This document shows positions 1 through 63,743 of a DNA stretch of 63,743 nt, piece by piece. Source of the DNA: Williamsia sp. 1138 (GTDB lineage Bacteria > Actinomycetota > Actinomycetes > Mycobacteriales > Mycobacteriaceae); NCBI RefSeq assembly GCF_002095435.2, contig NZ_MJEJ02000023.1:1-63743 (forward strand), in the 5' to 3' direction. The position numbers and the translations under genes are program-made. A model generated the notes under the pieces. The model worked only from the letters and a program-made list of their open reading frames with translations. It was not told where the DNA came from and searched no databases. Every line of letters starts with the position of its first letter. Within the stretch, counting starts at the first letter, position 1.

Positions 1-14
1 AAGTTGCTCCTATG

Positions 15-1070
15 TCAAGCGGCGGCTTGTTCGGTCGGTGCGGGGTGCGTGTGGGCGTCGGTGGTGAGTCGTTGGTAGACGGTGCGGATGAGTCGTCGTC
101 GCAGGCACCGTAGGGCTGAAGTTTTGGTGTCGTTGGCGGCGAGGCGGTTGCGGTAGTAGGTGTAGCCGTCGGAGTCTTCGAGGCGGATTTGGGTCAGGGC
201 GATGCGGTGCAGTGCGGTATTGAGCTGTCGGTTGCCGTGTCGGGGTAGTCGCACGCGGCCGGCGCTGTTGCCGGACCAGACGGGGATGGGTGCTGTGCCG
301 GCGTAGCTGGCGTAGGCGTCGGCGGAGCGGAAGCGGGAGATGCCGGCGGTTTCGCCGACGATTTTGCCGGCGGTCAGTTCGGCACAGCCGGGCAACTCGA
401 GCAAGGTCGGCACCAGTTGGCGTACTCGCTTGCCGATCTCGGTGGCGAGCTTGTTGATCCGGGCTGTCAGCGAGATGATGTCGTCGAGTTCCGCGCGGGC
501 GATGTCGGCGAGGAGGCTGGTGTGGTTCGCGAGATGGGTGGCGAGTATTTTTTGGTGCTTGTTCATGCTCAGCGACCGGGGTTTGGGAGCGTAGGCGGGA
601 TTGATCTCATGGACCCGCCACAGCAGTCGGTTGATTGACGCAGTGCGTTGGGCGACAGCGACTTCCCGGTAGTCGACGAGGAGCCGTAACTCGCGGGATT
701 GGGGGTCGGCGCCAGCGGCGGGCAGGTCCGGTTCGCGTAGTACCGCTCGCGCCACGGCCAGGGCGTCGATGGGATCTGACTTGCCGCGGGTGCGAGCGCT
801 GGAGCGGGCTTGGGCCATCAACTTGGTGGGTACGCGCACCGCGGTCTGGCCGGCGCCGAGCAGGTCGCGCTCGAGGCGGGTCGACATCTGCCGGCAGTCC
901 TCGATACCCCACACCAGATCGCCACCGAACTCGGTGAGTGCCCAGTTGATCGCTGTGTGGTGCCCTTCGGTGGTGGCCGCAGAGGTGAGGTGGCCTAGCT
1001 TCTTGCCGACGGAATCGACGGCGACGAATGTGTGAGTGGACTTGTGTACATCGACTCCAACAACAACCAT
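15..1070 (-). CDS. IS110-family transposase (DEDD recombinase)
   Basis: 351 residues. The N-terminal RuvC-like domain shows the DEDD pattern (Asp7, Glu57, Asp99 and Asp102 in KSDPID). The C-terminal Tnp_2 half carries the Ser-rich block SGNSAGRVRLPRHGNRQLN from about residue 266, which is where the catalytic serine of this family lies. The ATG at 1070 is chosen over upstream in-frame starts because a perfect AGGAGG (complement of 1079-1084) sits 8 bases before it and the protein then begins with the typical MVVVGVDVHK. The stop is 14 bases from the window edge, so the right end of the element is mostly outside. IS110 enzymes are guided by a bridge RNA from the non-coding end, and a candidate lies just upstream. 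The gene looks intact. Confidence 0.93.
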   Translation of the reverse strand: MVVVGVDVHKSTHTFVAVDSVGKKLGHLTSAATTEGHHTAINWALTEFGGDLVWGIEDCRQMSTRLERDLLGAGQTAVRVPTKLMAQARSSARTRGKSDPIDALAVARAVLREPDLPAAGADPQSRELRLLVDYREVAVAQRTASINRLLWRVHEINPAYAPKPRSLSMNKHQKILATHLANHTSLLADIARAELDDIISLTARINKLATEIGKRVRQLVPTLLELPGCAELTAGKIVGETAGISRFRSADAYASYAGTAPIPVWSGNSAGRVRLPRHGNRQLNTALHRIALTQIRLEDSDGYTYYRNRLAANDTKTSALRCLRRRLIRTVYQRLTTDAHTHPAPTEQAAA

Positions 1071-1180
1071 GGTGGTTGCCTCCTGATTCAGAAACAGGGA
1101 CAGGGACGGTTGGGCCGGCCGGTGGGCAATCCTCAGTTGGGGGCGGTGCCACGCTCCTATCAAGCCACATCGGTCGGTCC

Positions 1181-1275
1181 ATCACACCTGGTGTTGGCAC
1201 AACTTTTGGAGACCAGACCTCACCCTTTGATGGTGATGCCGGTAGGCCCATCAAGAGCCAAACACCAGGTGATCA
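1181..1275 (-). ncRNA. Candidate bridge RNA segment of the IS110 element
   Basis: The 267-base non-coding stretch upstream of the transposase contains a nested fold. The outer arms, 1185-1198 (CACCTGGTGTTGGC) and 1257-1271, pair over 14 bp with one bulge. They enclose an inner hairpin, 1227-1233 (TTGATGG) with 1248-1254, whose loop is 14 bases. IS110 elements of this layout are known to encode a bridge RNA with internal guide loops in the non-coding left end. The position and fold fit, but the RNA ends, guide loops and transcription are not shown by the sequence. Confidence 0.35.
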
Positions 1276-1320
1276 GGACCCAACCACCGCCAGAGCGGCA
1301 ACACAAGAGTCACACTGAGG

Positions 1321-1334
1321 CCCCATCATCGGGG
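1321..1334 (-). terminator. Short hairpin after the VOC gene
   Basis: CCCC-ATCATC-GGGG hairpin immediately downstream of the triple-VOC stop codon. The stem is only 4 bp and there is no U-tract, so it is a weak terminator candidate. It may also mark the edge of the IS110 insertion. Confidence 0.25.
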
Positions 1335-1337
1335 TTG

Positions 1338-2627
1338 CTAGTACTGGCCGAGGTAGAAGTGGGCACCCTGGTCGTCGAGGCATTCGGCGGAGATCGCGTA
1401 GGACTGCTGTTCGGGGCCGCTGATCACGGTGCCACCGCCGTCTCGAACTCGCTGCACCGCCACCTCGATGTCGTCGACGACCCACATCGGCACCGCGACC
1501 GAGCCTGTCTGGCCACCGGCGATACCGGTCATCGGATGGTTGTTCTCGACCTCCCAGCCGTCGTCCATCCTCCCGCCGCTGAAGGTCCATCCCAGGACGC
1601 TGCCGTAGAACTCCCGGAGCAGTGCGCTGTCGGGGGTGTAGTGCGTCATGTAGGTGAGCTCGCCGTGACCGGTGGCGTTGAGGGGTGGACGAGGATCGTC
1701 CACGGTTGGGCGATACACCGCGAAGGCGACGCCCTGATTGTCGACCGCATCCAGGAGCTCGCCGAAGGGGAACCGCTGCAGCTCATTCGGGGTGCCGCCG
1801 GCCGCGACGATGTCGGCGCGGGCCCGGTCGATGTCGTCGACCGCATAGGCGCACAACATTCCCTGACCGCTCTGGACCCCGTAGATCCCCAGCCTCTGGG
1901 AGAGGTTGGTGACCTGCCCGGTGGCTGCGTCGAACTGCCAGCCGAGTACCGACCCGTAAAAGGCCACCGCCCGATCCACGTCCGTGGTCCACAGCGAGCA
2001 GTATCCGAGGTCGCCGCGGCGGATCTGTTCTGGTGAATCATCTTTCACCGATTCGGCCGATACCGGTCCGGTCAGCATCCACCGGTGTCCGAAGGGGTCG
2101 ACCATGACGCCGGTGCGGGTGCCGTGGGCGTCGTACGGTTCGCGCTGGACTTCGGCACCGCCGTCGCGAGCGGACCGCAGCGCGGAGTCGGTATCGGGAA
2201 CGGGGAGCATCAGCGATACCGAGACAGACTGTGGTGCCGGTCCTTTGAGCCCCAATTCGGCGAACTCGCCCGCCAGGTAGATCACGCCGCCACCAATGAG
2301 GAGCTCGGCGTGCCCGATGCTGCCGTCGTCCATGAGAATGGGCTCGCCGCGCAGTTCGGCACCGAGGTGGGCGACGTACCAGTCGATCGCGGCGGCGGGA
2401 TCGGCGACGGTGAGGTACGGCAGGGCGCCGGGGCGCTCGACCGCCACGGAAGTTGCAGCAGTCGAGGTTTCGGGTAGTGCGTCGGTGGTCATGGTTACTC
2501 CTTCGGGTAGGTCGAGGCCGCGTTCGAGGCGGATGCGCAGACGGCGCGCGAAGTCGGCGTCGGGGGCCACCGGGACGTCCCCGACGGCCAGCGCCGTGAA
2601 CGGATCGAAGTCGTTGTGCGCGTTCAT
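1338..2627 (-). CDS. Triple-domain VOC (glyoxalase-fold) protein coupled to an ECF sigma factor
   Basis: 429 residues. After an N-terminal segment of about 45 residues (DPFTALAVGDVPVAPDADF, then ARRLRIRLERGL), three VOC modules follow, at roughly 65-165, 185-290 and 310-428. Modules 2 and 3 share the signature AFYGSVLGW / EFYGSVLGW. The start at 2627 overlaps the sigma-factor stop (ATGA), indicating translational coupling. In-frame ATGs further upstream lie inside the sigma gene and are rejected. VOC proteins bind metals or small ligands; substrate and activity are unknown. The N-terminal segment resembles extensions I associate with proteins encoded next to ECF sigma factors, so a sensor or anti-sigma role is possible but inferred. 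Confidence 0.85.
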   Translation of the reverse strand: MNAHNDFDPFTALAVGDVPVAPDADFARRLRIRLERGLDLPEGVTMTTDALPETSTAATSVAVERPGALPYLTVADPAAAIDWYVAHLGAELRGEPILMDDGSIGHAELLIGGGVIYLAGEFAELGLKGPAPQSVSVSLMLPVPDTDSALRSARDGGAEVQREPYDAHGTRTGVMVDPFGHRWMLTGPVSAESVKDDSPEQIRRGDLGYCSLWTTDVDRAVAFYGSVLGWQFDAATGQVTNLSQRLGIYGVQSGQGMLCAYAVDDIDRARADIVAAGGTPNELQRFPFGELLDAVDNQGVAFAVYRPTVDDPRPPLNATGHGELTYMTHYTPDSALLREFYGSVLGWTFSGGRMDDGWEVENNHPMTGIAGGQTGSVAVPMWVVDDIEVAVQRVRDGGGTVISGPEQQSYAISAECLDDQGAHFYLGQY

Positions 2628-3205
2628 CGCCGGCCTCCCTTCGCTGCGGATGTGGCTGGATCGGAGGGATAGGACGCGCGGAAGGCCCGCTTCGCCCTCG
2701 TGAGCAGTGCCTCGGTCGCGGTGACCGTGCGGTCGAGCAGTTCGGCGCACTGGGCGACGGTGCAGTCGTCGACATAGCGCAGGGTCAGCACTGCCCGGTG
2801 GGTGTCGGACAACCGAAGAAGTGTGTACTCGGCGAGCATGCGATCGAGATGTACGTCCCACAGGTCGTGGGCGGGACCGTCCGGTACCTCCTCGACCGGT
2901 GTCGGCGTGCGCTGCATGCGGCGCCAGTGGTCGGCCAGTTTGTGGCGCGCGATGCCGATGAGCCAGGGGATCGACGGATCGTGCGGGTCGTCGCTCCTGG
3001 CGTGGTCCATCGCGGCCAAGAACGTCTCTGACGTGAGGTCTTCGGCGAGGCTCTTGTCCCGGGTTCGGCGGATCAGATAGCCGTACACCGCAGGCAGGGC
3101 GTCGTCGTAGATCGCCAGCAGCGCCCGGCCACCGGGCGGCGCCGTGCCTCGCGATGAGTTTCCCGCTGTGCCGCTCACATATCTATCGTCGTCGGAGCCG
3201 GGCAT
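2624..3205 (-). CDS. ECF-type RNA polymerase sigma factor
   Basis: 193 residues. Region 2 spans about residues 30-100 (AEDLTSETFLAAMDH, then IPWLIGIARHKLADHWRR). Region 4 spans about 128-180 (LSDTHRAVLTLRYVDDCTV, then the helix-turn-helix AECAELL-type segment). There is no long C-terminal extension. It is the first gene of a two-gene unit with the triple-VOC protein, whose start overlaps its stop. The ATG at 3205 has no strong Shine-Dalgarno sequence; an in-frame GTG at 3175 is an alternative. The ECF group and regulon cannot be assigned from sequence alone. Confidence 0.88.
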   Translation of the reverse strand: MPGSDDDRYVSGTAGNSSRGTAPPGGRALLAIYDDALPAVYGYLIRRTRDKSLAEDLTSETFLAAMDHARSDDPHDPSIPWLIGIARHKLADHWRRMQRTPTPVEEVPDGPAHDLWDVHLDRMLAEYTLLRLSDTHRAVLTLRYVDDCTVAQCAELLDRTVTATEALLTRAKRAFRASYPSDPATSAAKGGRR

Positions 3206-3232
3206 TTTCCGACGCCCAAATCCGAAATCGAT

Positions 3233-4519
3233 TTACGACGGGGCCAGCATGGTGAGCGTGCTGCCCTCTTCGAGCACCAGATATCCGTCCACGACCTCCG
3301 CCTGACCACCGACGATCGACCGCTGCCAGGCAATGGAACCGTTGCGGACGTCGAACGCGGTGAGTTCTCCGCCGTTGCCGAAGACGGCGATGTCGCCACC
3401 CTGCCCGACGCACGACAAGTAGTCGATGTTGGCCGCCGGATTCATCAGATCGGGGCGGGCGAACCTGCCGAGTTGTTCACCGGACCGCAGGTCGAAGGCC
3501 GTTCGGGTGGCGTCCTTGAGGGCGAAGATCACCACCGACCCGCACGGGCGGGTGTTGACCTTGGACAGTTCGGGATCGGTGATCTGCCAGAGCCGCTGCG
3601 CGTCGGGGGGATCGAAGACCGCGTAGGTGCCCTGCGTCTGCATGATCTGGGCCGGTCCGGTCCCGGTGGTCACCGGGAGCACAGAGGTACCGGAGACGAG
3701 TTGCTGTTTGTCGTTGACCGAGGTGCGGGTGCCGTCGGCGCGGTAGAACTCGACGCGCTGCTCGTCGGTGCCGGTGAACTGCAGTGCGACACCCGAGGGG
3801 TAGATTTCCATGTCGCACGAATCGCACCCGATCCGGTCGATCCCCGTCGCAGGGTCGATGATGTGCTTGGAACCGTCCGAGGCGCTGATGGCCACGACGT
3901 CGTCCTGAACCTCGACCTTCGCCGCCGCGGCGAACGTCCGAGCCCAGATCTGACGTCCGTCCGGGGCGTTGCGGCTGACCTGGTAGCCCGAATCGTTGAC
4001 CCTCAGGAAGTCCGGACCGAATCCCGTCACCGCCCTGGTGTTCCTGATGTCGGATCGCCCGCGGAGTTCACCGGAGGTGAGGTCGGCGAGATAGAAACCG
4101 TCGGGCCGGTCGGTGAGGCTCAGTGCGCACCCCAGCTCTCCCTGCCCGTTGATCGCGCACGAGCCCAGCCCGGCGTCGATGGGCACATCCCACAGCCGTT
4201 CGCCGTTGCGGCGATCGATGGCCAGGTACGTCGTACCGAGACCGGACGGATACGCGATGAGCCAGATGTCGCCGAGGGTTCCGGCGACGACAGGGGTCGC
4301 ACCTTCGCCGTACGTGCGCATGTCGGTCAGGTCCAGGCTCCACTGTTCGGTGGGCTCACCCTGATAGGAGCGGAGTTGGCCGTTCGAGAAGTCGCCGGAT
4401 GTCGTCGTCGGGGTTCCCATCGAGAGAACGAGCCCGACGCTGATCACCATCGCGATCGAGAGGGTCAGTACAACGATCCCTATCCCGGGTGCGGACCGGC
4501 CTTTGAGCATGTCGTACAT
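3233..4519 (-). CDS. Membrane-anchored PQQ-like beta-propeller protein
   Basis: 428 residues from the chosen start. An N-terminal transmembrane segment lies at about residues 12-33 (GIVVLTLSIAMVISVGLVL), followed by an extracytoplasmic domain with blade-like repeats: AIDRRNGERLWDVP, ADLTSGELRGRS, DPATGIDRIG, DLRSGEQLGRFA and FDVRNGSIAWQR. These resemble PQQ-binding-like/BamB-type propellers, which usually act as scaffolds. The ATG at 4612 would add 31 residues and sits back-to-back with the divergent lipase start. The start at 4519 is preferred because the protein then begins shortly before the membrane helix, but no clear ribosome binding site decides it. The ligand is unknown. Confidence 0.75.
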   Translation of the reverse strand: MYDMLKGRSAPGIGIVVLTLSIAMVISVGLVLSMGTPTTTSGDFSNGQLRSYQGEPTEQWSLDLTDMRTYGEGATPVVAGTLGDIWLIAYPSGLGTTYLAIDRRNGERLWDVPIDAGLGSCAINGQGELGCALSLTDRPDGFYLADLTSGELRGRSDIRNTRAVTGFGPDFLRVNDSGYQVSRNAPDGRQIWARTFAAAAKVEVQDDVVAISASDGSKHIIDPATGIDRIGCDSCDMEIYPSGVALQFTGTDEQRVEFYRADGTRTSVNDKQQLVSGTSVLPVTTGTGPAQIMQTQGTYAVFDPPDAQRLWQITDPELSKVNTRPCGSVVIFALKDATRTAFDLRSGEQLGRFARPDLMNPAANIDYLSCVGQGGDIAVFGNGGELTAFDVRNGSIAWQRSIVGGQAEVVDGYLVLEEGSTLTMLAPS

Positions 4520-4600
4520 CCAACCACGGGGGACACGCCCCGAACTCGGCCGCCACGGTCGGTCGGAGCAGACGTTCTCCAGCCGAACTGGACGACCGTT

Positions 4601-4613
4601 TAGTCTGGCCATG
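4601..4613 (+). promoter_or_regulatory. Leaderless-type -10 element of the first lipase
   Basis: TAGTCT at 4601-4606 lies exactly 12 to 7 bases before the GTG start at 4613. This is the TANNNT spacing typical of actinobacterial leaderless mRNAs, where transcription starts at the first base of the start codon. No Shine-Dalgarno precedes that GTG, which agrees. Confidence 0.6.
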
Positions 4614-5632
4614 TGTCAAACAATGTGGTGGGGCGTCTGCTCGGAGACGCCATGACCGTCCCGCTCCGCGTGGGAGGCATGCTGGGTGTGCGTGCCAAGC
4701 TCGGCCCGCGTGCCCTTCGGGTCGATCCCGGCGTCGCGAACCCGGCTCCCGCGCTCACCGAGCACGACCGACGCAAGGTCGCGTACAACTTCTTCTCGGG
4801 CATACCGTTCGAACTACGCAACCCTGGCGGTGATCTGCCCGGTGCAAATGAGTGGCATCGTGCGCCGTCGGCAGATCATCCACATCCGGTGATCCTGGTG
4901 CACGGCACCGGTGGTGGTGCCCAGACCAATTGGGGCACCTATGTGCCGCTGCTCAGCAACGAGGGTTTCTCGGTGTTCTCGTTGACCTACGGTGCGATCG
5001 CCGGGGTGCCGTGGCCGTTGTCGGCCATCGGTGGAATGGCCAAGATCGAGGACAGTGCCAAAGAGTTCGGCGTGTTCGTGGAGCGGGTGCTCGAGGCGAC
5101 CGGCGCCGCCCAGGTCGACGTGGTCGGGCACTCGCAGGGGACTTTGATGCCGAACTACTGGGCGAAGTGCCTCGGTGGCGCGGAACTGATCCGTAAGTAC
5201 GTCTCGCTGGCGCCGATGTGGCAGGGGACTTCGGCGTTCGCCGGGGTGATGAGCCGTATCAATCTGCCCCTCGGCCTCGACCCCACCCGCATCCTGCCGT
5301 GCTACTCGGCCGCCCAGATGATGGCGGGATCGGAGTTCATCGCCGAGATGCACGCCGACGGCGGTCCGTATGTTCCCGGCATCGACTACATCAACATCTC
5401 CACCCGGTACGACGAGTTCGTGGTGCCGTACACCAGCGGGCAGCTGCCCGGTGGGCCCGACGCCACCGTCACCAACATTGTTGTGCAGGAAAATTGTTCA
5501 CATGATTACAGTGATCACCTGGCCATCTGCGGATCGCAGCGGGCCGCGCTGTGTGTGCTGAACGCACTCGATGACCGAGCAGATCCGAGGGATGTCCCAT
5601 GTATGTTCGTTCCGCCGTTCTTCGGTTCCTGA
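4613..5632 (+). CDS. Lipase/esterase of the lipase class 2 alpha/beta-hydrolase type
   Basis: 339 residues. The oxyanion motif HGTGGG lies near residue 98 and the nucleophile elbow GHSQG at 172-176 (Ser174). Candidate acid and base residues are in STRYDEFVVPY and in NCSHDYSDHLA near the C-terminus. This layout matches lipase class 2 proteins, which hydrolyse ester bonds. No signal peptide is evident, unlike its downstream paralogue. The GTG start is supported by the -10 element at leaderless spacing; an internal ATG at 4652 with GGAGAC upstream is the alternative. The 3' end overlaps the next gene by 34 bases, suggesting one transcript. The natural substrate is unknown. Confidence 0.85.
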   Translation: MSNNVVGRLLGDAMTVPLRVGGMLGVRAKLGPRALRVDPGVANPAPALTEHDRRKVAYNFFSGIPFELRNPGGDLPGANEWHRAPSADHPHPVILVHGTGGGAQTNWGTYVPLLSNEGFSVFSLTYGAIAGVPWPLSAIGGMAKIEDSAKEFGVFVERVLEATGAAQVDVVGHSQGTLMPNYWAKCLGGAELIRKYVSLAPMWQGTSAFAGVMSRINLPLGLDPTRILPCYSAAQMMAGSEFIAEMHADGGPYVPGIDYINISTRYDEFVVPYTSGQLPGGPDATVTNIVVQENCSHDYSDHLAICGSQRAALCVLNALDDRADPRDVPCMFVPPFFGS

Positions 5633-6540
5633 GCTGGTCGGCGCTTGCTCTGCTGTCGCTGACCGCGCTGCCGGCCACCGCGGGTGCGCAACCGGTGAGC
5701 CATGACTTCTTCGACGGTGCCCGAGCCGAGGTGGCGAACCCCGGTGGTTCGTACCCCGGTTCCAATGACTTTTCGTGCCGTCCATCCATGAAACACCCGA
5801 ATCCTGTTGTGCTGGTGCACGGTACCGGCGGAAATCGTCAGACCAACTGGGCGACGATGATCCCGGCGCTGCGAAACGAGGGATACTGCGTGTTCGCGCT
5901 GACCTATGGCACGCTGTCCGGAACCGTCTGGCCGGTCAGTGGTTTCGGCGGCTTGACCCGGATGGAGGACAGCGCGGAGCAGCTCGCCTCATTCATCGCG
6001 CGGGTGCGCCAGGGGACCGGAGCCGCGCGGGTCGACCTGGTCGGTCATTCGGAGGGCACCCTGATGCCGACCTACTACCTCAAATACCTCGGCGGGGCGC
6101 AGTACGTCGATCGCTATGTCTCCCTGGCACCGTATTGGAAGGGCCAGGACCAGGCTGCGTATCTGCAGCTGGAGGCGATGGCAATGGCTTTCGGGTTCGA
6201 CCCGGGCCAGGTGCTGCCGTGTCCGGAATGCGGGCAGGAGAACTATGGCAGTCCGTTCATGCAGCAGATCAATTCGGGTGGTTCGCCATACGTTCCGGGC
6301 ATTTCCTACACCAATGTGATGACGAGGTACGACGGTATCGTCGAGCCGTGGACCGACGGGTTCGTGCCCGGCCCGGGCGCGAGGAACATCGTGTTGCAGG
6401 ACACCTGCGCGGCAGACCGGTCTGACCACCTCTCGATCGTGTCCTCGCCGCGAACGGTGGCCATAGTGCTGGGTGCGCTCGATCCGGCAGCCGCGCCGGC
6501 GGTGCCCTGCGTGCCGGTGGCTCCTGGGCTCGGTCTGTAG
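5599..6540 (+). CDS. Secreted lipase/esterase, paralogue of the preceding gene
   Basis: 313 residues with a clear signal peptide: basic start, hydrophobic core SALALLSLTALPATA and likely cleavage after AGA at about residue 30. The mature part aligns closely with the preceding lipase: HGTGGNRQTNW, the elbow GHSEG, TRYDGIVEPWTDG, and DTCAADRSDHLS carrying the likely catalytic His. Extra cysteines (CPECGQ) could form disulfides after export. The start overlaps the upstream gene by 34 bases, with GAGG before the ATG. The pair looks like a tandem duplication in which one copy is exported and the other is not. It converges tightly on the AraC gene, 3 bases away. Confidence 0.87.
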   Translation: MYVRSAVLRFLSWSALALLSLTALPATAGAQPVSHDFFDGARAEVANPGGSYPGSNDFSCRPSMKHPNPVVLVHGTGGNRQTNWATMIPALRNEGYCVFALTYGTLSGTVWPVSGFGGLTRMEDSAEQLASFIARVRQGTGAARVDLVGHSEGTLMPTYYLKYLGGAQYVDRYVSLAPYWKGQDQAAYLQLEAMAMAFGFDPGQVLPCPECGQENYGSPFMQQINSGGSPYVPGISYTNVMTRYDGIVEPWTDGFVPGPGARNIVLQDTCAADRSDHLSIVSSPRTVAIVLGALDPAAAPAVPCVPVAPGLGL

Positions 6541-6543
6541 CCG

Positions 6544-7470
6544 CTATCCGGCCTGCGAGCGTCGGTAGTCGCGGGGGCTGACCCCTCGGACGCGTTTGAA
6601 GGCGGCGCTCAATGCGAATGCGCTGCTGTATCCCACTTGCCGCGCAACGGTTTCCAGGGTGACATCTCCGGTAGCGAGCAGATCCGCCGCCATCGACAGC
6701 CGCCAGTGGGTGAGGTAGGCCATCGGGGGTTCGCCGACCAGGTCGGTGAACCGTCGGGCGAGCGCGGCGCGCGACACCGCGCACTCCGCGGCCAGCTCGG
6801 CGACCGTCCACGAGTGCCCGGGATTGTGGTGGATCAGGGACAACGCGTGGCCGACGACCTGATCAGACTCGGCAGCAATCCATTTCGGGCCGGCAGAGTC
6901 CGGACGAGAGAACCAGTTGCGGAGTGTGTCGATCAAGACGAGATCGAGAAGCCGGTCGAGCATCACCTCTTGTCCAGGTGTGTCACGGTCGATCTCGGCC
7001 GACAGCAGGGATATGAGGGGATTGTTGTTGTTCGGCAACGTGATCAACCGAGGAAGCGCTGCCAGCAGGCGCGCAGACACTTCGCCCGCCACGCCGTATG
7101 TTCCCACGAGTGACACGGACTCTCCGTCTGTGCTGTTGCCCCAACTGCGCACACCGAGGCTCAGTTCCTCGACGAGGTCCACCCCGTCGAGACTGGTGCA
7201 GTTCTGGTTGCGATCGATGATCGCGGTCGGCGCGCACTCGTCTCCGACCGCGTACGGCTCGGGCCCGCGCACGATGGCGACATCTCCGGGCCGCACGATC
7301 ACCTGCTCGCCGTCGTCGAAACGAATGGTGTTCGTCCCGCTGACCGTGACCACGATCGTCAACGGCGCCTCGTCCTCGATACGGAGTGACCACGGCGACG
7401 CCATCACCAAGCGCAGGAGAAATGCATCCTTTGCGCGAGGACCGTTCAGCAGGCTTCCCAGCACGTCCAT
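6544..7470 (-). CDS. AraC-family transcriptional regulator with N-terminal cupin domain
   Basis: 308 residues. The N-terminal half (about 1-190) is cupin-like (SGTNTIRFDDGEQVIVRPGD) and probably senses a ligand. The C-terminal AraC/XylS domain (about 205-305) has both helix-turn-helix segments and ends with the hallmark VARQVGYSSAFALSAAFKR followed by GVSPRDYR. ATG 7470 gives a conventional start (MDVLGSLL); the upstream in-frame extension overlaps the divergent promoter and is rejected. It is divergent from the NmrA-like/DUF1772 pair with only 72 bases between, so it most likely regulates them. The inducer is unknown. Confidence 0.88.
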   Translation of the reverse strand: MDVLGSLLNGPRAKDAFLLRLVMASPWSLRIEDEAPLTIVVTVSGTNTIRFDDGEQVIVRPGDVAIVRGPEPYAVGDECAPTAIIDRNQNCTSLDGVDLVEELSLGVRSWGNSTDGESVSLVGTYGVAGEVSARLLAALPRLITLPNNNNPLISLLSAEIDRDTPGQEVMLDRLLDLVLIDTLRNWFSRPDSAGPKWIAAESDQVVGHALSLIHHNPGHSWTVAELAAECAVSRAALARRFTDLVGEPPMAYLTHWRLSMAADLLATGDVTLETVARQVGYSSAFALSAAFKRVRGVSPRDYRRSQAG

Positions 7471-7542
7471 GTAGACGATTGAACATGAAAGTGAGTGCTG
7501 AAGCCATGGAGAAGCTCGCATCTGGCCGTTGTACTGGGAACC

Positions 7543-8382
7543 ATGACAAACACCGCGAGTCACCAGCAACGTCCCATCACCGTCATCGGCGCGACCGGCA
7601 AGACCGGTTGGCGCGTGGTCGAACGACTCCAGCAGCTAGGCCTGCCGGTGCGTGCGGCGAGTCGTACGTCCGAGGTCGCGTTCGATTGGACCGACCGGTC
7701 GACCTGGCCACCGGCACTCGCCGGGGCCGGAGCCGCCTACGTGACGTACCAGCCGGACCTGATCGTTCCGCGGTCGGCCGACGACATGACGGCCTTTGTG
7801 GCCGTGGCCCGCGACGCGGGCATCGACCGACTGGTGTTGATGTCCGGACGGGGCGAGCCGGAGGCCAAGACCTGCGAGGACATTGTTCTGACGTCGGGCG
7901 TCCCGTCAACCGTGCTGCGCTGCAGTTGGTTTGCCCAGAACTTCAGCGAGGCCTTCCTGGCCGACGGTGTGAACGAAGGCGCCGTGGTGCTCCCGGTCGG
8001 GGGAGTGGGGGAGCCGTTCCTCGATGCCGACGACATCGCCGACGCCGCGGTGGAGGCGTTGACCGGTGACGGGCACGATGGCCGGGTCTATGAGCTGACC
8101 GGACCGCGACTTCTGACGTTCGCCGAGGCCACCGCAGAGATCGGGCGCGAACTCGGGCGCGACATCGCCTTCATCCAGGTGGGCCTCGATGAGTACCGGG
8201 CCGGCATGGCCGAGGCCGGTGTGCCCGATGAGTACGCCGAGATGGTGATGGCCCTGTTCGGCACCCTGTTCGACGGTCGGAACTCCCGGATGGCGAGCGG
8301 AGTCCGTGAGCTCCTGGGGCGCGACGCCGTGGACTTCGGTGATGTCGTCAAGAAGGCCGTGGCGCAGGGGGTTTGGTCATGA
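7543..8382 (+). CDS. NmrA-like NAD(P)-binding protein
   Basis: 279 residues. The Rossmann motif GATGKTG lies at about residues 13-19, and Asp/Arg positions follow as in atypical short-chain dehydrogenases of the NmrA/azoreductase type. YVTYQPDL and RCSWFAQNFSEAFL are typical of this group. No classical YxxxK pair is evident, so it may be a redox sensor rather than an enzyme. ATG 7543 follows GGGAA; a longer in-frame start at 7495 is less likely because it enters the AraC promoter. Its stop overlaps the start of the DUF1772 gene (ATGA), so the two are co-translated. Confidence 0.82.
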   Translation: MTNTASHQQRPITVIGATGKTGWRVVERLQQLGLPVRAASRTSEVAFDWTDRSTWPPALAGAGAAYVTYQPDLIVPRSADDMTAFVAVARDAGIDRLVLMSGRGEPEAKTCEDIVLTSGVPSTVLRCSWFAQNFSEAFLADGVNEGAVVLPVGGVGEPFLDADDIADAAVEALTGDGHDGRVYELTGPRLLTFAEATAEIGRELGRDIAFIQVGLDEYRAGMAEAGVPDEYAEMVMALFGTLFDGRNSRMASGVRELLGRDAVDFGDVVKKAVAQGVWS

Positions 8383-8855
8383 CCGGGCTGCGAGAGTCCG
8401 CCCTGATCCTCGGCATCGTCTCGGTCGGGCTGATCGCCGGTCTGTTCGCCTCGTTCGCCTATGCCGTCATGCCAGGGCTCGGCCAGACCGATGACACGAG
8501 CTTCATCGCCTCGATGCAACGCATCAACGTCGTCATCGTGAACCCGGTGTTCCTGCTCCTCCTTTTCGGTGGGCTGGGTTTCACCGTCGCGGCCACGGTT
8601 CTCTACCGCGACCACCGGATGTTCTGGTGGATCGTGGCCGGTGCCGTCCTGTACGGGCTGGGACTGGTCATCACGATGGTCTTCAACATTCCGCTCAACA
8701 ACAAACTCGAAGCGGCCGGAGACCCCGATCGGGTCGCGGACCTCCGCGCGGTACGTGAGGCATTCGAGGCGTCGTGGGTTCGCTGGAACATCGCGCGAGC
8801 GGTGATCCACACCGCAGCCTTCGCCGTCCTCGTGGTCGGGGCCGTGACCCGCTGA
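8379..8855 (+). CDS. DUF1772 integral membrane protein
   Basis: 158 residues with four predicted membrane helices (about 8-30, 52-72, 82-102 and 137-155). The DUF1772 features are visible: QRINVVIVNPVFLLLLF and the polar stretch NIPLNNKLEA before the last helix. Function is unknown. These proteins often occur beside short NAD(P)-binding or regulatory genes, as here. It is translationally coupled to the NmrA-like gene and presumably under the AraC regulator. A palindromic repeat begins 5 bases after its stop. Confidence 0.82.
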   Translation: MTGLRESALILGIVSVGLIAGLFASFAYAVMPGLGQTDDTSFIASMQRINVVIVNPVFLLLLFGGLGFTVAATVLYRDHRMFWWIVAGAVLYGLGLVITMVFNIPLNNKLEAAGDPDRVADLRAVREAFEASWVRWNIARAVIHTAAFAVLVVGAVTR

Positions 8856-8860
8856 TCTCT

Positions 8861-8920
8861 CCCACCCGTTTTTGCGCCGCCCACCGGAAACAAACGATGG
8901 GCGGCGCGAATTCGGGTGGG
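8861..8920. repeat. Intergenic hairpin repeat, class 1, copy 1
   Basis: Arms 8861-8883 and 8898-8920 pair at 20 of 23 positions around a 14-base loop. The core is CCCACCCG plus GCGCCGCCCA. Related copies lie at 9010-9069 and 59997-60056. It sits right after a stop codon and could end transcription. Confidence 0.7.
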
Positions 8921-9009
8921 TGGGGGCGTGCGTGCGTGGGGTGGGGGCGTGCGTGCGTGAGGTGGGGACCTGGGTGTGGGTGGTGCCTGATTCGCTCGGG
9001 TTGTCACCC
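8921..9009. repeat. G-rich tandem repeat spacer
   Basis: Two adjacent copies of GTGGGGGCGTGCGTGCGTG lie in a strongly G-biased spacer between the two class 1 hairpins. The run GGGTGGGTGGGGG followed by GGGG could form a G-quadruplex on the plus strand. No open reading frame is evident. Confidence 0.6.
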
Positions 9010-9069
9010 CCCACCCGTTTTTGCGCGACCCACCAAGAATTACCGGTGGGCGGCGCGAATTCAGGTGGG
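9010..9069. repeat. Intergenic hairpin repeat, class 1, copy 2
   Basis: Arms 9010-9034 and 9045-9069 form an imperfect stem matching copy 1. The right arm overlaps the last codons of the minus-strand hydrolase, so the repeat supplies that protein's C-terminus and stop. It probably acts as a terminator for this convergent gene pair. Confidence 0.65.
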
Positions 9070-9915
9070 GGACGACGCCGGCGCGGAGATCTGGACGACC
9101 GCGTCGGCGACCGCGGCAGGGTTGTCGAGGGACACGAACGTCCTCGCGCCCGGGACCTCGGTGAACGTCGCTTCGGGGAACTGGGCAGCCAGCCGACGGC
9201 CGAGCTCTGGCTTGAAGCTCTTGTCCGCCAGGCCCCACACCAGCGTCACCGGCTTGTGGAACGACCCGAGCCGGCGGGTGACAGTGTCGAGTTCGGCGGG
9301 CTCGATGTTCGCGAACAGTCGTGTGATGTCACGTCTGATCTCGGCCGAGTTCTGCGCCGGCGCGACCCAGGACGCGGTGGGGTCGGGATCGGGATCGTTC
9401 GCCAGGAGTCCGAAGCCCAGCGGTGAGTGACGCAGTGCCCGGAACTTCATGAGCTTCATCGACGGCTTCAGGACCCCGGGGACCTTGAGGAGCGTGAAGA
9501 TCGCGTTGAAGGGGAACGGCGGGAAGGTGTCGAAGGCGTCGCAGTTCGTGAGGACGAGTCTGCCGATGTGATCGGGGTAGGCGTCGACCGTGAACTGACA
9601 CAGGGCGCCGCCCGTGTCGTTGCCGACCAGGGTCACGTCCTGCAGGTCGAGGCCGACGATGAGTTCGCGGATCAGCCCGGCGATCGTGGTCGGACTGAGT
9701 TCTGCGTCCGGCTTCATCGGGATCCGATGTGAACCTAGCGGCAGCGTCGGCAGAACGCACCGGTACCCCTGCGACGCGAGGAGCTCGGCGGGTTTTCGCC
9801 ACAACTCGGCGTCGACGAGAGCGCCGTGAATGAAGAGGGCGGGTGGTTTATCAGAGTTGTCGGGTCCGACGGTGCTGTACTCGATCGTCCCCAGCGTTGT
9901 CTCGATCGTGGCCAT
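9061..9915 (-). CDS. Alpha/beta-hydrolase with Asp nucleophile (haloalkane dehalogenase/epoxide hydrolase-like)
   Basis: 284 residues. HGALVDAELW (His30-Gly31) marks the oxyanion region. The nucleophile elbow is GNDTGG with Asp100, which places it with haloalkane dehalogenase and epoxide hydrolase relatives rather than serine esterases. The cap region lies at about 125-205. Where the catalytic His is expected, the sequence reads PGARTFVSLDNP with Thr259 instead, so hydrolytic activity is uncertain. The start at 9915 follows GGAGG. It is divergent from a TetR gene, 60 bases away, which probably regulates it. The substrate is unknown. Confidence 0.83.
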   Translation of the reverse strand: MATIETTLGTIEYSTVGPDNSDKPPALFIHGALVDAELWRKPAELLASQGYRCVLPTLPLGSHRIPMKPDAELSPTTIAGLIRELIVGLDLQDVTLVGNDTGGALCQFTVDAYPDHIGRLVLTNCDAFDTFPPFPFNAIFTLLKVPGVLKPSMKLMKFRALRHSPLGFGLLANDPDPDPTASWVAPAQNSAEIRRDITRLFANIEPAELDTVTRRLGSFHKPVTLVWGLADKSFKPELGRRLAAQFPEATFTEVPGARTFVSLDNPAAVADAVVQISAPASSPT

Positions 9916-9938
9916 GACGGGTAACCTCCGTTAGTCAC

Positions 9939-9969
9939 TTACGTACACCTAGCATGGAAGTTACATACA
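9939..9969. promoter_or_regulatory. Candidate TetR operator, direct repeats
   Basis: TTACGTACA (9939-9947) and TTACATACA (9961-9969) are direct repeats exactly 22 bases apart, two helical turns, in the 60-base divergent intergenic region. A second direct repeat, GCATGGAAGT at 9952 and 9974, overlaps them. The TetR protein encoded alongside is the obvious candidate to bind. Confidence 0.4.
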
Positions 9970-9975
9970 GTCTGC

Positions 9976-10584
9976 ATGGAAGTCAATCGTCGTACTCAGG
10001 CCGACCGCACCGCCACCACGCGTGCGGCGTTGATGAAGGCTGCCCGCACCCTGTTCGCCGACCAGGGATTCAGTGCCGTCGGGACCCAGGCGATCGCTGC
10101 CTCTGCCGGGGTGACCAGGGGTGCGCTCTACCACCAGTTCGCCGACAAGGCCGAACTCTTCATGGCGGTCTTCGAGGGGATCGAGGAGGAGCTGCTCGCC
10201 GAGATCGGGTCTGCCATGACCGAGGCGGCGATCACCGACCCGATCGCCGCTCTCGAGGTGGGCGCGAAGAGATGGCTCGAACTCTGCGCGGATCCGCAGG
10301 TCCATCGGATCGTCCTCATCGAAGCGCCGGCTGTACTCGGGTGGGATCAATGGCGTGAGATCGGGCAGCGGTACGCCCTCGGAATGGTCGAGGCACTGAT
10401 CGCGCAGGCCGTCGCCACCGGCGCCGTGCCCGAGCAGCCGGTGCGGCCACTCGCCCACGTCATGATCGGTGCGATCGACGAGGCTGCGCTGTACGTTTCC
10501 CGGTCCGATGAACCGGAGAAGGCGCGTGCGGAAATGCTCGATGTCATCCGGCGACTGATTCGTGCCATCACGATCGAATTGTGA
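9976..10584 (+). CDS. TetR-family transcriptional regulator
   Basis: 202 residues. The N-terminal DNA-binding domain (about 12-58) shows AARTLFADQGFSAVGTQAI followed by GVTRGALYHQFADKAELF, a standard TetR helix-turn-helix. The remainder is a helical ligand-binding domain containing WLELCADPQVHRIVLIEAP, seen in a common actinobacterial TetR subgroup. It is divergent from the Asp-nucleophile hydrolase, so local autoregulation and control of that gene are likely. No ligand can be inferred. Confidence 0.88.
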   Translation: MEVNRRTQADRTATTRAALMKAARTLFADQGFSAVGTQAIAASAGVTRGALYHQFADKAELFMAVFEGIEEELLAEIGSAMTEAAITDPIAALEVGAKRWLELCADPQVHRIVLIEAPAVLGWDQWREIGQRYALGMVEALIAQAVATGAVPEQPVRPLAHVMIGAIDEAALYVSRSDEPEKARAEMLDVIRRLIRAITIEL

Positions 10585-10589
10585 GCACG

Positions 10590-10606
10590 CGTTCGCTGAC
10601 GGCGTA
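10590..10606. promoter_or_regulatory. Candidate ClgR box upstream of clpC1
   Basis: The core CGC-TGACG-GCG at 10594-10604 matches the actinobacterial ClgR consensus core CGCYNANRGCG as I recall it. ClgR is known to activate clp genes in corynebacteria, mycobacteria and streptomycetes. It lies about 260 bases before the clpC1 start. The outer consensus positions match only partly. Confidence 0.45.
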
Positions 10607-10866
10607 TCCGGAGGTGAAACACCCTTTCGAGCTGCGACGTTGACGGATTGTGGCCTGCTGACCGCAGTGCTCTCATGGTTGCTCGGTGACACATCTGAGG
10701 TGCCGGTGACCTGGGCGCATTACAGTGGGAGCCAAGGCTGTCGCGGTGGCGCATCGGTTCATCGTCGACAAAGGCCAACCCTGGGAAAGATCGCAGCCCG
10801 TCGACCAGTCAGACTGGTGGACGAAGCCGAAGGCGAAGATCGACCCTAGAAACGTAAGGGAGAACA

Positions 10867-13404
<2,538 letters not shown>

Positions 13405-13415
13405 GCACTGACCCG

Positions 13416-13449
13416 AAGGGGCGCAACCACGAAAGTGGTTGCGCCCCTT
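13416..13449 (+). terminator. clpC1 terminator
   Basis: A perfect 15-bp stem (13416-13430 with 13435-13449) is closed by a GAAA tetraloop, 11 bases after the clpC1 stop. Only a short T-rich tail follows, but the stem is very stable. Confidence 0.85.
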
Positions 13450-13467
13450 TGTGGTGGCCCTCCCCAC

Positions 13468-13533
13468 AAAAACACCCCGTTGAATTAGAAGCACACGTCG
13501 CAACGTGTGCTTTTAACTCAACGGGGTGCTTTT
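13468..13533. terminator. Bidirectional terminator between clpC1 and kstR
   Basis: A long hairpin with arms at 13468-13497 and 13503-13533 is nearly complementary (two mismatches and one bulge). It has AAAA at the left and TTTT at the right, so a U-tract follows the stem in both directions. It separates the convergent clpC1 and kstR genes. Confidence 0.8.
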
Positions 13534-13543
13534 GTAGAGCGGG

Positions 13544-14197
13544 TCAGTCCTTGACGTCGGGATCCTGATCGCGGCCGGCGAGCAGCAGGGTGATCGTGAG
13601 CTCGAGCCGGTTGGTGACGTCGGTCGCCGACGCGCGGCGGGTCAACCACTGCACGAGATTCGACATCCAGACATCGGACACCACGCGGGCGATCTTCAGG
13701 TCGAGTTCTGTCGGTTCGCCTTCGACCATCGCGTTGGCCAGGAGGCGGTCGATGATCAGCGCGACCTTATCGACCTCGGCCGACGCCGAAGCGTCGGCGA
13801 ACATGAACGCCCGCGTCATCGCCTCAGTCAGCAGCGGATCACGTTGCATCGCAAGGGTGATCATGTCCAGCACGTGGCGGAGCCGCTCAAGGGCCGTGTT
13901 CCCGCGCAGCCTGGTCTTGTCAGCCCGGCTCTCGACCGCTTCGAATTCCCGGGCGAGCGCGGTGACCAGGAGATGGACCTTGGACGGGAAGTACCGGTAC
14001 AGGGTTCCCACTGCGACGTCGGCCCGCTCGGCGACCGCGCGCATCTGCACCGCGTCGTAGCCGCCCTTGGAGGCCAACTGCAAGGTGGCGTCGAGGATGC
14101 GGCGCCGACGTTCACGCTGGGCGCTGGACCCGAGGTCCACGTCGGACCCGACGGCCACGTCGCTGGCCGAGTTGCCGGCCGGAATCGGGCTAGCCAT
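13544..14197 (-). CDS. kstR: KstR, TetR-type repressor of cholesterol catabolism
   Basis: 217 residues. The DNA-binding domain reads QRERRRRILDATLQLASKGG and then VQMRAVAERADVAVGTLYRY, which I recognise as the KstR signature. LLTEAMTRAFMFADASA and LTRRASATDVTNRLEL in the ligand domain also match M. tuberculosis KstR (Rv3574). KstR represses upper cholesterol-catabolic genes and is released by 3-oxo-steroidal acyl-CoA intermediates. It is divergent from fadE34, its neighbour in mycobacteria too. Exact copies of its operator occur throughout the window. Confidence 0.93.
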   Translation of the reverse strand: MASPIPAGNSASDVAVGSDVDLGSSAQRERRRRILDATLQLASKGGYDAVQMRAVAERADVAVGTLYRYFPSKVHLLVTALAREFEAVESRADKTRLRGNTALERLRHVLDMITLAMQRDPLLTEAMTRAFMFADASASAEVDKVALIIDRLLANAMVEGEPTELDLKIARVVSDVWMSNLVQWLTRRASATDVTNRLELTITLLLAGRDQDPDVKD

Positions 14198-14349
14198 CGG
14201 GGCGTCCCCACTTTCTCATCTGTCGGTTTGTCGATCTTTCATCGAGCTGGTCGCTTGTCCACTCCACGTTAATCGCTGGCAGCGAAAACGCGACTTTCTG
14301 GACTCCGCGACACGGTCCCCTTCATTCTGCCCCGGCAGACGTGCAATAT

Positions 14350-14363
14350 TAGAACAGGTTCTA
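14350..14363. promoter_or_regulatory. KstR operator, kstR/fadE34 region
   Basis: TAGAACAGGTTCTA matches the KstR consensus TnnAACnnGTTnnA exactly and is a perfect palindrome. It lies 41 bases before the fadE34 start and 153 bases from the kstR start, so it could serve both. Confidence 0.88.
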
Positions 14364-14403
14364 CCACGCACCGACAACCCCGAGCAGGCAAGGAAAGACT
14401 TCC

Positions 14404-16629
14404 GTGACTCTTGCTACCACCCCAGAACATACCGCCGTCGCCGACGCAATTGGTCAATGGTCCAAAAAGGTGTCGGTCATCACGACGGTGCGGGCCGGTG
14501 AGCCGGGATCCGACGTCACCGCCGAACCCTGGCCTGCGCTGTTCCGGGAATTGGCCGAGCTCGGCGTATTTGCGGCCGCGGTGCCCGAACGGAAGGGCGG
14601 GATGGACGCGCTGTTCGTCGATCTCGCGGTCATGCTCGAGCAGACCGGCCACGACCTGGTGCCCGGGCCGGTGGCCGCCACCGCGCTGAGCGCCCTGCTC
14701 ACGTCTGTGTCGGGCGCTCCGAACGAGAACGCGTTACTCGCACAACTGATCGCGGGGGAGGTCGGTGCCGCAGTGGCGACCTCCGTCCTCGCCGGCTCCG
14801 CCGCACCTGCCGCGGTGGAGGCCGAGCGCGGGGTGTTGTCGGCATCCGGCGACCTCGGTCTGGTCGCCGGATATTCGCCCGACGTCGCGCTCCTGGCGCC
14901 GATCGACATCGCCGGTGGTCATCGCTGGGTTCTACTCGAGCCGGGAACCGCCGGAATCGGATCCGAGCCGGTCGATGCCCTCGACTTCTCGATGGAGTTG
15001 TCCTGGGTCCGGCTGGACAATGTGGTGATCCCGGCCCACGACGTACTGCACGTTTCCGACGCATTCGTTCGGGCCGCGATCATCGCGGTCATCGCCGCGC
15101 AGGCGGCGGGCGTCGCGCGCTGGACCCTCGACACCGCGGTGGAGTACGCGAAGGTGCGGGAGCAATTCGGCGCGCCGATCGGCAGCTTCCAGGCGGTCAA
15201 GCACATCTGCGCGGAGATGCTGTGCCGCAGCGAGCAGGTCAGTGCCGCTGCCTGGGACCTCGCTTCCGCGGTGGACGAACTCACCGAGGCCGACGGACCC
15301 GCCCGCACCACCGCCGCCGATCAGGTCGAGATCAGCGCCGCTGTCGCAGCGGCGGCTGTCTCGGACATGGTGGTCGCGAATGCCAAGGACTGCATCCAGA
15401 TCCTCGGCGGTATCGGGTTCACCTTCGAGCACGATGCCCACCTGTATCTGCGCCGTGCGCTCGCCTGGCAGGCCCAGCTCGGCTCGGCGGAGCGATGGCA
15501 CGCGGCGGTCGCGGAGCTCAACAGGCGGGGGGTGCGCAGGTCGTTGCGGATCGACCTCTCGGATGTCGAGAGTCGACGCCCGCAGGTCCGCGCCACGGTG
15601 GAGGCGATAGCGGCGGCCGACGATCAGCGCCGCGCTCTCGCCGACGCGTTGTATCTCACCCCGCACTGGCCGGCTCCCTTCGGCCTCGGGGCGGACGCCC
15701 TGGAGCAGGTGCTGATCGACGAGGAACTCGACCGGGCGGGGGTGCGCCGGCCCGACCTGGTGATCGCGGGCTGGGCGATCCCCACGATCATCGAGCACGG
15801 CACCGAGGCGCAGCGCGAACGCTTTGTGGAGCAGACGCTGCACGGCGAGATCATGTGGTGCCAGCTGTTCTCCGAGCCGGGGGCGGGTTCGGACCTCGCG
15901 GCATTGCGCACCAAGGCGACCAAGGTCGACGGTGGCTGGACCCTGCAGGGCCAGAAGGTATGGACCTCGCACGCGCACGACGCAGACTGGGCGATCTGTC
16001 TGGCTCGGACCGACTCCGAGGCACCGAAACACAAGGGCATCACCTACTTTCTCGTCGACATGACATCGAAGGGGATCGAGACCCGGCCGCTGCGGGAGAT
16101 CACCGGCCGCGCCATGTTCAACGAGGTCTTCCTCGACGACGTGTTCGTCCCGGACGAGTGCGTGGTCGGCGAGATCAACAACGGCTGGCGACTGGCGCGG
16201 ACCACCCTGGCCAACGAGCGGGTCGCGATGGGCGGCTCGGCCTTGGGCAAGGAGATGGAGGCGCTGCTCGCGCAGATCGACGGCGGTGAATCGGGAACGC
16301 AGCGTGACGAGCTCACGGGGACCCAGCGGGAGAAGCTCGGTGGTTTGATCGCGCAGGCGCAGTTGGGTCAGGTGCTCGATCTGCGATCCGTGCTCGGGTC
16401 GATCAACGGGACCGACCCGGGGGCGGCCTCGAGTGTGCGGAAGCTGATCGGCGTCCGGCACCGTCAGGCGGTGCCCGAGTTCGCGCAGCAACTCCATGGC
16501 GTCGACGGTCTGGCGCAATCGACGGCCTCGCAGGATTTCCTCCTGAACAGGTGCCTGTCGATCGCCGGTGGCACCACCCAGATCCTCGCCACGGCTGCCG
16601 CCGAACGGCTCCTGGGATTGCCTCGCTGA
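14404..16629 (+). CDS. fadE34: Two-domain acyl-CoA dehydrogenase FadE34 (ChsE3)
   Basis: 741 residues, twice normal dehydrogenase length: two acyl-CoA dehydrogenase modules fused in one chain (about 1-375 and 390-741). The C-terminal module has the fuller motif set (FSEPGAGSDLA, then LQGQKVWTSHAHDADWAI and GGTTQILATAAAERLLGLPR). Fused length and position beside kstR match M. tuberculosis FadE34 (Rv3573c), which oxidises steroid-CoA thioesters with a C5 side chain. The GTG start at 14404 follows AAGGAAAG. A KstR box lies just upstream. Confidence 0.9.
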   Translation: MTLATTPEHTAVADAIGQWSKKVSVITTVRAGEPGSDVTAEPWPALFRELAELGVFAAAVPERKGGMDALFVDLAVMLEQTGHDLVPGPVAATALSALLTSVSGAPNENALLAQLIAGEVGAAVATSVLAGSAAPAAVEAERGVLSASGDLGLVAGYSPDVALLAPIDIAGGHRWVLLEPGTAGIGSEPVDALDFSMELSWVRLDNVVIPAHDVLHVSDAFVRAAIIAVIAAQAAGVARWTLDTAVEYAKVREQFGAPIGSFQAVKHICAEMLCRSEQVSAAAWDLASAVDELTEADGPARTTAADQVEISAAVAAAAVSDMVVANAKDCIQILGGIGFTFEHDAHLYLRRALAWQAQLGSAERWHAAVAELNRRGVRRSLRIDLSDVESRRPQVRATVEAIAAADDQRRALADALYLTPHWPAPFGLGADALEQVLIDEELDRAGVRRPDLVIAGWAIPTIIEHGTEAQRERFVEQTLHGEIMWCQLFSEPGAGSDLAALRTKATKVDGGWTLQGQKVWTSHAHDADWAICLARTDSEAPKHKGITYFLVDMTSKGIETRPLREITGRAMFNEVFLDDVFVPDECVVGEINNGWRLARTTLANERVAMGGSALGKEMEALLAQIDGGESGTQRDELTGTQREKLGGLIAQAQLGQVLDLRSVLGSINGTDPGAASSVRKLIGVRHRQAVPEFAQQLHGVDGLAQSTASQDFLLNRCLSIAGGTTQILATAAAERLLGLPR

Positions 16630-16652
16630 GACCTCCTCATTTCTGATACAAC

Positions 16653-16666
16653 TAGAACAGGTTCTA
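16653..16666. promoter_or_regulatory. KstR operator upstream of the igr-type operon
   Basis: TAGAACAGGTTCTA, an exact palindromic match to the KstR consensus, lies 22 bases before the fadE28 start. It is identical to the copy before fadE34. Confidence 0.88.
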
Positions 16667-16688
16667 ATTCGCTGAAGAGGTGTAAATA

Positions 16689-17747
16689 GTGGACTTCACG
16701 CGCGACTCCACAGCTGAAACTGTGAGTGATGTCATCGACTCCGTACTGCAACGCCATGAATCGATCTGGGACGCGGCGCTGGCGGGCGTCGGTGGCTTCG
16801 AGACCTCTCTATGGGCATCGCTGGCCGACTCAGGGCTGTTGGCCCTACCGCTGCCCGAGGCGTCAGGGGGCGACGATGTCGCAGTGGGCGGCCTCATGCC
16901 CATTCCGACGGCCCTGGGTCATGCCGCCGCGGTGACGCCCGCGATCGGAACGTTGATCGCGGGTCTGGCGCCGTTGGCGCAGCGTGCGCCCGAGCTGGCG
17001 GCGGAGCTGGGAGCCAAGGTGCAGGCGGGCGGCTGGCTGGCGACCGCGGTCAACGAGCCGGGGGCGGCCCTGACCGATACGCCGCACACCTCGGTGTCGG
17101 GCGGCACACTCTCCGGCATCAAGACCGGCGTCCTGCACGCCGAAGGCGCATCCGCGATCCTTGTCTCCGCTGATGTCGGAGTCGTAGTGGTTCCCGCCGA
17201 CGCCCCCGGAGTCCGGATCACGCGCACGACGTCGTCGTCAGGATGGGGGGAGTACGCCGTCGAGTTCACCGACGTCGCTGCGGACGCCATCATCGACGGA
17301 GACCCGAGCTGGCTCCAGCAGCATCACAGCCTGGGGCTCGCCGCCTACGCCGATGGACTGATCGCCGGCGCGATGAAGCTCACGGCGACCCACGTGTCCG
17401 AACGCATCCAGTTCGACAAGCCGATCGGCACCTTTCAGGCTGTCCAGCAGCAGCTCGCGGACATCTACGTCGTCGCCCGGTCGATGACATTGGCGACCAC
17501 CTCCGCGGGCTGGCGGCTCACGGAAGGACTCGACGCCGGAACCGATCTCGCGCTCTCCGGCTACTGGCTGGCGCAGGAGATCCCGGCGACCATGCGGACG
17601 ATGATCCACCTGCACGGTGGTGTCGGAGTCGACCTCACGTACCCACTGCACCGCTACTTTTCCATCGCCAAGGACCTGGCCCGGCTCGTAGGTGGACCCA
17701 CCGGCCGGCTCGACGCCCTGGCGCAACAGGTCGAGGCAGGAGCGTAG
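16689..17747 (+). CDS. fadE28: Acyl-CoA dehydrogenase FadE28 (ChsE1)
   Basis: 352 residues, a single acyl-CoA dehydrogenase module. The SDR-type FAD contacts seen in the partner protein are reduced here. The segment HVSERIQFDKPIGTFQAVQQ and the end IHLHGGVGVDLTYPLHRYF are characteristic. In M. tuberculosis FadE28 pairs with FadE29 as an alpha2beta2 heterotetramer that dehydrogenates the propionyl-CoA side chain of cholesterol. The order fadE28-fadE29-chsH2-chsH1-ltp2 is the same here. The GTG start follows AGAGG. In mycobacteria cyp125 precedes this gene; it is not present here. Confidence 0.9.
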   Translation: MDFTRDSTAETVSDVIDSVLQRHESIWDAALAGVGGFETSLWASLADSGLLALPLPEASGGDDVAVGGLMPIPTALGHAAAVTPAIGTLIAGLAPLAQRAPELAAELGAKVQAGGWLATAVNEPGAALTDTPHTSVSGGTLSGIKTGVLHAEGASAILVSADVGVVVVPADAPGVRITRTTSSSGWGEYAVEFTDVAADAIIDGDPSWLQQHHSLGLAAYADGLIAGAMKLTATHVSERIQFDKPIGTFQAVQQQLADIYVVARSMTLATTSAGWRLTEGLDAGTDLALSGYWLAQEIPATMRTMIHLHGGVGVDLTYPLHRYFSIAKDLARLVGGPTGRLDALAQQVEAGA

Positions 17748-17749
17748 AA

Positions 17750-18913
17750 ATGTTCATTGATCTGACCCCCGAGCAGCGGGCTCTGAAAATGGAGCTGCGC
17801 GAGTATTTTTCGAACCTGGTCTCGCCGGAAGACGCGGTCACGATGCTGACCGAGCGGCATGGGCCGACGTACCGCAAGGTCATCCGGCAGATGGGCAGCG
17901 ACGGCTGGCTCGGAGTCGGCTGGCCAAAAGAGTATGGCGGCAGAGGTTTCGGCCAGATAGAGCAACAGATCTTTGTCAACGAGGCAGCGCGCGCGGACAT
18001 CCCACTGCCTGCGGTGACCCTGCAAACAGTCGGGCCCACGTTGCAGGCCTACGGCACCGACGAACAAAAGCAGCGCTTCCTTCCTGACATCCTCGCCGGT
18101 GAGGTCCACTTCGCCATCGGTTACACCGAACCCGACGCGGGCACCGACCTCGCCTCGCTCAAGACCAGCGCGGTACGCCAAGGCGACGAATACATCGTCA
18201 ACGGCCAGAAGATCTTCACCACCGGCGGCCACGACGCGGACTACGTCTGGCTGGCGGTCCGCACCGACAAGGATGTCGCGAAGCACAAGGGCATCTCGAT
18301 GCTCATCGTCGACACCAAAGATCCCGGCTACAGCTGGACCCCGATCATCACCGCCGACCGCGCTCACCACGTGAACGCCACCTACTATTCGGACGTTCGC
18401 GTCCCGGCGACCATGGTTGTCGGTGAGGTGAACGGTGGCTGGCGTCTGATCACCACCCAGCTCAATCACGAACGCGTGATGCTCGGGCCCGCCGGCCGGC
18501 TCGACGGACTGCTCGCCCGCATCACGGACTGGGCGAATCGGCCGGGCCCGGACGGAACGGTACCGGGCAAGCACACGGACGTGCGCCGGGCGCTGGCCGA
18601 ACTGCACGCCTACTACCGGATCAACGAACTGCTGAACTGGCAGGTCGCCTCCGGTGGCGACTCCATCTCGATGGCCGACGCGGCGGCGACGAAAGTGTTT
18701 GCCACCGAACGACTTCAGCACGTACACAGGCTGATCGACGAGATCCTGGGCCGTCATGGCGACTTCTCCGACCCGGCGACGGCGGAGCTCGCCGACTGGT
18801 TCGACGTCCAAGCCAAGCGCAATGTCGTCATCACCTTCGGCGGCGGCGTGAACGAGGTCATGCGAGAGATGATCGCGACCGCAGGCCTCGGTCTTCCCAG
18901 GGGTAAACGATGA
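17750..18913 (+). CDS. fadE29: Acyl-CoA dehydrogenase FadE29 (ChsE2)
   Basis: 387 residues, the same length as Rv3543c. It shows the complete dehydrogenase pattern: YTEPDAGTDLASLKTSA, VNGQKIFTTGG and the C-terminal FGGGVNEVMREMIATAGLGLP. As the FAD-rich partner of FadE28 it should form the 2,3-unsaturated thioester of the three-carbon side chain. The start is 2 bases after the fadE28 stop and its 3' end overlaps chsH2 (ATGA), so expression is coupled. Confidence 0.92.
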   Translation: MFIDLTPEQRALKMELREYFSNLVSPEDAVTMLTERHGPTYRKVIRQMGSDGWLGVGWPKEYGGRGFGQIEQQIFVNEAARADIPLPAVTLQTVGPTLQAYGTDEQKQRFLPDILAGEVHFAIGYTEPDAGTDLASLKTSAVRQGDEYIVNGQKIFTTGGHDADYVWLAVRTDKDVAKHKGISMLIVDTKDPGYSWTPIITADRAHHVNATYYSDVRVPATMVVGEVNGGWRLITTQLNHERVMLGPAGRLDGLLARITDWANRPGPDGTVPGKHTDVRRALAELHAYYRINELLNWQVASGGDSISMADAAATKVFATERLQHVHRLIDEILGRHGDFSDPATAELADWFDVQAKRNVVITFGGGVNEVMREMIATAGLGLPRGKR

Positions 18914-19929
18914 GCGACGGCCGGTCCGCGATCCTTGCGGCCACCGATGAGGTACGTGCGGCGGGTACGAGTGCGCCGCAAGCCGGACGTGATCCGATCA
19001 ACACCCCGATGATCAACAACTGGGTCGAGGCGATCGGCGACACCAACCCGATCTACGTCGACCCCGACGCCGCCCGCGCCGCCGGATACGACGATGTGGT
19101 CGCACCGCCGGCGATGGCCCAGGTCTGGACCATGCGCGGTCTGAACGGCGTTCGCGCCGCGGACGATCCGCTGGGTCAGGTCACCGAGATCCTCGACGCG
19201 GCGGGCTACTCGTCGGTGGTCGCCACCAACTGTGACTCCACGTATCACCGGTACACAAGGCCCGGCGAGGAGGTGACCATCGAGGCCGCCCTCACCGATG
19301 TGGTCGGGCCCAAACAGACCGCGCTGGGTGAGGGATGGTTCTTCACCACCAAGAACATCTGGAAGGTCGGCGACGAAGTCGTCGCCGAGATGGATTTTCG
19401 CATCCTCAAGTTCCGGCCGGCGGAAAAGGCCACGGCTGCCGAAGGTGCCGGCGGAGAGGTCATCTCGTCGCTCGGTGCCGCGACGGATGACGTCGACCCG
19501 GCAAAGATGATGCGTCCGACGCCGTCGCTCGACACCCTGTTCTTCTGGGACGGGGTGCGTGATCACGAGCTCCGGATCCAGCAGGTCGAGGACGGGACCC
19601 TGCGCCATCCGCCGATCCCGGCACTGTGGAAACCGAAGGGGGAGAGCACCGAGTACGTGGTGTCCTCGGGCCGGGGCACCGTCTACAGCTATGTGGTGCA
19701 CCATGCTCCGCAGGTGCCTGGCCGCAAGCTCCCGTTCGTCATCGCCCTGGTGGAACTCGACGAAGGCGTGCGGCTGCTCGGTGAACTCCGCGGAATCGAC
19801 CCGGCGCAGGTCGCCGTAGGTCTGCCCGTCCAGGTCGAGTTCCTCGATTTCCCGGCGGATGAAAAGGCAGGAACCGAGGCCTGGACGTTGTACGCCTGGC
19901 AGCCGGCCACGACAGGAGAACCCGCATGA
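18910..19929 (+). CDS. chsH2: ChsH2: MaoC-like hydratase subunit fused to DUF35
   Basis: 339 residues. The N-terminal MaoC-like domain (about 1-175) lacks the catalytic His of hydratases (GDTNPIYVDPDAA), as expected for the non-catalytic subunit; ChsH1 supplies the active site. The C-terminal DUF35 domain (about 205-330) partners the aldolase Ltp2 in homologues. This DUF35 contains no cysteine, although many DUF35 proteins carry a four-Cys zinc ribbon. It overlaps fadE29 and chsH1 by 4 bases each. Confidence 0.9.
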   Translation: MSDGRSAILAATDEVRAAGTSAPQAGRDPINTPMINNWVEAIGDTNPIYVDPDAARAAGYDDVVAPPAMAQVWTMRGLNGVRAADDPLGQVTEILDAAGYSSVVATNCDSTYHRYTRPGEEVTIEAALTDVVGPKQTALGEGWFFTTKNIWKVGDEVVAEMDFRILKFRPAEKATAAEGAGGEVISSLGAATDDVDPAKMMRPTPSLDTLFFWDGVRDHELRIQQVEDGTLRHPPIPALWKPKGESTEYVVSSGRGTVYSYVVHHAPQVPGRKLPFVIALVELDEGVRLLGELRGIDPAQVAVGLPVQVEFLDFPADEKAGTEAWTLYAWQPATTGEPA

Positions 19930-20384
19930 GTGTTCCCGCTACACCACCCGAGGCCGTGGTCGGAACCGAACTCCCACCGCTGACCATCACCGCGACACCG
20001 ACCTTCGTGGTGTCGACCGCGCTGGCCACCAGAGACTTTCAGGACGTCCACCACGACCGCGACCTGGCGCACGGTAAGGGGTCGAAGGACATCTTCGTCA
20101 ACATCCTGACCGACACCGGCCTTGTCCAGCGGTACATCACCGACTGGGCGGGGCAGCGGGCCCAGATCCGTTCGATCAAACTCCGGCTCGGAGTGCCCTG
20201 GTACGCCTACGACACGTTGACTCTCTCGGGCACGGTGTCAGCGGTGGACGGTGATCTCGTGACCGTCGAGGTGATCGGCAAGGACAGTCTCGGAAACCAC
20301 GTCACATCGTTGGTGACGCTGGTGATGGATCACACTGCGGTTGCCGGATCAGAAGCCAAAAGCGAAGCGGGAGTGGCGCAGTGA
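19926..20384 (+). CDS. chsH1: ChsH1: MaoC-like enoyl-CoA hydratase subunit
   Basis: 152 residues, a single hot-dog fold. ATRDFQDVHHDRDLAHGKGS contains the Asp and His expected for the hydratase active site. With the MaoC domain of ChsH2 it should hydrate the side-chain enoyl-CoA made by FadE28/29. It is slightly longer than the 129-residue M. tuberculosis protein because of an N-terminal extension (VPATPPEAVVGTELPP). ATGA and GTGA overlaps link it to chsH2 and ltp2. Confidence 0.9.
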   Translation: MSVPATPPEAVVGTELPPLTITATPTFVVSTALATRDFQDVHHDRDLAHGKGSKDIFVNILTDTGLVQRYITDWAGQRAQIRSIKLRLGVPWYAYDTLTLSGTVSAVDGDLVTVEVIGKDSLGNHVTSLVTLVMDHTAVAGSEAKSEAGVAQ

Positions 20385-21553
20385 GTGGATTGTCCGGCAA
20401 GGCGGCCATCGCCGGGATCGGCGCCACCGATTTCTCCAAGAACTCCGGGCGGAGCGAGCTGCGGCTCGCCGCAGAGGCGGTCACGGCGGCCATCGCCGAT
20501 GCGGGTCTGACGCCCGCCGATGTCGATGGACTGGTGTCGTTCACGATGGACACCAACACCGAGATCGCAGTCGCCAGAGCGTCGGGGATAGGCGAATTGA
20601 CGTACTTCTCCCGCATCCACTACGGCGGCGGTGCAGCGTGTTCCACTGTGCAACAGGCCGCCATGGCCGTGGCCACGGGTGTGGCCGACGTCGTGGTCGC
20701 CTATCGCGCGTTCAATGAGCGTTCAGGGATGCGGTTCGGTCAGGTCAACACGTCTCTGGTCGCACAGGACAACTCGTCGGGGACCGACAACGCCTTCAGC
20801 TATCCGCACGGGCTCAGCACCCCCGCCGCCTTCGTGGCCATGGTCGCCCAGCGGTACATGCACGAATACGGCGCCACCAGCGAGGATTTCGGGCGCATCT
20901 CTGTTGTCGACCGAAAGCACGCGGCCGTGAACCCGGAGGCATTCTTCTACGGCAAACCGATCACGCTCGAAGATCATCAGAATTCCCGGTACATCGCGGA
21001 GCCGCTCCATCTCCTCGATTGCTGTCAGGAGTCGGACGGTGGCGTCGCATTCGTGATCGTGTCGGCGGAACGGGCCAAGGATCTTCCGCACACCCCGGCG
21101 ATCATCGCCGGGGCCGCGTCCGGCAGCGGTGAAGATCAGTACATCATGACCAGCTACTACCGCGACGATCTTGCCGGACTACCCGAGATGGGTCTCGTCG
21201 GCAGGCAATTGTGGGAGCAGTCGGGTCTCGGTCCCGATGACGTCGACCTCGCGATCCTGTACGACCACTTCACGCCGTACACACTGATGCAACTCGAGGA
21301 ACTCGGATTCTGTGGACGCGGTGAGGCGAAAGACTTCGTCCGGGAACCCGGGGCTCTCGAGGTGGGCGGTCGACTTCCGCTCAACACCCACGGTGGTCAA
21401 CTCGGTGAGGCGTACATCCATGGCATGAACGGCATCGCCGAAGCCGTCCGGCAACTTCGCGGAAAATCGGTCAATCAGGTCCCCGGTGCCAGTAAGGTCG
21501 TGGTCACCGCCGGAACCGGTGTGCCCACAAGTGGTTTGGTTCTCACGGCTTAG
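20381..21553 (+). CDS. ltp2: Ltp2: thiolase-fold retro-aldolase
   Basis: 390 residues with a thiolase/SCP-x-like fold: GIGATDFSKNSGRSELRLAA at the start, GGGAACSTVQQAAMAVATG near residue 85 and NTHGGQLGEAYIHGMNGI near 345. In the igr pathway Ltp2, with the DUF35 domain of ChsH2, cleaves the tertiary hydroxy-acyl-CoA to the 17-keto steroid and propionyl-CoA. The GTG start overlaps the chsH1 stop. It is last of the conserved five-gene igr set; a fadD follows instead of a promoter break. Confidence 0.91.
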   Translation: MSGLSGKAAIAGIGATDFSKNSGRSELRLAAEAVTAAIADAGLTPADVDGLVSFTMDTNTEIAVARASGIGELTYFSRIHYGGGAACSTVQQAAMAVATGVADVVVAYRAFNERSGMRFGQVNTSLVAQDNSSGTDNAFSYPHGLSTPAAFVAMVAQRYMHEYGATSEDFGRISVVDRKHAAVNPEAFFYGKPITLEDHQNSRYIAEPLHLLDCCQESDGGVAFVIVSAERAKDLPHTPAIIAGAASGSGEDQYIMTSYYRDDLAGLPEMGLVGRQLWEQSGLGPDDVDLAILYDHFTPYTLMQLEELGFCGRGEAKDFVREPGALEVGGRLPLNTHGGQLGEAYIHGMNGIAEAVRQLRGKSVNQVPGASKVVVTAGTGVPTSGLVLTA

Positions 21554-21564
21554 GAGCTCATACA

Positions 21565-23187
21565 ATGGCGTTCAATCTTGCCGACGTCTTCGAAACTGTC
21601 GCGGATGCGGTCCCCGACACCATCGCGCTGACCTATGAAGGCGTGGATCACAGCTACCGTCAGCTCGAGGTGGAGTCGAATCAGGTCGCTCACATGTTGA
21701 CCGCCGCCGAGGTGGGCGCAGGTGAACACGTGGCGTTGTTCCTCAAGAATTCCGTCGAGCACGTGACCACCATTCTGGGTGTCATCAAGATCCGGGCCGT
21801 GCCGATCAACATCAATTACCGGTACACCCCGGCAGAACTGCTGTACATCTTCGAGAACTCGGACTCGGTTGGCATCGTCGTGGAAGAGGCCGAGCACCAA
21901 GACAACCTCGCGCAGATCGTCGGTGAGATCCCCACCTTACGAACCATTTTCGTCATCGGGGACATCACCGAGGGGCTGTCTGCGGCCGCGGCGGACGCAG
22001 GTGTGCGAGTACTGCCCTTCGATGCGTCCGGCCAGTCGACGGCGCGCGACTTCGAGCCGCGGACCGGAGACGAACTCTGGGTGCTCTACACCGGTGGCAC
22101 CACCGGCTATCCGAAGGGCGTGATGTGGCGGCACGACGACTTCTTCCACAAGCCGCTCTCCGGTGGGAATCCGTACGACGAGAACCCACGTAAAGACCTC
22201 GCCGAAGTCGGCGCGGCAGCGAAGGAATTCCCCGGTCTGTCGTTCCTCATCGCCGCGCCATTGATGCATGGGGCTGCGCTGTATTCGCTGTTCACCTTCC
22301 TTACGCTCGGCGCCCGGCTGGTGCTGATGCGGGCGTTCGATCCGGAGAAGGTGGTGCGCTCCATCGAGGCCGACAAGGTCAACGTGGTGCTCATCGTCGG
22401 TGACGGTATGGGGTCGCCGCTCGCCGACGCGATGGAGAAGTTGAAGGACGAGGTGGATCTCTCGACACTCTTCTCGATCACCTCGGGCGGTGCGATCTGG
22501 TCGGTGGGCGTGCGTGAGCGGATGTTGTCGGTCAAGCCGGATCTGGTCTTGCGCGACAACTTCGGGGCATCCGAGACCGGCAACGACGGTGCATTCGAGG
22601 TGCGCGAAGACGGCACCCTCGCCATGCCGCCGACCTCGAAGATGACCGTACTCGACGAGAAACTCAACGTGATCCCGCCGGGATCCGAGGACGTCGGGAT
22701 GATCGCGCGGATCGGTCGTGTGCCGCTGGGTTACTACCGCGACGAAGAGAAGTCTGCGCGCACCTTCCCTCAGCTCCCGGATGGCACCAGGGTCGCGGTG
22801 CTCGGCGACATGGGTCTGGTCGAGGCCGATGGCACGATCGTCTTCCTGGGCCGTGGGTCGCAGTGCATCAACACCGGCGGTGAAAAGGTCTACGCCGAAG
22901 AGGTCGAGGCGTGCCTGCACGCGCATCCCGCGGTGGCGGACGCGCTCGTGGTGCCCGCGCCGGATGAGCGGATGGGTCAGAAGGTGTCGGCGGTCGTCGC
23001 GATTCGACCGGGCGTGAGCGAACCCTCACTGGACGAGATTCAGTCGCACTGCCGAACGATGTTGGCCGGGTACAAGATTCCTCGCCTTTTGGTCATCGTC
23101 GAAGAGATCAAGAGGACACCCGCAGGCAAGGCCGACTACAAGTGGGCCAAACAGGCCGCACTCGACCTCGCGGGCACCCCGGTCTGA
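21565..23187 (+). CDS. Acyl-CoA synthetase (FadD family)
   Basis: 540 residues, full-length adenylate-forming enzyme. P-loop-like motif YTGGTTGYPKGVMWRH near 173, FGASETGNDG near 334, the LGDMGLVEADG motif near 412 and a C-terminal lysine region (RTPAGKADYKWAK). The closest mycobacterial relatives appear to be FadD19/FadD17-type steroid side-chain CoA ligases; which one cannot be settled by eye. AGGAG precedes the ATG, 11 bases after ltp2, so it is in the igr-type operon and under the KstR box at 16653. It is expected to activate a steroid carboxylate to its CoA thioester. Confidence 0.87.
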   Translation: MAFNLADVFETVADAVPDTIALTYEGVDHSYRQLEVESNQVAHMLTAAEVGAGEHVALFLKNSVEHVTTILGVIKIRAVPININYRYTPAELLYIFENSDSVGIVVEEAEHQDNLAQIVGEIPTLRTIFVIGDITEGLSAAAADAGVRVLPFDASGQSTARDFEPRTGDELWVLYTGGTTGYPKGVMWRHDDFFHKPLSGGNPYDENPRKDLAEVGAAAKEFPGLSFLIAAPLMHGAALYSLFTFLTLGARLVLMRAFDPEKVVRSIEADKVNVVLIVGDGMGSPLADAMEKLKDEVDLSTLFSITSGGAIWSVGVRERMLSVKPDLVLRDNFGASETGNDGAFEVREDGTLAMPPTSKMTVLDEKLNVIPPGSEDVGMIARIGRVPLGYYRDEEKSARTFPQLPDGTRVAVLGDMGLVEADGTIVFLGRGSQCINTGGEKVYAEEVEACLHAHPAVADALVVPAPDERMGQKVSAVVAIRPGVSEPSLDEIQSHCRTMLAGYKIPRLLVIVEEIKRTPAGKADYKWAKQAALDLAGTPV

Positions 23188-23190
23188 CCC

Positions 23191-24867
23191 TCAGTCGCGG
23201 GCCGCAGGCTCTTCGGCGGCCCCGACCTTCGCTGCTTCGGCGTCGATTTCGTCCTGGACGGTGCCCCCGATCTGGGTGGGGGTGAGAACAGCCAGCACGA
23301 TGCCGCTCACGACGCAGACCACTCCGAGCGTGATGCATGCGAGGTTCATGGGTTCGATGAAGGCATCCTTGGCTCCGTCGGCGATACGGGCCGCCAACTC
23401 GGGTTGGGTGGGAGCGAGTCGTTCGGCCACCTGTAGTGCCTCGGCCAGGGTATTGGTGATGTGCTGGCCGATGGAGCCGGCCGCGGCCGCGGTCTCCTGG
23501 GCTTGTTGCGTCTGCCCGGACGCCTCGAGTGCTGTGGCTGTCTGTTGCAGTTGAGATTCTGCGGACTCTGCGGTCGCCTGGATGTTCCGTGTATAGCCGG
23601 CGGCGAGCAGGCTGCCGCCGATCGCGATGCCGATGGCGGAACCGAGTTCGCGGGCGGTGTCGTTCACCGCTGAGCCGACGCCCTGGTTGTCTGCTGGGGT
23701 GTTGACCATGATTGCCGTGGTCGAGGGTGCGGTGCCGACTCCGAGACCCACCGCGAGGACCATCATGGCGACGACCAGGGTCCAGTACTCCTTGTGCTCC
23801 AGGAAACCGAGGAGGAACGAACCCGTGGCCATCCCGACCATGCCGAACACCAGGATCACCCGCAGGTTGATCCGCACGGCGAGCCAGTTCCCGATGAGAG
23901 AAAAGACCATCACGACGAAGACCATGGGCATCAACGCCAGTGCGGATTTCAGAGCAGAGAAGCCGAATACCAATTGGAGCCGCTGGAGCAGCACGAGAAA
24001 GACGCCGAAGATCACGAGAAATTGAATGGTGATGCTGAACGACCCGGCCGAGAAGGCGCGATTACGGAACAGATTCACATCGAGCAGTGGTTCCTCGAGT
24101 TTGGTCTGCGAATACCAGAACACGGCGATGAGGCCGAGTCCGCCGATCATGGCGGCCAATGCCAAGGGGTCGAACCAGCCGCGATGGGGGGCCTCGATGA
24201 GGCCGAAGACGACCAGCCCGATCCCGGATGCGGAGGTGACAGATCCCAGCACGTCGAATCTGGGTCGGGTCGAGTCCCGGGACGTCGGAATCGTGCAGGC
24301 GAGCACCGCGGTGATCGCGGCCGAGATCGCAAACGTGAGGAAGATCGAGTGCCAGCTGAAGAACTCCAGCAGTACGCCGGTGACGAAGAACCCGGCAATA
24401 CCACCCGATCCGCCGACCCCCGCCCAGATGCTCACGGCCAATGGGCGTTTGGAGTCGGGGACCCCGGAGGTGATGAGCGACAGCGTTGCCGGCATCACGA
24501 ATGCGGCGCCGACACCGGTCAGGGCTCGGGCGGCGATGAACTGGTTGGGATCCGAGATCCAGATCGGCAGCAGTGAACCGATGGCGAACACGACAAGGCC
24601 GCCGATCAACACCTCTCGTCGCCCATATCTGTCGCCGATCGCACCGGCGGGGAGCAGCAGTGCGGCGACCACCAGGGTGTAGCCGTCGATCAACCAGGTC
24701 ACCTGATTCGAATTGGCACCGACGGCGGGGGCGATGTCGGCGACCGCTGTGTTGAGCGACGCCATCGCGGCGATGACCATACTCAATCCGGCGCAGGCCA
24801 CGACAATGAGCCAAATACCTTTGAGACCGATTTTTTCCGCCGGTGACGCCCCCACCGTTGTTTCCAT
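23191..24867 (-). CDS. DHA2-type MFS multidrug transporter
   Basis: 558 residues with 14 predicted membrane helices. Family motifs are visible: WLIDGYTLVVAALLLPAGAIGDRYGRR (DHA2 motif A region) and the antiporter-type GSAVNDTARELGSAIGIAIGG. A charged/Gln-rich loop near 430-470 separates the last two helices. Probably a proton-driven exporter of drugs or toxic lipids; substrate unknown. The ATG at 24867 has no Shine-Dalgarno but a -10 element at leaderless spacing. It converges on the fadD gene with 3 bases between. Confidence 0.88.
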   Translation of the reverse strand: METTVGASPAEKIGLKGIWLIVVACAGLSMVIAAMASLNTAVADIAPAVGANSNQVTWLIDGYTLVVAALLLPAGAIGDRYGRREVLIGGLVVFAIGSLLPIWISDPNQFIAARALTGVGAAFVMPATLSLITSGVPDSKRPLAVSIWAGVGGSGGIAGFFVTGVLLEFFSWHSIFLTFAISAAITAVLACTIPTSRDSTRPRFDVLGSVTSASGIGLVVFGLIEAPHRGWFDPLALAAMIGGLGLIAVFWYSQTKLEEPLLDVNLFRNRAFSAGSFSITIQFLVIFGVFLVLLQRLQLVFGFSALKSALALMPMVFVVMVFSLIGNWLAVRINLRVILVFGMVGMATGSFLLGFLEHKEYWTLVVAMMVLAVGLGVGTAPSTTAIMVNTPADNQGVGSAVNDTARELGSAIGIAIGGSLLAAGYTRNIQATAESAESQLQQTATALEASGQTQQAQETAAAAGSIGQHITNTLAEALQVAERLAPTQPELAARIADGAKDAFIEPMNLACITLGVVCVVSGIVLAVLTPTQIGGTVQDEIDAEAAKVGAAEEPAARD

Positions 24868-24879
24868 TGATCCAACCTA
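24867..24879 (-). promoter_or_regulatory. Leaderless-type -10 element of the DHA2 transporter
   Basis: On the minus strand TAGGTT (24879 to 24874) lies 12 to 7 bases before the ATG at 24867. This is the same geometry as for the lipase at 4613 and purL. Confidence 0.5.
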
Positions 24880-24912
24880 GCCAGAACGCCCGGCGTACAT
24901 CGGTAGTTCGCG

Positions 24913-24991
24913 TTGTGTAATCGTTATCACTACGCACGGTGTGGCTTCCACAGTACTTCTGTCTCTTGTGTCACATTAGTCACACTGGTAA
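24913..24991. promoter_or_regulatory. Imperfect palindromes in the transporter/small-protein intergenic region
   Basis: GTGTAATCGTTATCAC (about 24913-24928) and GTGTCACATTAGTCACAC (about 24968-24985) are imperfect palindromes with GTG/CAC ends. They lie between the transporter and the 41-codon gene and are candidate operators. No matching regulator is encoded beside them. Confidence 0.3.
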
Positions 24992-25060
24992 CTCACATCG
25001 ACGCGTTGCTGGTATGGCCGACCCATCCGGATCAGCCGCACTCGGACGAGAGGGAATCCG

Positions 25061-25186
25061 ATGGCCGCATCTCAGGTCAACGACGTCTCCGCAGTCAAAC
25101 TCCGCCTGTGGCGGGTGCTTACGATGCTGGCCTCACTCGTGGCCGTCATCGTCGGACTCGTTGCCATATTCATGAGCGCCGGCTGA
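25061..25186 (+). CDS. Small single-pass membrane protein (41 residues)
   Basis: A 41-codon frame that starts MAASQVNDVSAVKLRLWRVL and continues as one hydrophobic helix (about residues 20-38) ending MSAG. GAGAGGGA lies 7-8 bases upstream of the ATG, an excellent ribosome binding site. The N-terminal half is mildly basic, giving an N-in topology. Codon third positions are G/C rich as in neighbouring genes. No family is recognised. It is divergent from the DHA2 transporter, so a partner or regulatory role is possible but unproven. Confidence 0.55.
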   Translation: MAASQVNDVSAVKLRLWRVLTMLASLVAVIVGLVAIFMSAG

Positions 25187-25212
25187 CGGCTCCGCTCGGA
25201 AAACTCCCGCCC

Positions 25213-25234
25213 TGCTCGCAATATTTCACGAGCA
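25213..25234. terminator. Hairpin between the small protein and hsd4B
   Basis: TGCTCG (25213-25218) pairs with CGAGCA (25229-25234) around a 10-base AT-rich loop, in the 88-base gap between two convergent genes. It is a weak terminator candidate without a U-tract. Confidence 0.3.
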
Positions 25235-25274
25235 AGGTGAAGATCGGTGAGCAAAGTCCTTGCCCGGTCACCTT

Positions 25275-26135
25275 CTACCGCTTGGTGAGCACTACATTTC
25301 CGAGCGCGGGCGAATCGTCCCGCTCGACCACTGACACGGTGATCAGCAGTCGGGAGTCGTCCTCCCACACCTTGATCCGCAGCGTTTCGCCGGGAAAGAC
25401 GATTCCGGCGAACTTGGCACCGTAGCTCGCGACGCGCTCGACGTCGCCGTCGAGGAGCTGATCGACCACCGTGCGGAGCACGATTCCGTAGGTGCCCAGA
25501 CCGTGCAGGATCGGCCGGGGAAACCCGGCCTTCTCGGCGAACGCCGGGTCGGAATGCAAGGGATTACGGTCTCCACACAGCCGATAAAGCAGGGCCTGCT
25601 GCGGAAGGGTCTTCTCTTCGATGACGTGATCGGGTTCTCGGTCGGGATAGGTGACCTTGTCCGAGGTGCCACGCTCGCCGCCGAAGCCGCCTTCACCTTT
25701 ACAGAAGATGGACGACCGCGCCGTCCACAGTGGCTCGCCGGAGTCGTCGACGGTGCTCGATTCCTCGACGATGACCGCGGCCGAGCCCTTGTCCTGCAAC
25801 TCGACGATCGTGGTGGTGGTGGTGGCCGTTCCTTCCGCCGGAATCGGCTTGTGCACCTGCACTTCCTGCGCCCCGTGCACCACCGAGCCCAGGTCGATCT
25901 CGATGCCCGGTTTGGACACCTTTGGTGGTTCGGTCTCGTGGAAGTGTGCCGCGACCGTGGCGAACGCCGGAAGGACCTTGGGCCGCCGGTCGTCGAGGTA
26001 TTCCAGGCCGGCAGCGTCGAGCGGGTCTGCCCCCGCGCCCACGGCGAGGTTGTAGAGCGCGACGTCGGACGCGTTCCAGCTGAACGTCTCCTTGGCCACC
26101 ACGGCGCCGAGGGCGACGCCCGGATCGATCGGCAT
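25275..26135 (-). CDS. hsd4B: Hsd4B-type MaoC 2-enoyl-CoA hydratase
   Basis: 286 residues, the length of Rv3538. Two hot-dog repeats; the second carries the hydratase-2 motif CGDRNPLHSDPAFAEKAGF with Asp189, Asn191 and His194, followed by PRPILHG. It should hydrate side-chain enoyl-CoA intermediates of cholesterol. The ATG at 26135 shares one base with the kstD stop (TGATG), which fixes the start. It is the second gene of a kstD-hsd4B unit behind the KstR box at 27947; the same pair is adjacent in M. tuberculosis. Confidence 0.9.
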   Translation of the reverse strand: MPIDPGVALGAVVAKETFSWNASDVALYNLAVGAGADPLDAAGLEYLDDRRPKVLPAFATVAAHFHETEPPKVSKPGIEIDLGSVVHGAQEVQVHKPIPAEGTATTTTTIVELQDKGSAAVIVEESSTVDDSGEPLWTARSSIFCKGEGGFGGERGTSDKVTYPDREPDHVIEEKTLPQQALLYRLCGDRNPLHSDPAFAEKAGFPRPILHGLGTYGIVLRTVVDQLLDGDVERVASYGAKFAGIVFPGETLRIKVWEDDSRLLITVSVVERDDSPALGNVVLTKR

Positions 26136-27886
26136 CAGCCCGCCTTCTCTTCGGTGGCCCGAGTGCTCTGTGCGTTGGTCGCGATGTCCAGGGCGGCAAG
26201 GTATCCGAACACCATGGCGGGTCCGATGGTGGCTCCTGGTCCGGCATAGGTGTGGCCCATCACCGGCGAGCTGGTGTTGCCGGCGGCATACAGCCCGTCG
26301 ATCACGGAGCCGTCTGCCCGCAGCGCTCGTCCTGCGGCGTCGGTGTTGATGCCGCCCTTGGTGCCCAGATCGCCCGGCACCATCTTCACCGCATAGAAGG
26401 GCCCCTTCTTCAGTGGGCCGAGGCTCGGATTGGGCTTGTTGGTGATGTCGCCGTAGTAGTGGTCGTACTGGCTGACGCCGCGCCCGAAATCTTCGTCCTT
26501 GCCTGCTGCAGCGAAGGCGTTGAACCGCTGTGCGGTCTCGGTCAAACCGTCCGCCGGCACGCCGATCTTCTCTGCGAGGCCCGCGAGGCTGTCCGCCTTG
26601 GTGATCACACCCGACTTGAACCACTTGCCCGGCAGCGGCTGCCGGCCGGAGACCGACGCGAACATGTACCGATTGCGGTAGGTCTGGTCGAAGACGAGCC
26701 AACAGGGCAGGTTTTCGCCCGGGCCCTCTCCCTGCCCGAACTCGCCGCCGTACATCTGGTGGACGGCCTCGACGTACGGCAGGGACTCGTTCATGAATCG
26801 CCGGCCGCGATCGTTGATCATGAAACTGCCGGGGAGGGCCCGCTCGGACAACGCGAACCACGGGCCGCGCGGCAGCGGAATCGTCGGCCCCCACCACGCG
26901 TCTTCCATGTAGCTCACGCCCGCGCCGATCTTCAGTCCCGCGTTGATGCCGTCACCGGTGTTGGACTCGGCGCCCGTGGTCCACTGCGAACCGATAGGTT
27001 CCCGCTGGTACTTGTGGCGCATCTCGTCGTTGTGCTCGAATCCGCCGCAGGCCAGGACCACACCTTGGCGGGCGCGCAACGTCTTTGTCTGCCCGTCCGA
27101 CTCGACGACGACGCCGACGACCCGGCCACCTTCGGTGACGAGATCCACGAGGGGTGTGTTCAGGCGCAACGGAATCCCGGCCTGACGCACGCCCAGGAGC
27201 AGCTCGCCCATCAGAGCGGCTCCCATGGCGATGAGCTTCTTGCCGGTGAGTTTCGCCCAGATGAAGCGCGATCCGACTTTCACCGCACGCAGCGGGCCTT
27301 TCCAGTGCCGTAGGCCGGTGCTCAGCCAGCGGTAGTCCGACTGCATCACGACCACGTTCAGCGGGGACTTGGTGTACGGCGGGTGCAGCGTCTTGAAGTC
27401 GTCGCCGAGCTTGCGGGAATCGAAGGGTTTCGGCTCACACGAACGTCCGCCCACGCGTCCGCCCGGGGCCTCCGGGTAGTAGTCGGAGTAGTTCTTGACC
27501 CATTCGAGTTCGAGTGGTGAGTGCTCCGTCAGAAAGGCCAACGCCTCGGGTCCACGGTCGATGTAGGCGTCGATCCGCTCAGGCGCCACCCCGTCGCCGA
27601 CGATCGAGCGCACGTAGGTCCTCGCGGCCTCGGGGTCGTCTTTCACGCCGTCGCGCTGAAGGACCTGGTTGTTCGGGATCCACACGCCGCCGCCGGAGCG
27701 CGAGGTCGACCCGCCCCAGTACGCAGACTTCTCGATGATGACGGTGTCGAGACCGTGTGCCGCGGCAGTGATCGCCGTGCTCATCCCGGCGCCACCAGCA
27801 CCGACCACGATCACATCGAAGGTCTCGTCCACCGAGGTCTGCCCCGATCCGGTCTGTCCAGGTCCAGTGTGGTCCGAACTGGTCAT
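26135..27886 (-). CDS. kstD: 3-ketosteroid delta-1-dehydrogenase KstD
   Basis: 583 residues. The N-terminal FAD-binding motif VIVVGAGGAGMSTAITAA is near residue 25, then the typical KSAYWGGSTSRSGGGVWIPNN; the C-terminal FAD segment is GNTSSPVMGHTYAGPGATIGP. KstD introduces the C1-C2 double bond of the steroid A ring, which together with 9-alpha-hydroxylation by KshAB opens ring B. ATG 27886 follows AAAGGGG at good spacing; a TTG one codon earlier is not needed. The Ser/Gly/Gln-rich first 20 residues are an unconserved extension. Confidence 0.93.
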   Translation of the reverse strand: MTSSDHTGPGQTGSGQTSVDETFDVIVVGAGGAGMSTAITAAAHGLDTVIIEKSAYWGGSTSRSGGGVWIPNNQVLQRDGVKDDPEAARTYVRSIVGDGVAPERIDAYIDRGPEALAFLTEHSPLELEWVKNYSDYYPEAPGGRVGGRSCEPKPFDSRKLGDDFKTLHPPYTKSPLNVVVMQSDYRWLSTGLRHWKGPLRAVKVGSRFIWAKLTGKKLIAMGAALMGELLLGVRQAGIPLRLNTPLVDLVTEGGRVVGVVVESDGQTKTLRARQGVVLACGGFEHNDEMRHKYQREPIGSQWTTGAESNTGDGINAGLKIGAGVSYMEDAWWGPTIPLPRGPWFALSERALPGSFMINDRGRRFMNESLPYVEAVHQMYGGEFGQGEGPGENLPCWLVFDQTYRNRYMFASVSGRQPLPGKWFKSGVITKADSLAGLAEKIGVPADGLTETAQRFNAFAAAGKDEDFGRGVSQYDHYYGDITNKPNPSLGPLKKGPFYAVKMVPGDLGTKGGINTDAAGRALRADGSVIDGLYAAGNTSSPVMGHTYAGPGATIGPAMVFGYLAALDIATNAQSTRATEEKAG

Positions 27887-27946
27887 CAATTACCCCTTTG
27901 CGCGCCGAAAAACGTCTCTCGAGCCGGCCGACTTCCACCACCAAGG

Positions 27947-27960
27947 TAGAACACGTTATA
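27947..27960. promoter_or_regulatory. KstR operator between kstD and hsaE
   Basis: TAGAACACGTTATA matches TnnAACnnGTTnnA exactly. It lies 61 bases upstream of the kstD start and 115 bases upstream of hsaE. Confidence 0.85.
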
Positions 27961-27975
27961 AAGTGACTCACTAGG

Positions 27976-27992
27976 CAGGCTATACCAGCCTG
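27976..27992. other. Small perfect inverted repeat between kstD and hsaE
   Basis: CAGGCT-ATACC-AGCCTG, a 6-bp perfect inverted repeat lying between the two KstR-type boxes. It could be an operator for another regulator or an insulating hairpin. Confidence 0.3.
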
Positions 27993-28027
27993 GAAGGCAT
28001 TGGCGAGTGCCTGATGGATGGCAAAAC

Positions 28028-28041
28028 AGAAACACGTTCCA
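28028..28041. promoter_or_regulatory. KstR-like operator upstream of hsaE
   Basis: AGAAACACGTTCCA matches the KstR consensus except for the first base (A for T). It lies 34 bases before the hsaE start, so each divergent transcript would have its own box. Confidence 0.6.
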
Positions 28042-28074
28042 GTTCGCTGGGCCGGTAGGAGAGCGAGGCAGACC

Positions 28075-28863
28075 ATGACGATCACCGACCAGCAGCGTCA
28101 CCAGATCGCCGACGAACTGGCCAGGGCGGAGGCGACGGCGGTGGCCGTCGATCCGCCGGTTGTCGCGTTCCCGGACATCGACGTCACCGACGCCTACGAG
28201 ATCCAGTTGATCAATATTCGCAAGCGTCTGGAGGCCGGGGCAAGGGTTGCGGGCCACAAGGTCGGGCTCGCCTCGGAAGCGATGCAGAAGATGATGGGCG
28301 TCGACGAGCCCGACTACGGGCATCTGCTCGATGTGATGCAGTACCACGAGCACACCCCGATCGATGCGACGAAGTTCTGTTTCCCGAGGGTTGAGGTGGA
28401 GGTCGGATTCATTCTCGGTGAGGATCTGCCCGGGGCGGGCTGCACCAATGAGGATGTGATCGCTGCGGTCGAGTGGGTGGTTCCGTCGATCGAGTTGATC
28501 GATTCCCGTATCCGTGATTGGAAGATCTCCCTGCCCGACACGATCGCCGACAACGCGTCGTCGTGTGGGTGGGTGCTGGGGGAGCAGCGGGTCGCGATCG
28601 CCGACATCGACACGGGCAACATCGACGCCACACTGCATCGCAACGGGGAGTTGATCGCCGAGGGCAACTCGAGTGCTGTCCTCGGCCATCCGCTCACAGC
28701 TGTGTCGTGGCTGGCGCGCAAGGTCGAGAGTTTCGGGGTGCGCCTGCGCAAGGGCGACGTGATCTTGCCGGGGACGGCGACCCGGGCGATCGACATCCGT
28801 TCGGGCGATCACTTCGTGGCCGATTTCGTCGGCCTGGGCAGTGTCACCCTCGATTTCACCTGA
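28075..28863 (+). CDS. hsaE: HsaE: 2-hydroxyhexa-2,4-dienoate hydratase
   Basis: 262 residues, the usual length of the MhpD/DmpE hydratase family. AGHKVGLASEAMQKMMGVDEP near residue 60 and FPRVEVEVGFILGEDLPG near 105 hold the metal-binding acidic residues of the family. It hydrates 2-hydroxyhexa-2,4-dienoate, released when the ring A/B meta-cleavage product is hydrolysed. GGAGAG precedes the ATG; a longer in-frame start at 28018 is rejected because it would place the KstR-like box inside the gene. First gene of hsaE-hsaG-hsaF. Confidence 0.93.
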   Translation: MTITDQQRHQIADELARAEATAVAVDPPVVAFPDIDVTDAYEIQLINIRKRLEAGARVAGHKVGLASEAMQKMMGVDEPDYGHLLDVMQYHEHTPIDATKFCFPRVEVEVGFILGEDLPGAGCTNEDVIAAVEWVVPSIELIDSRIRDWKISLPDTIADNASSCGWVLGEQRVAIADIDTGNIDATLHRNGELIAEGNSSAVLGHPLTAVSWLARKVESFGVRLRKGDVILPGTATRAIDIRSGDHFVADFVGLGSVTLDFT

Positions 28864-28920
28864 GCCCACCGCATCTCGCACAACACACGTTCGCAAACGT
28901 TTTCAATGTCAGGAGTTCTA

Positions 28921-29832
28921 GTGTCAGACAAGCTCACCGCCGCGATCATCGGGTCGGGCAACATCGGAACCGACCTCATGTACAAGTTGGCCCGATCCGA
29001 GGTCATCGAACCGCGATGGATGGTCGGCATCGACGCCGACTCCGAAGGCATGAAGCGGGCGGCTGACCGCGGACTGATCACCATGGCAGGCGGCGCTGAC
29101 GAACTGCTCGCGTCCACGGAGAAGCCCGACCTCATCTTCGAGGCCACCTCGGCCTATGTGCATCGCGAGTACGCACCGAAGTACGAGGCAGCCGGCATCA
29201 CCGCCATCGATCTGACCCCCGCGGCAGTGGGTCCGGCGGTCGTGCCACCGGCGAACCTGCGCGAGCACCTCGACGCACCCAACACGAACATGATCACGTG
29301 CGGCGGCCAGGCGACCATCCCGATGGTGCATGCGGTGTCATCGGTTGTCCCGGTGGTCTATGCGGAGATCGTTGCCTCGGTGTCGTCGGAATCGGCGGGA
29401 CCCGGTACGCGCGCCAACATCGACGAGTTCACCAAGACCACATCCCGCGGGATCGAGACGATCGGTGGTGCCGATCGCGGTAAGGCGATCATCATCCTCA
29501 ATCCGGCCGACCCGCCGATGATCATGCGCGACACGATCTTCTGTGCGATTCCCGAAGACGCCGACCTCGATGCGATCGCAGAGTCGATTCGCAAGCGGGA
29601 GCGGGAGATCCAGGAGTACGTACCCGGGTATCGGTTGCTCCAGGACCCACAGTTCGATCCGCCCAGCGTCGGCAACGGCGGCATGGCCAGGGTGTCGATC
29701 TTCGTGGAGGTCGAGGGCGCCGGGGATTTCCTGCCGCCGTATGCAGGCAACCTGGACATCATGACCGCCGCAGCCACCAAGGTCGGCGAAGAGATCGCCA
29801 AGCAGAAGCTCGCAGCGAAGGTAGGTGTGTGA
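28921..29832 (+). CDS. hsaG: HsaG: CoA-acylating aldehyde dehydrogenase
   Basis: 303 residues from the GTG at 28921, equal to the M. tuberculosis protein. That start has AGGAG at good spacing, whereas an ATG at 28906 has none. Rossmann motif [10 protein letters not shown] at 11-20; catalytic Cys127 in [13 protein letters not shown]. It converts propanal, channelled from HsaF, to propionyl-CoA. The HsaF start lies 1-8 bases beyond its stop. Confidence 0.94.
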
Positions 29833-29833
29833 C

Positions 29834-30910
29834 ATGTTCGCCAACTCAACCGATTTGATGGCCGGTGCTCGCAAGTACAGCGACGACTTGGACATCCGCA
29901 TCACGGATTCGTCCCTGCGTGACGGCAGCCATCACAAGCGGCACCAGTTCACCGAGCAGGAGGTCCGCGATATCGTCGGCGCCCTCGACGGCGCGGGAGT
30001 CCCGGTGATCGAGGTGACGCACGGTGATGGTCTGGGCGGCTCGTCGTTCAACTACGGCTTCTCCAAAACCCCTGAGCAGCAGCTGATCAAGGCGGCAGTG
30101 GAGACCGCGACGTCGGCGAAGATCGCGTTCCTGATGCTGCCAGGACTGGGGATCAAGGACGACATCCGGGCCGCTCAGGACAACGGAGCCCAGATCTGCC
30201 GGATCGCGACGCACTGCACCGAGGCCGACGTGTCGATCCAGCACTTCGGGCTCGCCCGCGAACTCGGTCTCGAGACCGTCGGCTTCCTGATGATGTCCCA
30301 CAGCCAGCCGCCGGAGGTCCTGGCCAAGCAGGCACGGATCATGGCCGATGCCGGATGCCAGTGCGTCTACGTCGTCGATTCAGCCGGAGCGCTTGTCCTC
30401 GAACAGGTCTCCGATCGGGTGTCGGCGCTCAAGGCCGAGCTCGGTGACGATGCCCAGATCGGCTTTCACGGCCACGAGAACCTCGACATCGCCGTCGCCA
30501 ATTCCGTTGCGGCGGTGCGGGCCGGCGCGCAGCAGATCGACGGATCGGTGCGTAGATTCGGCGCCGGCGCGGGTAATACACCGGTCGAGGCGTTTGTGGG
30601 GGTCTGCGACAAGCTCGGCATCAGCACCGGCATCGATTTCATGAAGATCGCCGATGCCGCCCAAGATGTGGTGCGGCCGGTGATGCCCACCGAGTGCCTC
30701 GTCGACCGTCCGGCGATGATGATGGGCTATGCAGGCTGCTACAGCTCCTTCCTCAAGCACGCCGAAGGCCACGCCGAGAAATACGGGGTGTCGGCGGCAG
30801 AGATCCTGTTGGAGGCCGGCAGCCGCAAACTGGTCGGTGGCCAGGAGGACCAGCTGATAGACATCGCCCTCGAGCTCAAGAAAAAGCAGGACGCCAACGC
30901 CGGAGTATGA
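29834..30910 (+). CDS. hsaF: HsaF: 4-hydroxy-2-oxohexanoate aldolase
   Basis: 358 residues, DmpG/BphI family. The N-terminal [18 protein letters not shown] carries the conserved Arg-Asp pair, and [15 protein letters not shown] the metal-binding histidines. The C-terminal domain (about 280-358) forms the interface with HsaG. It splits 4-hydroxy-2-oxohexanoate to pyruvate and propanal. ATG 29834 is preferred over an overlapping GTG at 29825. A 7-bp stem-loop follows 41 bases downstream. Confidence 0.94.
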
Positions 30911-30951
30911 CGCCTGAGCAGATGGCTCGGGTTACCATTTGTCCGAATTGA

Positions 30952-30969
30952 CGACTCGGATGCGAGTCG
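30952..30969 (+). terminator. Hairpin downstream of hsaF
   Basis: CGACTCG-GATG-CGAGTCG, a perfect 7-bp stem with a 4-base loop, 41 bases past the hsaF stop and 30 before the next gene. There is no U-tract. Confidence 0.45.
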
Positions 30970-30999
30970 GACTCCACGCGAGGTGATCGGTGAGGGCCC

Positions 31000-32079
31000 A
31001 TGACGTACGACCGGTCGCGTGTCGATCCCGGCAGTTGGCAGACTTCCGGGACGACCTCGGGGCGCCGACCACGCACGGTGCCCGCCGCCAGTGATGATCG
31101 CCGTCGGTCGACGACGGGCGGTGGGTTGTTCGCGTCCGCATCCGGCGATACGCGGTTGCGGTTCGTCGGTCTGGCGCTCGCCGCAGCGGGTGTGCTCGTC
31201 GTCGTCTGCAGTTTCCTGACCTGGGCGAGCGCATCAGACGACAGTCTGAGCTTGTCGGTGACCGGGATGGGTTCGGTGTCGTTCGAGGCGTCGGAGGCGC
31301 GAGCTCAAGCTCTGGGTGGGTCCACCGACGTCGCGGCCGAACTCGACGAGCGCGCCAAGTCACCAGGGATCGTCACGGCGCTGCTCGGTGCTCTGCTGGT
31401 GGGCGCAGCGATCTTCATGGTGCGAGGCCGCTACGCCGGACTCGGAGCCGCGGCAGGTGCCGTCCTTGCGCTCATCGCGGTGTTCATGTCGTTGGAGTAC
31501 CTTTTCGCACCTGGTGACGCCGTGCTCGATGGCGCCGGCAGTACCGGCATCGGTTACGCCGGCCTCGGACTCTGGCTGGTCGCCATCGGTGCGTTCGGTG
31601 CGCTGGCAGCGTCCGGATCCGGCACGATCATTGCGCTACGCGGAGGGCGATCTCCCGCGACGGAGACCGCGGCGCCCCGGCCCAGAGCCGACTCTCCGGC
31701 GCCGGCCACACCGCCTGCGAGGCGCCGCGGAGCCCGGCCCACCGCCCCGCCGGTACCGCCGGCTGCACCCCGCCCGAGCTTCCGGCCCGAACCGGGGCAC
31801 CGCGCCCGCCAGAGTGGCGGTGATGGGCCGATGGGACGACGCCCACCGCCCGCTCAGCCCGGATACCGTCCGGCTCCACGGCCTCGGCCCCTCCCGAACT
31901 CGTATCCGACTGTGGCTCAGCCGGTAAGAGGTCGAGATCGGCTTCCTCGATCGGTACCGCCAGGACCTGTGCCGCCTGGCCAGATCCCGCCGGACAGGGG
32001 CATGCCGCCCGGTCAGCGCCCGCCACCGCGACGTGCGCCGGCGCCCCGAACCGACGTGCACGGAGAGGATGGACGATGA
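31000..32079 (+). CDS. Tandem membrane-protein family, copy 1 (Pro/Arg-rich tail)
   Basis: 359 residues. A short polar N-terminus precedes a module of about 180 residues with four membrane helices (about 52-72, 120-140, 143-163 and 178-200). Its signature is SFLTWASASDD followed by VTGMGSVS, shared with the next two genes. After about residue 210 the chain is disordered and very rich in Pro and Arg. GAGGG precedes the ATG; the stop overlaps copy 2 (ATGA). I do not recognise the family. Location after hsaF invites a link to steroid uptake or envelope lipids, but nothing in the sequence proves it. Confidence 0.75.
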   Translation: MTYDRSRVDPGSWQTSGTTSGRRPRTVPAASDDRRRSTTGGGLFASASGDTRLRFVGLALAAAGVLVVVCSFLTWASASDDSLSLSVTGMGSVSFEASEARAQALGGSTDVAAELDERAKSPGIVTALLGALLVGAAIFMVRGRYAGLGAAAGAVLALIAVFMSLEYLFAPGDAVLDGAGSTGIGYAGLGLWLVAIGAFGALAASGSGTIIALRGGRSPATETAAPRPRADSPAPATPPARRRGARPTAPPVPPAAPRPSFRPEPGHRARQSGGDGPMGRRPPPAQPGYRPAPRPRPLPNSYPTVAQPVRGRDRLPRSVPPGPVPPGQIPPDRGMPPGQRPPPRRAPAPRTDVHGEDGR

Positions 32080-32639
32080 CGAGTGGCCATGCGTCCGGCT
32101 CCGGGCTCCTTGCTCGGCGGTCGGTGGATCCCAAACTCAAGCCGGCCGGCATCGTCCTTGCTCTGGCAGGTGCCGTGATGGTGATCTGCAGTTTCTTCAG
32201 TTGGGCCTCCGCCGAAGACGAGCTCTTCAGTGCGGCGGTGACCGGTATGGGTTCAGTATCGATCGAGGGTGGATTCGGCTCCGGCTCAGGAGAACTCGAG
32301 CAGCTGCTCGAGGACAACAGCAAATCTCCCGGAATCTCCACTGCAGTTTTCGGTGTGTTGCTCATCCTCGCCGCGGTGTTCTTGATCCTCAACCGATTCC
32401 CGGGGATCGCTGCCGCGGTCGCCACCGTGCTGTCCCTCCTTGCGACGATCAGGGTGTTGTTCTTCCTCTTCGATCCTGTCGACGCCCTGATCGAGAACGC
32501 GGGAGACTCGTCCATCGGCGACGTCGGGTGGGGACTCTGGCTGGTGGCAATTGGTTCTGTGGTGGCCCTTGTCGTATCCGGCTGGGCTCTCGTACTGGCC
32601 GTCCGGTCGCCTGCAACGCCTGCGTCGACCGGCCTGTGA
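32076..32639 (+). CDS. Tandem membrane-protein family, copy 2 (core module only)
   Basis: 187 residues: just the four-helix module, with SFFSWASAEDE, VTGMGSVSIEG and the pattern LLEDNSKSPGIS before helix 2. No long tail. It aligns along its whole length with the cores of copies 1 and 3 and appears to be the minimal form of the family. It overlaps copy 1 by 4 bases, with GAGAGGA upstream. Function unknown. Confidence 0.77.
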   Translation: MTSGHASGSGLLARRSVDPKLKPAGIVLALAGAVMVICSFFSWASAEDELFSAAVTGMGSVSIEGGFGSGSGELEQLLEDNSKSPGISTAVFGVLLILAAVFLILNRFPGIAAAVATVLSLLATIRVLFFLFDPVDALIENAGDSSIGDVGWGLWLVAIGSVVALVVSGWALVLAVRSPATPASTGL

Positions 32640-32711
32640 GTACGCGCGTTACGATCGATTTCGATCAGTAGCGCCCGCGGGACGGGCGAACCACTCACAG
32701 CAGGGGGACAG

Positions 32712-33707
32712 ATGACATACGGCCCACCACCCGGCAACTTCCCTCCGCCCGGCGGTCAGCCGGGTGGATTTCCTCCGCCCGGTGGGTCCGGTCAGCCGCA
32801 CGGCGGATACCAGGCAGGTGGATATCAGCCCGGCGGCCACCAACCTGGTGGCTACCCGTCGCCGCAACCCGGCTATCAATCGGCGTTCGGCGCGCCAGGT
32901 GGGGCGCGTCCGTCCGCGACCGGACTGCTCGCTCCCGAGTCGTCGAGTCCTTTCCTGAAATTCACCGGCATAGCGCTGGCGGTCGGCGGACTGCTGATGG
33001 TGCTGTTCAGTTTCTTCAGCTGGGCGGCCGACGACAACGAGCTCGCGAGCGTCTCGATATCCGGCATGGGCTCGGTGTCCGTCGATGGCTCGGAGAGCGA
33101 TGAGATCTCACAGTTGCTGGAGGACAGCACCAAATCGCCGGGCATCTTCACGTTGATCTTGGGCGTGCTGATCATCGCAGCGGCCGTGCCGCTGATCATC
33201 AACAAGTTCCCCGCCATCGGCGCCATCACCGCAACGGTGCTCGGCCTGATCGCGACCATCCTGACGTTGGTCTACCTGTTCGGCCCGGCGGGGGCGGTCC
33301 TCGAGGACGCGGGTGACTCCGATGTCTCGGATGCCGGCTTCGGGCTCTGGCTGGTGACGATCGGGGCGCTGGCCGCACTGATCGCCGGCGGGCTGTCGGT
33401 GTTCTTCGCGCTCACGACCCCGGCAGGTCGCCCTCCGGGCACTCAGAGGTCTCCCGGGTACGGACCGACCCCGGGACAGGGTTACGGTCAGCAACCGCCT
33501 CAGGGATACGGGTGGCCGGGCCAGGGCCCGCAGCAGGGACAACCAGGTCCGGGCTATACCCAGCAGCCGGGTCAGGGGTTCGGACAGCAACCCGGTCAGG
33601 GGTACGGCCAGAACTATCCGGGCCCTGGACAACAGCCGGGACAGGGACAGCAGCCGGGTCAGGGACAACAGCCGGGACAGCAGTTCGGGCCGTACGGCCA
33701 GCAGTAG
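32712..33707 (+). CDS. Tandem membrane-protein family, copy 3 (Gly/Gln-rich ends)
   Basis: 331 residues. A Pro/Gly/Gln/Tyr-rich N-terminus (about 1-75) precedes the four-helix core (SFFSWAADDNE, ISGMGSVSVDG, LLEDSTKSPGIF). The C-terminal tail (about 245-331) is built of GQQPGQGYGQ-type repeats. Both ends should be disordered and may stick to themselves or to other proteins. AGGGGGA precedes the ATG. The frame stops at 33707, but a neighbouring frame continues with similar composition to 33783, so the tail may have been shortened by a 1-base indel. Confidence 0.76.
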   Translation: MTYGPPPGNFPPPGGQPGGFPPPGGSGQPHGGYQAGGYQPGGHQPGGYPSPQPGYQSAFGAPGGARPSATGLLAPESSSPFLKFTGIALAVGGLLMVLFSFFSWAADDNELASVSISGMGSVSVDGSESDEISQLLEDSTKSPGIFTLILGVLIIAAAVPLIINKFPAIGAITATVLGLIATILTLVYLFGPAGAVLEDAGDSDVSDAGFGLWLVTIGALAALIAGGLSVFFALTTPAGRPPGTQRSPGYGPTPGQGYGQQPPQGYGWPGQGPQQGQPGPGYTQQPGQGFGQQPGQGYGQNYPGPGQQPGQGQQPGQGQQPGQQFGPYGQQ

Positions 33708-33776
33708 ATCAGACGTTAATCCTCAGGAGTACCCGGGTGATCGGGACTACTGGAGCGATCGGAACTACTCGGGCGG

Positions 33777-34136
33777 TCAGTAGTAACCGTCGGGGTCGAC
33801 GTCGGGAGACTCTCTGGGGATGATCCCCTCACTGACTCCGTGATCGATGCTCGCCGACATCCGCGGGCACGTCGGCAACATCGCCGGGTTCCCGCCTTCG
33901 GCGCGGATCGCCTTGAACTCGGGGCAGTTGTCCCTGGCCTGCGAGGTCCACTGCACGCTCGTGTGGTGGGGGCTGTACTTCTTCACCATCACGCGGGCGT
34001 GGCAGGTCCGGCACTCGATCTCGGTCAGACCGCCCCGCAGATAGTGCTCTTTGTCCCGGGTGGTCGCCTCCTCGACAGCGGCTTTCCGCTCCGGATCGGC
34101 AGTGAAGTCCGGGGCCTTGGACCAGCTGAGCGTCAT
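33777..34136 (-). CDS. Small Cys-rich protein downstream of kshA
   Basis: 119 residues. Four cysteines lie in ECRTCHA, NCPEF and PTCPRM, with further His residues between (KKYSPHHTSVQW). This suggests a metal site, either zinc or iron-sulfur, but no family is recognised. It begins 13 bases after the kshA stop in the same direction, so it is in the kshA transcript. A small uncharacterised gene (Rv3527) also flanks kshA in M. tuberculosis; orthology is a guess. A role in electron transfer or maturation of the oxygenase is inferred only from context. Confidence 0.72.
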   Translation of the reverse strand: MTLSWSKAPDFTADPERKAAVEEATTRDKEHYLRGGLTEIECRTCHARVMVKKYSPHHTSVQWTSQARDNCPEFKAIRAEGGNPAMLPTCPRMSASIDHGVSEGIIPRESPDVDPDGYY

Positions 34137-34149
34137 GAGTGCCCCTTCG

Positions 34150-35352
34150 TCATGTCGCCGCGTCCACCTTCTCGGCCGGTTCTCCGGTCTTCGCTTCGCG
34201 TTCGGCCTTGAGCCGGATGTTCTCCTGCACCTCGAGATTCCAGTTCTCGACGGCCTTGGTGGTGTCGATCTCGTATTCGTAGCGCTGCGTCATCTCTTCG
34301 GTGACATCGGCGACGTCGACGTAGAACTGCTCGTACCAGCGCCGCAGCTGATACACCGGGCCGTCTTCCTCGACCAGCAACGGATTGTCGATGCGGCTCT
34401 TGTGCTTCCAGATCTCGACGTCCTGGAGAAAACCGACTTCGATGCCTGCCGTGATCTTCGTGGCCATCTTGTCCGCCTGCTCCGCGGTGAGACCCTCGGG
34501 AATCTTGGCGATCACGCCGTACATCAGCACGAATGAGTTGTTGTCGATCGGGTAGTGGCAATTCGTCAGGATCGTCTCGATCGCGTATCCGCCGTAGTAC
34601 TGGACCATCGGGTTGAGCATGTAGGCCGGGCCGTAGTACGCCGCTATCGATTCGAGTTTGGTGTCGCCGTACGCCGTCATGATGTCGACGTCCGGCCTGC
34701 CGTGCGAGTTCATGTACTGCGCGGCGGTTTCGCCTTCGAAGACGTTCTTGAAGTAGTCCGGCAACGAGTAATGGACGTAGAAGAAGTGCGCCATGTCGAC
34801 GACGTTGTCGATGATCTCGCGGCAGTTGGAGCCCTCGATCACGATCGTGTTCCAGGTCCAGCCGGTCCACTGATCGCTGTTCAATTCCTCGAGTTCGGGG
34901 ATCACCACGTTGTCCGGCGGGGGATTGCCCTCGGGATCGTTGTAGACGAAGACCTGGCCGTTGCGGATCATCCCGGGCCACGACCGGGTCTTGGCCAGCT
35001 TCGGAGCGCGTTTCGCATAGGGGACGCCGGCACACCGGCCGTTGGCCTTCCAGCGCCAGTCGTGGAAGGGGCAGGCGATGTTGCCGTCCTTGATCGAGCC
35101 TTGCGAGAGATCCCCGCCCATGTGCCGGCAGTACGCGTCGAGGATCTTCAGTTCACCCTCGGCGACCCACACCACGAGCTTGGTACCGAACACCGTCACC
35201 GAGTGGGGCTTGCCGTCGTCGTAGTCGGACAACAGGCCGAGGCAGTGCCAACCGCGGGCGAAGCGGGTCGGTGGCGTGCCGGTGTCGATCTCGCGAACGG
35301 CGCCGCCGTCGGCACTGTTGTCGATCCCGGCCTTCGCCTTCGTCTCCACCAT
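34150..35352 (-). CDS. kshA: KshA: oxygenase of 3-ketosteroid 9-alpha-hydroxylase
   Basis: 400 residues. Rieske [2Fe-2S] ligands: Cys75-Arg-His77 and Cys94-x2-His97 (CPFHDW). Mononuclear iron ligands: Asn183, His189 and His194 in NVVDMAHFFYVH, with Asp310 in GFLQD the likely fourth residue. With the reductase KshB, not seen in the window, it hydroxylates C9 of 1,4-androstadienedione-type substrates; with KstD this opens ring B. GGGAG precedes the ATG. An exact KstR box lies 79 bases upstream. Confidence 0.95.
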   Translation of the reverse strand: MVETKAKAGIDNSADGGAVREIDTGTPPTRFARGWHCLGLLSDYDDGKPHSVTVFGTKLVVWVAEGELKILDAYCRHMGGDLSQGSIKDGNIACPFHDWRWKANGRCAGVPYAKRAPKLAKTRSWPGMIRNGQVFVYNDPEGNPPPDNVVIPELEELNSDQWTGWTWNTIVIEGSNCREIIDNVVDMAHFFYVHYSLPDYFKNVFEGETAAQYMNSHGRPDVDIMTAYGDTKLESIAAYYGPAYMLNPMVQYYGGYAIETILTNCHYPIDNNSFVLMYGVIAKIPEGLTAEQADKMATKITAGIEVGFLQDVEIWKHKSRIDNPLLVEEDGPVYQLRRWYEQFYVDVADVTEEMTQRYEYEIDTTKAVENWNLEVQENIRLKAEREAKTGEPAEKVDAAT

Positions 35353-35430
35353 CTTCTGCTCCCTAGGTCTGGCGATGTCGCGGTGAGCTGCGCATCTGCC
35401 GCGTCGGCTGATTTAAGCGCCTTCGCTTAC

Positions 35431-35444
35431 TAGAACATGTTACA
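35431..35444. promoter_or_regulatory. KstR operator upstream of kshA
   Basis: TAGAACATGTTACA matches TnnAACnnGTTnnA exactly, 79 bases before the kshA start. Confidence 0.85.
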
Positions 35445-35474
35445 AAACTCTGCCGTGGCACGCCAGCTGATTGA

Positions 35475-35504
35475 GGGTTTCCCGCGAGATTGCGGGGTAA
35501 ACCC
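35475..35504. other. Hairpin between the divergent kshA and hsaA promoters
   Basis: GGGTTT-CCCGC (35475-35485) pairs with GCGGG and AAACCC (35492-35504), leaving a 2-base bulge and a 6-base loop. It sits midway between the two KstR-type boxes and may insulate the two promoters. Confidence 0.4.
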
Positions 35505-35522
35505 CCAGTACTCGACATAAAT

Positions 35523-35536
35523 GAGAACGTGTTCTA
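35523..35536. promoter_or_regulatory. KstR-like operator upstream of hsaA
   Basis: GAGAACGTGTTCTA matches the KstR consensus except for its first base. The box ends 42 bases before the hsaA start. Confidence 0.7.
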
Positions 35537-35578
35537 GTCTTGAAACGACGACGTGGAACGACAGCAAGGAGTTGCTCG

Positions 35579-36760
35579 ATGAGTGATCGCAGCCAGGCGG
35601 GCGCAGAGGTGTTGGAAAAGATCAGCGCGTTGCTACCTGAGATCGAACAGCGGGCCCAGGAGTGCGAGGACCTGCGCCAGATCCCGGATGAGACGATCGC
35701 TTCATTGGCCGACGTCGGTTTCTTCCGGCTGTTGCAACCCGAGCAGTGGGGTGGTTACCAGGTCGACCCCGTGACCTTCTACGAGGCCGTGAGGCGCATC
35801 GGGTCGGCGTGCGGTTCCACCGGCTGGGTCTCCAGCATCATCGGAGTCCACAATTGGCACCTCGCCCTCTTCCCGCAGCAGGCTCAAGAAGACGTCTGGG
35901 GTGAAGACACCTCGGTGCGCATCTCGTCCTCGTACGCCCCCATGGGTATGGGTGAGGTCGTCGACGGTGGATACAAGGTCAACGGGTCATGGGCCTGGTC
36001 GTCGGGATGCGGTCACGCCGAGTGGGTGGTCCTCGGAGGACCGGTCATCAAGAACGGCAAGCCCGTCGACTTCGTCAGCTTCCTGATCCCGCGCTCGGAC
36101 TACACGATTCGTGATGTGTGGCATGTGGTGGGTCTCAAGGGCACCGGCTCCAACACGATCGATGTCAAGGACGTCTTCGTGCCCAGCCACCGGATGCTCA
36201 GTTTCCGGGCGATGAGCACCGGCACCGCGCCAGGGCTCGAGAAGAACACCGCGCCCGTCTACAAGATGCCCTGGGGCTCGGTACATCCCAGTGTCATCTC
36301 GGCACCGATCGTCGGAATGGCCTACGGCGCCTACGCGGCCCACGTGGAGCATCAGGGAAAGCGCGTGCGCGCCGCCTACGCCGGCGAGAAGGCGAAGGAC
36401 GACCCGTTCGCGAAGGTGCGTATCGCCGAGGCCGCGAGCGACATCGATGCTGCCTGGACCCAACTCTCGGGAAACCTACAGGCCGAGTACGACCTGTTGG
36501 TCGCCGGCGAAGAGGTCCCGATGGAGTTGCGGCTCAAGGCTCGTCGCGACCAGGTCCGCGCCACCGGCCGTGCCGTCGCGTCGATCGACCGTCTCTTCGA
36601 GAACTCGGGAGCCCACGCGCTCGACAGCGACACCCCGATCCAGCGGTTCTGGCGTGATGCCCACGCCGGGCGAGTTCACGCTGCAAACGACGCCGAGCGT
36701 GCATATGTGGCATTCGGTAACGGCGAGTTCGGTATCCCCATCGGGGACACCATGGTCTGA
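35579..36760 (+). CDS. hsaA: HsaA: flavin-dependent 3-HSA monooxygenase
   Basis: 393 residues, acyl-CoA-dehydrogenase-like fold of two-component flavin hydroxylases. GSACGSTGWVSSIIGVHNWH near 75-95, NGSWAWSSGCGHAEWVV near 135-150 and the ending GNGEFGIPIGDTMV are characteristic of HsaA. It hydroxylates 3-HSA to the catechol 3,4-DHSA using reduced flavin from HsaB. AAGGAG precedes the ATG. In M. tuberculosis hsaD follows directly; here hsaC does, after a 90-base gap. Confidence 0.94.
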   Translation: MSDRSQAGAEVLEKISALLPEIEQRAQECEDLRQIPDETIASLADVGFFRLLQPEQWGGYQVDPVTFYEAVRRIGSACGSTGWVSSIIGVHNWHLALFPQQAQEDVWGEDTSVRISSSYAPMGMGEVVDGGYKVNGSWAWSSGCGHAEWVVLGGPVIKNGKPVDFVSFLIPRSDYTIRDVWHVVGLKGTGSNTIDVKDVFVPSHRMLSFRAMSTGTAPGLEKNTAPVYKMPWGSVHPSVISAPIVGMAYGAYAAHVEHQGKRVRAAYAGEKAKDDPFAKVRIAEAASDIDAAWTQLSGNLQAEYDLLVAGEEVPMELRLKARRDQVRATGRAVASIDRLFENSGAHALDSDTPIQRFWRDAHAGRVHAANDAERAYVAFGNGEFGIPIGDTMV

Positions 36761-37771
<1,011 letters not shown>

Positions 37772-37774
37772 GAC

Positions 37775-38347
37775 ATGGTCTCGCATCCGCTCGGCACCGA
37801 CGAGTTCGACGGCCGGCAATTCCGCACCGCCATGGGCCAGTTCTGTACCGGTGTCACCGTCATCACCACGGTGACGCCGGACGACACCCCGGTCGGTTTC
37901 GCGTGTCAGTCCTTCGCCGCGCTCTCACTCGATCCGCCGCTCGTCCTGTTCTGTCCCATGAAGACTTCGCGGAGCTGGAAGGTCATCGAGCAGAGCGAGA
38001 AGTTCTGTGTCAACGTGCTCTCCAACAACCAGCAGAACGTGAGTGCGGCGTTCGGTGCCCCCGGCGACGACAAGTTCGCCGGAATCGAATGGGACCCTTC
38101 GCCGCTGGGCCTCCCGGTGATCAAACACTCACTGTCGTGGGTCGACTGCACCCTCGAACGCGTCGACGACGGCGGAGATCACTTCATCGTGATCGGAAGG
38201 GTCAAGACTTTGGGGGAAGTGCTGCAGGACAAGCCTTTGCTGTTCTACCGTGGTGGTTACCTGTCCACCGAGCATCCGCACGTCACCCCGGCTCAGGCGG
38301 AACTCGAGAACTTCCTGACCTGGACCGGCGGCGACACCTGGCTGTAG
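37775..38347 (+). CDS. hsaB: HsaB: flavin reductase for HsaA
   Basis: 190 residues, flavin reductase-like FMN-binding domain. MGQFCTGVTVITTVTPDD and ACQSFAALSLDPPLVLFCP are family hallmarks, with the His-containing segment DHFIVIGRV near 132. It supplies reduced flavin to HsaA. The ATG lies 3 bases after the hsaC stop, so they are co-transcribed. Confidence 0.93.
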   Translation: MVSHPLGTDEFDGRQFRTAMGQFCTGVTVITTVTPDDTPVGFACQSFAALSLDPPLVLFCPMKTSRSWKVIEQSEKFCVNVLSNNQQNVSAAFGAPGDDKFAGIEWDPSPLGLPVIKHSLSWVDCTLERVDDGGDHFIVIGRVKTLGEVLQDKPLLFYRGGYLSTEHPHVTPAQAELENFLTWTGGDTWL

Positions 38348-38410
38348 CCCGAGGCGGTAACCGAAGCATGCGGGCACTTTCAGTGCTGCGGCCGTTCAAA
38401 GAGGAGCGAG

Positions 38411-39613
38411 ATGACCACCCCCGTTACTGATACGACCGTCACCCCTGACGTGACGGCGCCGTTCGCGGCGGCAGTCGCCGAAGCCGAGAAGCTGATCGCC
38501 TTAGCAGATTTCATTCGCAACGACGATGATCTCGCAGAGGGCTACGACTACCTCGCCGGCAGTATCCGAGCCAGTCTGCAGATGGCGTGGGCGTACGGCA
38601 AGAGTCATCCGTTCTTCGTGACGTCGACCGGCCCCTACACGAAGATGGGTCTCGACAACCCCGATACGCTCTACTACCACGCCAACGTCGAAGCCGATGC
38701 CGAGTATGTGATCACCGGAACCCGCGGCGAAACCGCGGATCTGAGCTTCCAGGTGCTCAAAGGTGACTACACCGCGACTGACGTGCCGGGCGGTGATGAC
38801 GCGTTCGACGACCGCCGCCTCGACATCGAACCGGACGGCTCGTTCACGCTCCGGTTCGGGCCACCGAAGGACGATCCGGGCCCGAACTACTTTGTGCTGG
38901 GCGAGGGGTCGTCGATGCTCGCGGTGCGCGAGGTCTACAGCGATTGGTCGGCGCACAAAGGGCAACTACGTATCGAGCGCGTCGACACGGTCGGTACGGC
39001 GCCGCAGGAAGCCGGACTGCCCCAGATCACCCGCCGCTATCAGATCGCGGGCAAGATGCTCTTGTCCCGCATCAACACCTGGTTCAACTTTCCCAAATGG
39101 TTCTATCTGGATCTCCCGGTCAACACCCTGACGGCACCTCGGTTGACCCCCGGCGGACTCAGCACCCAATTCTCATCGGTGGGCCACTACGACCTCGCCG
39201 ACAACCAGGCCATGGTGATCACCGTCCCGAAATCCGATGCGCCATACCAGGGATTTCAGCTCGGGAGCATGTGGTACATCTCGCTTGATTACGTCAACCA
39301 TCAGACGAGTCTGAACGCGGCGCAGGCACAGGTCGATCCGGATGGCATGATCCGGCTGGTCGTCAGCAAACAGAACCCCGGTATCGCCAACTGGATCGAG
39401 ACGACCGGCACACAGCGGGGCATTGCACAGTTCAGGTGGCAGCGGGTCTCACGCGAGCTCTCCGAGTCCGACGGGCCGTCGGTGGCGATCATCGACGTGG
39501 GCGACGTCGCGGCGCATCTGCCGTATCACGACAGCAACACCATCGACGAGGCCGGCTGGCGTGAGCGTATCGCTTCGCGTCAGCGTGGTTTCGCGCAGCG
39601 GATGCTCGGATGA
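38411..39613 (+). CDS. DUF1214-type protein, Rv3531c-like
   Basis: 400 residues. The C-terminal part (about 255-345: GGPLRP-like turn, YQGFQLGSMWYISLDYVNHQTSLNAAQ, then QVDPDGMIRLVVSKQNPGIANWI) fits a DUF1214-type beta domain. No catalytic motif is evident. The gene order with the SDR and sulfotransferase genes downstream matches Rv3531c-Rv3530c-Rv3529c in the M. tuberculosis cholesterol region. GAGGAG precedes the ATG; the stop overlaps the SDR start. Function unknown. Confidence 0.8.
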   Translation: MTTPVTDTTVTPDVTAPFAAAVAEAEKLIALADFIRNDDDLAEGYDYLAGSIRASLQMAWAYGKSHPFFVTSTGPYTKMGLDNPDTLYYHANVEADAEYVITGTRGETADLSFQVLKGDYTATDVPGGDDAFDDRRLDIEPDGSFTLRFGPPKDDPGPNYFVLGEGSSMLAVREVYSDWSAHKGQLRIERVDTVGTAPQEAGLPQITRRYQIAGKMLLSRINTWFNFPKWFYLDLPVNTLTAPRLTPGGLSTQFSSVGHYDLADNQAMVITVPKSDAPYQGFQLGSMWYISLDYVNHQTSLNAAQAQVDPDGMIRLVVSKQNPGIANWIETTGTQRGIAQFRWQRVSRELSESDGPSVAIIDVGDVAAHLPYHDSNTIDEAGWRERIASRQRGFAQRMLG

Positions 39614-40407
39614 ACGCCGTGGGGAACCCGGGGCTGCTCGCGGACAAGGTCGTGGTGGTCGGCGGAGTCGGTCCCGGTCTCGGCCGCTCGATCGCTCTGC
39701 AGGCCGCGGCAGCCGGAGCGAAGGTGGTCCTCGCCGCACGGACGGAATCGCGACTTGCCAGGATCGCCGAAGAGATCGACGCCGCGGGTGGTGTTTCACT
39801 CCAGGTGCCGACAGACATCACCGACGACGCGGCGGTCGAGGCGCTCGTCGCCGCAACGGTCTCCGAGTTCGGCAAAGTCGACGTGCTGGTCAACAACGCC
39901 TTCTCGTTGCCCTCGATGAAGCCGTTGGCACGCACTGATTTCGATCACATCCGATCCAGCCTCGACCTGACCGTGCTGGGTGGCCTTCGCATGACCAAGG
40001 CCTTCACCGATGAGCTCGAGAAGTCGTCCGGTGCCATCGTCATGATCAACTCGATGGTCGTGCGGCACTCCGAACCGCGGTACGGCAGCTACAAGTTGTC
40101 CAAGGCGGCATTGCTCGCGATGTCACAGACGCTTGCCACCGAGTTGGGGGAGAAGGGGATTCGCATCAACACCGTCGCCCCCGGTTACATCTGGGATGAC
40201 CAGTTGAAGTGGTATTTCAGTGAGGTCGCGAAGAAATACGGCATCACACCCGAGCAGGTGTACGAGCAGACTGCGTCGAAGTCCGACCTCAAGCGTTTAC
40301 CTGAACCCGATGAGATCGCTCGGGCGGCAGTGTTCTTGGCATCTGATTGGGCCAGCGCCATCACCGGTCAGACCCTCGATGTCAACTGCGGCGAGTACCA
40401 CGTCTAG
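39610..40407 (+). CDS. Short-chain dehydrogenase/reductase, Rv3530c-like
   Basis: 265 residues, classical SDR. The cofactor loop GGVGPGLGRS is near residue 18, NNAF near 97, and the catalytic Ser in INSMVV with Tyr-x3-Lys in GSYKLSK near 158. The first Gly-rich motif (GGVGPGLG) is slightly unusual. It is translationally coupled to the DUF1214-type gene and followed by a sulfotransferase. A steroid or lipid alcohol is a plausible substrate, by context only. Confidence 0.87.
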   Translation: MNAVGNPGLLADKVVVVGGVGPGLGRSIALQAAAAGAKVVLAARTESRLARIAEEIDAAGGVSLQVPTDITDDAAVEALVAATVSEFGKVDVLVNNAFSLPSMKPLARTDFDHIRSSLDLTVLGGLRMTKAFTDELEKSSGAIVMINSMVVRHSEPRYGSYKLSKAALLAMSQTLATELGEKGIRINTVAPGYIWDDQLKWYFSEVAKKYGITPEQVYEQTASKSDLKRLPEPDEIARAAVFLASDWASAITGQTLDVNCGEYHV

Positions 40408-40419
40408 AAGGAGCGCTCC

Positions 40420-41553
40420 ATGACCACCAGAACAGATGTCGGCACGGTGGAAGACCTGCATGCCTCCGCCACCAAGGCCTGTGGCCTCGACGACTTCGGC
40501 GTCGACGACTACACCGAGGCGCTCGGCGTGCTGTTGGAGTCGTATGTGCGGGACGCGGGGATGACCGAGCTCGGCAGCAAGATGAATCGGTATTTCCTGC
40601 GTGGCGCGTTGGTCGCCCGGCTGTTGAGTGAGGCGTCGTGGAAGGCCAACCCGGAGTACGCGACCGCGCCGGTGCAACGGCCCATCTTCGTGACCGGTCT
40701 GCCCCGAACCGGGACCACCGCCTTGCATCGATTGCTGACGGCCGACCCCGGGCATCAGGGGCTGGAGATGTGGCTTGCCGAGTTCCCGCAACCGCGGCCT
40801 CCGCGGGACACGTGGGAGTCGAATCCGGTGTTCCAGGAGATCCAGAGCGGCCTCGAACAGCATCACGTCGAGAATCCCGAGTTTATGGGGTTGCACTACA
40901 TGAGTGCGTCCGACGTCGAGGAGTGCTGGCAGTTGCTCCGCCAGACCTTCAAGTCCATCTCGTATGAGTCGCTGTCGTATCTCCCGACGTACTCGCAGTG
41001 GCTGCAACAGCAGAACTGGACCAATGCCTACACCCGGCACAAGAAGAATCTGCAGCTGATCGGGCTCAACCAGCCCGAGCGTCGATGGATCCTGAAGAAT
41101 CCGAGCCACTTGTTCGCGCTCGACGAGTTGATGGCCGTCTACCCTGACGCGCTGATCATCCAGACACATCGGCCGCCGGCCACGATCATTCCCTCGATGT
41201 GCAGCCTCGCCGAGGCCGCGGGTGAAGGGTGGTCGACCGTCTTCAACGGCGAGTTGATCGGAAAGACGCAGCTCGAACTGTGGTCGCGGGGACTGCACTC
41301 CTTCAATGCGGCCAGGGCCAAGTACGACCCGGCTCAGTTCATCGATGTCGACTTCAAGGATTTCCGCACCGATCCGATGGGCACGGTGGAGAACATCTAC
41401 CGGACCTTTGGGCTGGATCTCAGCGACACCGCCGCCGCCGAGATGCGAGCGCTGGACGAAGAGAGCAAGTCCGGCGACCGCAAGCCGGTGCACAAGTACT
41501 CGCTCGAGGACTACGGACTCACCGAGGCCGAGGTCAACGCCGCGTTCGAATGA
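40420..41553 (+). CDS. PAPS-dependent sulfotransferase-like protein, Rv3529c-like
   Basis: 377 residues. The 5'-PAPS loop reads FVTGLPRTGTTALHRLLTADP near residue 88, and the 3'-phosphate site appears as LKNPSHLFALDELMAVYPDALIIQTHRPP near 225-255. It belongs to the Sulfotransfer_3 type common in mycolata. The acceptor is unknown; cluster position suggests a sterol- or lipid-derived alcohol. AAGGAG precedes the ATG. Genes for PAPS synthesis and PAP removal (cysD, cysNC, cysQ) lie 7.5 kb downstream. Confidence 0.85.
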   Translation: MTTRTDVGTVEDLHASATKACGLDDFGVDDYTEALGVLLESYVRDAGMTELGSKMNRYFLRGALVARLLSEASWKANPEYATAPVQRPIFVTGLPRTGTTALHRLLTADPGHQGLEMWLAEFPQPRPPRDTWESNPVFQEIQSGLEQHHVENPEFMGLHYMSASDVEECWQLLRQTFKSISYESLSYLPTYSQWLQQQNWTNAYTRHKKNLQLIGLNQPERRWILKNPSHLFALDELMAVYPDALIIQTHRPPATIIPSMCSLAEAAGEGWSTVFNGELIGKTQLELWSRGLHSFNAARAKYDPAQFIDVDFKDFRTDPMGTVENIYRTFGLDLSDTAAAEMRALDEESKSGDRKPVHKYSLEDYGLTEAEVNAAFE

Positions 41554-41594
41554 CGGTGGCCTCGCGCGAACGGAGCTGTGATGTTGTTCGCTAT

Positions 41595-41652
41595 CCGGAG
41601 TGATTGCTCCGGTTGAGCTGATATGTTTCTGAGATGCGGAGCGTCGGCTCCG
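41595..41652. promoter_or_regulatory. Two tandem hairpins before the MFS/TetR operon
   Basis: CCGGAG-TGATTG-CTCCGG (41595-41612) and CGGAGC-GTCG-GCTCCG (41637-41652) share the CGGAGC half-site. They may be operators for the TetR encoded downstream, or a terminator for the sulfotransferase transcript. Confidence 0.45.
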
Positions 41653-41672
41653 GTTAGCACTCAGGAGTTCGC

Positions 41673-43148
41673 ATGACATCCGCGCCCAGCCGGACGCACC
41701 ACCAGATCACGTTTGCCGTGCTCACCGTCGGCGTCGCAGCCTTCGCCCTGCTGCAGTCCCTCGTGATGCCGGTGCTCCCCACCGTCGAGGTGGAGCTGGG
41801 TACCAATCAGACAAATGTGACCTGGGTGCTGACCGCCTACCTGCTGTCGGCCTCGATATCCACGCCGATCATGGGACGACTCGGCGACATGTACGGCAAG
41901 AAGCGCGTGTTCGTCATCGCGCTCGCCGCACTCGCGGCGGGTTCACTGCTCGCCGCGCTGGCGTCGACCCTGACGGTGATGATCATCGCGCGTGTCGTCC
42001 AGGGAATCGGCGGCGGCGTGCTGCCCCTGGCCTTCGGAATCATCCGAGACGAGTTCCCCAGAGCCAAGGTGCCCGGCGCGATCGGCCTCATCGCCGCCCT
42101 GATCTCCGTCGGTGCCGGTGCCGGCATCGTGCTGGCCGGCCCGATCGTCGAACTCCTCGGTTATCACTGGCTGTTCTGGATCCCGCTGATCATCACCAGC
42201 CTTGCCGGCGTTGCCGCCCTGGTCCTGATCCCCGAGTCCCCGATCCGGACCCGCGGAAGGATCAACTGGCTGACAGCATTTCTGCTGTCTGCCTGGCTCG
42301 TCGCCCTCCTGCTCGCCGTCAGTCAGGCCCCCAAGTGGGGCTGGGGCTCCCCGAAGGTGATCGGCCTGCTCGTGGTTGCAGTGGTGGTGGTGGCGGCATG
42401 GATCGTCGCTGAGTCACGGTCGTCGAATCCATTGATCGACATGAAGATGATGCGTATCCGCGGTGTGTGGGCGGCCAATCTCATCGCCTTGCTGATGGGC
42501 GTCGGCATGTACGCCGGCCTGGGGTTCCTGCCGCAGTTCTTGCAGGCTCCGTCGTCGGCCGGTTACGGGTTCGGTGCCTCGGTCACCGAATCGGGATTGA
42601 TGCTCCTGCCCAACGCGGTCGCGATGTTCGCGGTCGGACTCTTCTCCGGTCGACTCGCGGCGCGTTTCGGTTCCAAGAACCTCTTGGTCGTCGGATCGCT
42701 CATCACAGCGGGCAGCTACTTCATGTTGGCGTTCCTGCATTCGTCCGAGATCGACATCTACCTCGCGAATGCGATCTCTGGCATCGGATTCGGATTGGTC
42801 TTCTCGTCGATGTCGAACGTGGTGGTGGCCTCGGTACCCCAAGAACAGACCGGCGTGGCCAGCGGAATGAACGCCAACATCCGAACCATCGGCGGCTCCT
42901 TGGGTGCTGCGTTCATGGCCAGCGTCGTCGCCGTAGGGGCGTCGTCTTCGGGCGTTCCTGTTGAATCGGGATACACCAACGGGTTCGCGATGCTCGGTGC
43001 GGCCGGTGTTCTGGCCTCGGTCGCAGCCTTGTTCATTCCCACGGTGAAGCGGAACACCACGACCCACCTCGAAGACACCCCTGATCTGCCGCACCCCGAA
43101 CTGGCCATGGTCGCCGGCGGCACGCTGTCGGGCGCGAAGTCGGAATGA
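41673..43148 (+). CDS. MFS transporter (DHA2-like, 14 helices)
   Basis: 491 residues with about 14 membrane helices. WVLTAYLLSASISTPIMGRLGDMYGKKRVF is the DHA2-type motif A region; MNANIRTIGGSLGAAFMASV near the end resembles motif C/antiporter sequences. Probably an exporter. AGGAG precedes the ATG. It is followed by a TetR gene with an ATGA overlap, a common autoregulated efflux arrangement. Substrate unknown. Confidence 0.87.
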   Translation: MTSAPSRTHHQITFAVLTVGVAAFALLQSLVMPVLPTVEVELGTNQTNVTWVLTAYLLSASISTPIMGRLGDMYGKKRVFVIALAALAAGSLLAALASTLTVMIIARVVQGIGGGVLPLAFGIIRDEFPRAKVPGAIGLIAALISVGAGAGIVLAGPIVELLGYHWLFWIPLIITSLAGVAALVLIPESPIRTRGRINWLTAFLLSAWLVALLLAVSQAPKWGWGSPKVIGLLVVAVVVVAAWIVAESRSSNPLIDMKMMRIRGVWAANLIALLMGVGMYAGLGFLPQFLQAPSSAGYGFGASVTESGLMLLPNAVAMFAVGLFSGRLAARFGSKNLLVVGSLITAGSYFMLAFLHSSEIDIYLANAISGIGFGLVFSSMSNVVVASVPQEQTGVASGMNANIRTIGGSLGAAFMASVVAVGASSSGVPVESGYTNGFAMLGAAGVLASVAALFIPTVKRNTTTHLEDTPDLPHPELAMVAGGTLSGAKSE

Positions 43149-43777
43149 AGTCCGCAACCACCGAGAAGGTGCTCCGCCGTGATGCAGCCGAGAATCGGCA
43201 GCGGTTACTCGACGCTGCTGCCGCGGTGTTCAGCGAGCGCGGCCTGGAGGTCGGGGTGGACGAGATCGCCCGGCGCGCCGGCGTCGGTACGGGCACGCTC
43301 TACCGACGATTTCCCACCAAGGAAGCGCTCATCAGCGAACTGGTGCGGCAGGTGTTCAGTGACTTCGTGCAGGCGGCCCACGCGGCGCAGGCAGCTCCGC
43401 GCGGCGAGGGGCTCGAGCAGCTGATGTACGGGGTCGGCACCATCCAGGCGACCAACAGGGGCTGTCTGTCCCGGGTGTGGAACGACGACGAGACCGCCGC
43501 CCACAAGCGCGAGTTCCGGACGATACTCGCCGAGTTGTTGGCCGGTGCGAAGTCACACGGCCGGGTTCGAAGTGACGTTGGGCTGACCGATCTCGACGTG
43601 GTCTTCTGGGCGATGCGCGGCGTCGTCGAAACCACCCGAGGTATCACCGACTCCGGTTGGCGCAGAGCCCTGGCCATCATGATCGCCGGCCTGCGCCCGG
43701 ACGCCGAGCAGCTCGATGCGACCCCGGTGTCGGAAGACGAGATGGCTCAGGTGCTCGCCCGCCTCAACCCCCGTTGA
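43145..43777 (+). CDS. TetR-family regulator coupled to the MFS gene
   Basis: 210 residues. Helix-turn-helix at about 15-65: RQRLLDAAAAVFSERG, then VDEIARRAGVGTGTLYRRFPTKEAL. The ligand domain includes MRGVVETTRGI, typical of SACE_7040-type TetR proteins. The start overlaps the transporter stop, so it most likely represses this operon, perhaps through the CGGAGC hairpins upstream. It does not resemble KstR2. Confidence 0.86.
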   Translation: MKSATTEKVLRRDAAENRQRLLDAAAAVFSERGLEVGVDEIARRAGVGTGTLYRRFPTKEALISELVRQVFSDFVQAAHAAQAAPRGEGLEQLMYGVGTIQATNRGCLSRVWNDDETAAHKREFRTILAELLAGAKSHGRVRSDVGLTDLDVVFWAMRGVVETTRGITDSGWRRALAIMIAGLRPDAEQLDATPVSEDEMAQVLARLNPR

Positions 43778-43844
43778 CCGTGCTGAAGCGACCGTCGACC
43801 GTGCCCGAACTCGTGTCGAGCGTGCCGAAACTCCCGGGGGATTG

Positions 43845-44942
43845 CTACAGACCGGCGGCGCGGGCGAGACGTTCGAGTGAATCCCGCGGCTGGCCGAAGA
43901 GCTGTGCGCTCCCGTGTGCGCGTTTGAAGAACAGCTGGGCGTCGTGTTCCCAGGTGATGCCGATTCCGCCGTGTAGCTGAATCGTCTCACCGGCGATGTG
44001 GGAGAACGCCTCTGAGCAGTAGATGCGCGCGCTGTCGGCGAGATCCAGCGCGTCGGGCGCTGCGGTGACCAGCGCATCGACGGCTGCATACGAGATCGAA
44101 TGTGCGGTCTCGGTGAGAGCGTACATGTCGGCCATGCGGTGTTTGAGGGCCTGGAACGACCCGATCACGCGGCCGAACTGTTTGCGCGACTTGGTGTATT
44201 CGACCGTCAGATCGAGCGCGGCGCGTGCCGCGCCGACCTGTTCGGCACTCAGCGCGACAAAGGCGATGGCGCGCAGGTTGTCCTCGATACCAGACGGTGT
44301 CGGGATGGTGATGGCGTCGACATCGTCGAAGGTGATGGTCGCGAGGGGGCGGGTGGGATCCATCGTCGGATTCGCGACCCGGGTCACACCGTCTGCGTTC
44401 GCGTCCACCTGGTGCAACGTGACCAGTCCGCCCGACTTGGCCAGTACCAGCAAGGTGTCTGCGGATTCACCGTCGAGTACGTAATGGGCCGTTCCGGAAA
44501 GGATTCCACCACCCGCATGTACACCGGTCTCGCGCCACCCTGCGGCATTCGCCCAGCACAGGGCCGCAACCTTTTCTCCGGACGCGAGGGTGGGGAGCGT
44601 TGCCGCGCAGGCCTCGTCGTCGCCGCTGAGCAGTAGTGCGGAGGTGGCCAACACCGCAGAGCCGAGCATCGGTACCGGTGCCAGGTGCCTGCCGAGCTCT
44701 TCGAGGACGACGTGCGCCTCCGTCAGACTCGCCCCGACTCCGTCGAACTGTTCCGGAATGATCAGCGCCGCGACGCCGATCTGCTCGCACAGGGTGGACC
44801 AGAGTTCGCGGTCGTAGCGCTCCGGAGCCGTTGTCGCTGCGCGAACAGCTGCGGAATCAGCTTTCCGATGCAGCAGTGACGCTACCGAATCGCGCAGTGC
44901 GGCCTGCTCGTCGGTGTCGATGCCGGGGGAATACAGACTCAT
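43845..44942 (-). CDS. fadE33: Acyl-CoA dehydrogenase subunit, FadE33-like
   Basis: 365 residues. YTKSRKQFGRVIGSFQALKHRMADMYALTE and IQLHGGIGITWEHDAQLFFKRAHG mark the C-terminal dehydrogenase domain. In M. tuberculosis fadE31-fadE32-fadE33 are adjacent and KstR2-controlled, and act on HIP/HIEC-CoA derivatives in C/D-ring degradation. Order and sequence agree here. The ATG at 44942 overlaps the fadE32 stop (ATGA); longer upstream starts inside fadE32 are rejected. The gene converges on the TetR gene. Confidence 0.82.
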   Translation of the reverse strand: MSLYSPGIDTDEQAALRDSVASLLHRKADSAAVRAATTAPERYDRELWSTLCEQIGVAALIIPEQFDGVGASLTEAHVVLEELGRHLAPVPMLGSAVLATSALLLSGDDEACAATLPTLASGEKVAALCWANAAGWRETGVHAGGGILSGTAHYVLDGESADTLLVLAKSGGLVTLHQVDANADGVTRVANPTMDPTRPLATITFDDVDAITIPTPSGIEDNLRAIAFVALSAEQVGAARAALDLTVEYTKSRKQFGRVIGSFQALKHRMADMYALTETAHSISYAAVDALVTAAPDALDLADSARIYCSEAFSHIAGETIQLHGGIGITWEHDAQLFFKRAHGSAQLFGQPRDSLERLARAAGL

Positions 44943-45913
44943 GCGGTGATCAACTCCAAAACGCGGGCGCGGTGCGCTGCGGGTGTGCCCCATGCGGTGA
45001 GCAGGGCCCGGGTCTTCGTGAGGTAGAGCGAGAGGTCGTGCTCCTGGGTGTAACCGATGGCCCCGAGCACCTGCAGCCCCACGCGCGACGCCAGGTAGGC
45101 AGCCTGGCCGGCAGCGACTTTCGCGGCTGACACGTCGCGCGAAGCCCACTGCGGATCGGGTACCTGGCCATCGAGAGCGAGTGCAGCGCCATGAACCAGA
45201 GGGCGAGCCATCTCGACGGCGACGGCGACGTCGGCGAGATGATGCTTGACGGCCTGGAACGATCCGATCTCGCGGCCGAACTGTTTGCGTGCCTTCGCGT
45301 ACTCACTGCTCAGCGTCAGCATCGTCTGGGCGAGACCGATGAGCTGCGCGGCTGTGGCCAATGCGCCGTGATCGAAGGCGCGGCCGGTGTCGACATCTGC
45401 GAGATGATCGCCTGCCCGAACAACGGACAGCGTCCTGGCCAGGTCGACCGATGCCCGAGAATCGGTGGCGACCGCAGCGCTCAGCGCCGCGCCTTCGACC
45501 AGATAGGTGTGCGAGGCGAAAGCGGTGTCCACCGCGTAGGGAACGTGCGGCGGCATCGCAAGCGTCACCACCTCACCTTCGGCCATCGCTCCCAGCTGAT
45601 CGGTGAGGCCAGCATCGCGCAGCAGAATGGGTGCGGCAGCAATTGTTTCGGCGACGGGCCCGGGCACGCCGTGGCGGCCGAGTTGCTCGACCGCGACCAC
45701 CATCTCCACCGCGCCGGCGCCGATGCCGCCGTCGTCCTCGGTGACGAGCAACGCGTTCACACCGGTCTCTGCGAGCTTGGCCCACACGGCGCGTCCTGGT
45801 TCGACGTCGCCGCTGTTCCAGGCCCTGATCACCGCGGGCAGTTCTGATTTGGCCAGCATCGAGTCGATCGAAGCCGCCAGATCGTGATGTTCTTCTTCGA
45901 GAAGGAATCTCAT
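44939..45913 (-). CDS. fadE32: Acyl-CoA dehydrogenase subunit, FadE32-like
   Basis: 324 residues, shorter than a complete dehydrogenase, as expected for the non-catalytic half of a heterotetramer. KARKQFGREIGSFQAVKHHLADVAV and VLGAIGYTQEHDLSLYLTKTRAL are the recognisable segments. The start is 1 base downstream of the fadE31 stop and the stop overlaps fadE33. Which partner it pairs with is inferred from mycobacterial homologues. Confidence 0.82.
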   Translation of the reverse strand: MRFLLEEEHHDLAASIDSMLAKSELPAVIRAWNSGDVEPGRAVWAKLAETGVNALLVTEDDGGIGAGAVEMVVAVEQLGRHGVPGPVAETIAAAPILLRDAGLTDQLGAMAEGEVVTLAMPPHVPYAVDTAFASHTYLVEGAALSAAVATDSRASVDLARTLSVVRAGDHLADVDTGRAFDHGALATAAQLIGLAQTMLTLSSEYAKARKQFGREIGSFQAVKHHLADVAVAVEMARPLVHGAALALDGQVPDPQWASRDVSAAKVAAGQAAYLASRVGLQVLGAIGYTQEHDLSLYLTKTRALLTAWGTPAAHRARVLELITA

Positions 45914-45914
45914 G

Positions 45915-47090
45915 TCAGCGGTCCCCTCGCGGCAGCCCGAGTAGTCGTTCGGCGATCACGTTGCGCTGGATCTCGTTGGTACCGGCGTAGATGGGTCCCG
46001 ACAGGGAGAACAGATAGCCATCCATCCAGGGACCCGACGGGTGCGGTGTCGCGAGTTCTGCGTCGACGTCGAGCAGGTCCAGCGCGGTCTCGTGGGTGGC
46101 GATGTCCCACTGTGACCAGAACACCTTGTTGATCGATGACTCCATCCCGAGTTGGCCGCCTTCGGCGAGCCTGCTGACCGTTGCGTAGGTGGAGAGTTCG
46201 TAGGCCTTTGCCCCGATCCACGCATCTGCGACCTGAGCGCCGACCCCGGACCGGGTTGCCGGATCGGCATCGTTCCAGAGAGCGAGCAACCGGTCGGTGG
46301 TCGCAAGGAAACGACCGGGTGACCGCAGCGAGAGTCCCCGCTCGTTCGCCGCGGTGCTCATCGCGACCTTCCAACCGTTGTCGACCGCCCCGATGACGCC
46401 GGAGTCGCCGGGTGCGTCGGGATCGTCTGGCACGAAGACGTTCTCCAGGAACAATTCCGCGAACCCCGGTTCGCCGTCGAGCTGATTGATGGGTCGTACC
46501 GTGACGCCGTCGGCGCGCAGATCGAACATGAAGTAGGTGATGCCGCGGTGCCGGGTGGAATCGGGGTCGGAACGGAAGAGTCCGAAGCCCCAGTCGGCGA
46601 AGCTGGATCGGGAACTCCACGTCTTCTGTCCGTTGAGCAGCCATCCGCCATCGGTACGGGTGGCCGTGGAGCGCAGGGACGCGAGGTCGCTGCCGGCTTC
46701 GGGTTCACTCCACGCCTGGCCCCAGATGTCGTCGGAACGGGCCATCCGCGGCATGATGCGGGCCAGCTGGTCCGGATTGGCGTGCTCGAAAAGAGTTGGG
46801 GCAAGCAAGAAAATGCCGTTCTGGCTGACCCGACCGGGCGCTCCGCTGCGGTAGTACTCTTCTTCGAAGATCAGCCAGTGCAGCAGCGGGACGTCGCGAC
46901 CGCCGAACTCCTCCGGCCAGCTGACCACCGACATCCGGGCGTCGGCCATGGTGCGTTCCCACTGCCGGTGTTCCTCGAACCCTTCAGCGCTGTCCATCGA
47001 GCGTAAGGGCGTGCTGGGCACGTTGTCGTGGAGCCACCCGCGGATCTCCGCGCGGAACTCGTCGGCGGCGTCGTCGAACAACAGGTCCAT
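45915..47090 (-). CDS. fadE31: Acyl-CoA dehydrogenase, FadE31-like
   Basis: 391 residues. AWSEPEAGSDLASLRSTATR, LNGQKTWSSRSSFADWGFGLF and PIYAGTNEIQRNVIAERLLGLPR form the complete FAD-dehydrogenase pattern and closely resemble Rv3562 (FadE31/IpdE1). It likely introduces a double bond into a CoA thioester of the C/D-ring propionate (HIP) pathway. It begins 1 base after the hydratase stop. Confidence 0.87.
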   Translation of the reverse strand: MDLLFDDAADEFRAEIRGWLHDNVPSTPLRSMDSAEGFEEHRQWERTMADARMSVVSWPEEFGGRDVPLLHWLIFEEEYYRSGAPGRVSQNGIFLLAPTLFEHANPDQLARIMPRMARSDDIWGQAWSEPEAGSDLASLRSTATRTDGGWLLNGQKTWSSRSSFADWGFGLFRSDPDSTRHRGITYFMFDLRADGVTVRPINQLDGEPGFAELFLENVFVPDDPDAPGDSGVIGAVDNGWKVAMSTAANERGLSLRSPGRFLATTDRLLALWNDADPATRSGVGAQVADAWIGAKAYELSTYATVSRLAEGGQLGMESSINKVFWSQWDIATHETALDLLDVDAELATPHPSGPWMDGYLFSLSGPIYAGTNEIQRNVIAERLLGLPRGDR

Positions 47091-47996
47091 CTACGAGCCC
47101 TGCTTGTCTGCGCCGGCCTTCATGGACTTCGCGTCCATCCCGCCGAGTGGGTCGCCTTCGGGTGCTTCGGCGTTCGCACTGTGCGAGAAGTGGTGCCAGC
47201 CGAACACCGAATCCATCGCGTTCCGAAGACCCATCTGATCTTCGGAGATGTTGACGGCCTTCTTCGTCAGCGCAAGACCCAGTTGCGGCATCTGAGCGAT
47301 TCGTCCGGCGATCTCGTCGACTTTGGCGGTCAATTCATCGCGCGGCACAACGTGATTCACCATTCCCCATTCGAGGGCCTTGTCGGCGCCGAACCGCTCG
47401 CCGGTGTAGAGGATCTCTTTGGCCCGGCGCGGACCGAGAACGAAAGCGTGGGCGAAGTACTCGACGCCGGGAATGCCCATCTTCACCACGGGATCGGAGA
47501 AGAAGGCGTCGTCGGAGGCGACGATGAAGTCGCAGATCCACGCGAGCATCAGACCACCGGCGATACACGCGCCGTGGACCTGGGCGATCACGGGCTTGGG
47601 GATCTCGCGCCATCGCCGGCACATCCCCATGTACACCTCGGTCTCGCGCGCGAGACGCTGGTCGCCGCCGACCCGGTCGGTGTGGTCCCAGTAGAGCGAC
47701 GCAGTGTTCGGATACTTGACGTGAAAGTCGCGCTCCGGAGTCCCGATGTCGTGGCCTGCCGAGAAATGCTTGCCGGCAGCGCGTAGAACGATCACCTTCA
47801 CGTTGGAGTCGTCGACCGCGCGCACGAACGCGGCGTCGAGCGAGTACGTCATCACCGAGTTCTGCGCGTTGCGGAACTCGGGACGGTTGAGGGTGATGTA
47901 CGCGATGGCGTCGGCCGTTTCGTACGCCACGGGCGAGGTGTCCGGACCTAGTTCTTCGGCACTGAGGGGGCTCGGGATCGTCACATCGACCACCAT
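47091..47996 (-). CDS. Enoyl-CoA hydratase/isomerase family protein heading the fadE31-33 operon
   Basis: 301 residues, crotonase fold. TLNRPEFRNAQNSVMTYSLD, the oxyanion segment AAGKHFSAGHDIGTPERDF and VHGACIAGGLMLAWICDFIV are clear. The C-terminus is extended and His-rich (VFGWHHFSHSANAE). It resembles EchA13-type proteins more than EchA20, but this is by eye. ATG 47996 gives MVVDVTIPS; an upstream start at 48005 would run into the KstR2 box. As first gene of the unit it probably acts in HIP degradation. Confidence 0.83.
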   Translation of the reverse strand: MVVDVTIPSPLSAEELGPDTSPVAYETADAIAYITLNRPEFRNAQNSVMTYSLDAAFVRAVDDSNVKVIVLRAAGKHFSAGHDIGTPERDFHVKYPNTASLYWDHTDRVGGDQRLARETEVYMGMCRRWREIPKPVIAQVHGACIAGGLMLAWICDFIVASDDAFFSDPVVKMGIPGVEYFAHAFVLGPRRAKEILYTGERFGADKALEWGMVNHVVPRDELTAKVDEIAGRIAQMPQLGLALTKKAVNISEDQMGLRNAMDSVFGWHHFSHSANAEAPEGDPLGGMDAKSMKAGADKQGS

Positions 47997-48000
47997 ACCT

Positions 48001-48014
48001 AGCAAGTGCTTGGT
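48001..48014. promoter_or_regulatory. KstR2 operator upstream of the hydratase-fadE31-33 operon
   Basis: AGCAAGTGCTTGGT matches the KstR2 consensus AnCAAGnnCTTGnT exactly, only 4 bases upstream of the first start codon. KstR2 binding here would block transcription or early elongation. kstR2 itself is not in the window. Confidence 0.82.
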
Positions 48015-48138
48015 TGGTAAACCCAGCCCGTGGTCACGGCACGTTTTCGTCTCTACGCGATGTCAGGCCGGGAGTAGTACCTGATATCGCCGTGCCTGCC
48101 GATGCGGGATCCTGGGGTTCCTGCGTCGACGCTGGTGG

Positions 48139-49011
48139 TCAGCGGGCGACGGCGGCCCGGTCGGCCGCCGCGACCACGGCTTTGCCGATCTGCTCCATCT
48201 CGGCGGCGAGCATCTCGCGGTTGGGACAAGCCACGATCGACGCGACCACGACTCCGCCGGGGTCGATGATGGGCGCTCCGACGGTTACGACCGCCACGTG
48301 CCCCTCGGACTCTTCGGGCAGGTAGTCGATCGTGGTGAGCTCGGTGAGCAATCCGGCCACCCGAGAGCGAAGTGTGTCCGATACCGGTGAATCCCGCAGG
48401 GACGCAAGCGCCCCGATCATCTCCGCGTGGTCGGCGGTCAACCTCTCGATCGCATAACCACGATCACAGATGACCTCGAGGACCTCGCGCAGGCGATCAC
48501 GAGCGCCTTGCGGGGCCGCGTTGATCCATTGCTCGATGTCTTCTTCGGGCGACCAGGCGACGAACTCGCGGCATACCGGCGGGCGGAGGGGGATGTGCCG
48601 TCCGGGCCGGATCCAGTCCATGGCCGGGATGCCGACCAGCTCGGTCACGGTGATCCGGGCGCCCTGTCGTTCGGCGAGGAACACGGGCATGTCGAGGTCT
48701 GCGGCGAGTTCGTGCACCAGAGGTGCGGCCAGCCGTCGCAGGGGATAGCCACGCTCGGCGTGCCTGGCCAGGGCGACGAATCCGGCGCCGATCGTGAAGT
48801 GCCCGTCTTCGCGCGTGACCCATCCACTCCTGGTCAGCTGGGCCAAGACAGCGTGAGCGGTGGCGCGCGAGAAGCCGGTCCGCCGGACGATCTCGGCCAG
48901 CGTGATCGCCGCGCCGGGGTTGTCCGCCAGCAACTCGATCACCCGCACCACGCGTTGCGTGGGCGGTGAGGGTTGACCTTCCGACTCTGTGTCACCTACC
49001 GTGAGTGTCAT
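48139..49011 (-). CDS. IclR-family transcriptional regulator
   Basis: 290 residues. N-terminal winged helix (about 15-80: RVIELLADNPGAAITLAEIV, then GFSRATAHAVLAQLTRSG). The C-terminal IclR effector domain (about 85-285) includes PVFLAERQGARITVTELVG and SIVACPNREMLAAEM. Divergent from cysD, with a perfect 16-bp palindrome between. It may regulate sulfate activation, itself, or the hydratase operon on its other side. Effector unknown. Confidence 0.87.
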   Translation of the reverse strand: MTLTVGDTESEGQPSPPTQRVVRVIELLADNPGAAITLAEIVRRTGFSRATAHAVLAQLTRSGWVTREDGHFTIGAGFVALARHAERGYPLRRLAAPLVHELAADLDMPVFLAERQGARITVTELVGIPAMDWIRPGRHIPLRPPVCREFVAWSPEEDIEQWINAAPQGARDRLREVLEVICDRGYAIERLTADHAEMIGALASLRDSPVSDTLRSRVAGLLTELTTIDYLPEESEGHVAVVTVGAPIIDPGGVVVASIVACPNREMLAAEMEQIGKAVVAAADRAAVAR

Positions 49012-49026
49012 ATTTTCAAACCATAG

Positions 49027-49042
49027 TGTCGAATATTCGACA
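49027..49042. promoter_or_regulatory. Perfect palindrome, candidate IclR operator
   Basis: TGTCGAATATTCGACA, a perfect 16-bp palindrome, lies 15 bases before the IclR start and 38 bases before cysD. A further half-site TGTCGA follows at about 49051. Position and symmetry suit an IclR dimer. Confidence 0.6.
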
Positions 49043-49080
49043 GGTCAAGTGTCGACTCGGCCGGGGAAGGATTGTTGACG

Positions 49081-49995
49081 GTGTTGAAAACGGGGTACGA
49101 ACTCTCGCACCTGGCCGCGCTCGAAGCGGAGTCGGTGTACATCTTTCGGGAGGTCGCGGCGACAGCCCGGCGTCCGGTACTGCTGTTCTCCGGCGGTAAG
49201 GACTCCGTGGTGATGTTCCACGTGGCGCGTAAGGCGTTCTGGCCGGCGCCAGTGCCGTTTCCGCTGATGCACGTCGACACGGGCCACAATTTCGACGAGG
49301 TCATCGATTACCGCGACCGTGTCGTCGAGCAAACCGGTGTGCGCCTTCTTGTTTCGAGTGTGCAGGACGACATCGACGCCGGCAGGGTGGTGGAACAGAC
49401 CGGGCCGGGTGCGAGCCGCAATCGATTGCAGACCACCGCACTGCTGCGCGGGATCCGTGACAACGGCTTCGACGCGGTGTTCGGCGGCGCCCGGCGCGAC
49501 GAAGAGAAGGCGAGGGCCAAGGAACGGGTCTTCAGCTTCCGTGATGAGTTCGGTGCCTGGGATCCCCGGGCGCAACGACCCGAGCTGTGGAACCTCTACA
49601 ACGGCCGGCACCACAAAGGTGAGCACATCCGCGTCTTCCCGCTCAGCAACTGGACCGAGCTCGACATCTGGCAGTACATCGCGGCCGAAGAGATCGAACT
49701 TCCGAGCATCTACTACTCACACCGGCGCGAGGTGGTTCCGCGAGACGGAATGTTGCTTGCGAAAACACAATTCGTCGAGCTCGCACCCGGGGAGACGGTT
49801 CACACCGAGCAGGTCCGATTCCGCACCGTCGGCGACGCAACGTGCACCGGCTGTGTGCTCAGCGACGCTGCCACCGTGCACGAGGTGATCGACGAGGTCG
49901 CCGCGACGCGCCTCACCGAACGCGGTGCCACTCGGGCAGACGACCGAATCTCCGAATCCGGCATGGAAGATCGTAAGAAAGAGGGTTACTTCTGA
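49081..49995 (+). CDS. cysD: Sulfate adenylyltransferase subunit 2 (CysD)
   Basis: 304 residues from GTG 49081, which has GGAAGG about 11 bases upstream; a TTG at 49072 is too close to that site. PP-loop FSGGKDSVVMFH, FGGARRDEEKARAKERVFS and the C-terminal TERGATRADDRISESGMEDRKK are diagnostic. With CysN it makes APS from sulfate and ATP. It shares a base with cysNC (TGATG). Confidence 0.95.
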   Translation: MLKTGYELSHLAALEAESVYIFREVAATARRPVLLFSGGKDSVVMFHVARKAFWPAPVPFPLMHVDTGHNFDEVIDYRDRVVEQTGVRLLVSSVQDDIDAGRVVEQTGPGASRNRLQTTALLRGIRDNGFDAVFGGARRDEEKARAKERVFSFRDEFGAWDPRAQRPELWNLYNGRHHKGEHIRVFPLSNWTELDIWQYIAAEEIELPSIYYSHRREVVPRDGMLLAKTQFVELAPGETVHTEQVRFRTVGDATCTGCVLSDAATVHEVIDEVAATRLTERGATRADDRISESGMEDRKKEGYF

Positions 49996-51878
49996 TGACT
50001 GTTGAACAAGAGGTCCTCGCCGGCGACAAGCTCGGGCGCGATCGAAAAGCGCTGCTGCGACTGGCCACCGCCGGTAGCGTTGACGACGGCAAGTCGACCC
50101 TGATCGGCCGGTTGCTGTACGACTCCAAGAGCATATTCACCGATCAGATGGAATCGATCGAACGCACCAGCGCCGAACGTGGTGACGAATACGCCAACCT
50201 CGCGCTGCTCACAGACGGTTTGCGGGCCGAGCGCGAACAGGGCATCACCATCGACGTCGCGTACCGCTATTTCGCCACTCCCAGGCGGAAATTCATCATC
50301 GCCGACACCCCGGGACATGTGCAGTACACCCGCAACATGGTGACCGGTGCGTCCACGGCAGACGTGGCGCTGATCCTGATCGACGCCCGCAAGGGCGTGC
50401 TCGAGCAGACCCGGCGACACGCCTTTCTCTCGTCGCTGCTCGGGATCGCGCATCTGGTGTTGTGTGTGAACAAGATGGACCTCGTCGACTGGTCGGAGGA
50501 ACGGTTCATCGAGATCCGCGAAGAGTTCAGCGCCTTCGCCAGCAAGCTCAACGTCTCCGACCTCAGTTTCATCCCCGTCTCGGCGCTGCTCGGCGACAAT
50601 GTGGTCGATGCTTCGACGAAAATGCCTTGGTATCAGGGTACTTCGTTGCTCGGCCACCTCGAGGACGTGCACATATCGTCGGACCGCAACTTCATCGACG
50701 CCCGCATGCCGGTGCAGTACGTGATCCGTCCACAGGTCAGCGACGGCTCCGACCACCGTAGCTACGCCGGGACCATCGCCAGTGGGACCTTCAAACCCGG
50801 CGACGAGGTGGTGGTCCTCCCGAGTGGCTTCACCACCACCGTTGCGGAGATCTGGGGTCCGGGAGGTGCGAAGGTCACGGAGGCCTTCGCCTCGATGGCC
50901 GTGTCGTTGTCGCTGACCGACGAGATCGACATCACGCGCGGCGAGATGCTGGCCCGTCCCAACAACCGGCCGTACGTCGGCCGCGACATCGACGCGATGG
51001 TCTGCTGGTTCTCCGAGGACACCGAACTGACGCCCGGAAGCCGGTACACCATCCAGAGTTCCACCCGCGAGTCCAAGGCTGTCATCGGCGACCTCACCTA
51101 TCGCCTGGACGTGAACTCACTCCATCGGGAAGAAGGACCACAGGAGCTGCGGCTCAACGAAATCGGCCGAGTGACCCTGCGGACGCAGCAACCGATGATG
51201 TTCGACTCCTATCGTCAGCACCGTGACACCGGTAGTTTCATCCTCATGGACGAGGCCACCAACAAGACGGTGGGCGCCGGGATGATCAACGGGCCGGTGA
51301 GCAAGGACTCGCACGTGGTCTGGCACAGCTCGTCGGTGACCAGGGAACAGCGGGCGCACCAGGGCGCCACGATCTGGCTGACCGGGCTGTCCGGCTCGGG
51401 CAAATCCTCCATCGCAGTCGAATTGGAACGGTCGATGGTCGCCGAGGGCAGGCCCGCGTACCTGATGGACGGCGACAACCTGCGCCACGGGCTCAATTCG
51501 GATCTCGGATTCAACGACGACGACCGTCGGGAAAACATCCGCCGGACTGCGGAGGTGGCAGCGCTGTTCGCCGATTCGGGGTCGGTGGCGATCGTTTCAC
51601 TGATCAGTCCTTTCGCGGCAGAACGGCAGCGCGCCAAAGGAATACACGCCGAACGTGGGATCCCGTTCTTCGAGATCTTCGTCGACACTCCGCTCGAGGT
51701 GTGCGAGGAACGTGATCCGAAGGGGCTGTACGCCAAGGCCAGGCGCGGTGAGGTCGCCCATTTCACGGGGATCAGCTCGCCGTACGAACGGCCCACCGGC
51801 GCGGATGTGGTCATCACGCCCGGTGACGGTGCGCCGGTGGACGTCGCCGAGTCGATCCGCCGTAACCTGGGTGTGTGA
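49995..51878 (+). CDS. cysNC: CysN-CysC fusion: sulfate adenylyltransferase GTPase and APS kinase
   Basis: 627 residues. The N-terminal EF-Tu-like GTPase (about 1-440) has AGSVDDGKSTLIGRLLYD, DTPGHVQYTRNMVTGAS and NKMD. The C-terminal APS kinase (about 455-627) has P-loop GLSGSGKSS near 464 and DGDNLRHGLNSDLGF. The bifunctional chain drives APS formation and phosphorylates it to PAPS, as in mycobacteria. PAPS could feed the sulfotransferase at 40420. Confidence 0.96.
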   Translation: MTVEQEVLAGDKLGRDRKALLRLATAGSVDDGKSTLIGRLLYDSKSIFTDQMESIERTSAERGDEYANLALLTDGLRAEREQGITIDVAYRYFATPRRKFIIADTPGHVQYTRNMVTGASTADVALILIDARKGVLEQTRRHAFLSSLLGIAHLVLCVNKMDLVDWSEERFIEIREEFSAFASKLNVSDLSFIPVSALLGDNVVDASTKMPWYQGTSLLGHLEDVHISSDRNFIDARMPVQYVIRPQVSDGSDHRSYAGTIASGTFKPGDEVVVLPSGFTTTVAEIWGPGGAKVTEAFASMAVSLSLTDEIDITRGEMLARPNNRPYVGRDIDAMVCWFSEDTELTPGSRYTIQSSTRESKAVIGDLTYRLDVNSLHREEGPQELRLNEIGRVTLRTQQPMMFDSYRQHRDTGSFILMDEATNKTVGAGMINGPVSKDSHVVWHSSSVTREQRAHQGATIWLTGLSGSGKSSIAVELERSMVAEGRPAYLMDGDNLRHGLNSDLGFNDDDRRENIRRTAEVAALFADSGSVAIVSLISPFAAERQRAKGIHAERGIPFFEIFVDTPLEVCEERDPKGLYAKARRGEVAHFTGISSPYERPTGADVVITPGDGAPVDVAESIRRNLGV

Positions 51879-52657
51879 CTGTGACATCTGAGGATGCGGA
51901 GCTGGCCGGACGTCTGGCCACCGCCGCGGGCGAACTCCTGCTGACGCTGCGGGCCGACACGTCCCTGACCGGCAGGGAGCTCGGCAACGCCGGTGATCTG
52001 CAGTCCAACGAGTTCCTGCTCGCCGAACTCGCGCGGCTGCGGCCCGACGATGCGGTGCTCTCAGAGGAGTCGGCGGACGACCTGGTTCGCCTTGATGCCG
52101 ACCGCGTCTGGATCATCGACCCCGTCGACGGCACGAAAGAATACGGAATCGAAGGTCACACCGACTGGGCCGTCCACGTGGCGTTGTGGGAACGCGAACC
52201 AGGCGGCACGTCCGGTGGGCTGACCGCCGGTGCGGTGGCGCTGCCGGCGCTGGCGGTGACGTACATCGACGACGGCGCCCCGATCGCACCGGCGGACGGC
52301 TTGGCCGCGCAGCCGCGGGGCGACCGGCCGCGAGTGGTGGTCAGCGGGTCGAGGCCTCCGGCATTCTCCGAGGCGGTGGCCGAGGCCATCGGCGGCGACG
52401 TGCTGGCGATGGGGTCGGCCGGAGCGAAGGCAATGGCGGTTGTTCGCGGCGAGGCCGACGCGTACGTGCATGCCGGTGGTCAGTACGAGTGGGATTCGGC
52501 CGCGCCGGTTGCGGTCGCGAAGTCGCAGGGCTTGTGGTGCAGTAGGACCGACGGGCTGGCGCTCGAATACAACCAGCGCGACGTCTATCTGCCCGACCTC
52601 GTGATCTGCAGGCCCGAGCTCGCCGAAACCATCCTCGAAGTCACCCGCGGGGGTTGA
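51875..52657 (+). CDS. cysQ: 3'(2'),5'-bisphosphate nucleotidase (CysQ)
   Basis: 260 residues, inositol-monophosphatase fold. Metal-site motifs: LSEESADD near 65 and WIIDPVDGTKEY near 83, with GSAGAKAMAVVRGEADAYVH and EWDSAAPVAVA in the C-terminal half. It removes PAP, the by-product of PAPS use. The GTG start overlaps the cysNC stop (GTGA). Its 3' end overlaps the convergent EccA-like gene by 17 bases. Confidence 0.93.
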   Translation: MTVTSEDAELAGRLATAAGELLLTLRADTSLTGRELGNAGDLQSNEFLLAELARLRPDDAVLSEESADDLVRLDADRVWIIDPVDGTKEYGIEGHTDWAVHVALWEREPGGTSGGLTAGAVALPALAVTYIDDGAPIAPADGLAAQPRGDRPRVVVSGSRPPAFSEAVAEAIGGDVLAMGSAGAKAMAVVRGEADAYVHAGGQYEWDSAAPVAVAKSQGLWCSRTDGLALEYNQRDVYLPDLVICRPELAETILEVTRGG

Positions 52658-54473
52658 GGACGAGCGGTTGCGATGGCTGCAAACCCGACAGCACCGAGGC
52701 GAGCGCGGCCTGGATGTCCGCGACCTCGATGCGCATCAGGGCGTCGTCGTCGAGCGCGGCGAGATCGACCACACCGCTGGTGAGTCTGTGTTCGCGCTCC
52801 TCTTCGGCGCTTTCCACGATGTTGCGGACGAAGCGACCGTTGCCCGCAGCGTCGATGGCGCGGCGTTGGTGCCCGCCGGCGTCGACCTGGATCTGGTGGT
52901 ACAGCGGGCCGCAGGCGAACTCGAGTTCACTCAGCGCCTCGGGGGAGAGCAGCGAATCACGTTTGCGGGCAAGTAGTTCGGCGATCCTCGCCAGTTCCGA
53001 CGGGGTGTACGAATCGAACCTGATGCGCTTGGAGAAGCGTGATGACATACCTTCGTTGGCCGTGAGTAGCCTGTCGATTTCGGCGTCATAACCGGCGATG
53101 ATGACCACGAGTCGGTCCCGGTTGTCCTCCATGCGGGCCAACAGGGTGTCGATGGCCTCGCGTCCGAAGGCGTCTCCGCCCGACAGTCCGCTCTGGATCA
53201 GGGTGTAGGCCTCGTCGATGAACAACACCCCATCCATCGCGCGGTCGATGACCGCGGAGGTCTTGATGGCGGTGCTACCGAGATGTTCGCCGACGAGGTC
53301 TCGGCGCGAGACCTGCACGAGGTTGTCGGTCTTGATCAGGCCGAGTCCGCAGTAGATCTTCGCGACGATCCTGGCGATCGTGGTCTTGCCGGTGCCCGGT
53401 GGACCGGTGAACGCGAGATGCAGACTGCGAGGGCCCGTCGCCAGGCCTTTCTCGGCGCGGAGTTTCGCCAACGTGGCGGCCGACTTGAGTTTGGATACTT
53501 GCGACTTCACCGATTCGAGGCCGATCTGCTCATCGAGTTCGGCTTGTGCGGCACTGAGCAGCAGGCCGTCGCCTGCTTCTTCGGTTGCGGCCGGCCCTAC
53601 GGCCGCGGTGGCGGGATCCCACTTGTCGGTCCGCGATGCGATGGTTTCGGCGGTCGTGACCACCAACCGGAACCGCTGGTCGGCCAACGCTTGCGTATTC
53701 GGTGCGAAGGACGGATCGCGCGAGTACACAGCCTCGAACTGCTCGCGCGCCGCCTCCTCCGACCCCATCTCGCGCAGCGCCAGACCGTGGGTGAACATCG
53801 CTGCCGTCGCAGCGGCGGGGATGGGGCCGGACCGCGCCGCCTCCAGCCTGCGGATGCCTTCGCCGAACAGTCCCATCTGTACGCAGGCCGAGCCGGCCAT
53901 CAGGTCGGCCCCGGCACTCATGTAGTCGTCCGTCCAGCGTTCGGAGTCGCCCAGGGCGGTCAGCACGTCCGGCCACCGTTGAGTCTTGAAATGCACACTG
54001 GCCCTGAGGTAGTCGACGATCGGTACCCGTCCGGAGATGGTCGCGGCGGCCTCGTCGAGCGCGTCTTCGGCGCCCTGATGGTCGGCGCCTGCGATGAGGG
54101 TCGCGGCATATGCGGCAATGGCCTCGGTGCGGTCGGCCAGCGGGTAGTCGATGTAGAGCCCGGTGGAGAAGCGCCCCGACAGTGTGCGAGGCGGCAATCC
54201 CAGTCGGCGCTGCTCTGCCCCGAGAGCCGCCCGGCTGCGGTAGAGCTGGAGGAACACAGCCGCGGAGTTGTCTCCGCACACCAACCGGCCCAGCCAGGCG
54301 TCGGCGAGCGCGGGATCCCATTCGGTCGCGCGGGTGAAGGCGAGCGTCGCCTTGTCGCGGTCGGGAGGGTATTGCTGACCGTCGACCGGAATGCCCGATG
54401 ACAGGACTGCGAAGTCGAAGAGTTGACGCGCCTTGCCCGTGCGTGAAGCCAGCGCTGATCGCCCGTCGTTCAT
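52641..54473 (-). CDS. EccA-like AAA+ ATPase (CbxX/CfqX type) without ESX neighbours
   Basis: 610 residues. The N-terminal half (about 1-310) is TPR-like helical repeats. The C-terminal AAA+ domain has Walker A GPPGTGKTT near 367, Walker B GVLFIDEAYTL near 422 and GMSSRFSKRIRFDSYTPSEL. Length and layout match EccA chaperones of type VII secretion. No ESX gene (ecc, esx, PE/PPE, mycP) is nearby, so its partners must lie elsewhere. ATG 54473 is preferred to an in-frame start at 54506. Confidence 0.85.
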   Translation of the reverse strand: MNDGRSALASRTGKARQLFDFAVLSSGIPVDGQQYPPDRDKATLAFTRATEWDPALADAWLGRLVCGDNSAAVFLQLYRSRAALGAEQRRLGLPPRTLSGRFSTGLYIDYPLADRTEAIAAYAATLIAGADHQGAEDALDEAAATISGRVPIVDYLRASVHFKTQRWPDVLTALGDSERWTDDYMSAGADLMAGSACVQMGLFGEGIRRLEAARSGPIPAAATAAMFTHGLALREMGSEEAAREQFEAVYSRDPSFAPNTQALADQRFRLVVTTAETIASRTDKWDPATAAVGPAATEEAGDGLLLSAAQAELDEQIGLESVKSQVSKLKSAATLAKLRAEKGLATGPRSLHLAFTGPPGTGKTTIARIVAKIYCGLGLIKTDNLVQVSRRDLVGEHLGSTAIKTSAVIDRAMDGVLFIDEAYTLIQSGLSGGDAFGREAIDTLLARMEDNRDRLVVIIAGYDAEIDRLLTANEGMSSRFSKRIRFDSYTPSELARIAELLARKRDSLLSPEALSELEFACGPLYHQIQVDAGGHQRRAIDAAGNGRFVRNIVESAEEEREHRLTSGVVDLAALDDDALMRIEVADIQAALASVLSGLQPSQPLVLNPRG

Positions 54474-54594
54474 GGATGAGCCCCCACCGATCGTTCGCCC
54501 CGCCACGCCGCCCCCGACGCGCGATGCAGATGTTACCCCGGTCGAGCCGCAGGAGTGCCTGGCGACCGCGGCGACGGCACCCGCGAGAACCGCC

Positions 54595-54607
54595 TAGACT
54601 GTTCTCG
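54595..54607 (+). promoter_or_regulatory. Leaderless-type -10 element of purL
   Basis: TAGACT at 54595-54600 lies exactly 12 to 7 bases before the GTG at 54607, with no Shine-Dalgarno sequence. Confidence 0.6.
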
Positions 54608-56886
54608 TGAGTGCAGACGTAGATACCGTTTCCGTCGCCGCCGATACCCCCGATCAGACGCAGCCCTTCCGTGAGCTGGGTCTGAAGGACGACGAGTATC
54701 AGCGGATCAAAGAGATCCTGGGCCGCCGCCCGACCGCAGCCGAGTTGGCGATGTATTCGGTGATGTGGTCCGAGCACTGCTCGTACAAGTCGTCGAAGGT
54801 GCATCTGCGCTACTTCGGCGAGACCACCACCGACGAGATGCGGTCGTCGATGCTCGCCGGTATCGGTGAGAACGCCGGTGTCGTCGACATCGGCGACGGC
54901 TGGGCGGTCACCTTCAAGGTGGAGTCGCACAATCATCCGTCCTACGTCGAGCCTTATCAGGGTGCGGCCACCGGTGTCGGCGGCATCGTCCGCGACATCA
55001 TGGCCATGGGCGCCCGTCCGATCGCGGTCATGGATCAGCTGCGGTTCGGTGCCGCTGACGCGCCGGACACCCGCCGAGTGGTCGACGGTGTGGTTCGCGG
55101 AGTCGGCGGATACGGCAACTCGCTGGGCCTGCCGAACATCGGCGGCGAAACCGTGTTCGACGAGTCGTACGCAGGCAACCCCTTGGTCAACGCCCTGTGT
55201 GCCGGCGTGATGCGGGTCGAGGATCTGCATCTGGCGTTCGCGTCCGGCGCCGGTAACCGGATCATCCTGTTCGGTGCGCGCACCGGGCTCGACGGCATCG
55301 GTGGCGTCTCGGTGCTTGCCTCGGAGACCTTCGACGACACCGGTGGTGGGCGTCCGAAGAAGCTGCCTGCGGTCCAGGTCGGCGATCCGTTCACCGAGAA
55401 GGTGCTCATCGAGTGCTGCCTGGATCTGTACAAGGCCGGCATCGTGATCGGCATCCAGGATCTCGGTGGCGCCGGATTGTCCTGTGCCACATCGGAACTG
55501 GCAGCAGCCGGGGACGGCGGCATGCGCATCGAGCTGGAGAAGGTCCCGATGCGCGCCACCGGGATGACCCCGGCAGAGGTGCTCTCGAGCGAGTCGCAGG
55601 AACGCATGTGCGCGGTGGTGGCACCCGAGAACGTCGAGGCGTTCATGGAGGTCTGCCGCAAGTGGGACGTGTTGGCCACCGATATCGGTGAGGTCACGTC
55701 CGGCGAGCATCTCGAGATCACCTGGCACGGCGAGACCGTCGTCGACGTTCCCCCGCGGACAGTCGCCCACGAGGGCCCCGTTTACGAGCGACCCGTCGCA
55801 CGTCCCGACTGGCAGGACGACCTGATCGCTTCGACCACCAAGGATCTGAAGCGTCCGGTCTCCGGTGACGAGTTGCGGGAGACGCTGCTGCAGATGATCT
55901 CGTCACCTGCGCTGTGCAGCCGTCGGTTCATCACCGAGCAGTACGATCGGTACGTCCGCGGCAACACCGTGCTCGCCGAGCACGCCGACTCCGGGATGAT
56001 CCGAATCGATGAGGGCTCGGGACGTGGTATCGCCCTGGCCACCGACGCGTCCGGTCGGTACACCTATCTGGATCCATACCGCGGTGCCCAGCTGGCACTG
56101 GCCGAGGCCTACCGCAACGTGATCGTCAGCGGTGCCAGCCCCAAGGCGGTCACCAACTGCCTCAACTTCGGGTCGCCCGAGGATCCGGCCGTGATGTGGC
56201 AGTTCCAGCAGGCGGTCCGCGGATTGGCCGATGGCTGCGCACAACTCGGTATCCCGGTCACCGGCGGCAACGTGAGCTTCTACAACCAGACCGGTGCGAC
56301 GGCCATCCTGCCGACCCCGGTGGTCGGTGTCCTGGGGGTCATCGACGACGTCCGTCGCCGCATCCCGACCGGGTTCGGTACCGAGATCGGTGAGACGCTG
56401 ATCCTGCTGGGCGAGACCCGCGACGAGTTCGACGGGTCGATCTGGTCGCAGGTGGTTCACGATCACCTCGGTGGTACGCCGCCCGCGGTCGACCTCGAAC
56501 GCGAGCGTCTGCTCGGCGAGATCCTCACCGCCGCGTCGCGCGACGGTCTGGTCTCGGCAGCGCACGACCTCTCCGAGGGTGGGCTGGCGCAGACCGTCGT
56601 CGAAGCTGCGTTGGCGGGGGAGACCGGCTGTCGGATCGTCCTACCCGAGGGCGCCGACCCGTTCGTCTGGTTGTTCTCCGAGTCGTCCGGCCGCGTTCTG
56701 GTCGCCGTACCGCGGTCAGAAGAGGTGCGGTTCACCGGCATGCTCGACGCCCGGCAGATGCCGTGGACCCGGATCGGTGTCGTGGACCAGGGCAGCGACT
56801 CCGTCGAGGTCCAAGACGCGTTCACCATCCCCCTCACGGAGCTGCGTGAGTCCTTCGAGGAAACGCTTCCCAAGCTCTTCGGCTAA
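54607..56886 (+). CDS. purL: Phosphoribosylformylglycinamidine synthase subunit PurL
   Basis: 759 residues, the normal length of small-type Pur[19 protein letters not shown] near 50, the ATP/metal segment [20 protein letters not shown] near 105 and [21 protein letters not shown] near 655 are hallmarks. It converts FGAR to FGAM using ammonia from PurQ, with PurS; neither partner is in the window. A class 2 hairpin follows 7 bases after the stop. Confidence 0.97.
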
Positions 56887-56893
56887 CCCGATC

Positions 56894-56946
56894 TTGGTGG
56901 GTTCTGGCGACCGCGACCTGCGGGTTTAGTCGCCAGAACCCACCAA
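56894..56946. repeat. Intergenic hairpin repeat, class 2, copy 1
   Basis: Perfect 18-bp arms TTGGTGGGTTCTGGCGAC (56894-56911) and 56929-56946 around a 17-base loop, just after purL. The related copy lies at 58802-58856. It probably terminates purL transcription. Confidence 0.75.
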
Positions 56947-56989
56947 AATTGGTGTGCGGGGGCGGCGCTCGGGTTGATACTTCGAGGTC

Positions 56990-57009
56990 CTAAGTATTAG
57001 TATTGCTAA
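56990..57009. promoter_or_regulatory. Candidate MarR operator
   Basis: CTAA-GTA-TTAG (56990-57000) and TTAG-TATTG-CTAA (56997-57009) are overlapping inverted repeats. They cover TAGTAT, a likely -10 element, directly before the MarR start at 57012. The layout suits autorepression. Confidence 0.5.
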
Positions 57010-57011
57010 CT

Positions 57012-57524
57012 ATGTCCGAGATTGATCCGACGGAACTCGCCGATGCGATTCGCCCCACGCTCTCGCGGGTGTATCTGACGATCCGTAGACGGTCGCCGTT
57101 CGGTGAGTACACCGCAGCACAGGGATCTACGTTGGCCACGCTGGCCGACCATGGTCCGATGCGCATGGGTGAACTGGCCCGCAGGGAAGCCGTGCGGATG
57201 CCGACGGTCACCGCGGCGGTCGGCGTGCTGGTCGGTCACGGACTCGTGCGACGCGACCCCGATCCCGATGATCGTCGGGCCGTGCAGGTGAGCATCACCG
57301 ACTCTGGGCGACACGAACTCGAGCAGCTGCAATCGGCTCGCAACGAGGTCCTGGCCCGCGCGATGTCGGGGCTGACGGACGACCATCTGCAGGCATTGCA
57401 CTCGGCACTGCCCGCCCTGCGCGCGTTGCGCACGCAACTCGAGGACGTCGATGAGACGAGCGCCCTCCTCGGTTTCCCAGAGGAATTGCCACAAAGGAGT
57501 GAAAATGACGGTACAGCAGGCTGA
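57012..57524 (+). CDS. MarR-family transcriptional regulator
   Basis: 170 residues. Winged helix at about 35-100: TLATLADHGPMRMGELARRE, VRMPTVTAAVGVLVGHGLVRR, and the wing DPDDRRAVQVSITDSGR. ATG 57012 is chosen over a TTG three codons earlier. It overlaps the downstream MFS gene by 20 bases, so it likely controls that transporter in response to its substrate. Confidence 0.88.
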   Translation: MSEIDPTELADAIRPTLSRVYLTIRRRSPFGEYTAAQGSTLATLADHGPMRMGELARREAVRMPTVTAAVGVLVGHGLVRRDPDPDDRRAVQVSITDSGRHELEQLQSARNEVLARAMSGLTDDHLQALHSALPALRALRTQLEDVDETSALLGFPEELPQRSENDGTAG

Positions 57525-58782
57525 TTCGCAGCATGCTCCCGAGCATCAGGGTTTCCTGGATGCGGTCCGGGGCCAACCGGTCGCGGTCTGGGCCACAGCA
57601 TTCGCGGCGGTCATCGCTTTCATGGGCATCGGTCTCGTCGACCCGATCCTGCCCGAGATCGCCAAGCAACTCGATGCGGGCGCCGACAAGGTGACACTGC
57701 TGTTCGCGGTGTACATGGGTGTCCAGGTGCTCGCAATGTTGATCACCGGGTACTGCTCATACCGGTTCGGACCGAAGCGAACCCTGATCGCGGGCCTCGT
57801 GTTCATCGTGGTCGCGGCCGGAGTATCGGCCACTGCCAACGGAATCGGTGAACTCATTGCACTGCGCGTCGCCTGGGGACTGGGCAATGCGCTGTTCATG
57901 GCCACCGCTCTCGCCTTCATCATCGGTTCGGCCCGCGGTGGGCAGCATGGCGCGATCCTGCTCTACGAGGCCGCTCTCGGCCTCGGTCTGGCGGTCGGGC
58001 CGCTGATCGGCGCAATCCTCGGCGAGTGGACGTGGCGGGCGCCGTTCGGCGGAACCGCCATCCTGATGGCCGTCGGTGCCATCCTGTGTGCGACGAAACT
58101 GACCAAGGACGGTCCGTCGTCGGAACGGCCGCGGGTGGGGATCACCGACCCGCTGCGTGCTCTGAAGAACCGCAAGCTGCTCGTCACCGGTGTCGGATCG
58201 GCGTTCTACACCGCCGGCTTCTTCACCGTGATTGCCTGGGCGCCCATCGTTTTGGACATGCGACCCATCTACCTCGGACTCGTCTTCGTCGGATGGGGAC
58301 TGTGCGTCGCCCTCAGTGGTGTCACCCTGGCGCCCCGGGTCGTCGAGGTGCTCGGTGAGAAGCTCGGAGTGATCTCTGCCGTTGGTGTATTCGCCGTCGT
58401 GATGGCTGCCGCGGCGATCGGTACCGCCGGCGACAACAAGGCGCTCGTGATGGCCGCCATCATCGTCTCGGGTATCCCGTCCGGCGTGCTGAACACCGCG
58501 TTGACCGGCATGGCGATGGCAGCCGGCAGCGGCCCGCGTTCGGTGTCGAGTGCGGGGTACAACTTCCTGCGCTGGATGGGTGCGGCCGTGTCGGCACTCC
58601 TCGTCGCACATCTCGCCGAGTGGTTCGGCTCCAACGCTGCGCCGTACTGGTTCGCCGTCGGTTACTGCGCCGTCGCAGTGCTGGCCATCTCGATGGTCGG
58701 AGGTGCCCCGAAGCCGGAGCCGACCGCCGAGACCGAACGTCGTCTCGAGGAAGCCGCGCTGGTGGGAGCCGAGGAGCTGTAG
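57505..58782 (+). CDS. MFS transporter (12 helices) coupled to MarR
   Basis: 425 residues with about 12 membrane helices. GIGLVDPILPEIAKQLDAGADKV at helix 1, GYCSYRFGPKRTLIAGL as motif A and RVAWGLGNALFMATALAFIIG as motif B are visible. AAAGGAG lies before the ATG at 57505. A drug/metabolite exporter is most likely; substrate unknown. A class 2 hairpin repeat follows. Confidence 0.87.
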   Translation: MTVQQADSQHAPEHQGFLDAVRGQPVAVWATAFAAVIAFMGIGLVDPILPEIAKQLDAGADKVTLLFAVYMGVQVLAMLITGYCSYRFGPKRTLIAGLVFIVVAAGVSATANGIGELIALRVAWGLGNALFMATALAFIIGSARGGQHGAILLYEAALGLGLAVGPLIGAILGEWTWRAPFGGTAILMAVGAILCATKLTKDGPSSERPRVGITDPLRALKNRKLLVTGVGSAFYTAGFFTVIAWAPIVLDMRPIYLGLVFVGWGLCVALSGVTLAPRVVEVLGEKLGVISAVGVFAVVMAAAAIGTAGDNKALVMAAIIVSGIPSGVLNTALTGMAMAAGSGPRSVSSAGYNFLRWMGAAVSALLVAHLAEWFGSNAAPYWFAVGYCAVAVLAISMVGGAPKPEPTAETERRLEEAALVGAEEL

Positions 58783-58801
58783 CTGCCCCCGGCCTCCCGA
58801 T

Positions 58802-58856
58802 GATGGGTCGTTCTGGCGAACGAAAGCCCAGGTGGGCTCCGCCAAAACGACCCATT
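58802..58856. repeat. Intergenic hairpin repeat, class 2, copy 2
   Basis: Arms 58802-58818 and 58840-58856 pair at 15 of 17 positions. An inner 6-bp hairpin AGCCCA-GG-TGGGCT lies at 58825-58838, giving a two-tier stem. It follows the MFS stop by 19 bases and precedes the KstR box. Confidence 0.7.
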
Positions 58857-58878
58857 TTCGGAGGTCCGGGAACTAGAG

Positions 58879-58892
58879 TGAAACGTGTTCTA
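58879..58892. promoter_or_regulatory. KstR operator upstream of the DapB-like reductase
   Basis: TGAAACGTGTTCTA matches TnnAACnnGTTnnA exactly, 23 bases before the GTG at 58916. Confidence 0.8.
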
Positions 58893-58915
58893 GTTTCCGC
58901 TCCTGGAGGTCTGAA

Positions 58916-59995
58916 GTGTCGTTGCGCGTAGTGGTCTGGTCGACCGGAACCATCGGAAAACTCTCGATTGCCGGGGTGCTCGCCCGACCGGAGCTCGAGT
59001 TGGTCGGGGTCTGGGTGTCGAACCCGGAGAAGGTCGGTAAGGATGTCGGTGAACTGGCCGGCCTCGGGCGAGAACTCGGTCTGAAGGCCAGTGGCAGCAA
59101 AGAAGAGCTGCTGGCGCTGCGGCCGGACTGCATCGTCCACGGCGCCATGACCGATGACCGGATCATGGAGGCCATCGAGGATCTGATCAGCTTCCTCGAA
59201 GCCGGGGTCAACGTCGTCGCGTCCGGCCCGGTGGCTCTTGTGTATCCCGATGGCGTGTTCCCTGACGAACTCAACGAACGCATCCGCAGCGCCGCCCGTG
59301 CGGGCAACGCCAGTCTGCACGTCAACGGAATCGATCCCGGTTTCGCCAACGATGTTCTGCCGCTTGCGATGACGTCGTTGTCGAAGCGGATCGACGAGCT
59401 GCGTGTCGCCGAGATTGCTGATTATTCGACGTACTACCAGCCGATGACGATGACCGAACTGTTCGGCTTCGGCAAGCCGATGGACACCGAATCCATGCTG
59501 TGGATGCCCGGCGTGCTCTCGCTGGCATGGGGGCCGGTCGTGCGGCAGCTCGCTGCGGGACTAGACCTCACCCTCGACGAACCGCTGGTGGAGAAGATCG
59601 ACCGCCGTCCGGCGGACGAGGACTACGACATCGCGTCGTGCCACATCGCGAAGGGGACCATGGCCGCTGTTCGTTTCGAGGTCATCGGGACGGTGAACGG
59701 CACTCCGCGAATCGTTCTCGAGCACGTCACCCGCACCAAAGCCGATGCCCAGCCCGAGTGGCCGATCCCCAGTCACGGCGACGGCTGCTACCGCATCGAG
59801 ATCACCGGCGACCCCGTGATGACCGTTGACTTCGTCCATCATGGGGAAAACGGCGACCACAACGACTCCGGAATGCTGGTCACAGCAATGCGTCTGGTGA
59901 ATGCGGTGCAGGCCGTCGTCGAGGCGCAACCGGGTTTGCTGACGGTGCTCGACCTGCCGCAGATCACCGGTCGGGGGTTGGTGACGAAGGACTGA
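58916..59995 (+). CDS. Dihydrodipicolinate-reductase-like NAD(P)-binding protein
   Basis: 359 residues. N-terminal Rossmann fold with VVWSTGTIGKLSIAGVLARP, then HGAMTDD near 81 and VVASGPVALVYP near 101; the C-terminal domain (about 140-350) is DapB-like. This family is common in actinobacteria near lipid genes and its reactions are largely unknown. GGAGG precedes the GTG start. The upstream KstR box ties it to cholesterol catabolism; a role in reducing or dehydrogenating a steroid intermediate is inferred. Confidence 0.82.
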   Translation: MSLRVVVWSTGTIGKLSIAGVLARPELELVGVWVSNPEKVGKDVGELAGLGRELGLKASGSKEELLALRPDCIVHGAMTDDRIMEAIEDLISFLEAGVNVVASGPVALVYPDGVFPDELNERIRSAARAGNASLHVNGIDPGFANDVLPLAMTSLSKRIDELRVAEIADYSTYYQPMTMTELFGFGKPMDTESMLWMPGVLSLAWGPVVRQLAAGLDLTLDEPLVEKIDRRPADEDYDIASCHIAKGTMAAVRFEVIGTVNGTPRIVLEHVTRTKADAQPEWPIPSHGDGCYRIEITGDPVMTVDFVHHGENGDHNDSGMLVTAMRLVNAVQAVVEAQPGLLTVLDLPQITGRGLVTKD

Positions 59996-59996
59996 C

Positions 59997-60056
59997 CCAC
60001 CCGAATTTGCAACGCCCACCCGCAGTAGCGAGTGGGCGGTGCAAATTCGGGTGGGG
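59997..60056. repeat. Intergenic hairpin repeat, class 1, copy 3
   Basis: Arms 59997-60020 and 60033-60056 pair at 23 of 24 positions, with the core CCCACCCGAATTTGC. It fills the gap between two convergent genes and probably terminates both. Confidence 0.75.
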
Positions 60057-60063
60057 GAGTACG

Positions 60064-61089
60064 TCAGACGAGCGCCTTCACGGCCGGTCGGGGAGCCGAG
60101 GTCGCCCGGCGACGCTGCAGCTGGCCGGCATCGACGAGGAAGTCGACGTAGTCACGCATCGTTTCGGTCGTCGGCCGGGGCGCGAACCCGAGGTCGCGAC
60201 GGGCTTTCGTTCCGTCGACGACAGGCTGGGCCTCGAGTGCGCCGAGCGCAGCCTTCGAGACGAGATCTGACTTGAAGAGTTTGCAGAGTGGTTCGGCCAC
60301 AGGGAGGATCGCCTGCACCCAGCGCATCGGAAACGCGACAGCGGGTCCGCGGCGGCCGGCTTCGCGGGCGACCATCCGGAACGCCTCGACCATCTCGGTC
60401 ATCTCGCCGGTCAACAGGTAGTTCTCGCCGGTCTTGCCGTGCTCGGCGGCGAGGATGAGTCCCGCCGCGACGTCGCGGACGTCGACGAGGTCGAAGCCGC
60501 CGGTGATCAGAGCGGGCACCCGTCCCCGCGCAGAATCGCGGAGCATGCCATTGATGCGCGAGTAAGGGGCGTGGTCGACGGGGCCGTAGACGGCGGTCGG
60601 GTTGCAGATCACGGCGTCGAGGCCCTTCGCGATGACCTTCTGCAGCTCCTGCTCGCCCGCCCACTTCGAGCGGTCGTAGACGGGAAGGTCGGTGCTGTCC
60701 GATCGTGCGGACAACTCATCGATCGTGCCGCCGCATTTGTACTGGTCGAACGAGTGGATGGAACTGCAATGCACCATTCGCCGGACTCCCGCAGCCAACG
60801 CGGCCTCGGCGACGTTGCGGACGCCCTCGGTGTTGATGCGCCAGGCGTTCTCGTCTGTGTGCCGCAAAGTGATGACCGCGACCAGGTGATACACCACATC
60901 GACGCCGTCGAAGGCCGACGTCAGCGCCTCCGGGTCGAGGATGTCGGCCGCCACCCAGGTGACCGCAGCTGCGCTCGCCGTCGAGGGGCGCTGCCGGTCG
61001 ATGGCCACCACGGAGTCACCGCGGGCGACCAATTGATCGACGAGATTGCGGCCCACGAACCCGGCTGCTCCGGTTACAGCTACTTTCAT
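60064..61089 (-). CDS. NAD-dependent epimerase/dehydratase (extended SDR)
   Basis: 341 residues. GAAGFVGRNLVDQLVARG at the N-terminus, VYHLVAVITLRH near 67, the catalytic Tyr-x3-Lys in VYDRSKWAGEQELQK near 140, and NPTAVYGPVDHAPYS near 163. It belongs to the extended SDRs that include 3-beta-hydroxysteroid dehydrogenases and sugar epimerases; the substrate cannot be told. A KstR box 49 bases upstream supports a steroid role. Confidence 0.84.
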   Translation of the reverse strand: MKVAVTGAAGFVGRNLVDQLVARGDSVVAIDRQRPSTASAAAVTWVAADILDPEALTSAFDGVDVVYHLVAVITLRHTDENAWRINTEGVRNVAEAALAAGVRRMVHCSSIHSFDQYKCGGTIDELSARSDSTDLPVYDRSKWAGEQELQKVIAKGLDAVICNPTAVYGPVDHAPYSRINGMLRDSARGRVPALITGGFDLVDVRDVAAGLILAAEHGKTGENYLLTGEMTEMVEAFRMVAREAGRRGPAVAFPMRWVQAILPVAEPLCKLFKSDLVSKAALGALEAQPVVDGTKARRDLGFAPRPTTETMRDYVDFLVDAGQLQRRRATSAPRPAVKALV

Positions 61090-61137
61090 CTGGAATCACT
61101 TTCAGTCGGGGCCCCGCTCGGCAGACCGGGCACGGGG

Positions 61138-61151
61138 TAGAACACGTTCTA
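61138..61151. promoter_or_regulatory. KstR operator, epimerase side
   Basis: TAGAACACGTTCTA matches the KstR consensus exactly, 48 bases from the epimerase start. Confidence 0.88.
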
Positions 61152-61165
61152 CTTTGCGCCTAGAC

Positions 61166-61179
61166 TAGAACACGTTCTA
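61166..61179. promoter_or_regulatory. KstR operator, SnoaL side
   Basis: A second identical TAGAACACGTTCTA box, 28 bases from the first and 21 bases before the start at 61201. One box per divergent transcript is likely. Confidence 0.88.
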
Positions 61180-61200
61180 CTTTTGCGAAAGGGAGCGCTC

Positions 61201-62004
61201 ATGCAGTCGTTCGATCGAGAACACATGCTTGCAGTCGTAGAACGATCGCCGGAGGCGGCTGGTGCCCATGATCGGGAAGCGTGGGTCGGTCTGTTCACCG
61301 ATGACGGCATCGTGAACGACCCGGTGGGTTCGCGGCCACACGTCGGGCAGCGTGAGATCGGGCGGTTCTACGACACGTTCATCGGTCCGCGGAGAATCAC
61401 CTTTCATCGCGACGTGGACGTCGTGTGCGGCCGCACAGTCATCCGCGATGTGGAGCTCGAAGTCGAGATGTCGGCGAAGGTGACGATGCGGGTGCCTGTG
61501 CACATCCGCTACGACCTGCGGGAGGACGGCGAGCAGCTCCGGATCGAGCGGCTCGCTGCCTACTGGGAGCTCCCGGGGATGATTGCGCAGTTCCTGCAGA
61601 GCGGAATCGACGCGGTACCGGTGTCGACCAGGTTGTCGGTGGCGCTGATGAAGAATCAAGGCCCACGTGGCGCGTTGGGTTTTGTCGAGGGATTCCGGCG
61701 CGTAGGGGGCGCGGCCAAGGCGACAGTGGCCAATTTCCTGGACGCCGTGTCGACGGGTGATGCGGCGGGCGCGGTGCGATATCTCGATCGGGCGGCCGCA
61801 GTGACGATCTCGGGCGACGACGCGGGTGGGCAGGTCTGGGCGGCAGCACTTCGCGGGCTGCGAGCGCACAAGTATCTGGCAGCGGGACACGCGGTCGCGG
61901 TCGGGTTGGAGAACGACGGCTGGAAGGGCGTCGGTCTCTTCGGGTTCGACAGCAGTCGCGGCCCGATCAAGTCAGTAGACGTGCTCATCGACCACAACGC
62001 CTAG
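61201..62004 (+). CDS. Protein with two NTF2/SnoaL-like domains (ketosteroid-isomerase fold)
   Basis: 267 residues. The first NTF2-like domain (about 1-135) begins with AHDREAWVGLFTDDGIVNDPVG and HVGQREIGRFYDTFIGP, typical of SnoaL/ketosteroid isomerase folds. A second, weaker NTF2-like segment follows (about 170-265: VANFLDAVSTGDAAGAVRYL). GGGAGCG precedes ATG 61201. The KstR box suggests a steroid intermediate as ligand. Isomerase, hydratase or binding protein cannot be told apart. Confidence 0.78.
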   Translation: MQSFDREHMLAVVERSPEAAGAHDREAWVGLFTDDGIVNDPVGSRPHVGQREIGRFYDTFIGPRRITFHRDVDVVCGRTVIRDVELEVEMSAKVTMRVPVHIRYDLREDGEQLRIERLAAYWELPGMIAQFLQSGIDAVPVSTRLSVALMKNQGPRGALGFVEGFRRVGGAAKATVANFLDAVSTGDAAGAVRYLDRAAAVTISGDDAGGQVWAAALRGLRAHKYLAAGHAVAVGLENDGWKGVGLFGFDSSRGPIKSVDVLIDHNA

Positions 62005-62087
62005 GCCTGCGGCGGCCGGCGCGGTAGTTCGTTACCACCAGGTGAACTCGCGCTGCCGCATCTCTCGGGGGAATCTATCGTCGGAAC

Positions 62088-62936
62088 ATGACTCTTCCGC
62101 TTCATGAACCCGGTGTCTTCGGTCCCGACGACCTCGAGGGGCTGATCTGGTTCTACGACATGCACGGCTACGCCACCCTGCGTGGGGTGCTGAGCGCTTC
62201 AGACGTCGCTACGATCGAATCAGAATGTGTTGCCGCGCAACGCAGTGTGATCGCCGGCGAGCTGGACGCGCGCTATGGATCGACTGTGTTCTTGGACGAG
62301 GCCGCCAAGGCAGAGAAGTTCGCGAACTACGTCGAGTTCATCAGTGAACTGTCGCCTGCGGTCGATGCCGCGATCACCCACCTGGTGGTCGAGCAATTGA
62401 TGGAGAGGCTTCTCGGTCCCGACTGTTGGCTGCGGGCTCATGAACAGAACGGGGTGGTCTACCAGGACGCCCGGCCCGGTAAAGAGTCCGGTTACACCCG
62501 CATCGGCTGGCATTCCGATTGGCAGGCCAGTCCCAGCTTGGATGTCTGGCCGAGCACTGCGTTCACCGTGCACGTCGACGGCACGAGTCCGGCCAACGGT
62601 TTTCTTCGAGTGGTGCCCGGAAGTCATCTGTGGTCGACGCCGGCGCCCTACCGAAATGCCAACGGCGTCAAAGTCCCTGAATCCGCGCGGCCGTCCGGCG
62701 GACGCACCACGCGGAAGCCGCCCTTCGAGATGCCACTGGGCTTCGAGAAGATCCGCGGCGAGGTCGCCGTGTACGCCGAGCGTGGCGACATCCTCTTCCA
62801 TGACGCCTACCTCTGGCACTCGGCAGCGCGGGCTACCGACGACAACACCCTGCGCCGACATGTCCGCGGCGGCTATTTCGGCGGGACCAAACCTGCTGCG
62901 GGAGTTGAGGAATTCATCAAGAACGCTGCTCGTTAG
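62088..62936 (+). CDS. Phytanoyl-CoA dioxygenase (PhyH)-family protein
   Basis: 282 residues. Fe(II)/2-oxoglutarate dioxygenase signs: His-x-Asp in GWHSDWQASPS near 150 and the distal His in LWHSAARATDD near 246, with the Arg in RRHVRGGYFGG as likely 2-oxoglutarate anchor. RVVPGSHLWSTPAPY is typical of PhyH and ectoine hydroxylase relatives. No ectoine genes are nearby, so the substrate is open. No KstR box was seen before it. Confidence 0.85.
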   Translation: MTLPLHEPGVFGPDDLEGLIWFYDMHGYATLRGVLSASDVATIESECVAAQRSVIAGELDARYGSTVFLDEAAKAEKFANYVEFISELSPAVDAAITHLVVEQLMERLLGPDCWLRAHEQNGVVYQDARPGKESGYTRIGWHSDWQASPSLDVWPSTAFTVHVDGTSPANGFLRVVPGSHLWSTPAPYRNANGVKVPESARPSGGRTTRKPPFEMPLGFEKIRGEVAVYAERGDILFHDAYLWHSAARATDDNTLRRHVRGGYFGGTKPAAGVEEFIKNAAR

Positions 62937-62961
62937 GGCGTACGACGCCCCCAAAGAGCGT

Positions 62962-62977
62962 TCGAACATATGTTTGC
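62962..62977. promoter_or_regulatory. Candidate LexA (SOS) box
   Basis: TCGAAC-ATAT-GTTTGC matches the mycobacterial SOS box TCGAAC(N4)GTTCGA at 10 of 12 fixed positions. It overlaps the -35 element TTGCCA (62974-62979). Confidence 0.6.
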
Positions 62978-63002
62978 CAGCTGTGCGAAACCCTGGTACT
63001 GT
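62974..63002 (+). promoter_or_regulatory. Promoter of the DUF222 gene
   Basis: TTGCCA (62974-62979) and TACTGT (62997-63002) are separated by exactly 17 bases, a sigma-70-type arrangement about 80 bases before the start codon. The -35 lies inside the SOS-like box. Confidence 0.55.
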
Positions 63003-63083
63003 CGGTTGTAGAGAAACTCTTTTGACGACGAATCCGTTCTGGTTATTGTTGTCCGCGTGTGTTTCTGGGGCTGGGGGGCCTGC

Positions 63084-63743
63084 ATGTCTGATGGTGTTGT
63101 CATCGATTCGCCGGTGGTGGGTGTGGTGTCGGAGTTGGATGCTGCGATCGCACGCCTGTCGGAGTTGGATCTGACTGCTCTGTCTGACGTGGATTGTGTG
63201 CGGGTGGTGGAACGGTTGGAGGTCGCGTCGCGGCGGTTGTCGGCGGCGGGGTTGCCTGTGTTGCGGGAAGTCGCTGTGCGGCGGGCGTATTCGAAGGTGG
63301 GATGTTCCTCTCCCGCGGCGGTGTTGACGTCGGTGGCGCGGTTGCGTCCGGGTGCGGCGAAGGCGCGAGTGCAGGCGATGGATGCTTTGACGCCGTCGGT
63401 GACTCCGAGCGGTGAGGTGATCGAGCCTCGGTTCCCGGAGACCGCAGCCCTACTGGCCGAAGGTGTGATCGATCTCGATCACGTCGGTGCGGTGGTGAAG
63501 GTGATGGGGAAGATTCCGCACAAGATCGATCCGGAGCAACGGGCGAATACTGAGGTGGCGCTGGCTGATCTGTGCCGCAGATACAATCCTGCTGCGGTCG
63601 AGACGATCGGCGAGCGGATCGTGGACTACTTGGATCCCGACGGCAGGCTGGCTGATGATGTTGATCGGGCGAAGAAGCGCGGTGTCAGCGTGGGCGATCA
63701 AGCGGTGGACATGATGGCGAAGGTGGCGGGCCATCTGGATCCG
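63084..63743 (+). CDS. DUF222 / 13E12-repeat family protein, truncated by the window edge
   Basis: 220 codons visible, open to the last base. The start MSDGVVIDSPVVG, the segments VRVVERLEVASRRLSAAG, LTSVARLRPGAAKARVQAM and AEGVIDLDHVGAVVKVMGKIP match the N-terminal DUF222 domain of 13E12-family proteins, which usually end in an HNH nuclease domain (beyond the window). Codon use is more T- and G-rich at third positions than in neighbours, with many TTG and GTG codons, suggesting a mobile or repetitive origin. Several M. tuberculosis 13E12 members are LexA-regulated, and an SOS-like box lies upstream. Confidence 0.88.
   Translation, partial: MSDGVVIDSPVVGVVSELDAAIARLSELDLTALSDVDCVRVVERLEVASRRLSAAGLPVLREVAVRRAYSKVGCSSPAAVLTSVARLRPGAAKARVQAMDALTPSVTPSGEVIEPRFPETAALLAEGVIDLDHVGAVVKVMGKIPHKIDPEQRANTEVALADLCRRYNPAAVETIGERIVDYLDPDGRLADDVDRAKKRGVSVGDQAVDMMAKVAGHLDP

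What the first reader, a model, noticed from the sequence alone, without database searches (positions are those of the whole stretch)
1071..1337. Bridge-RNA-like nested fold in the IS110 left end
The non-coding region upstream of an intact IS110 transposase contains a 14-bp long-range stem (1185-1198 with 1257-1271) enclosing a hairpin (1227-1233 with 1248-1254). IS110 elements with this gene order are known to express a programmable bridge RNA from the non-coding left end. The sequence shows the fold; the guide function is inferred. If confirmed, it adds a recombinase/guide pair from a high-GC actinobacterium.
Basis: partly seen in the sequence, partly recalled or inferred. Interest (0 to 1): 0.7.

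Follow-up and report, generated by a model that had tools for sequence, protein, structure and literature searches.

The report
RNA-guided jumping gene targeting DNA palindromes
The stretch upstream of this jumping gene's enzyme very probably encodes a guide RNA, one loop of which matches the repeated palindromes the element inserts into and the other its own ends, making it a well-supported new case of a recently discovered RNA-guided recombination system.

Summary
Window 4-1317 (minus strand) is an IS110-group element: a 351-aa transposase with a 247-bp left end that carries a bridge-RNA sequence. A covariance model built only from 35 relatives hits it full length (135 bits, E 1.9e-31), and compensatory changes support the long stem. 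Two sister genomes hold the uninterrupted site: insertion was scarless around a CT core in a REP-like palindrome. Half-sites occur at 35 places in this genome; 10 of 15 palindromes examined lie between convergent genes. Over 76 insertion sites of this element and relatives, guides fit their own flanks far better than shuffled guides. Corrections: the inner hairpin pairs the left guide with a private apical insertion and is not conserved; 1320-1337 is host DNA. Less ordinary: the left-guide match is often displaced 1-2 nt from the core (1 nt at 4 of 5 own sites), and one class of relatives inserts at leaderless start sites (start codon at a fixed position in 40 of 40). No transcript was tested.

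The parts
4..1317 (-). IS110-group element (1314 bp) between two copies of the CT core
   Evidence: empty site in sister genomes against both junctions; copies with 100% identity in the same genome
15..1070 (-). transposase, 351 aa, ATG start
   Evidence: PF01548 E 1.2e-22 and PF02371 E 3.9e-19, both above cut-off; related to ISCro4 (9t56) and IS621 (8wt6) recombinases
1318..1319 (-). left copy of the core dinucleotide CT
   Evidence: shared between the empty site and both junctions
2..3 (-). right copy of the core dinucleotide CT; base 1 is the first base of the right target half (the contig ends here and the right flank lies on G000:C18)
1320..1332 (-). left half-arm CCGATGATGGGGC of the target palindrome (host DNA)
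   Evidence: identical arm in the uninterrupted palindromes of L217 and L218
13..18 (-). TTGACA, proposed -35 box of the circle-junction promoter; overlaps the transposase stop codon
   Evidence: sequence; inference by analogy with IS621 (PMC11208160, section 5 read)
1306..1311 (-). GACTCT, proposed -10 box, 17 nt from TTGACA once the ends are joined
   Evidence: sequence; the A at place 2 and the T at place 6 are invariant in 36 aligned left ends
1286..1299 (-). 5' stem-loop
   Evidence: helix 1, 100% of cells paired, 1 of 5 pairs with a compensatory change
1257..1271 (-).
   Evidence: helix 3
1185..1198 (-). 3' arm of the same stem
   Evidence: helix 3
1244..1254 (-). left target guide UUGAUGGGC-CU
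   Evidence: 5 or 6 of its first 7 nt match each of 5 own left flanks; on 71 foreign flanks 64 score 4 or less and 7 score 5
1212..1243 (-). apical hairpin of the target-binding loop, enlarged here (32 nt; 11-25 in 35 relatives)
   Evidence: conserved foot = helix 4
1203..1211 (-). right target guide CUCCAAA-AG (reverse complement CTTTTGGAG; target CT-TTTGGCG)
   Evidence: right flanks of the own copies
1153..1161 (-). left donor guide GAUAGGAGC (8 nt as in the right end ATAGGAGC at 6-13; two further bases AA precede the core)
   Evidence: invariant in 36 sequences
1132..1137 (-). right donor guide ACUGAG (reverse complement CTCAGT = core plus left end)
1120..1300 (-). extent of the bridge RNA model match
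   Evidence: cmsearch with model R1, built without this sequence: 135.3 bits, E 1.9e-31
58797..58861 (+). an unoccupied copy of the target palindrome family in the same window
   Evidence: half-site at 58799-58818 with 3 mismatches, sequence

Best explanation
The left end encodes an IS110-group bridge RNA, read on the minus strand. On excision the joined ends form a promoter (TTGACA in the right end, GACTCT in the left end, 17 nt apart) that makes the RNA. Its first loop pairs with the two strands of a palindrome half-site (left guide to GATGATGGGGC-CT, right guide to CT-TTTGGCG); its second loop pairs with the element's own joined ends (ATAGGAGC..CT..CAGT). The transposase bound to this RNA then swaps strands at the CT core, so the element enters one arm of a REP-like palindrome without target duplication. 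Shown here: element ends, empty site, conserved fold, guide-target and guide-donor matches, covariation over relatives. Inferred: transcription, promoter, binding, catalysis.
For: Model from 35 relatives finds the window at E 1.9e-31. Compensatory changes. Uninterrupted palindrome at the same locus in L217 and L218, with the window's left junction and C18's right junction sharing exactly CT. Two further left/right flank pairs found by synteny, C5/C15 and C8/C19. 76 insertion sites, 37 left guides: 5.87 of 7 matches against 3.50 when guides are shuffled (highest of 1000 shuffles 3.95); right guides 4.16 of 6 against 2.62 (highest 2.99), n = 68. The result holds inside each class: 40 sites 5.90 against 4.44 (max 4.90), 28 sites 5.75 against 3.47 (max 4.43). 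Transposase domains.
Against: Single-sequence folding is unremarkable (z -0.89), and the free RNA is predicted to pair left guide with right guide. In strict register with the core the own left guide matches only 3.4 of 7 on average over 5 sites; a 1-nt bulge must be allowed at 4 of 5. No Rfam family matched (one sub-threshold hit elsewhere). Sequence comparison with solved recombinases is weak in the N-terminal half (i-Evalue 1.6). A weak second model hit lies on the other strand of the same place (16.4 bits, E 0.012), as expected of a near-palindrome.
Confidence: 0.94

Rival explanations
1. The stem is a DNA feature: a subterminal inverted repeat bound by the transposase, with no guide RNA.
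For: Long inverted arms near an end; the arms are well conserved.
Against: The stem lies about 46-130 bp inside the end and has no partner at the other end; the loop between the arms changes with the target, which a binding site would not; the donor loop matches both ends.
Confidence: 0.03
2. The fold is a leader or attenuator of the transposase mRNA only, and insertion into palindromes reflects recognition of DNA structure (cruciform) by the protein.
For: The left end lies upstream of the transposase on the same strand, and 4 of 5 own insertions are in palindromes.
Against: The fifth own insertion (C5/C15) is not in such a palindrome yet fits the left guide in register (CTGATGGAC-CT); relatives insert at start codons without palindromes but in accord with their guides.
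Confidence: 0.02
3. It is a bridge RNA, but with the reader's inner hairpin as a working part, the apical loop masking the left guide.
For: 7 nt of perfect complementarity between UUGAUGG and CCAUCAA.
Against: The apical loop is private to this element; the forced structure is about 4 kcal/mol worse than the free optimum; no other element compared shows 5 nt or more of such complementarity.
Confidence: 0.06

Closest known systems
IS621 bridge recombinase (PMC11208160 sections 5, 6, 7, 12 read; PMC11208158 passages)
   Same: Gene order with the RNA in the left end, 5' stem-loop plus two internal loops, LTG/RTG and LDG/RDG in that order, CT core, junction promoter, insertion into REP-like palindromes.
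   Different: Only remote protein similarity. The left-guide match is set back from the core by 1 nt at 4 of 5 own sites, and the donor-guide match by 2 nt in the whole clade, whereas in IS621 the core belongs to each pairing (PMC11208160 section 7). Enlarged apical hairpin. Host is an actinobacterium.
ISCro4 recombinase (PDB 9t56)
   Same: Closest solved chain by sequence, E 1.3e-9.
   Different: Its RNA and target were not compared here.
seekRNA of IS110 and IS1111 elements (PMC11187229, abstract and passages)
   Same: Same system under another name; for IS110-type the non-coding region is upstream of the transposase, as here.
   Different: No actinobacterial member was seen in the passages shown.
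IS900 (PMC8141618, passages)
   Same: IS110 family; start-codon-linked target motif CATGNNNNNNTCTCCTT; a precedent for the relatives found here that insert in front of start codons.
   Different: That motif reads as a Shine-Dalgarno sequence plus start codon; the relatives here use a -10-like hexamer plus start codon. The window's element itself targets a palindrome.

Membership tests
IS110-group insertion sequence | DEDD (RuvC-like) domain PF01548 plus PF02371 domain | tested here: met
   both above cut-off
IS110-group insertion sequence | catalytic residues: D7, D99, D102 and S266 line up with ISCro4; E57 assigned by motif only | tested here: inconclusive
   the N-terminal alignment is weak and does not line up the glutamate
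IS110-group insertion sequence | non-coding region upstream of the transposase (left end longer than right end) | tested here: met
   left end 247 bp, right end 11 bp
IS110-group insertion sequence | scarless insertion around a short core, no target duplication beyond it | tested here: met
   junctions and empty site share exactly CT
bridge RNA | conserved fold with target and donor internal loops | tested here: met
bridge RNA | target-loop guides match the insertion target and covary with it | tested here: met
   with permutations also inside each class
bridge RNA | left guide contiguous with the core, as in IS621 | tested here: not met
   1 nt set back at 4 of 5 own sites; 49 of 76 sites of the clade at 1 nt or more. 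Affects the detail, not the membership
bridge RNA | donor-loop guides match the joined ends | tested here: met
   AUAGGAGC and ACUGAG against the right and left ends; no covariation test was possible, as these are nearly invariant
bridge RNA | promoter formed at the joined ends; transcript; binding to the transposase; RNA-dependent recombination | not testable with these tools
   boxes seen in sequence only
REP-like palindromes as target | many copies of an intergenic palindrome | tested here: met
   48 half-sites at 35 places with up to 3 mismatches, 0 for the reversed control pattern; present in 9 of 9 genomes of the genus

The most novel reading that the evidence does not exclude
In this actinobacterial branch of IS110 the right guide fixes the crossover point while the left guide works with slack (0 to about 3 nt between its match and the core), a looser reading than in IS621. 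That slack let one class of relatives become hunters of leaderless genes: the left guide reads the -10 hexamer, the right guide the start codon; the insertion lands between them, uses the host promoter for its own left end and hands the host gene a Shine-Dalgarno sequence (AGGAG, 6 nt before the start codon) carried in the right end.
Probability: 0.5. Interest if true: 0.75.

Novelty: new member of a known kind. Interest (0 to 1): 0.55.

Why it matters
It adds a recombinase/guide pair from a high-GC actinobacterium whose ends, core, guides and natural target are all read from sequence, ready for a direct test in a laboratory strain. The slack between left guide and core is a testable departure from the IS621 rules and would matter for predicting off-target sites of bridge recombinases. 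The related class that inserts between a -10 hexamer and a leaderless start codon, in front of genes such as dcd and pgi, suggests how an RNA guide can choose sites that spare the host.

Tried and rejected
Folding one sequence and stem length alone do not establish the finding. Rfam gave no bridge RNA family in window 1-6000. The same-genus transposases are only about 30% identical and were used as outgroups only. An early idea that the element ends near 1328-1337 was dropped after comparing flanks. The idea that the inner hairpin masks the left guide was kept only as a minor rival. The tree (42 rows; 3 short reads left out) leaves the window's element on a long, unresolved branch, so its kinship to either target class is open. 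A possible handshake pairing between the bases after the right guide and the two bases before the donor core was seen by eye, fits some elements and not others, and was not counted.

Rows dropped before counts: one search kept 81 left ends (3 without a found left end and 1 truncated, plus 9 without the donor-guide string, were dropped: 13 in all); 43 remained after removing near-copies; 36 of 43 went into A1 (7 with longer or deviant 5' regions left out) and 35 into A2 and model R1. Searches used 76 of 85 rows (2 with too short a left flank, 7 repeats of a site); 21 of 30 palindrome loci matched the pattern used (15 different palindromes, 10 between convergent reading frames, the others same-direction or unclear). 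In one search, 6 of the 40 start codons open reading frames under 80 aa, and 3 of 40 lack TANNNT at 4-9 nt.

Full report
What was claimed and what is there. The transposase is on the minus strand (15-1070, 351 aa, PF01548 and PF02371). One sequence alone would not carry the claim: z -0.89 against shuffles, and stems of similar length turn up in 2 of 60 shuffles.

Ends and target. Ten matches at 100% identity lie in the same genome, five with a left flank and five with a right flank, so I count five copies at most. Left flanks end in CT before CAGTG; right flanks begin with CT after AGGAGCAA. Four of five left flanks and four of five right flanks are halves of one palindrome family. At the window's locus, sister genomes L217 (G007) and L218 (G005) hold the uninterrupted palindrome CCGATGATGGGGC-CT-TTTGGCGAGC...; the window supplies its left half and contig C18 (L007) the rest, and both share exactly CT. 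Of 8 sister genomes, L220 has a variant palindrome there and the other five have none. Synteny also pairs C5 with C15 and C8 with C19; two copies remain unpaired. The C5/C15 site is not a palindrome of this family, yet it reads CTGATGGAC-CT and fits the left guide in register.

The target family. The half-site occurs 48 times with up to 3 mismatches (0 for the reversed control), at 35 places, 13 of them with both arms found, and in 9 of 9 genomes of the genus, 10 to 48 half-sites each. Of 15 different palindromes that could be parsed, 10 sit between convergent reading frames, close behind both stop codons; insertion there should do little harm (inference).

The RNA. Left ends of relatives (50-72% identical transposases) align well (36 sequences). 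RNAalifold and pair counts give a 5' stem-loop, a first long stem with an internal loop, and a second stem with an internal loop. Over the structure, 99.1% of cells pair, 11 pairs change on both sides (3.0 in shuffles, 0 of 500 as high), and sliding the partners by 1-3 columns drops pairing to 27-49%. A model built without the window's sequence (R1, 35 relatives) finds it over all 166 positions with 135.3 bits, E 1.9e-31, finds all ten matches in the genome, and gives only weak partial hits in one other genome of the genus.

The guides. In the first loop UUGAUGGGC-CU (1254-1244) resembles the left target and CUCCAAA-AG (1211-1203) is the reverse complement of CT-TTTGGAG (target CT-TTTGGCG). 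In the second loop AUAGGAGC matches the right end and ACUGAG the left end. Across 76 insertion sites with 37 left guides, the first 7 guide bases match their own flank at 5.87 of 7, against 3.50 with shuffled guides (highest of 1000: 3.95); right guides 4.16 of 6 against 2.62 (highest 2.99; 68 sites). Shuffling only within a class leaves the result: start-site class 5.90 against 4.44 (max 4.90; 40 sites), the other class 5.75 against 3.47 (max 4.43; 28 sites), 0 of 1000 as high in both. The window's guide scores 6, 6, 6, 5, 6 on its own five flanks and at most 5 on 71 foreign ones. In these tests observed and shuffled pairs alike could choose the best of five offsets.

Slack of the left guide. 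The best offset between left-guide match and core is 0 at 27 sites, 1 at 30, 2 at 15, 3 at 3 and 4 at 1. For the window's element it is 1 at four sites and 0 at one; in strict register its mean is 3.4 of 7, and 1.6 of 7 in the start-site class, about chance. In the paper on IS621 the core is part of each pairing (PMC11208160 section 7). Either the heteroduplex bulges or fewer left bases pair than thought; sequence cannot say.

The inner hairpin. It pairs guide bases 1-7 with CCAUCAA in an apical loop of 32 nt; the 35 relatives have 11-25 nt there. It is not favoured and not shared. In the free RNA the left guide is predicted to pair with the right guide instead.

Promoter. Joining the ends gives TTGACA-17 nt-GACTCT. 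The A and T at places 2 and 6 of the -10 box are invariant in 36 left ends. TTGACA was part of the string used to find right ends, so its conservation was not counted independently. IS621 forms such a promoter on excision (PMC11208160 section 5).

A sister class. Relatives whose right end reads AGGAGAAA insert in front of start codons: 40 of 40 sites have ATG (28) or GTG (12) at one fixed position, against 0 of 28 sites for relatives ending AGGAGCWA; 37 of 40 have TANNNT 5-9 nt upstream, mostly 6-7 nt; 34 of 40 open a frame of 80 aa or more or one open to the end of the locus. Empty sites were seen for dcd (L255 GATAGGCTCGTCGC-GTG; occupied in L176 and L258) and pgi (L226; occupied in L100/L225). 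That these genes are leaderless is inferred from the -10 spacing. I found no paper joining bridge RNA with leaderless genes in the held library (0 papers; 5 unrelated papers on IS110 + leaderless; 3 listed, not read). IS900 is a near precedent (PMC8141618 passages). The class label changes several times on the tree.

Host. Its genus lies in a family that, by matching contigs, also holds Mycobacterium, Gordonia and Dietzia, so 'high-GC actinobacterium' stands.

Verdict. A bridge RNA with its target and donor loops, confidence 0.94: a new member of a known kind, with a looser left guide than the type element and kin that pick leaderless start sites.

Noticed in passing
40 insertion sites among L071-L191, e.g. 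L176, L100, L104: Relatives with right end AGGAGAAA insert between a TANNNT hexamer and a start codon (40 of 40 have ATG/GTG at a fixed position) and place AGGAG 6 nt before it.
   Followed up: partly
L101 (G196:C1:3902488), upstream 620 bases: A tandem left end: the first copy is cut within its own left-guide sequence (TTAGATTGGCTGCC|T-CAGTG), as if the element had attacked the DNA that encodes its own guide and one copy was then lost by recombination.
   Followed up: partly
window 58797-58861: An unoccupied member of the target palindrome family lies in the same window, between same-direction reading frames.
   Followed up: no
L258 (G441) and L176: Two different genomes carry an insertion in front of the same gene, dcd, so this start site is a repeated target.
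   Followed up: no
G001:C15 (L286, L288): A remote element (about 33% identical transposase) in the same genus, two copies, with a partial match to the RNA model (36.6 bits).
   Followed up: no
window 1-18: The contig breaks exactly at the element's right end, and the transposase stop codon lies inside the TTGACA box.
   Followed up: yes
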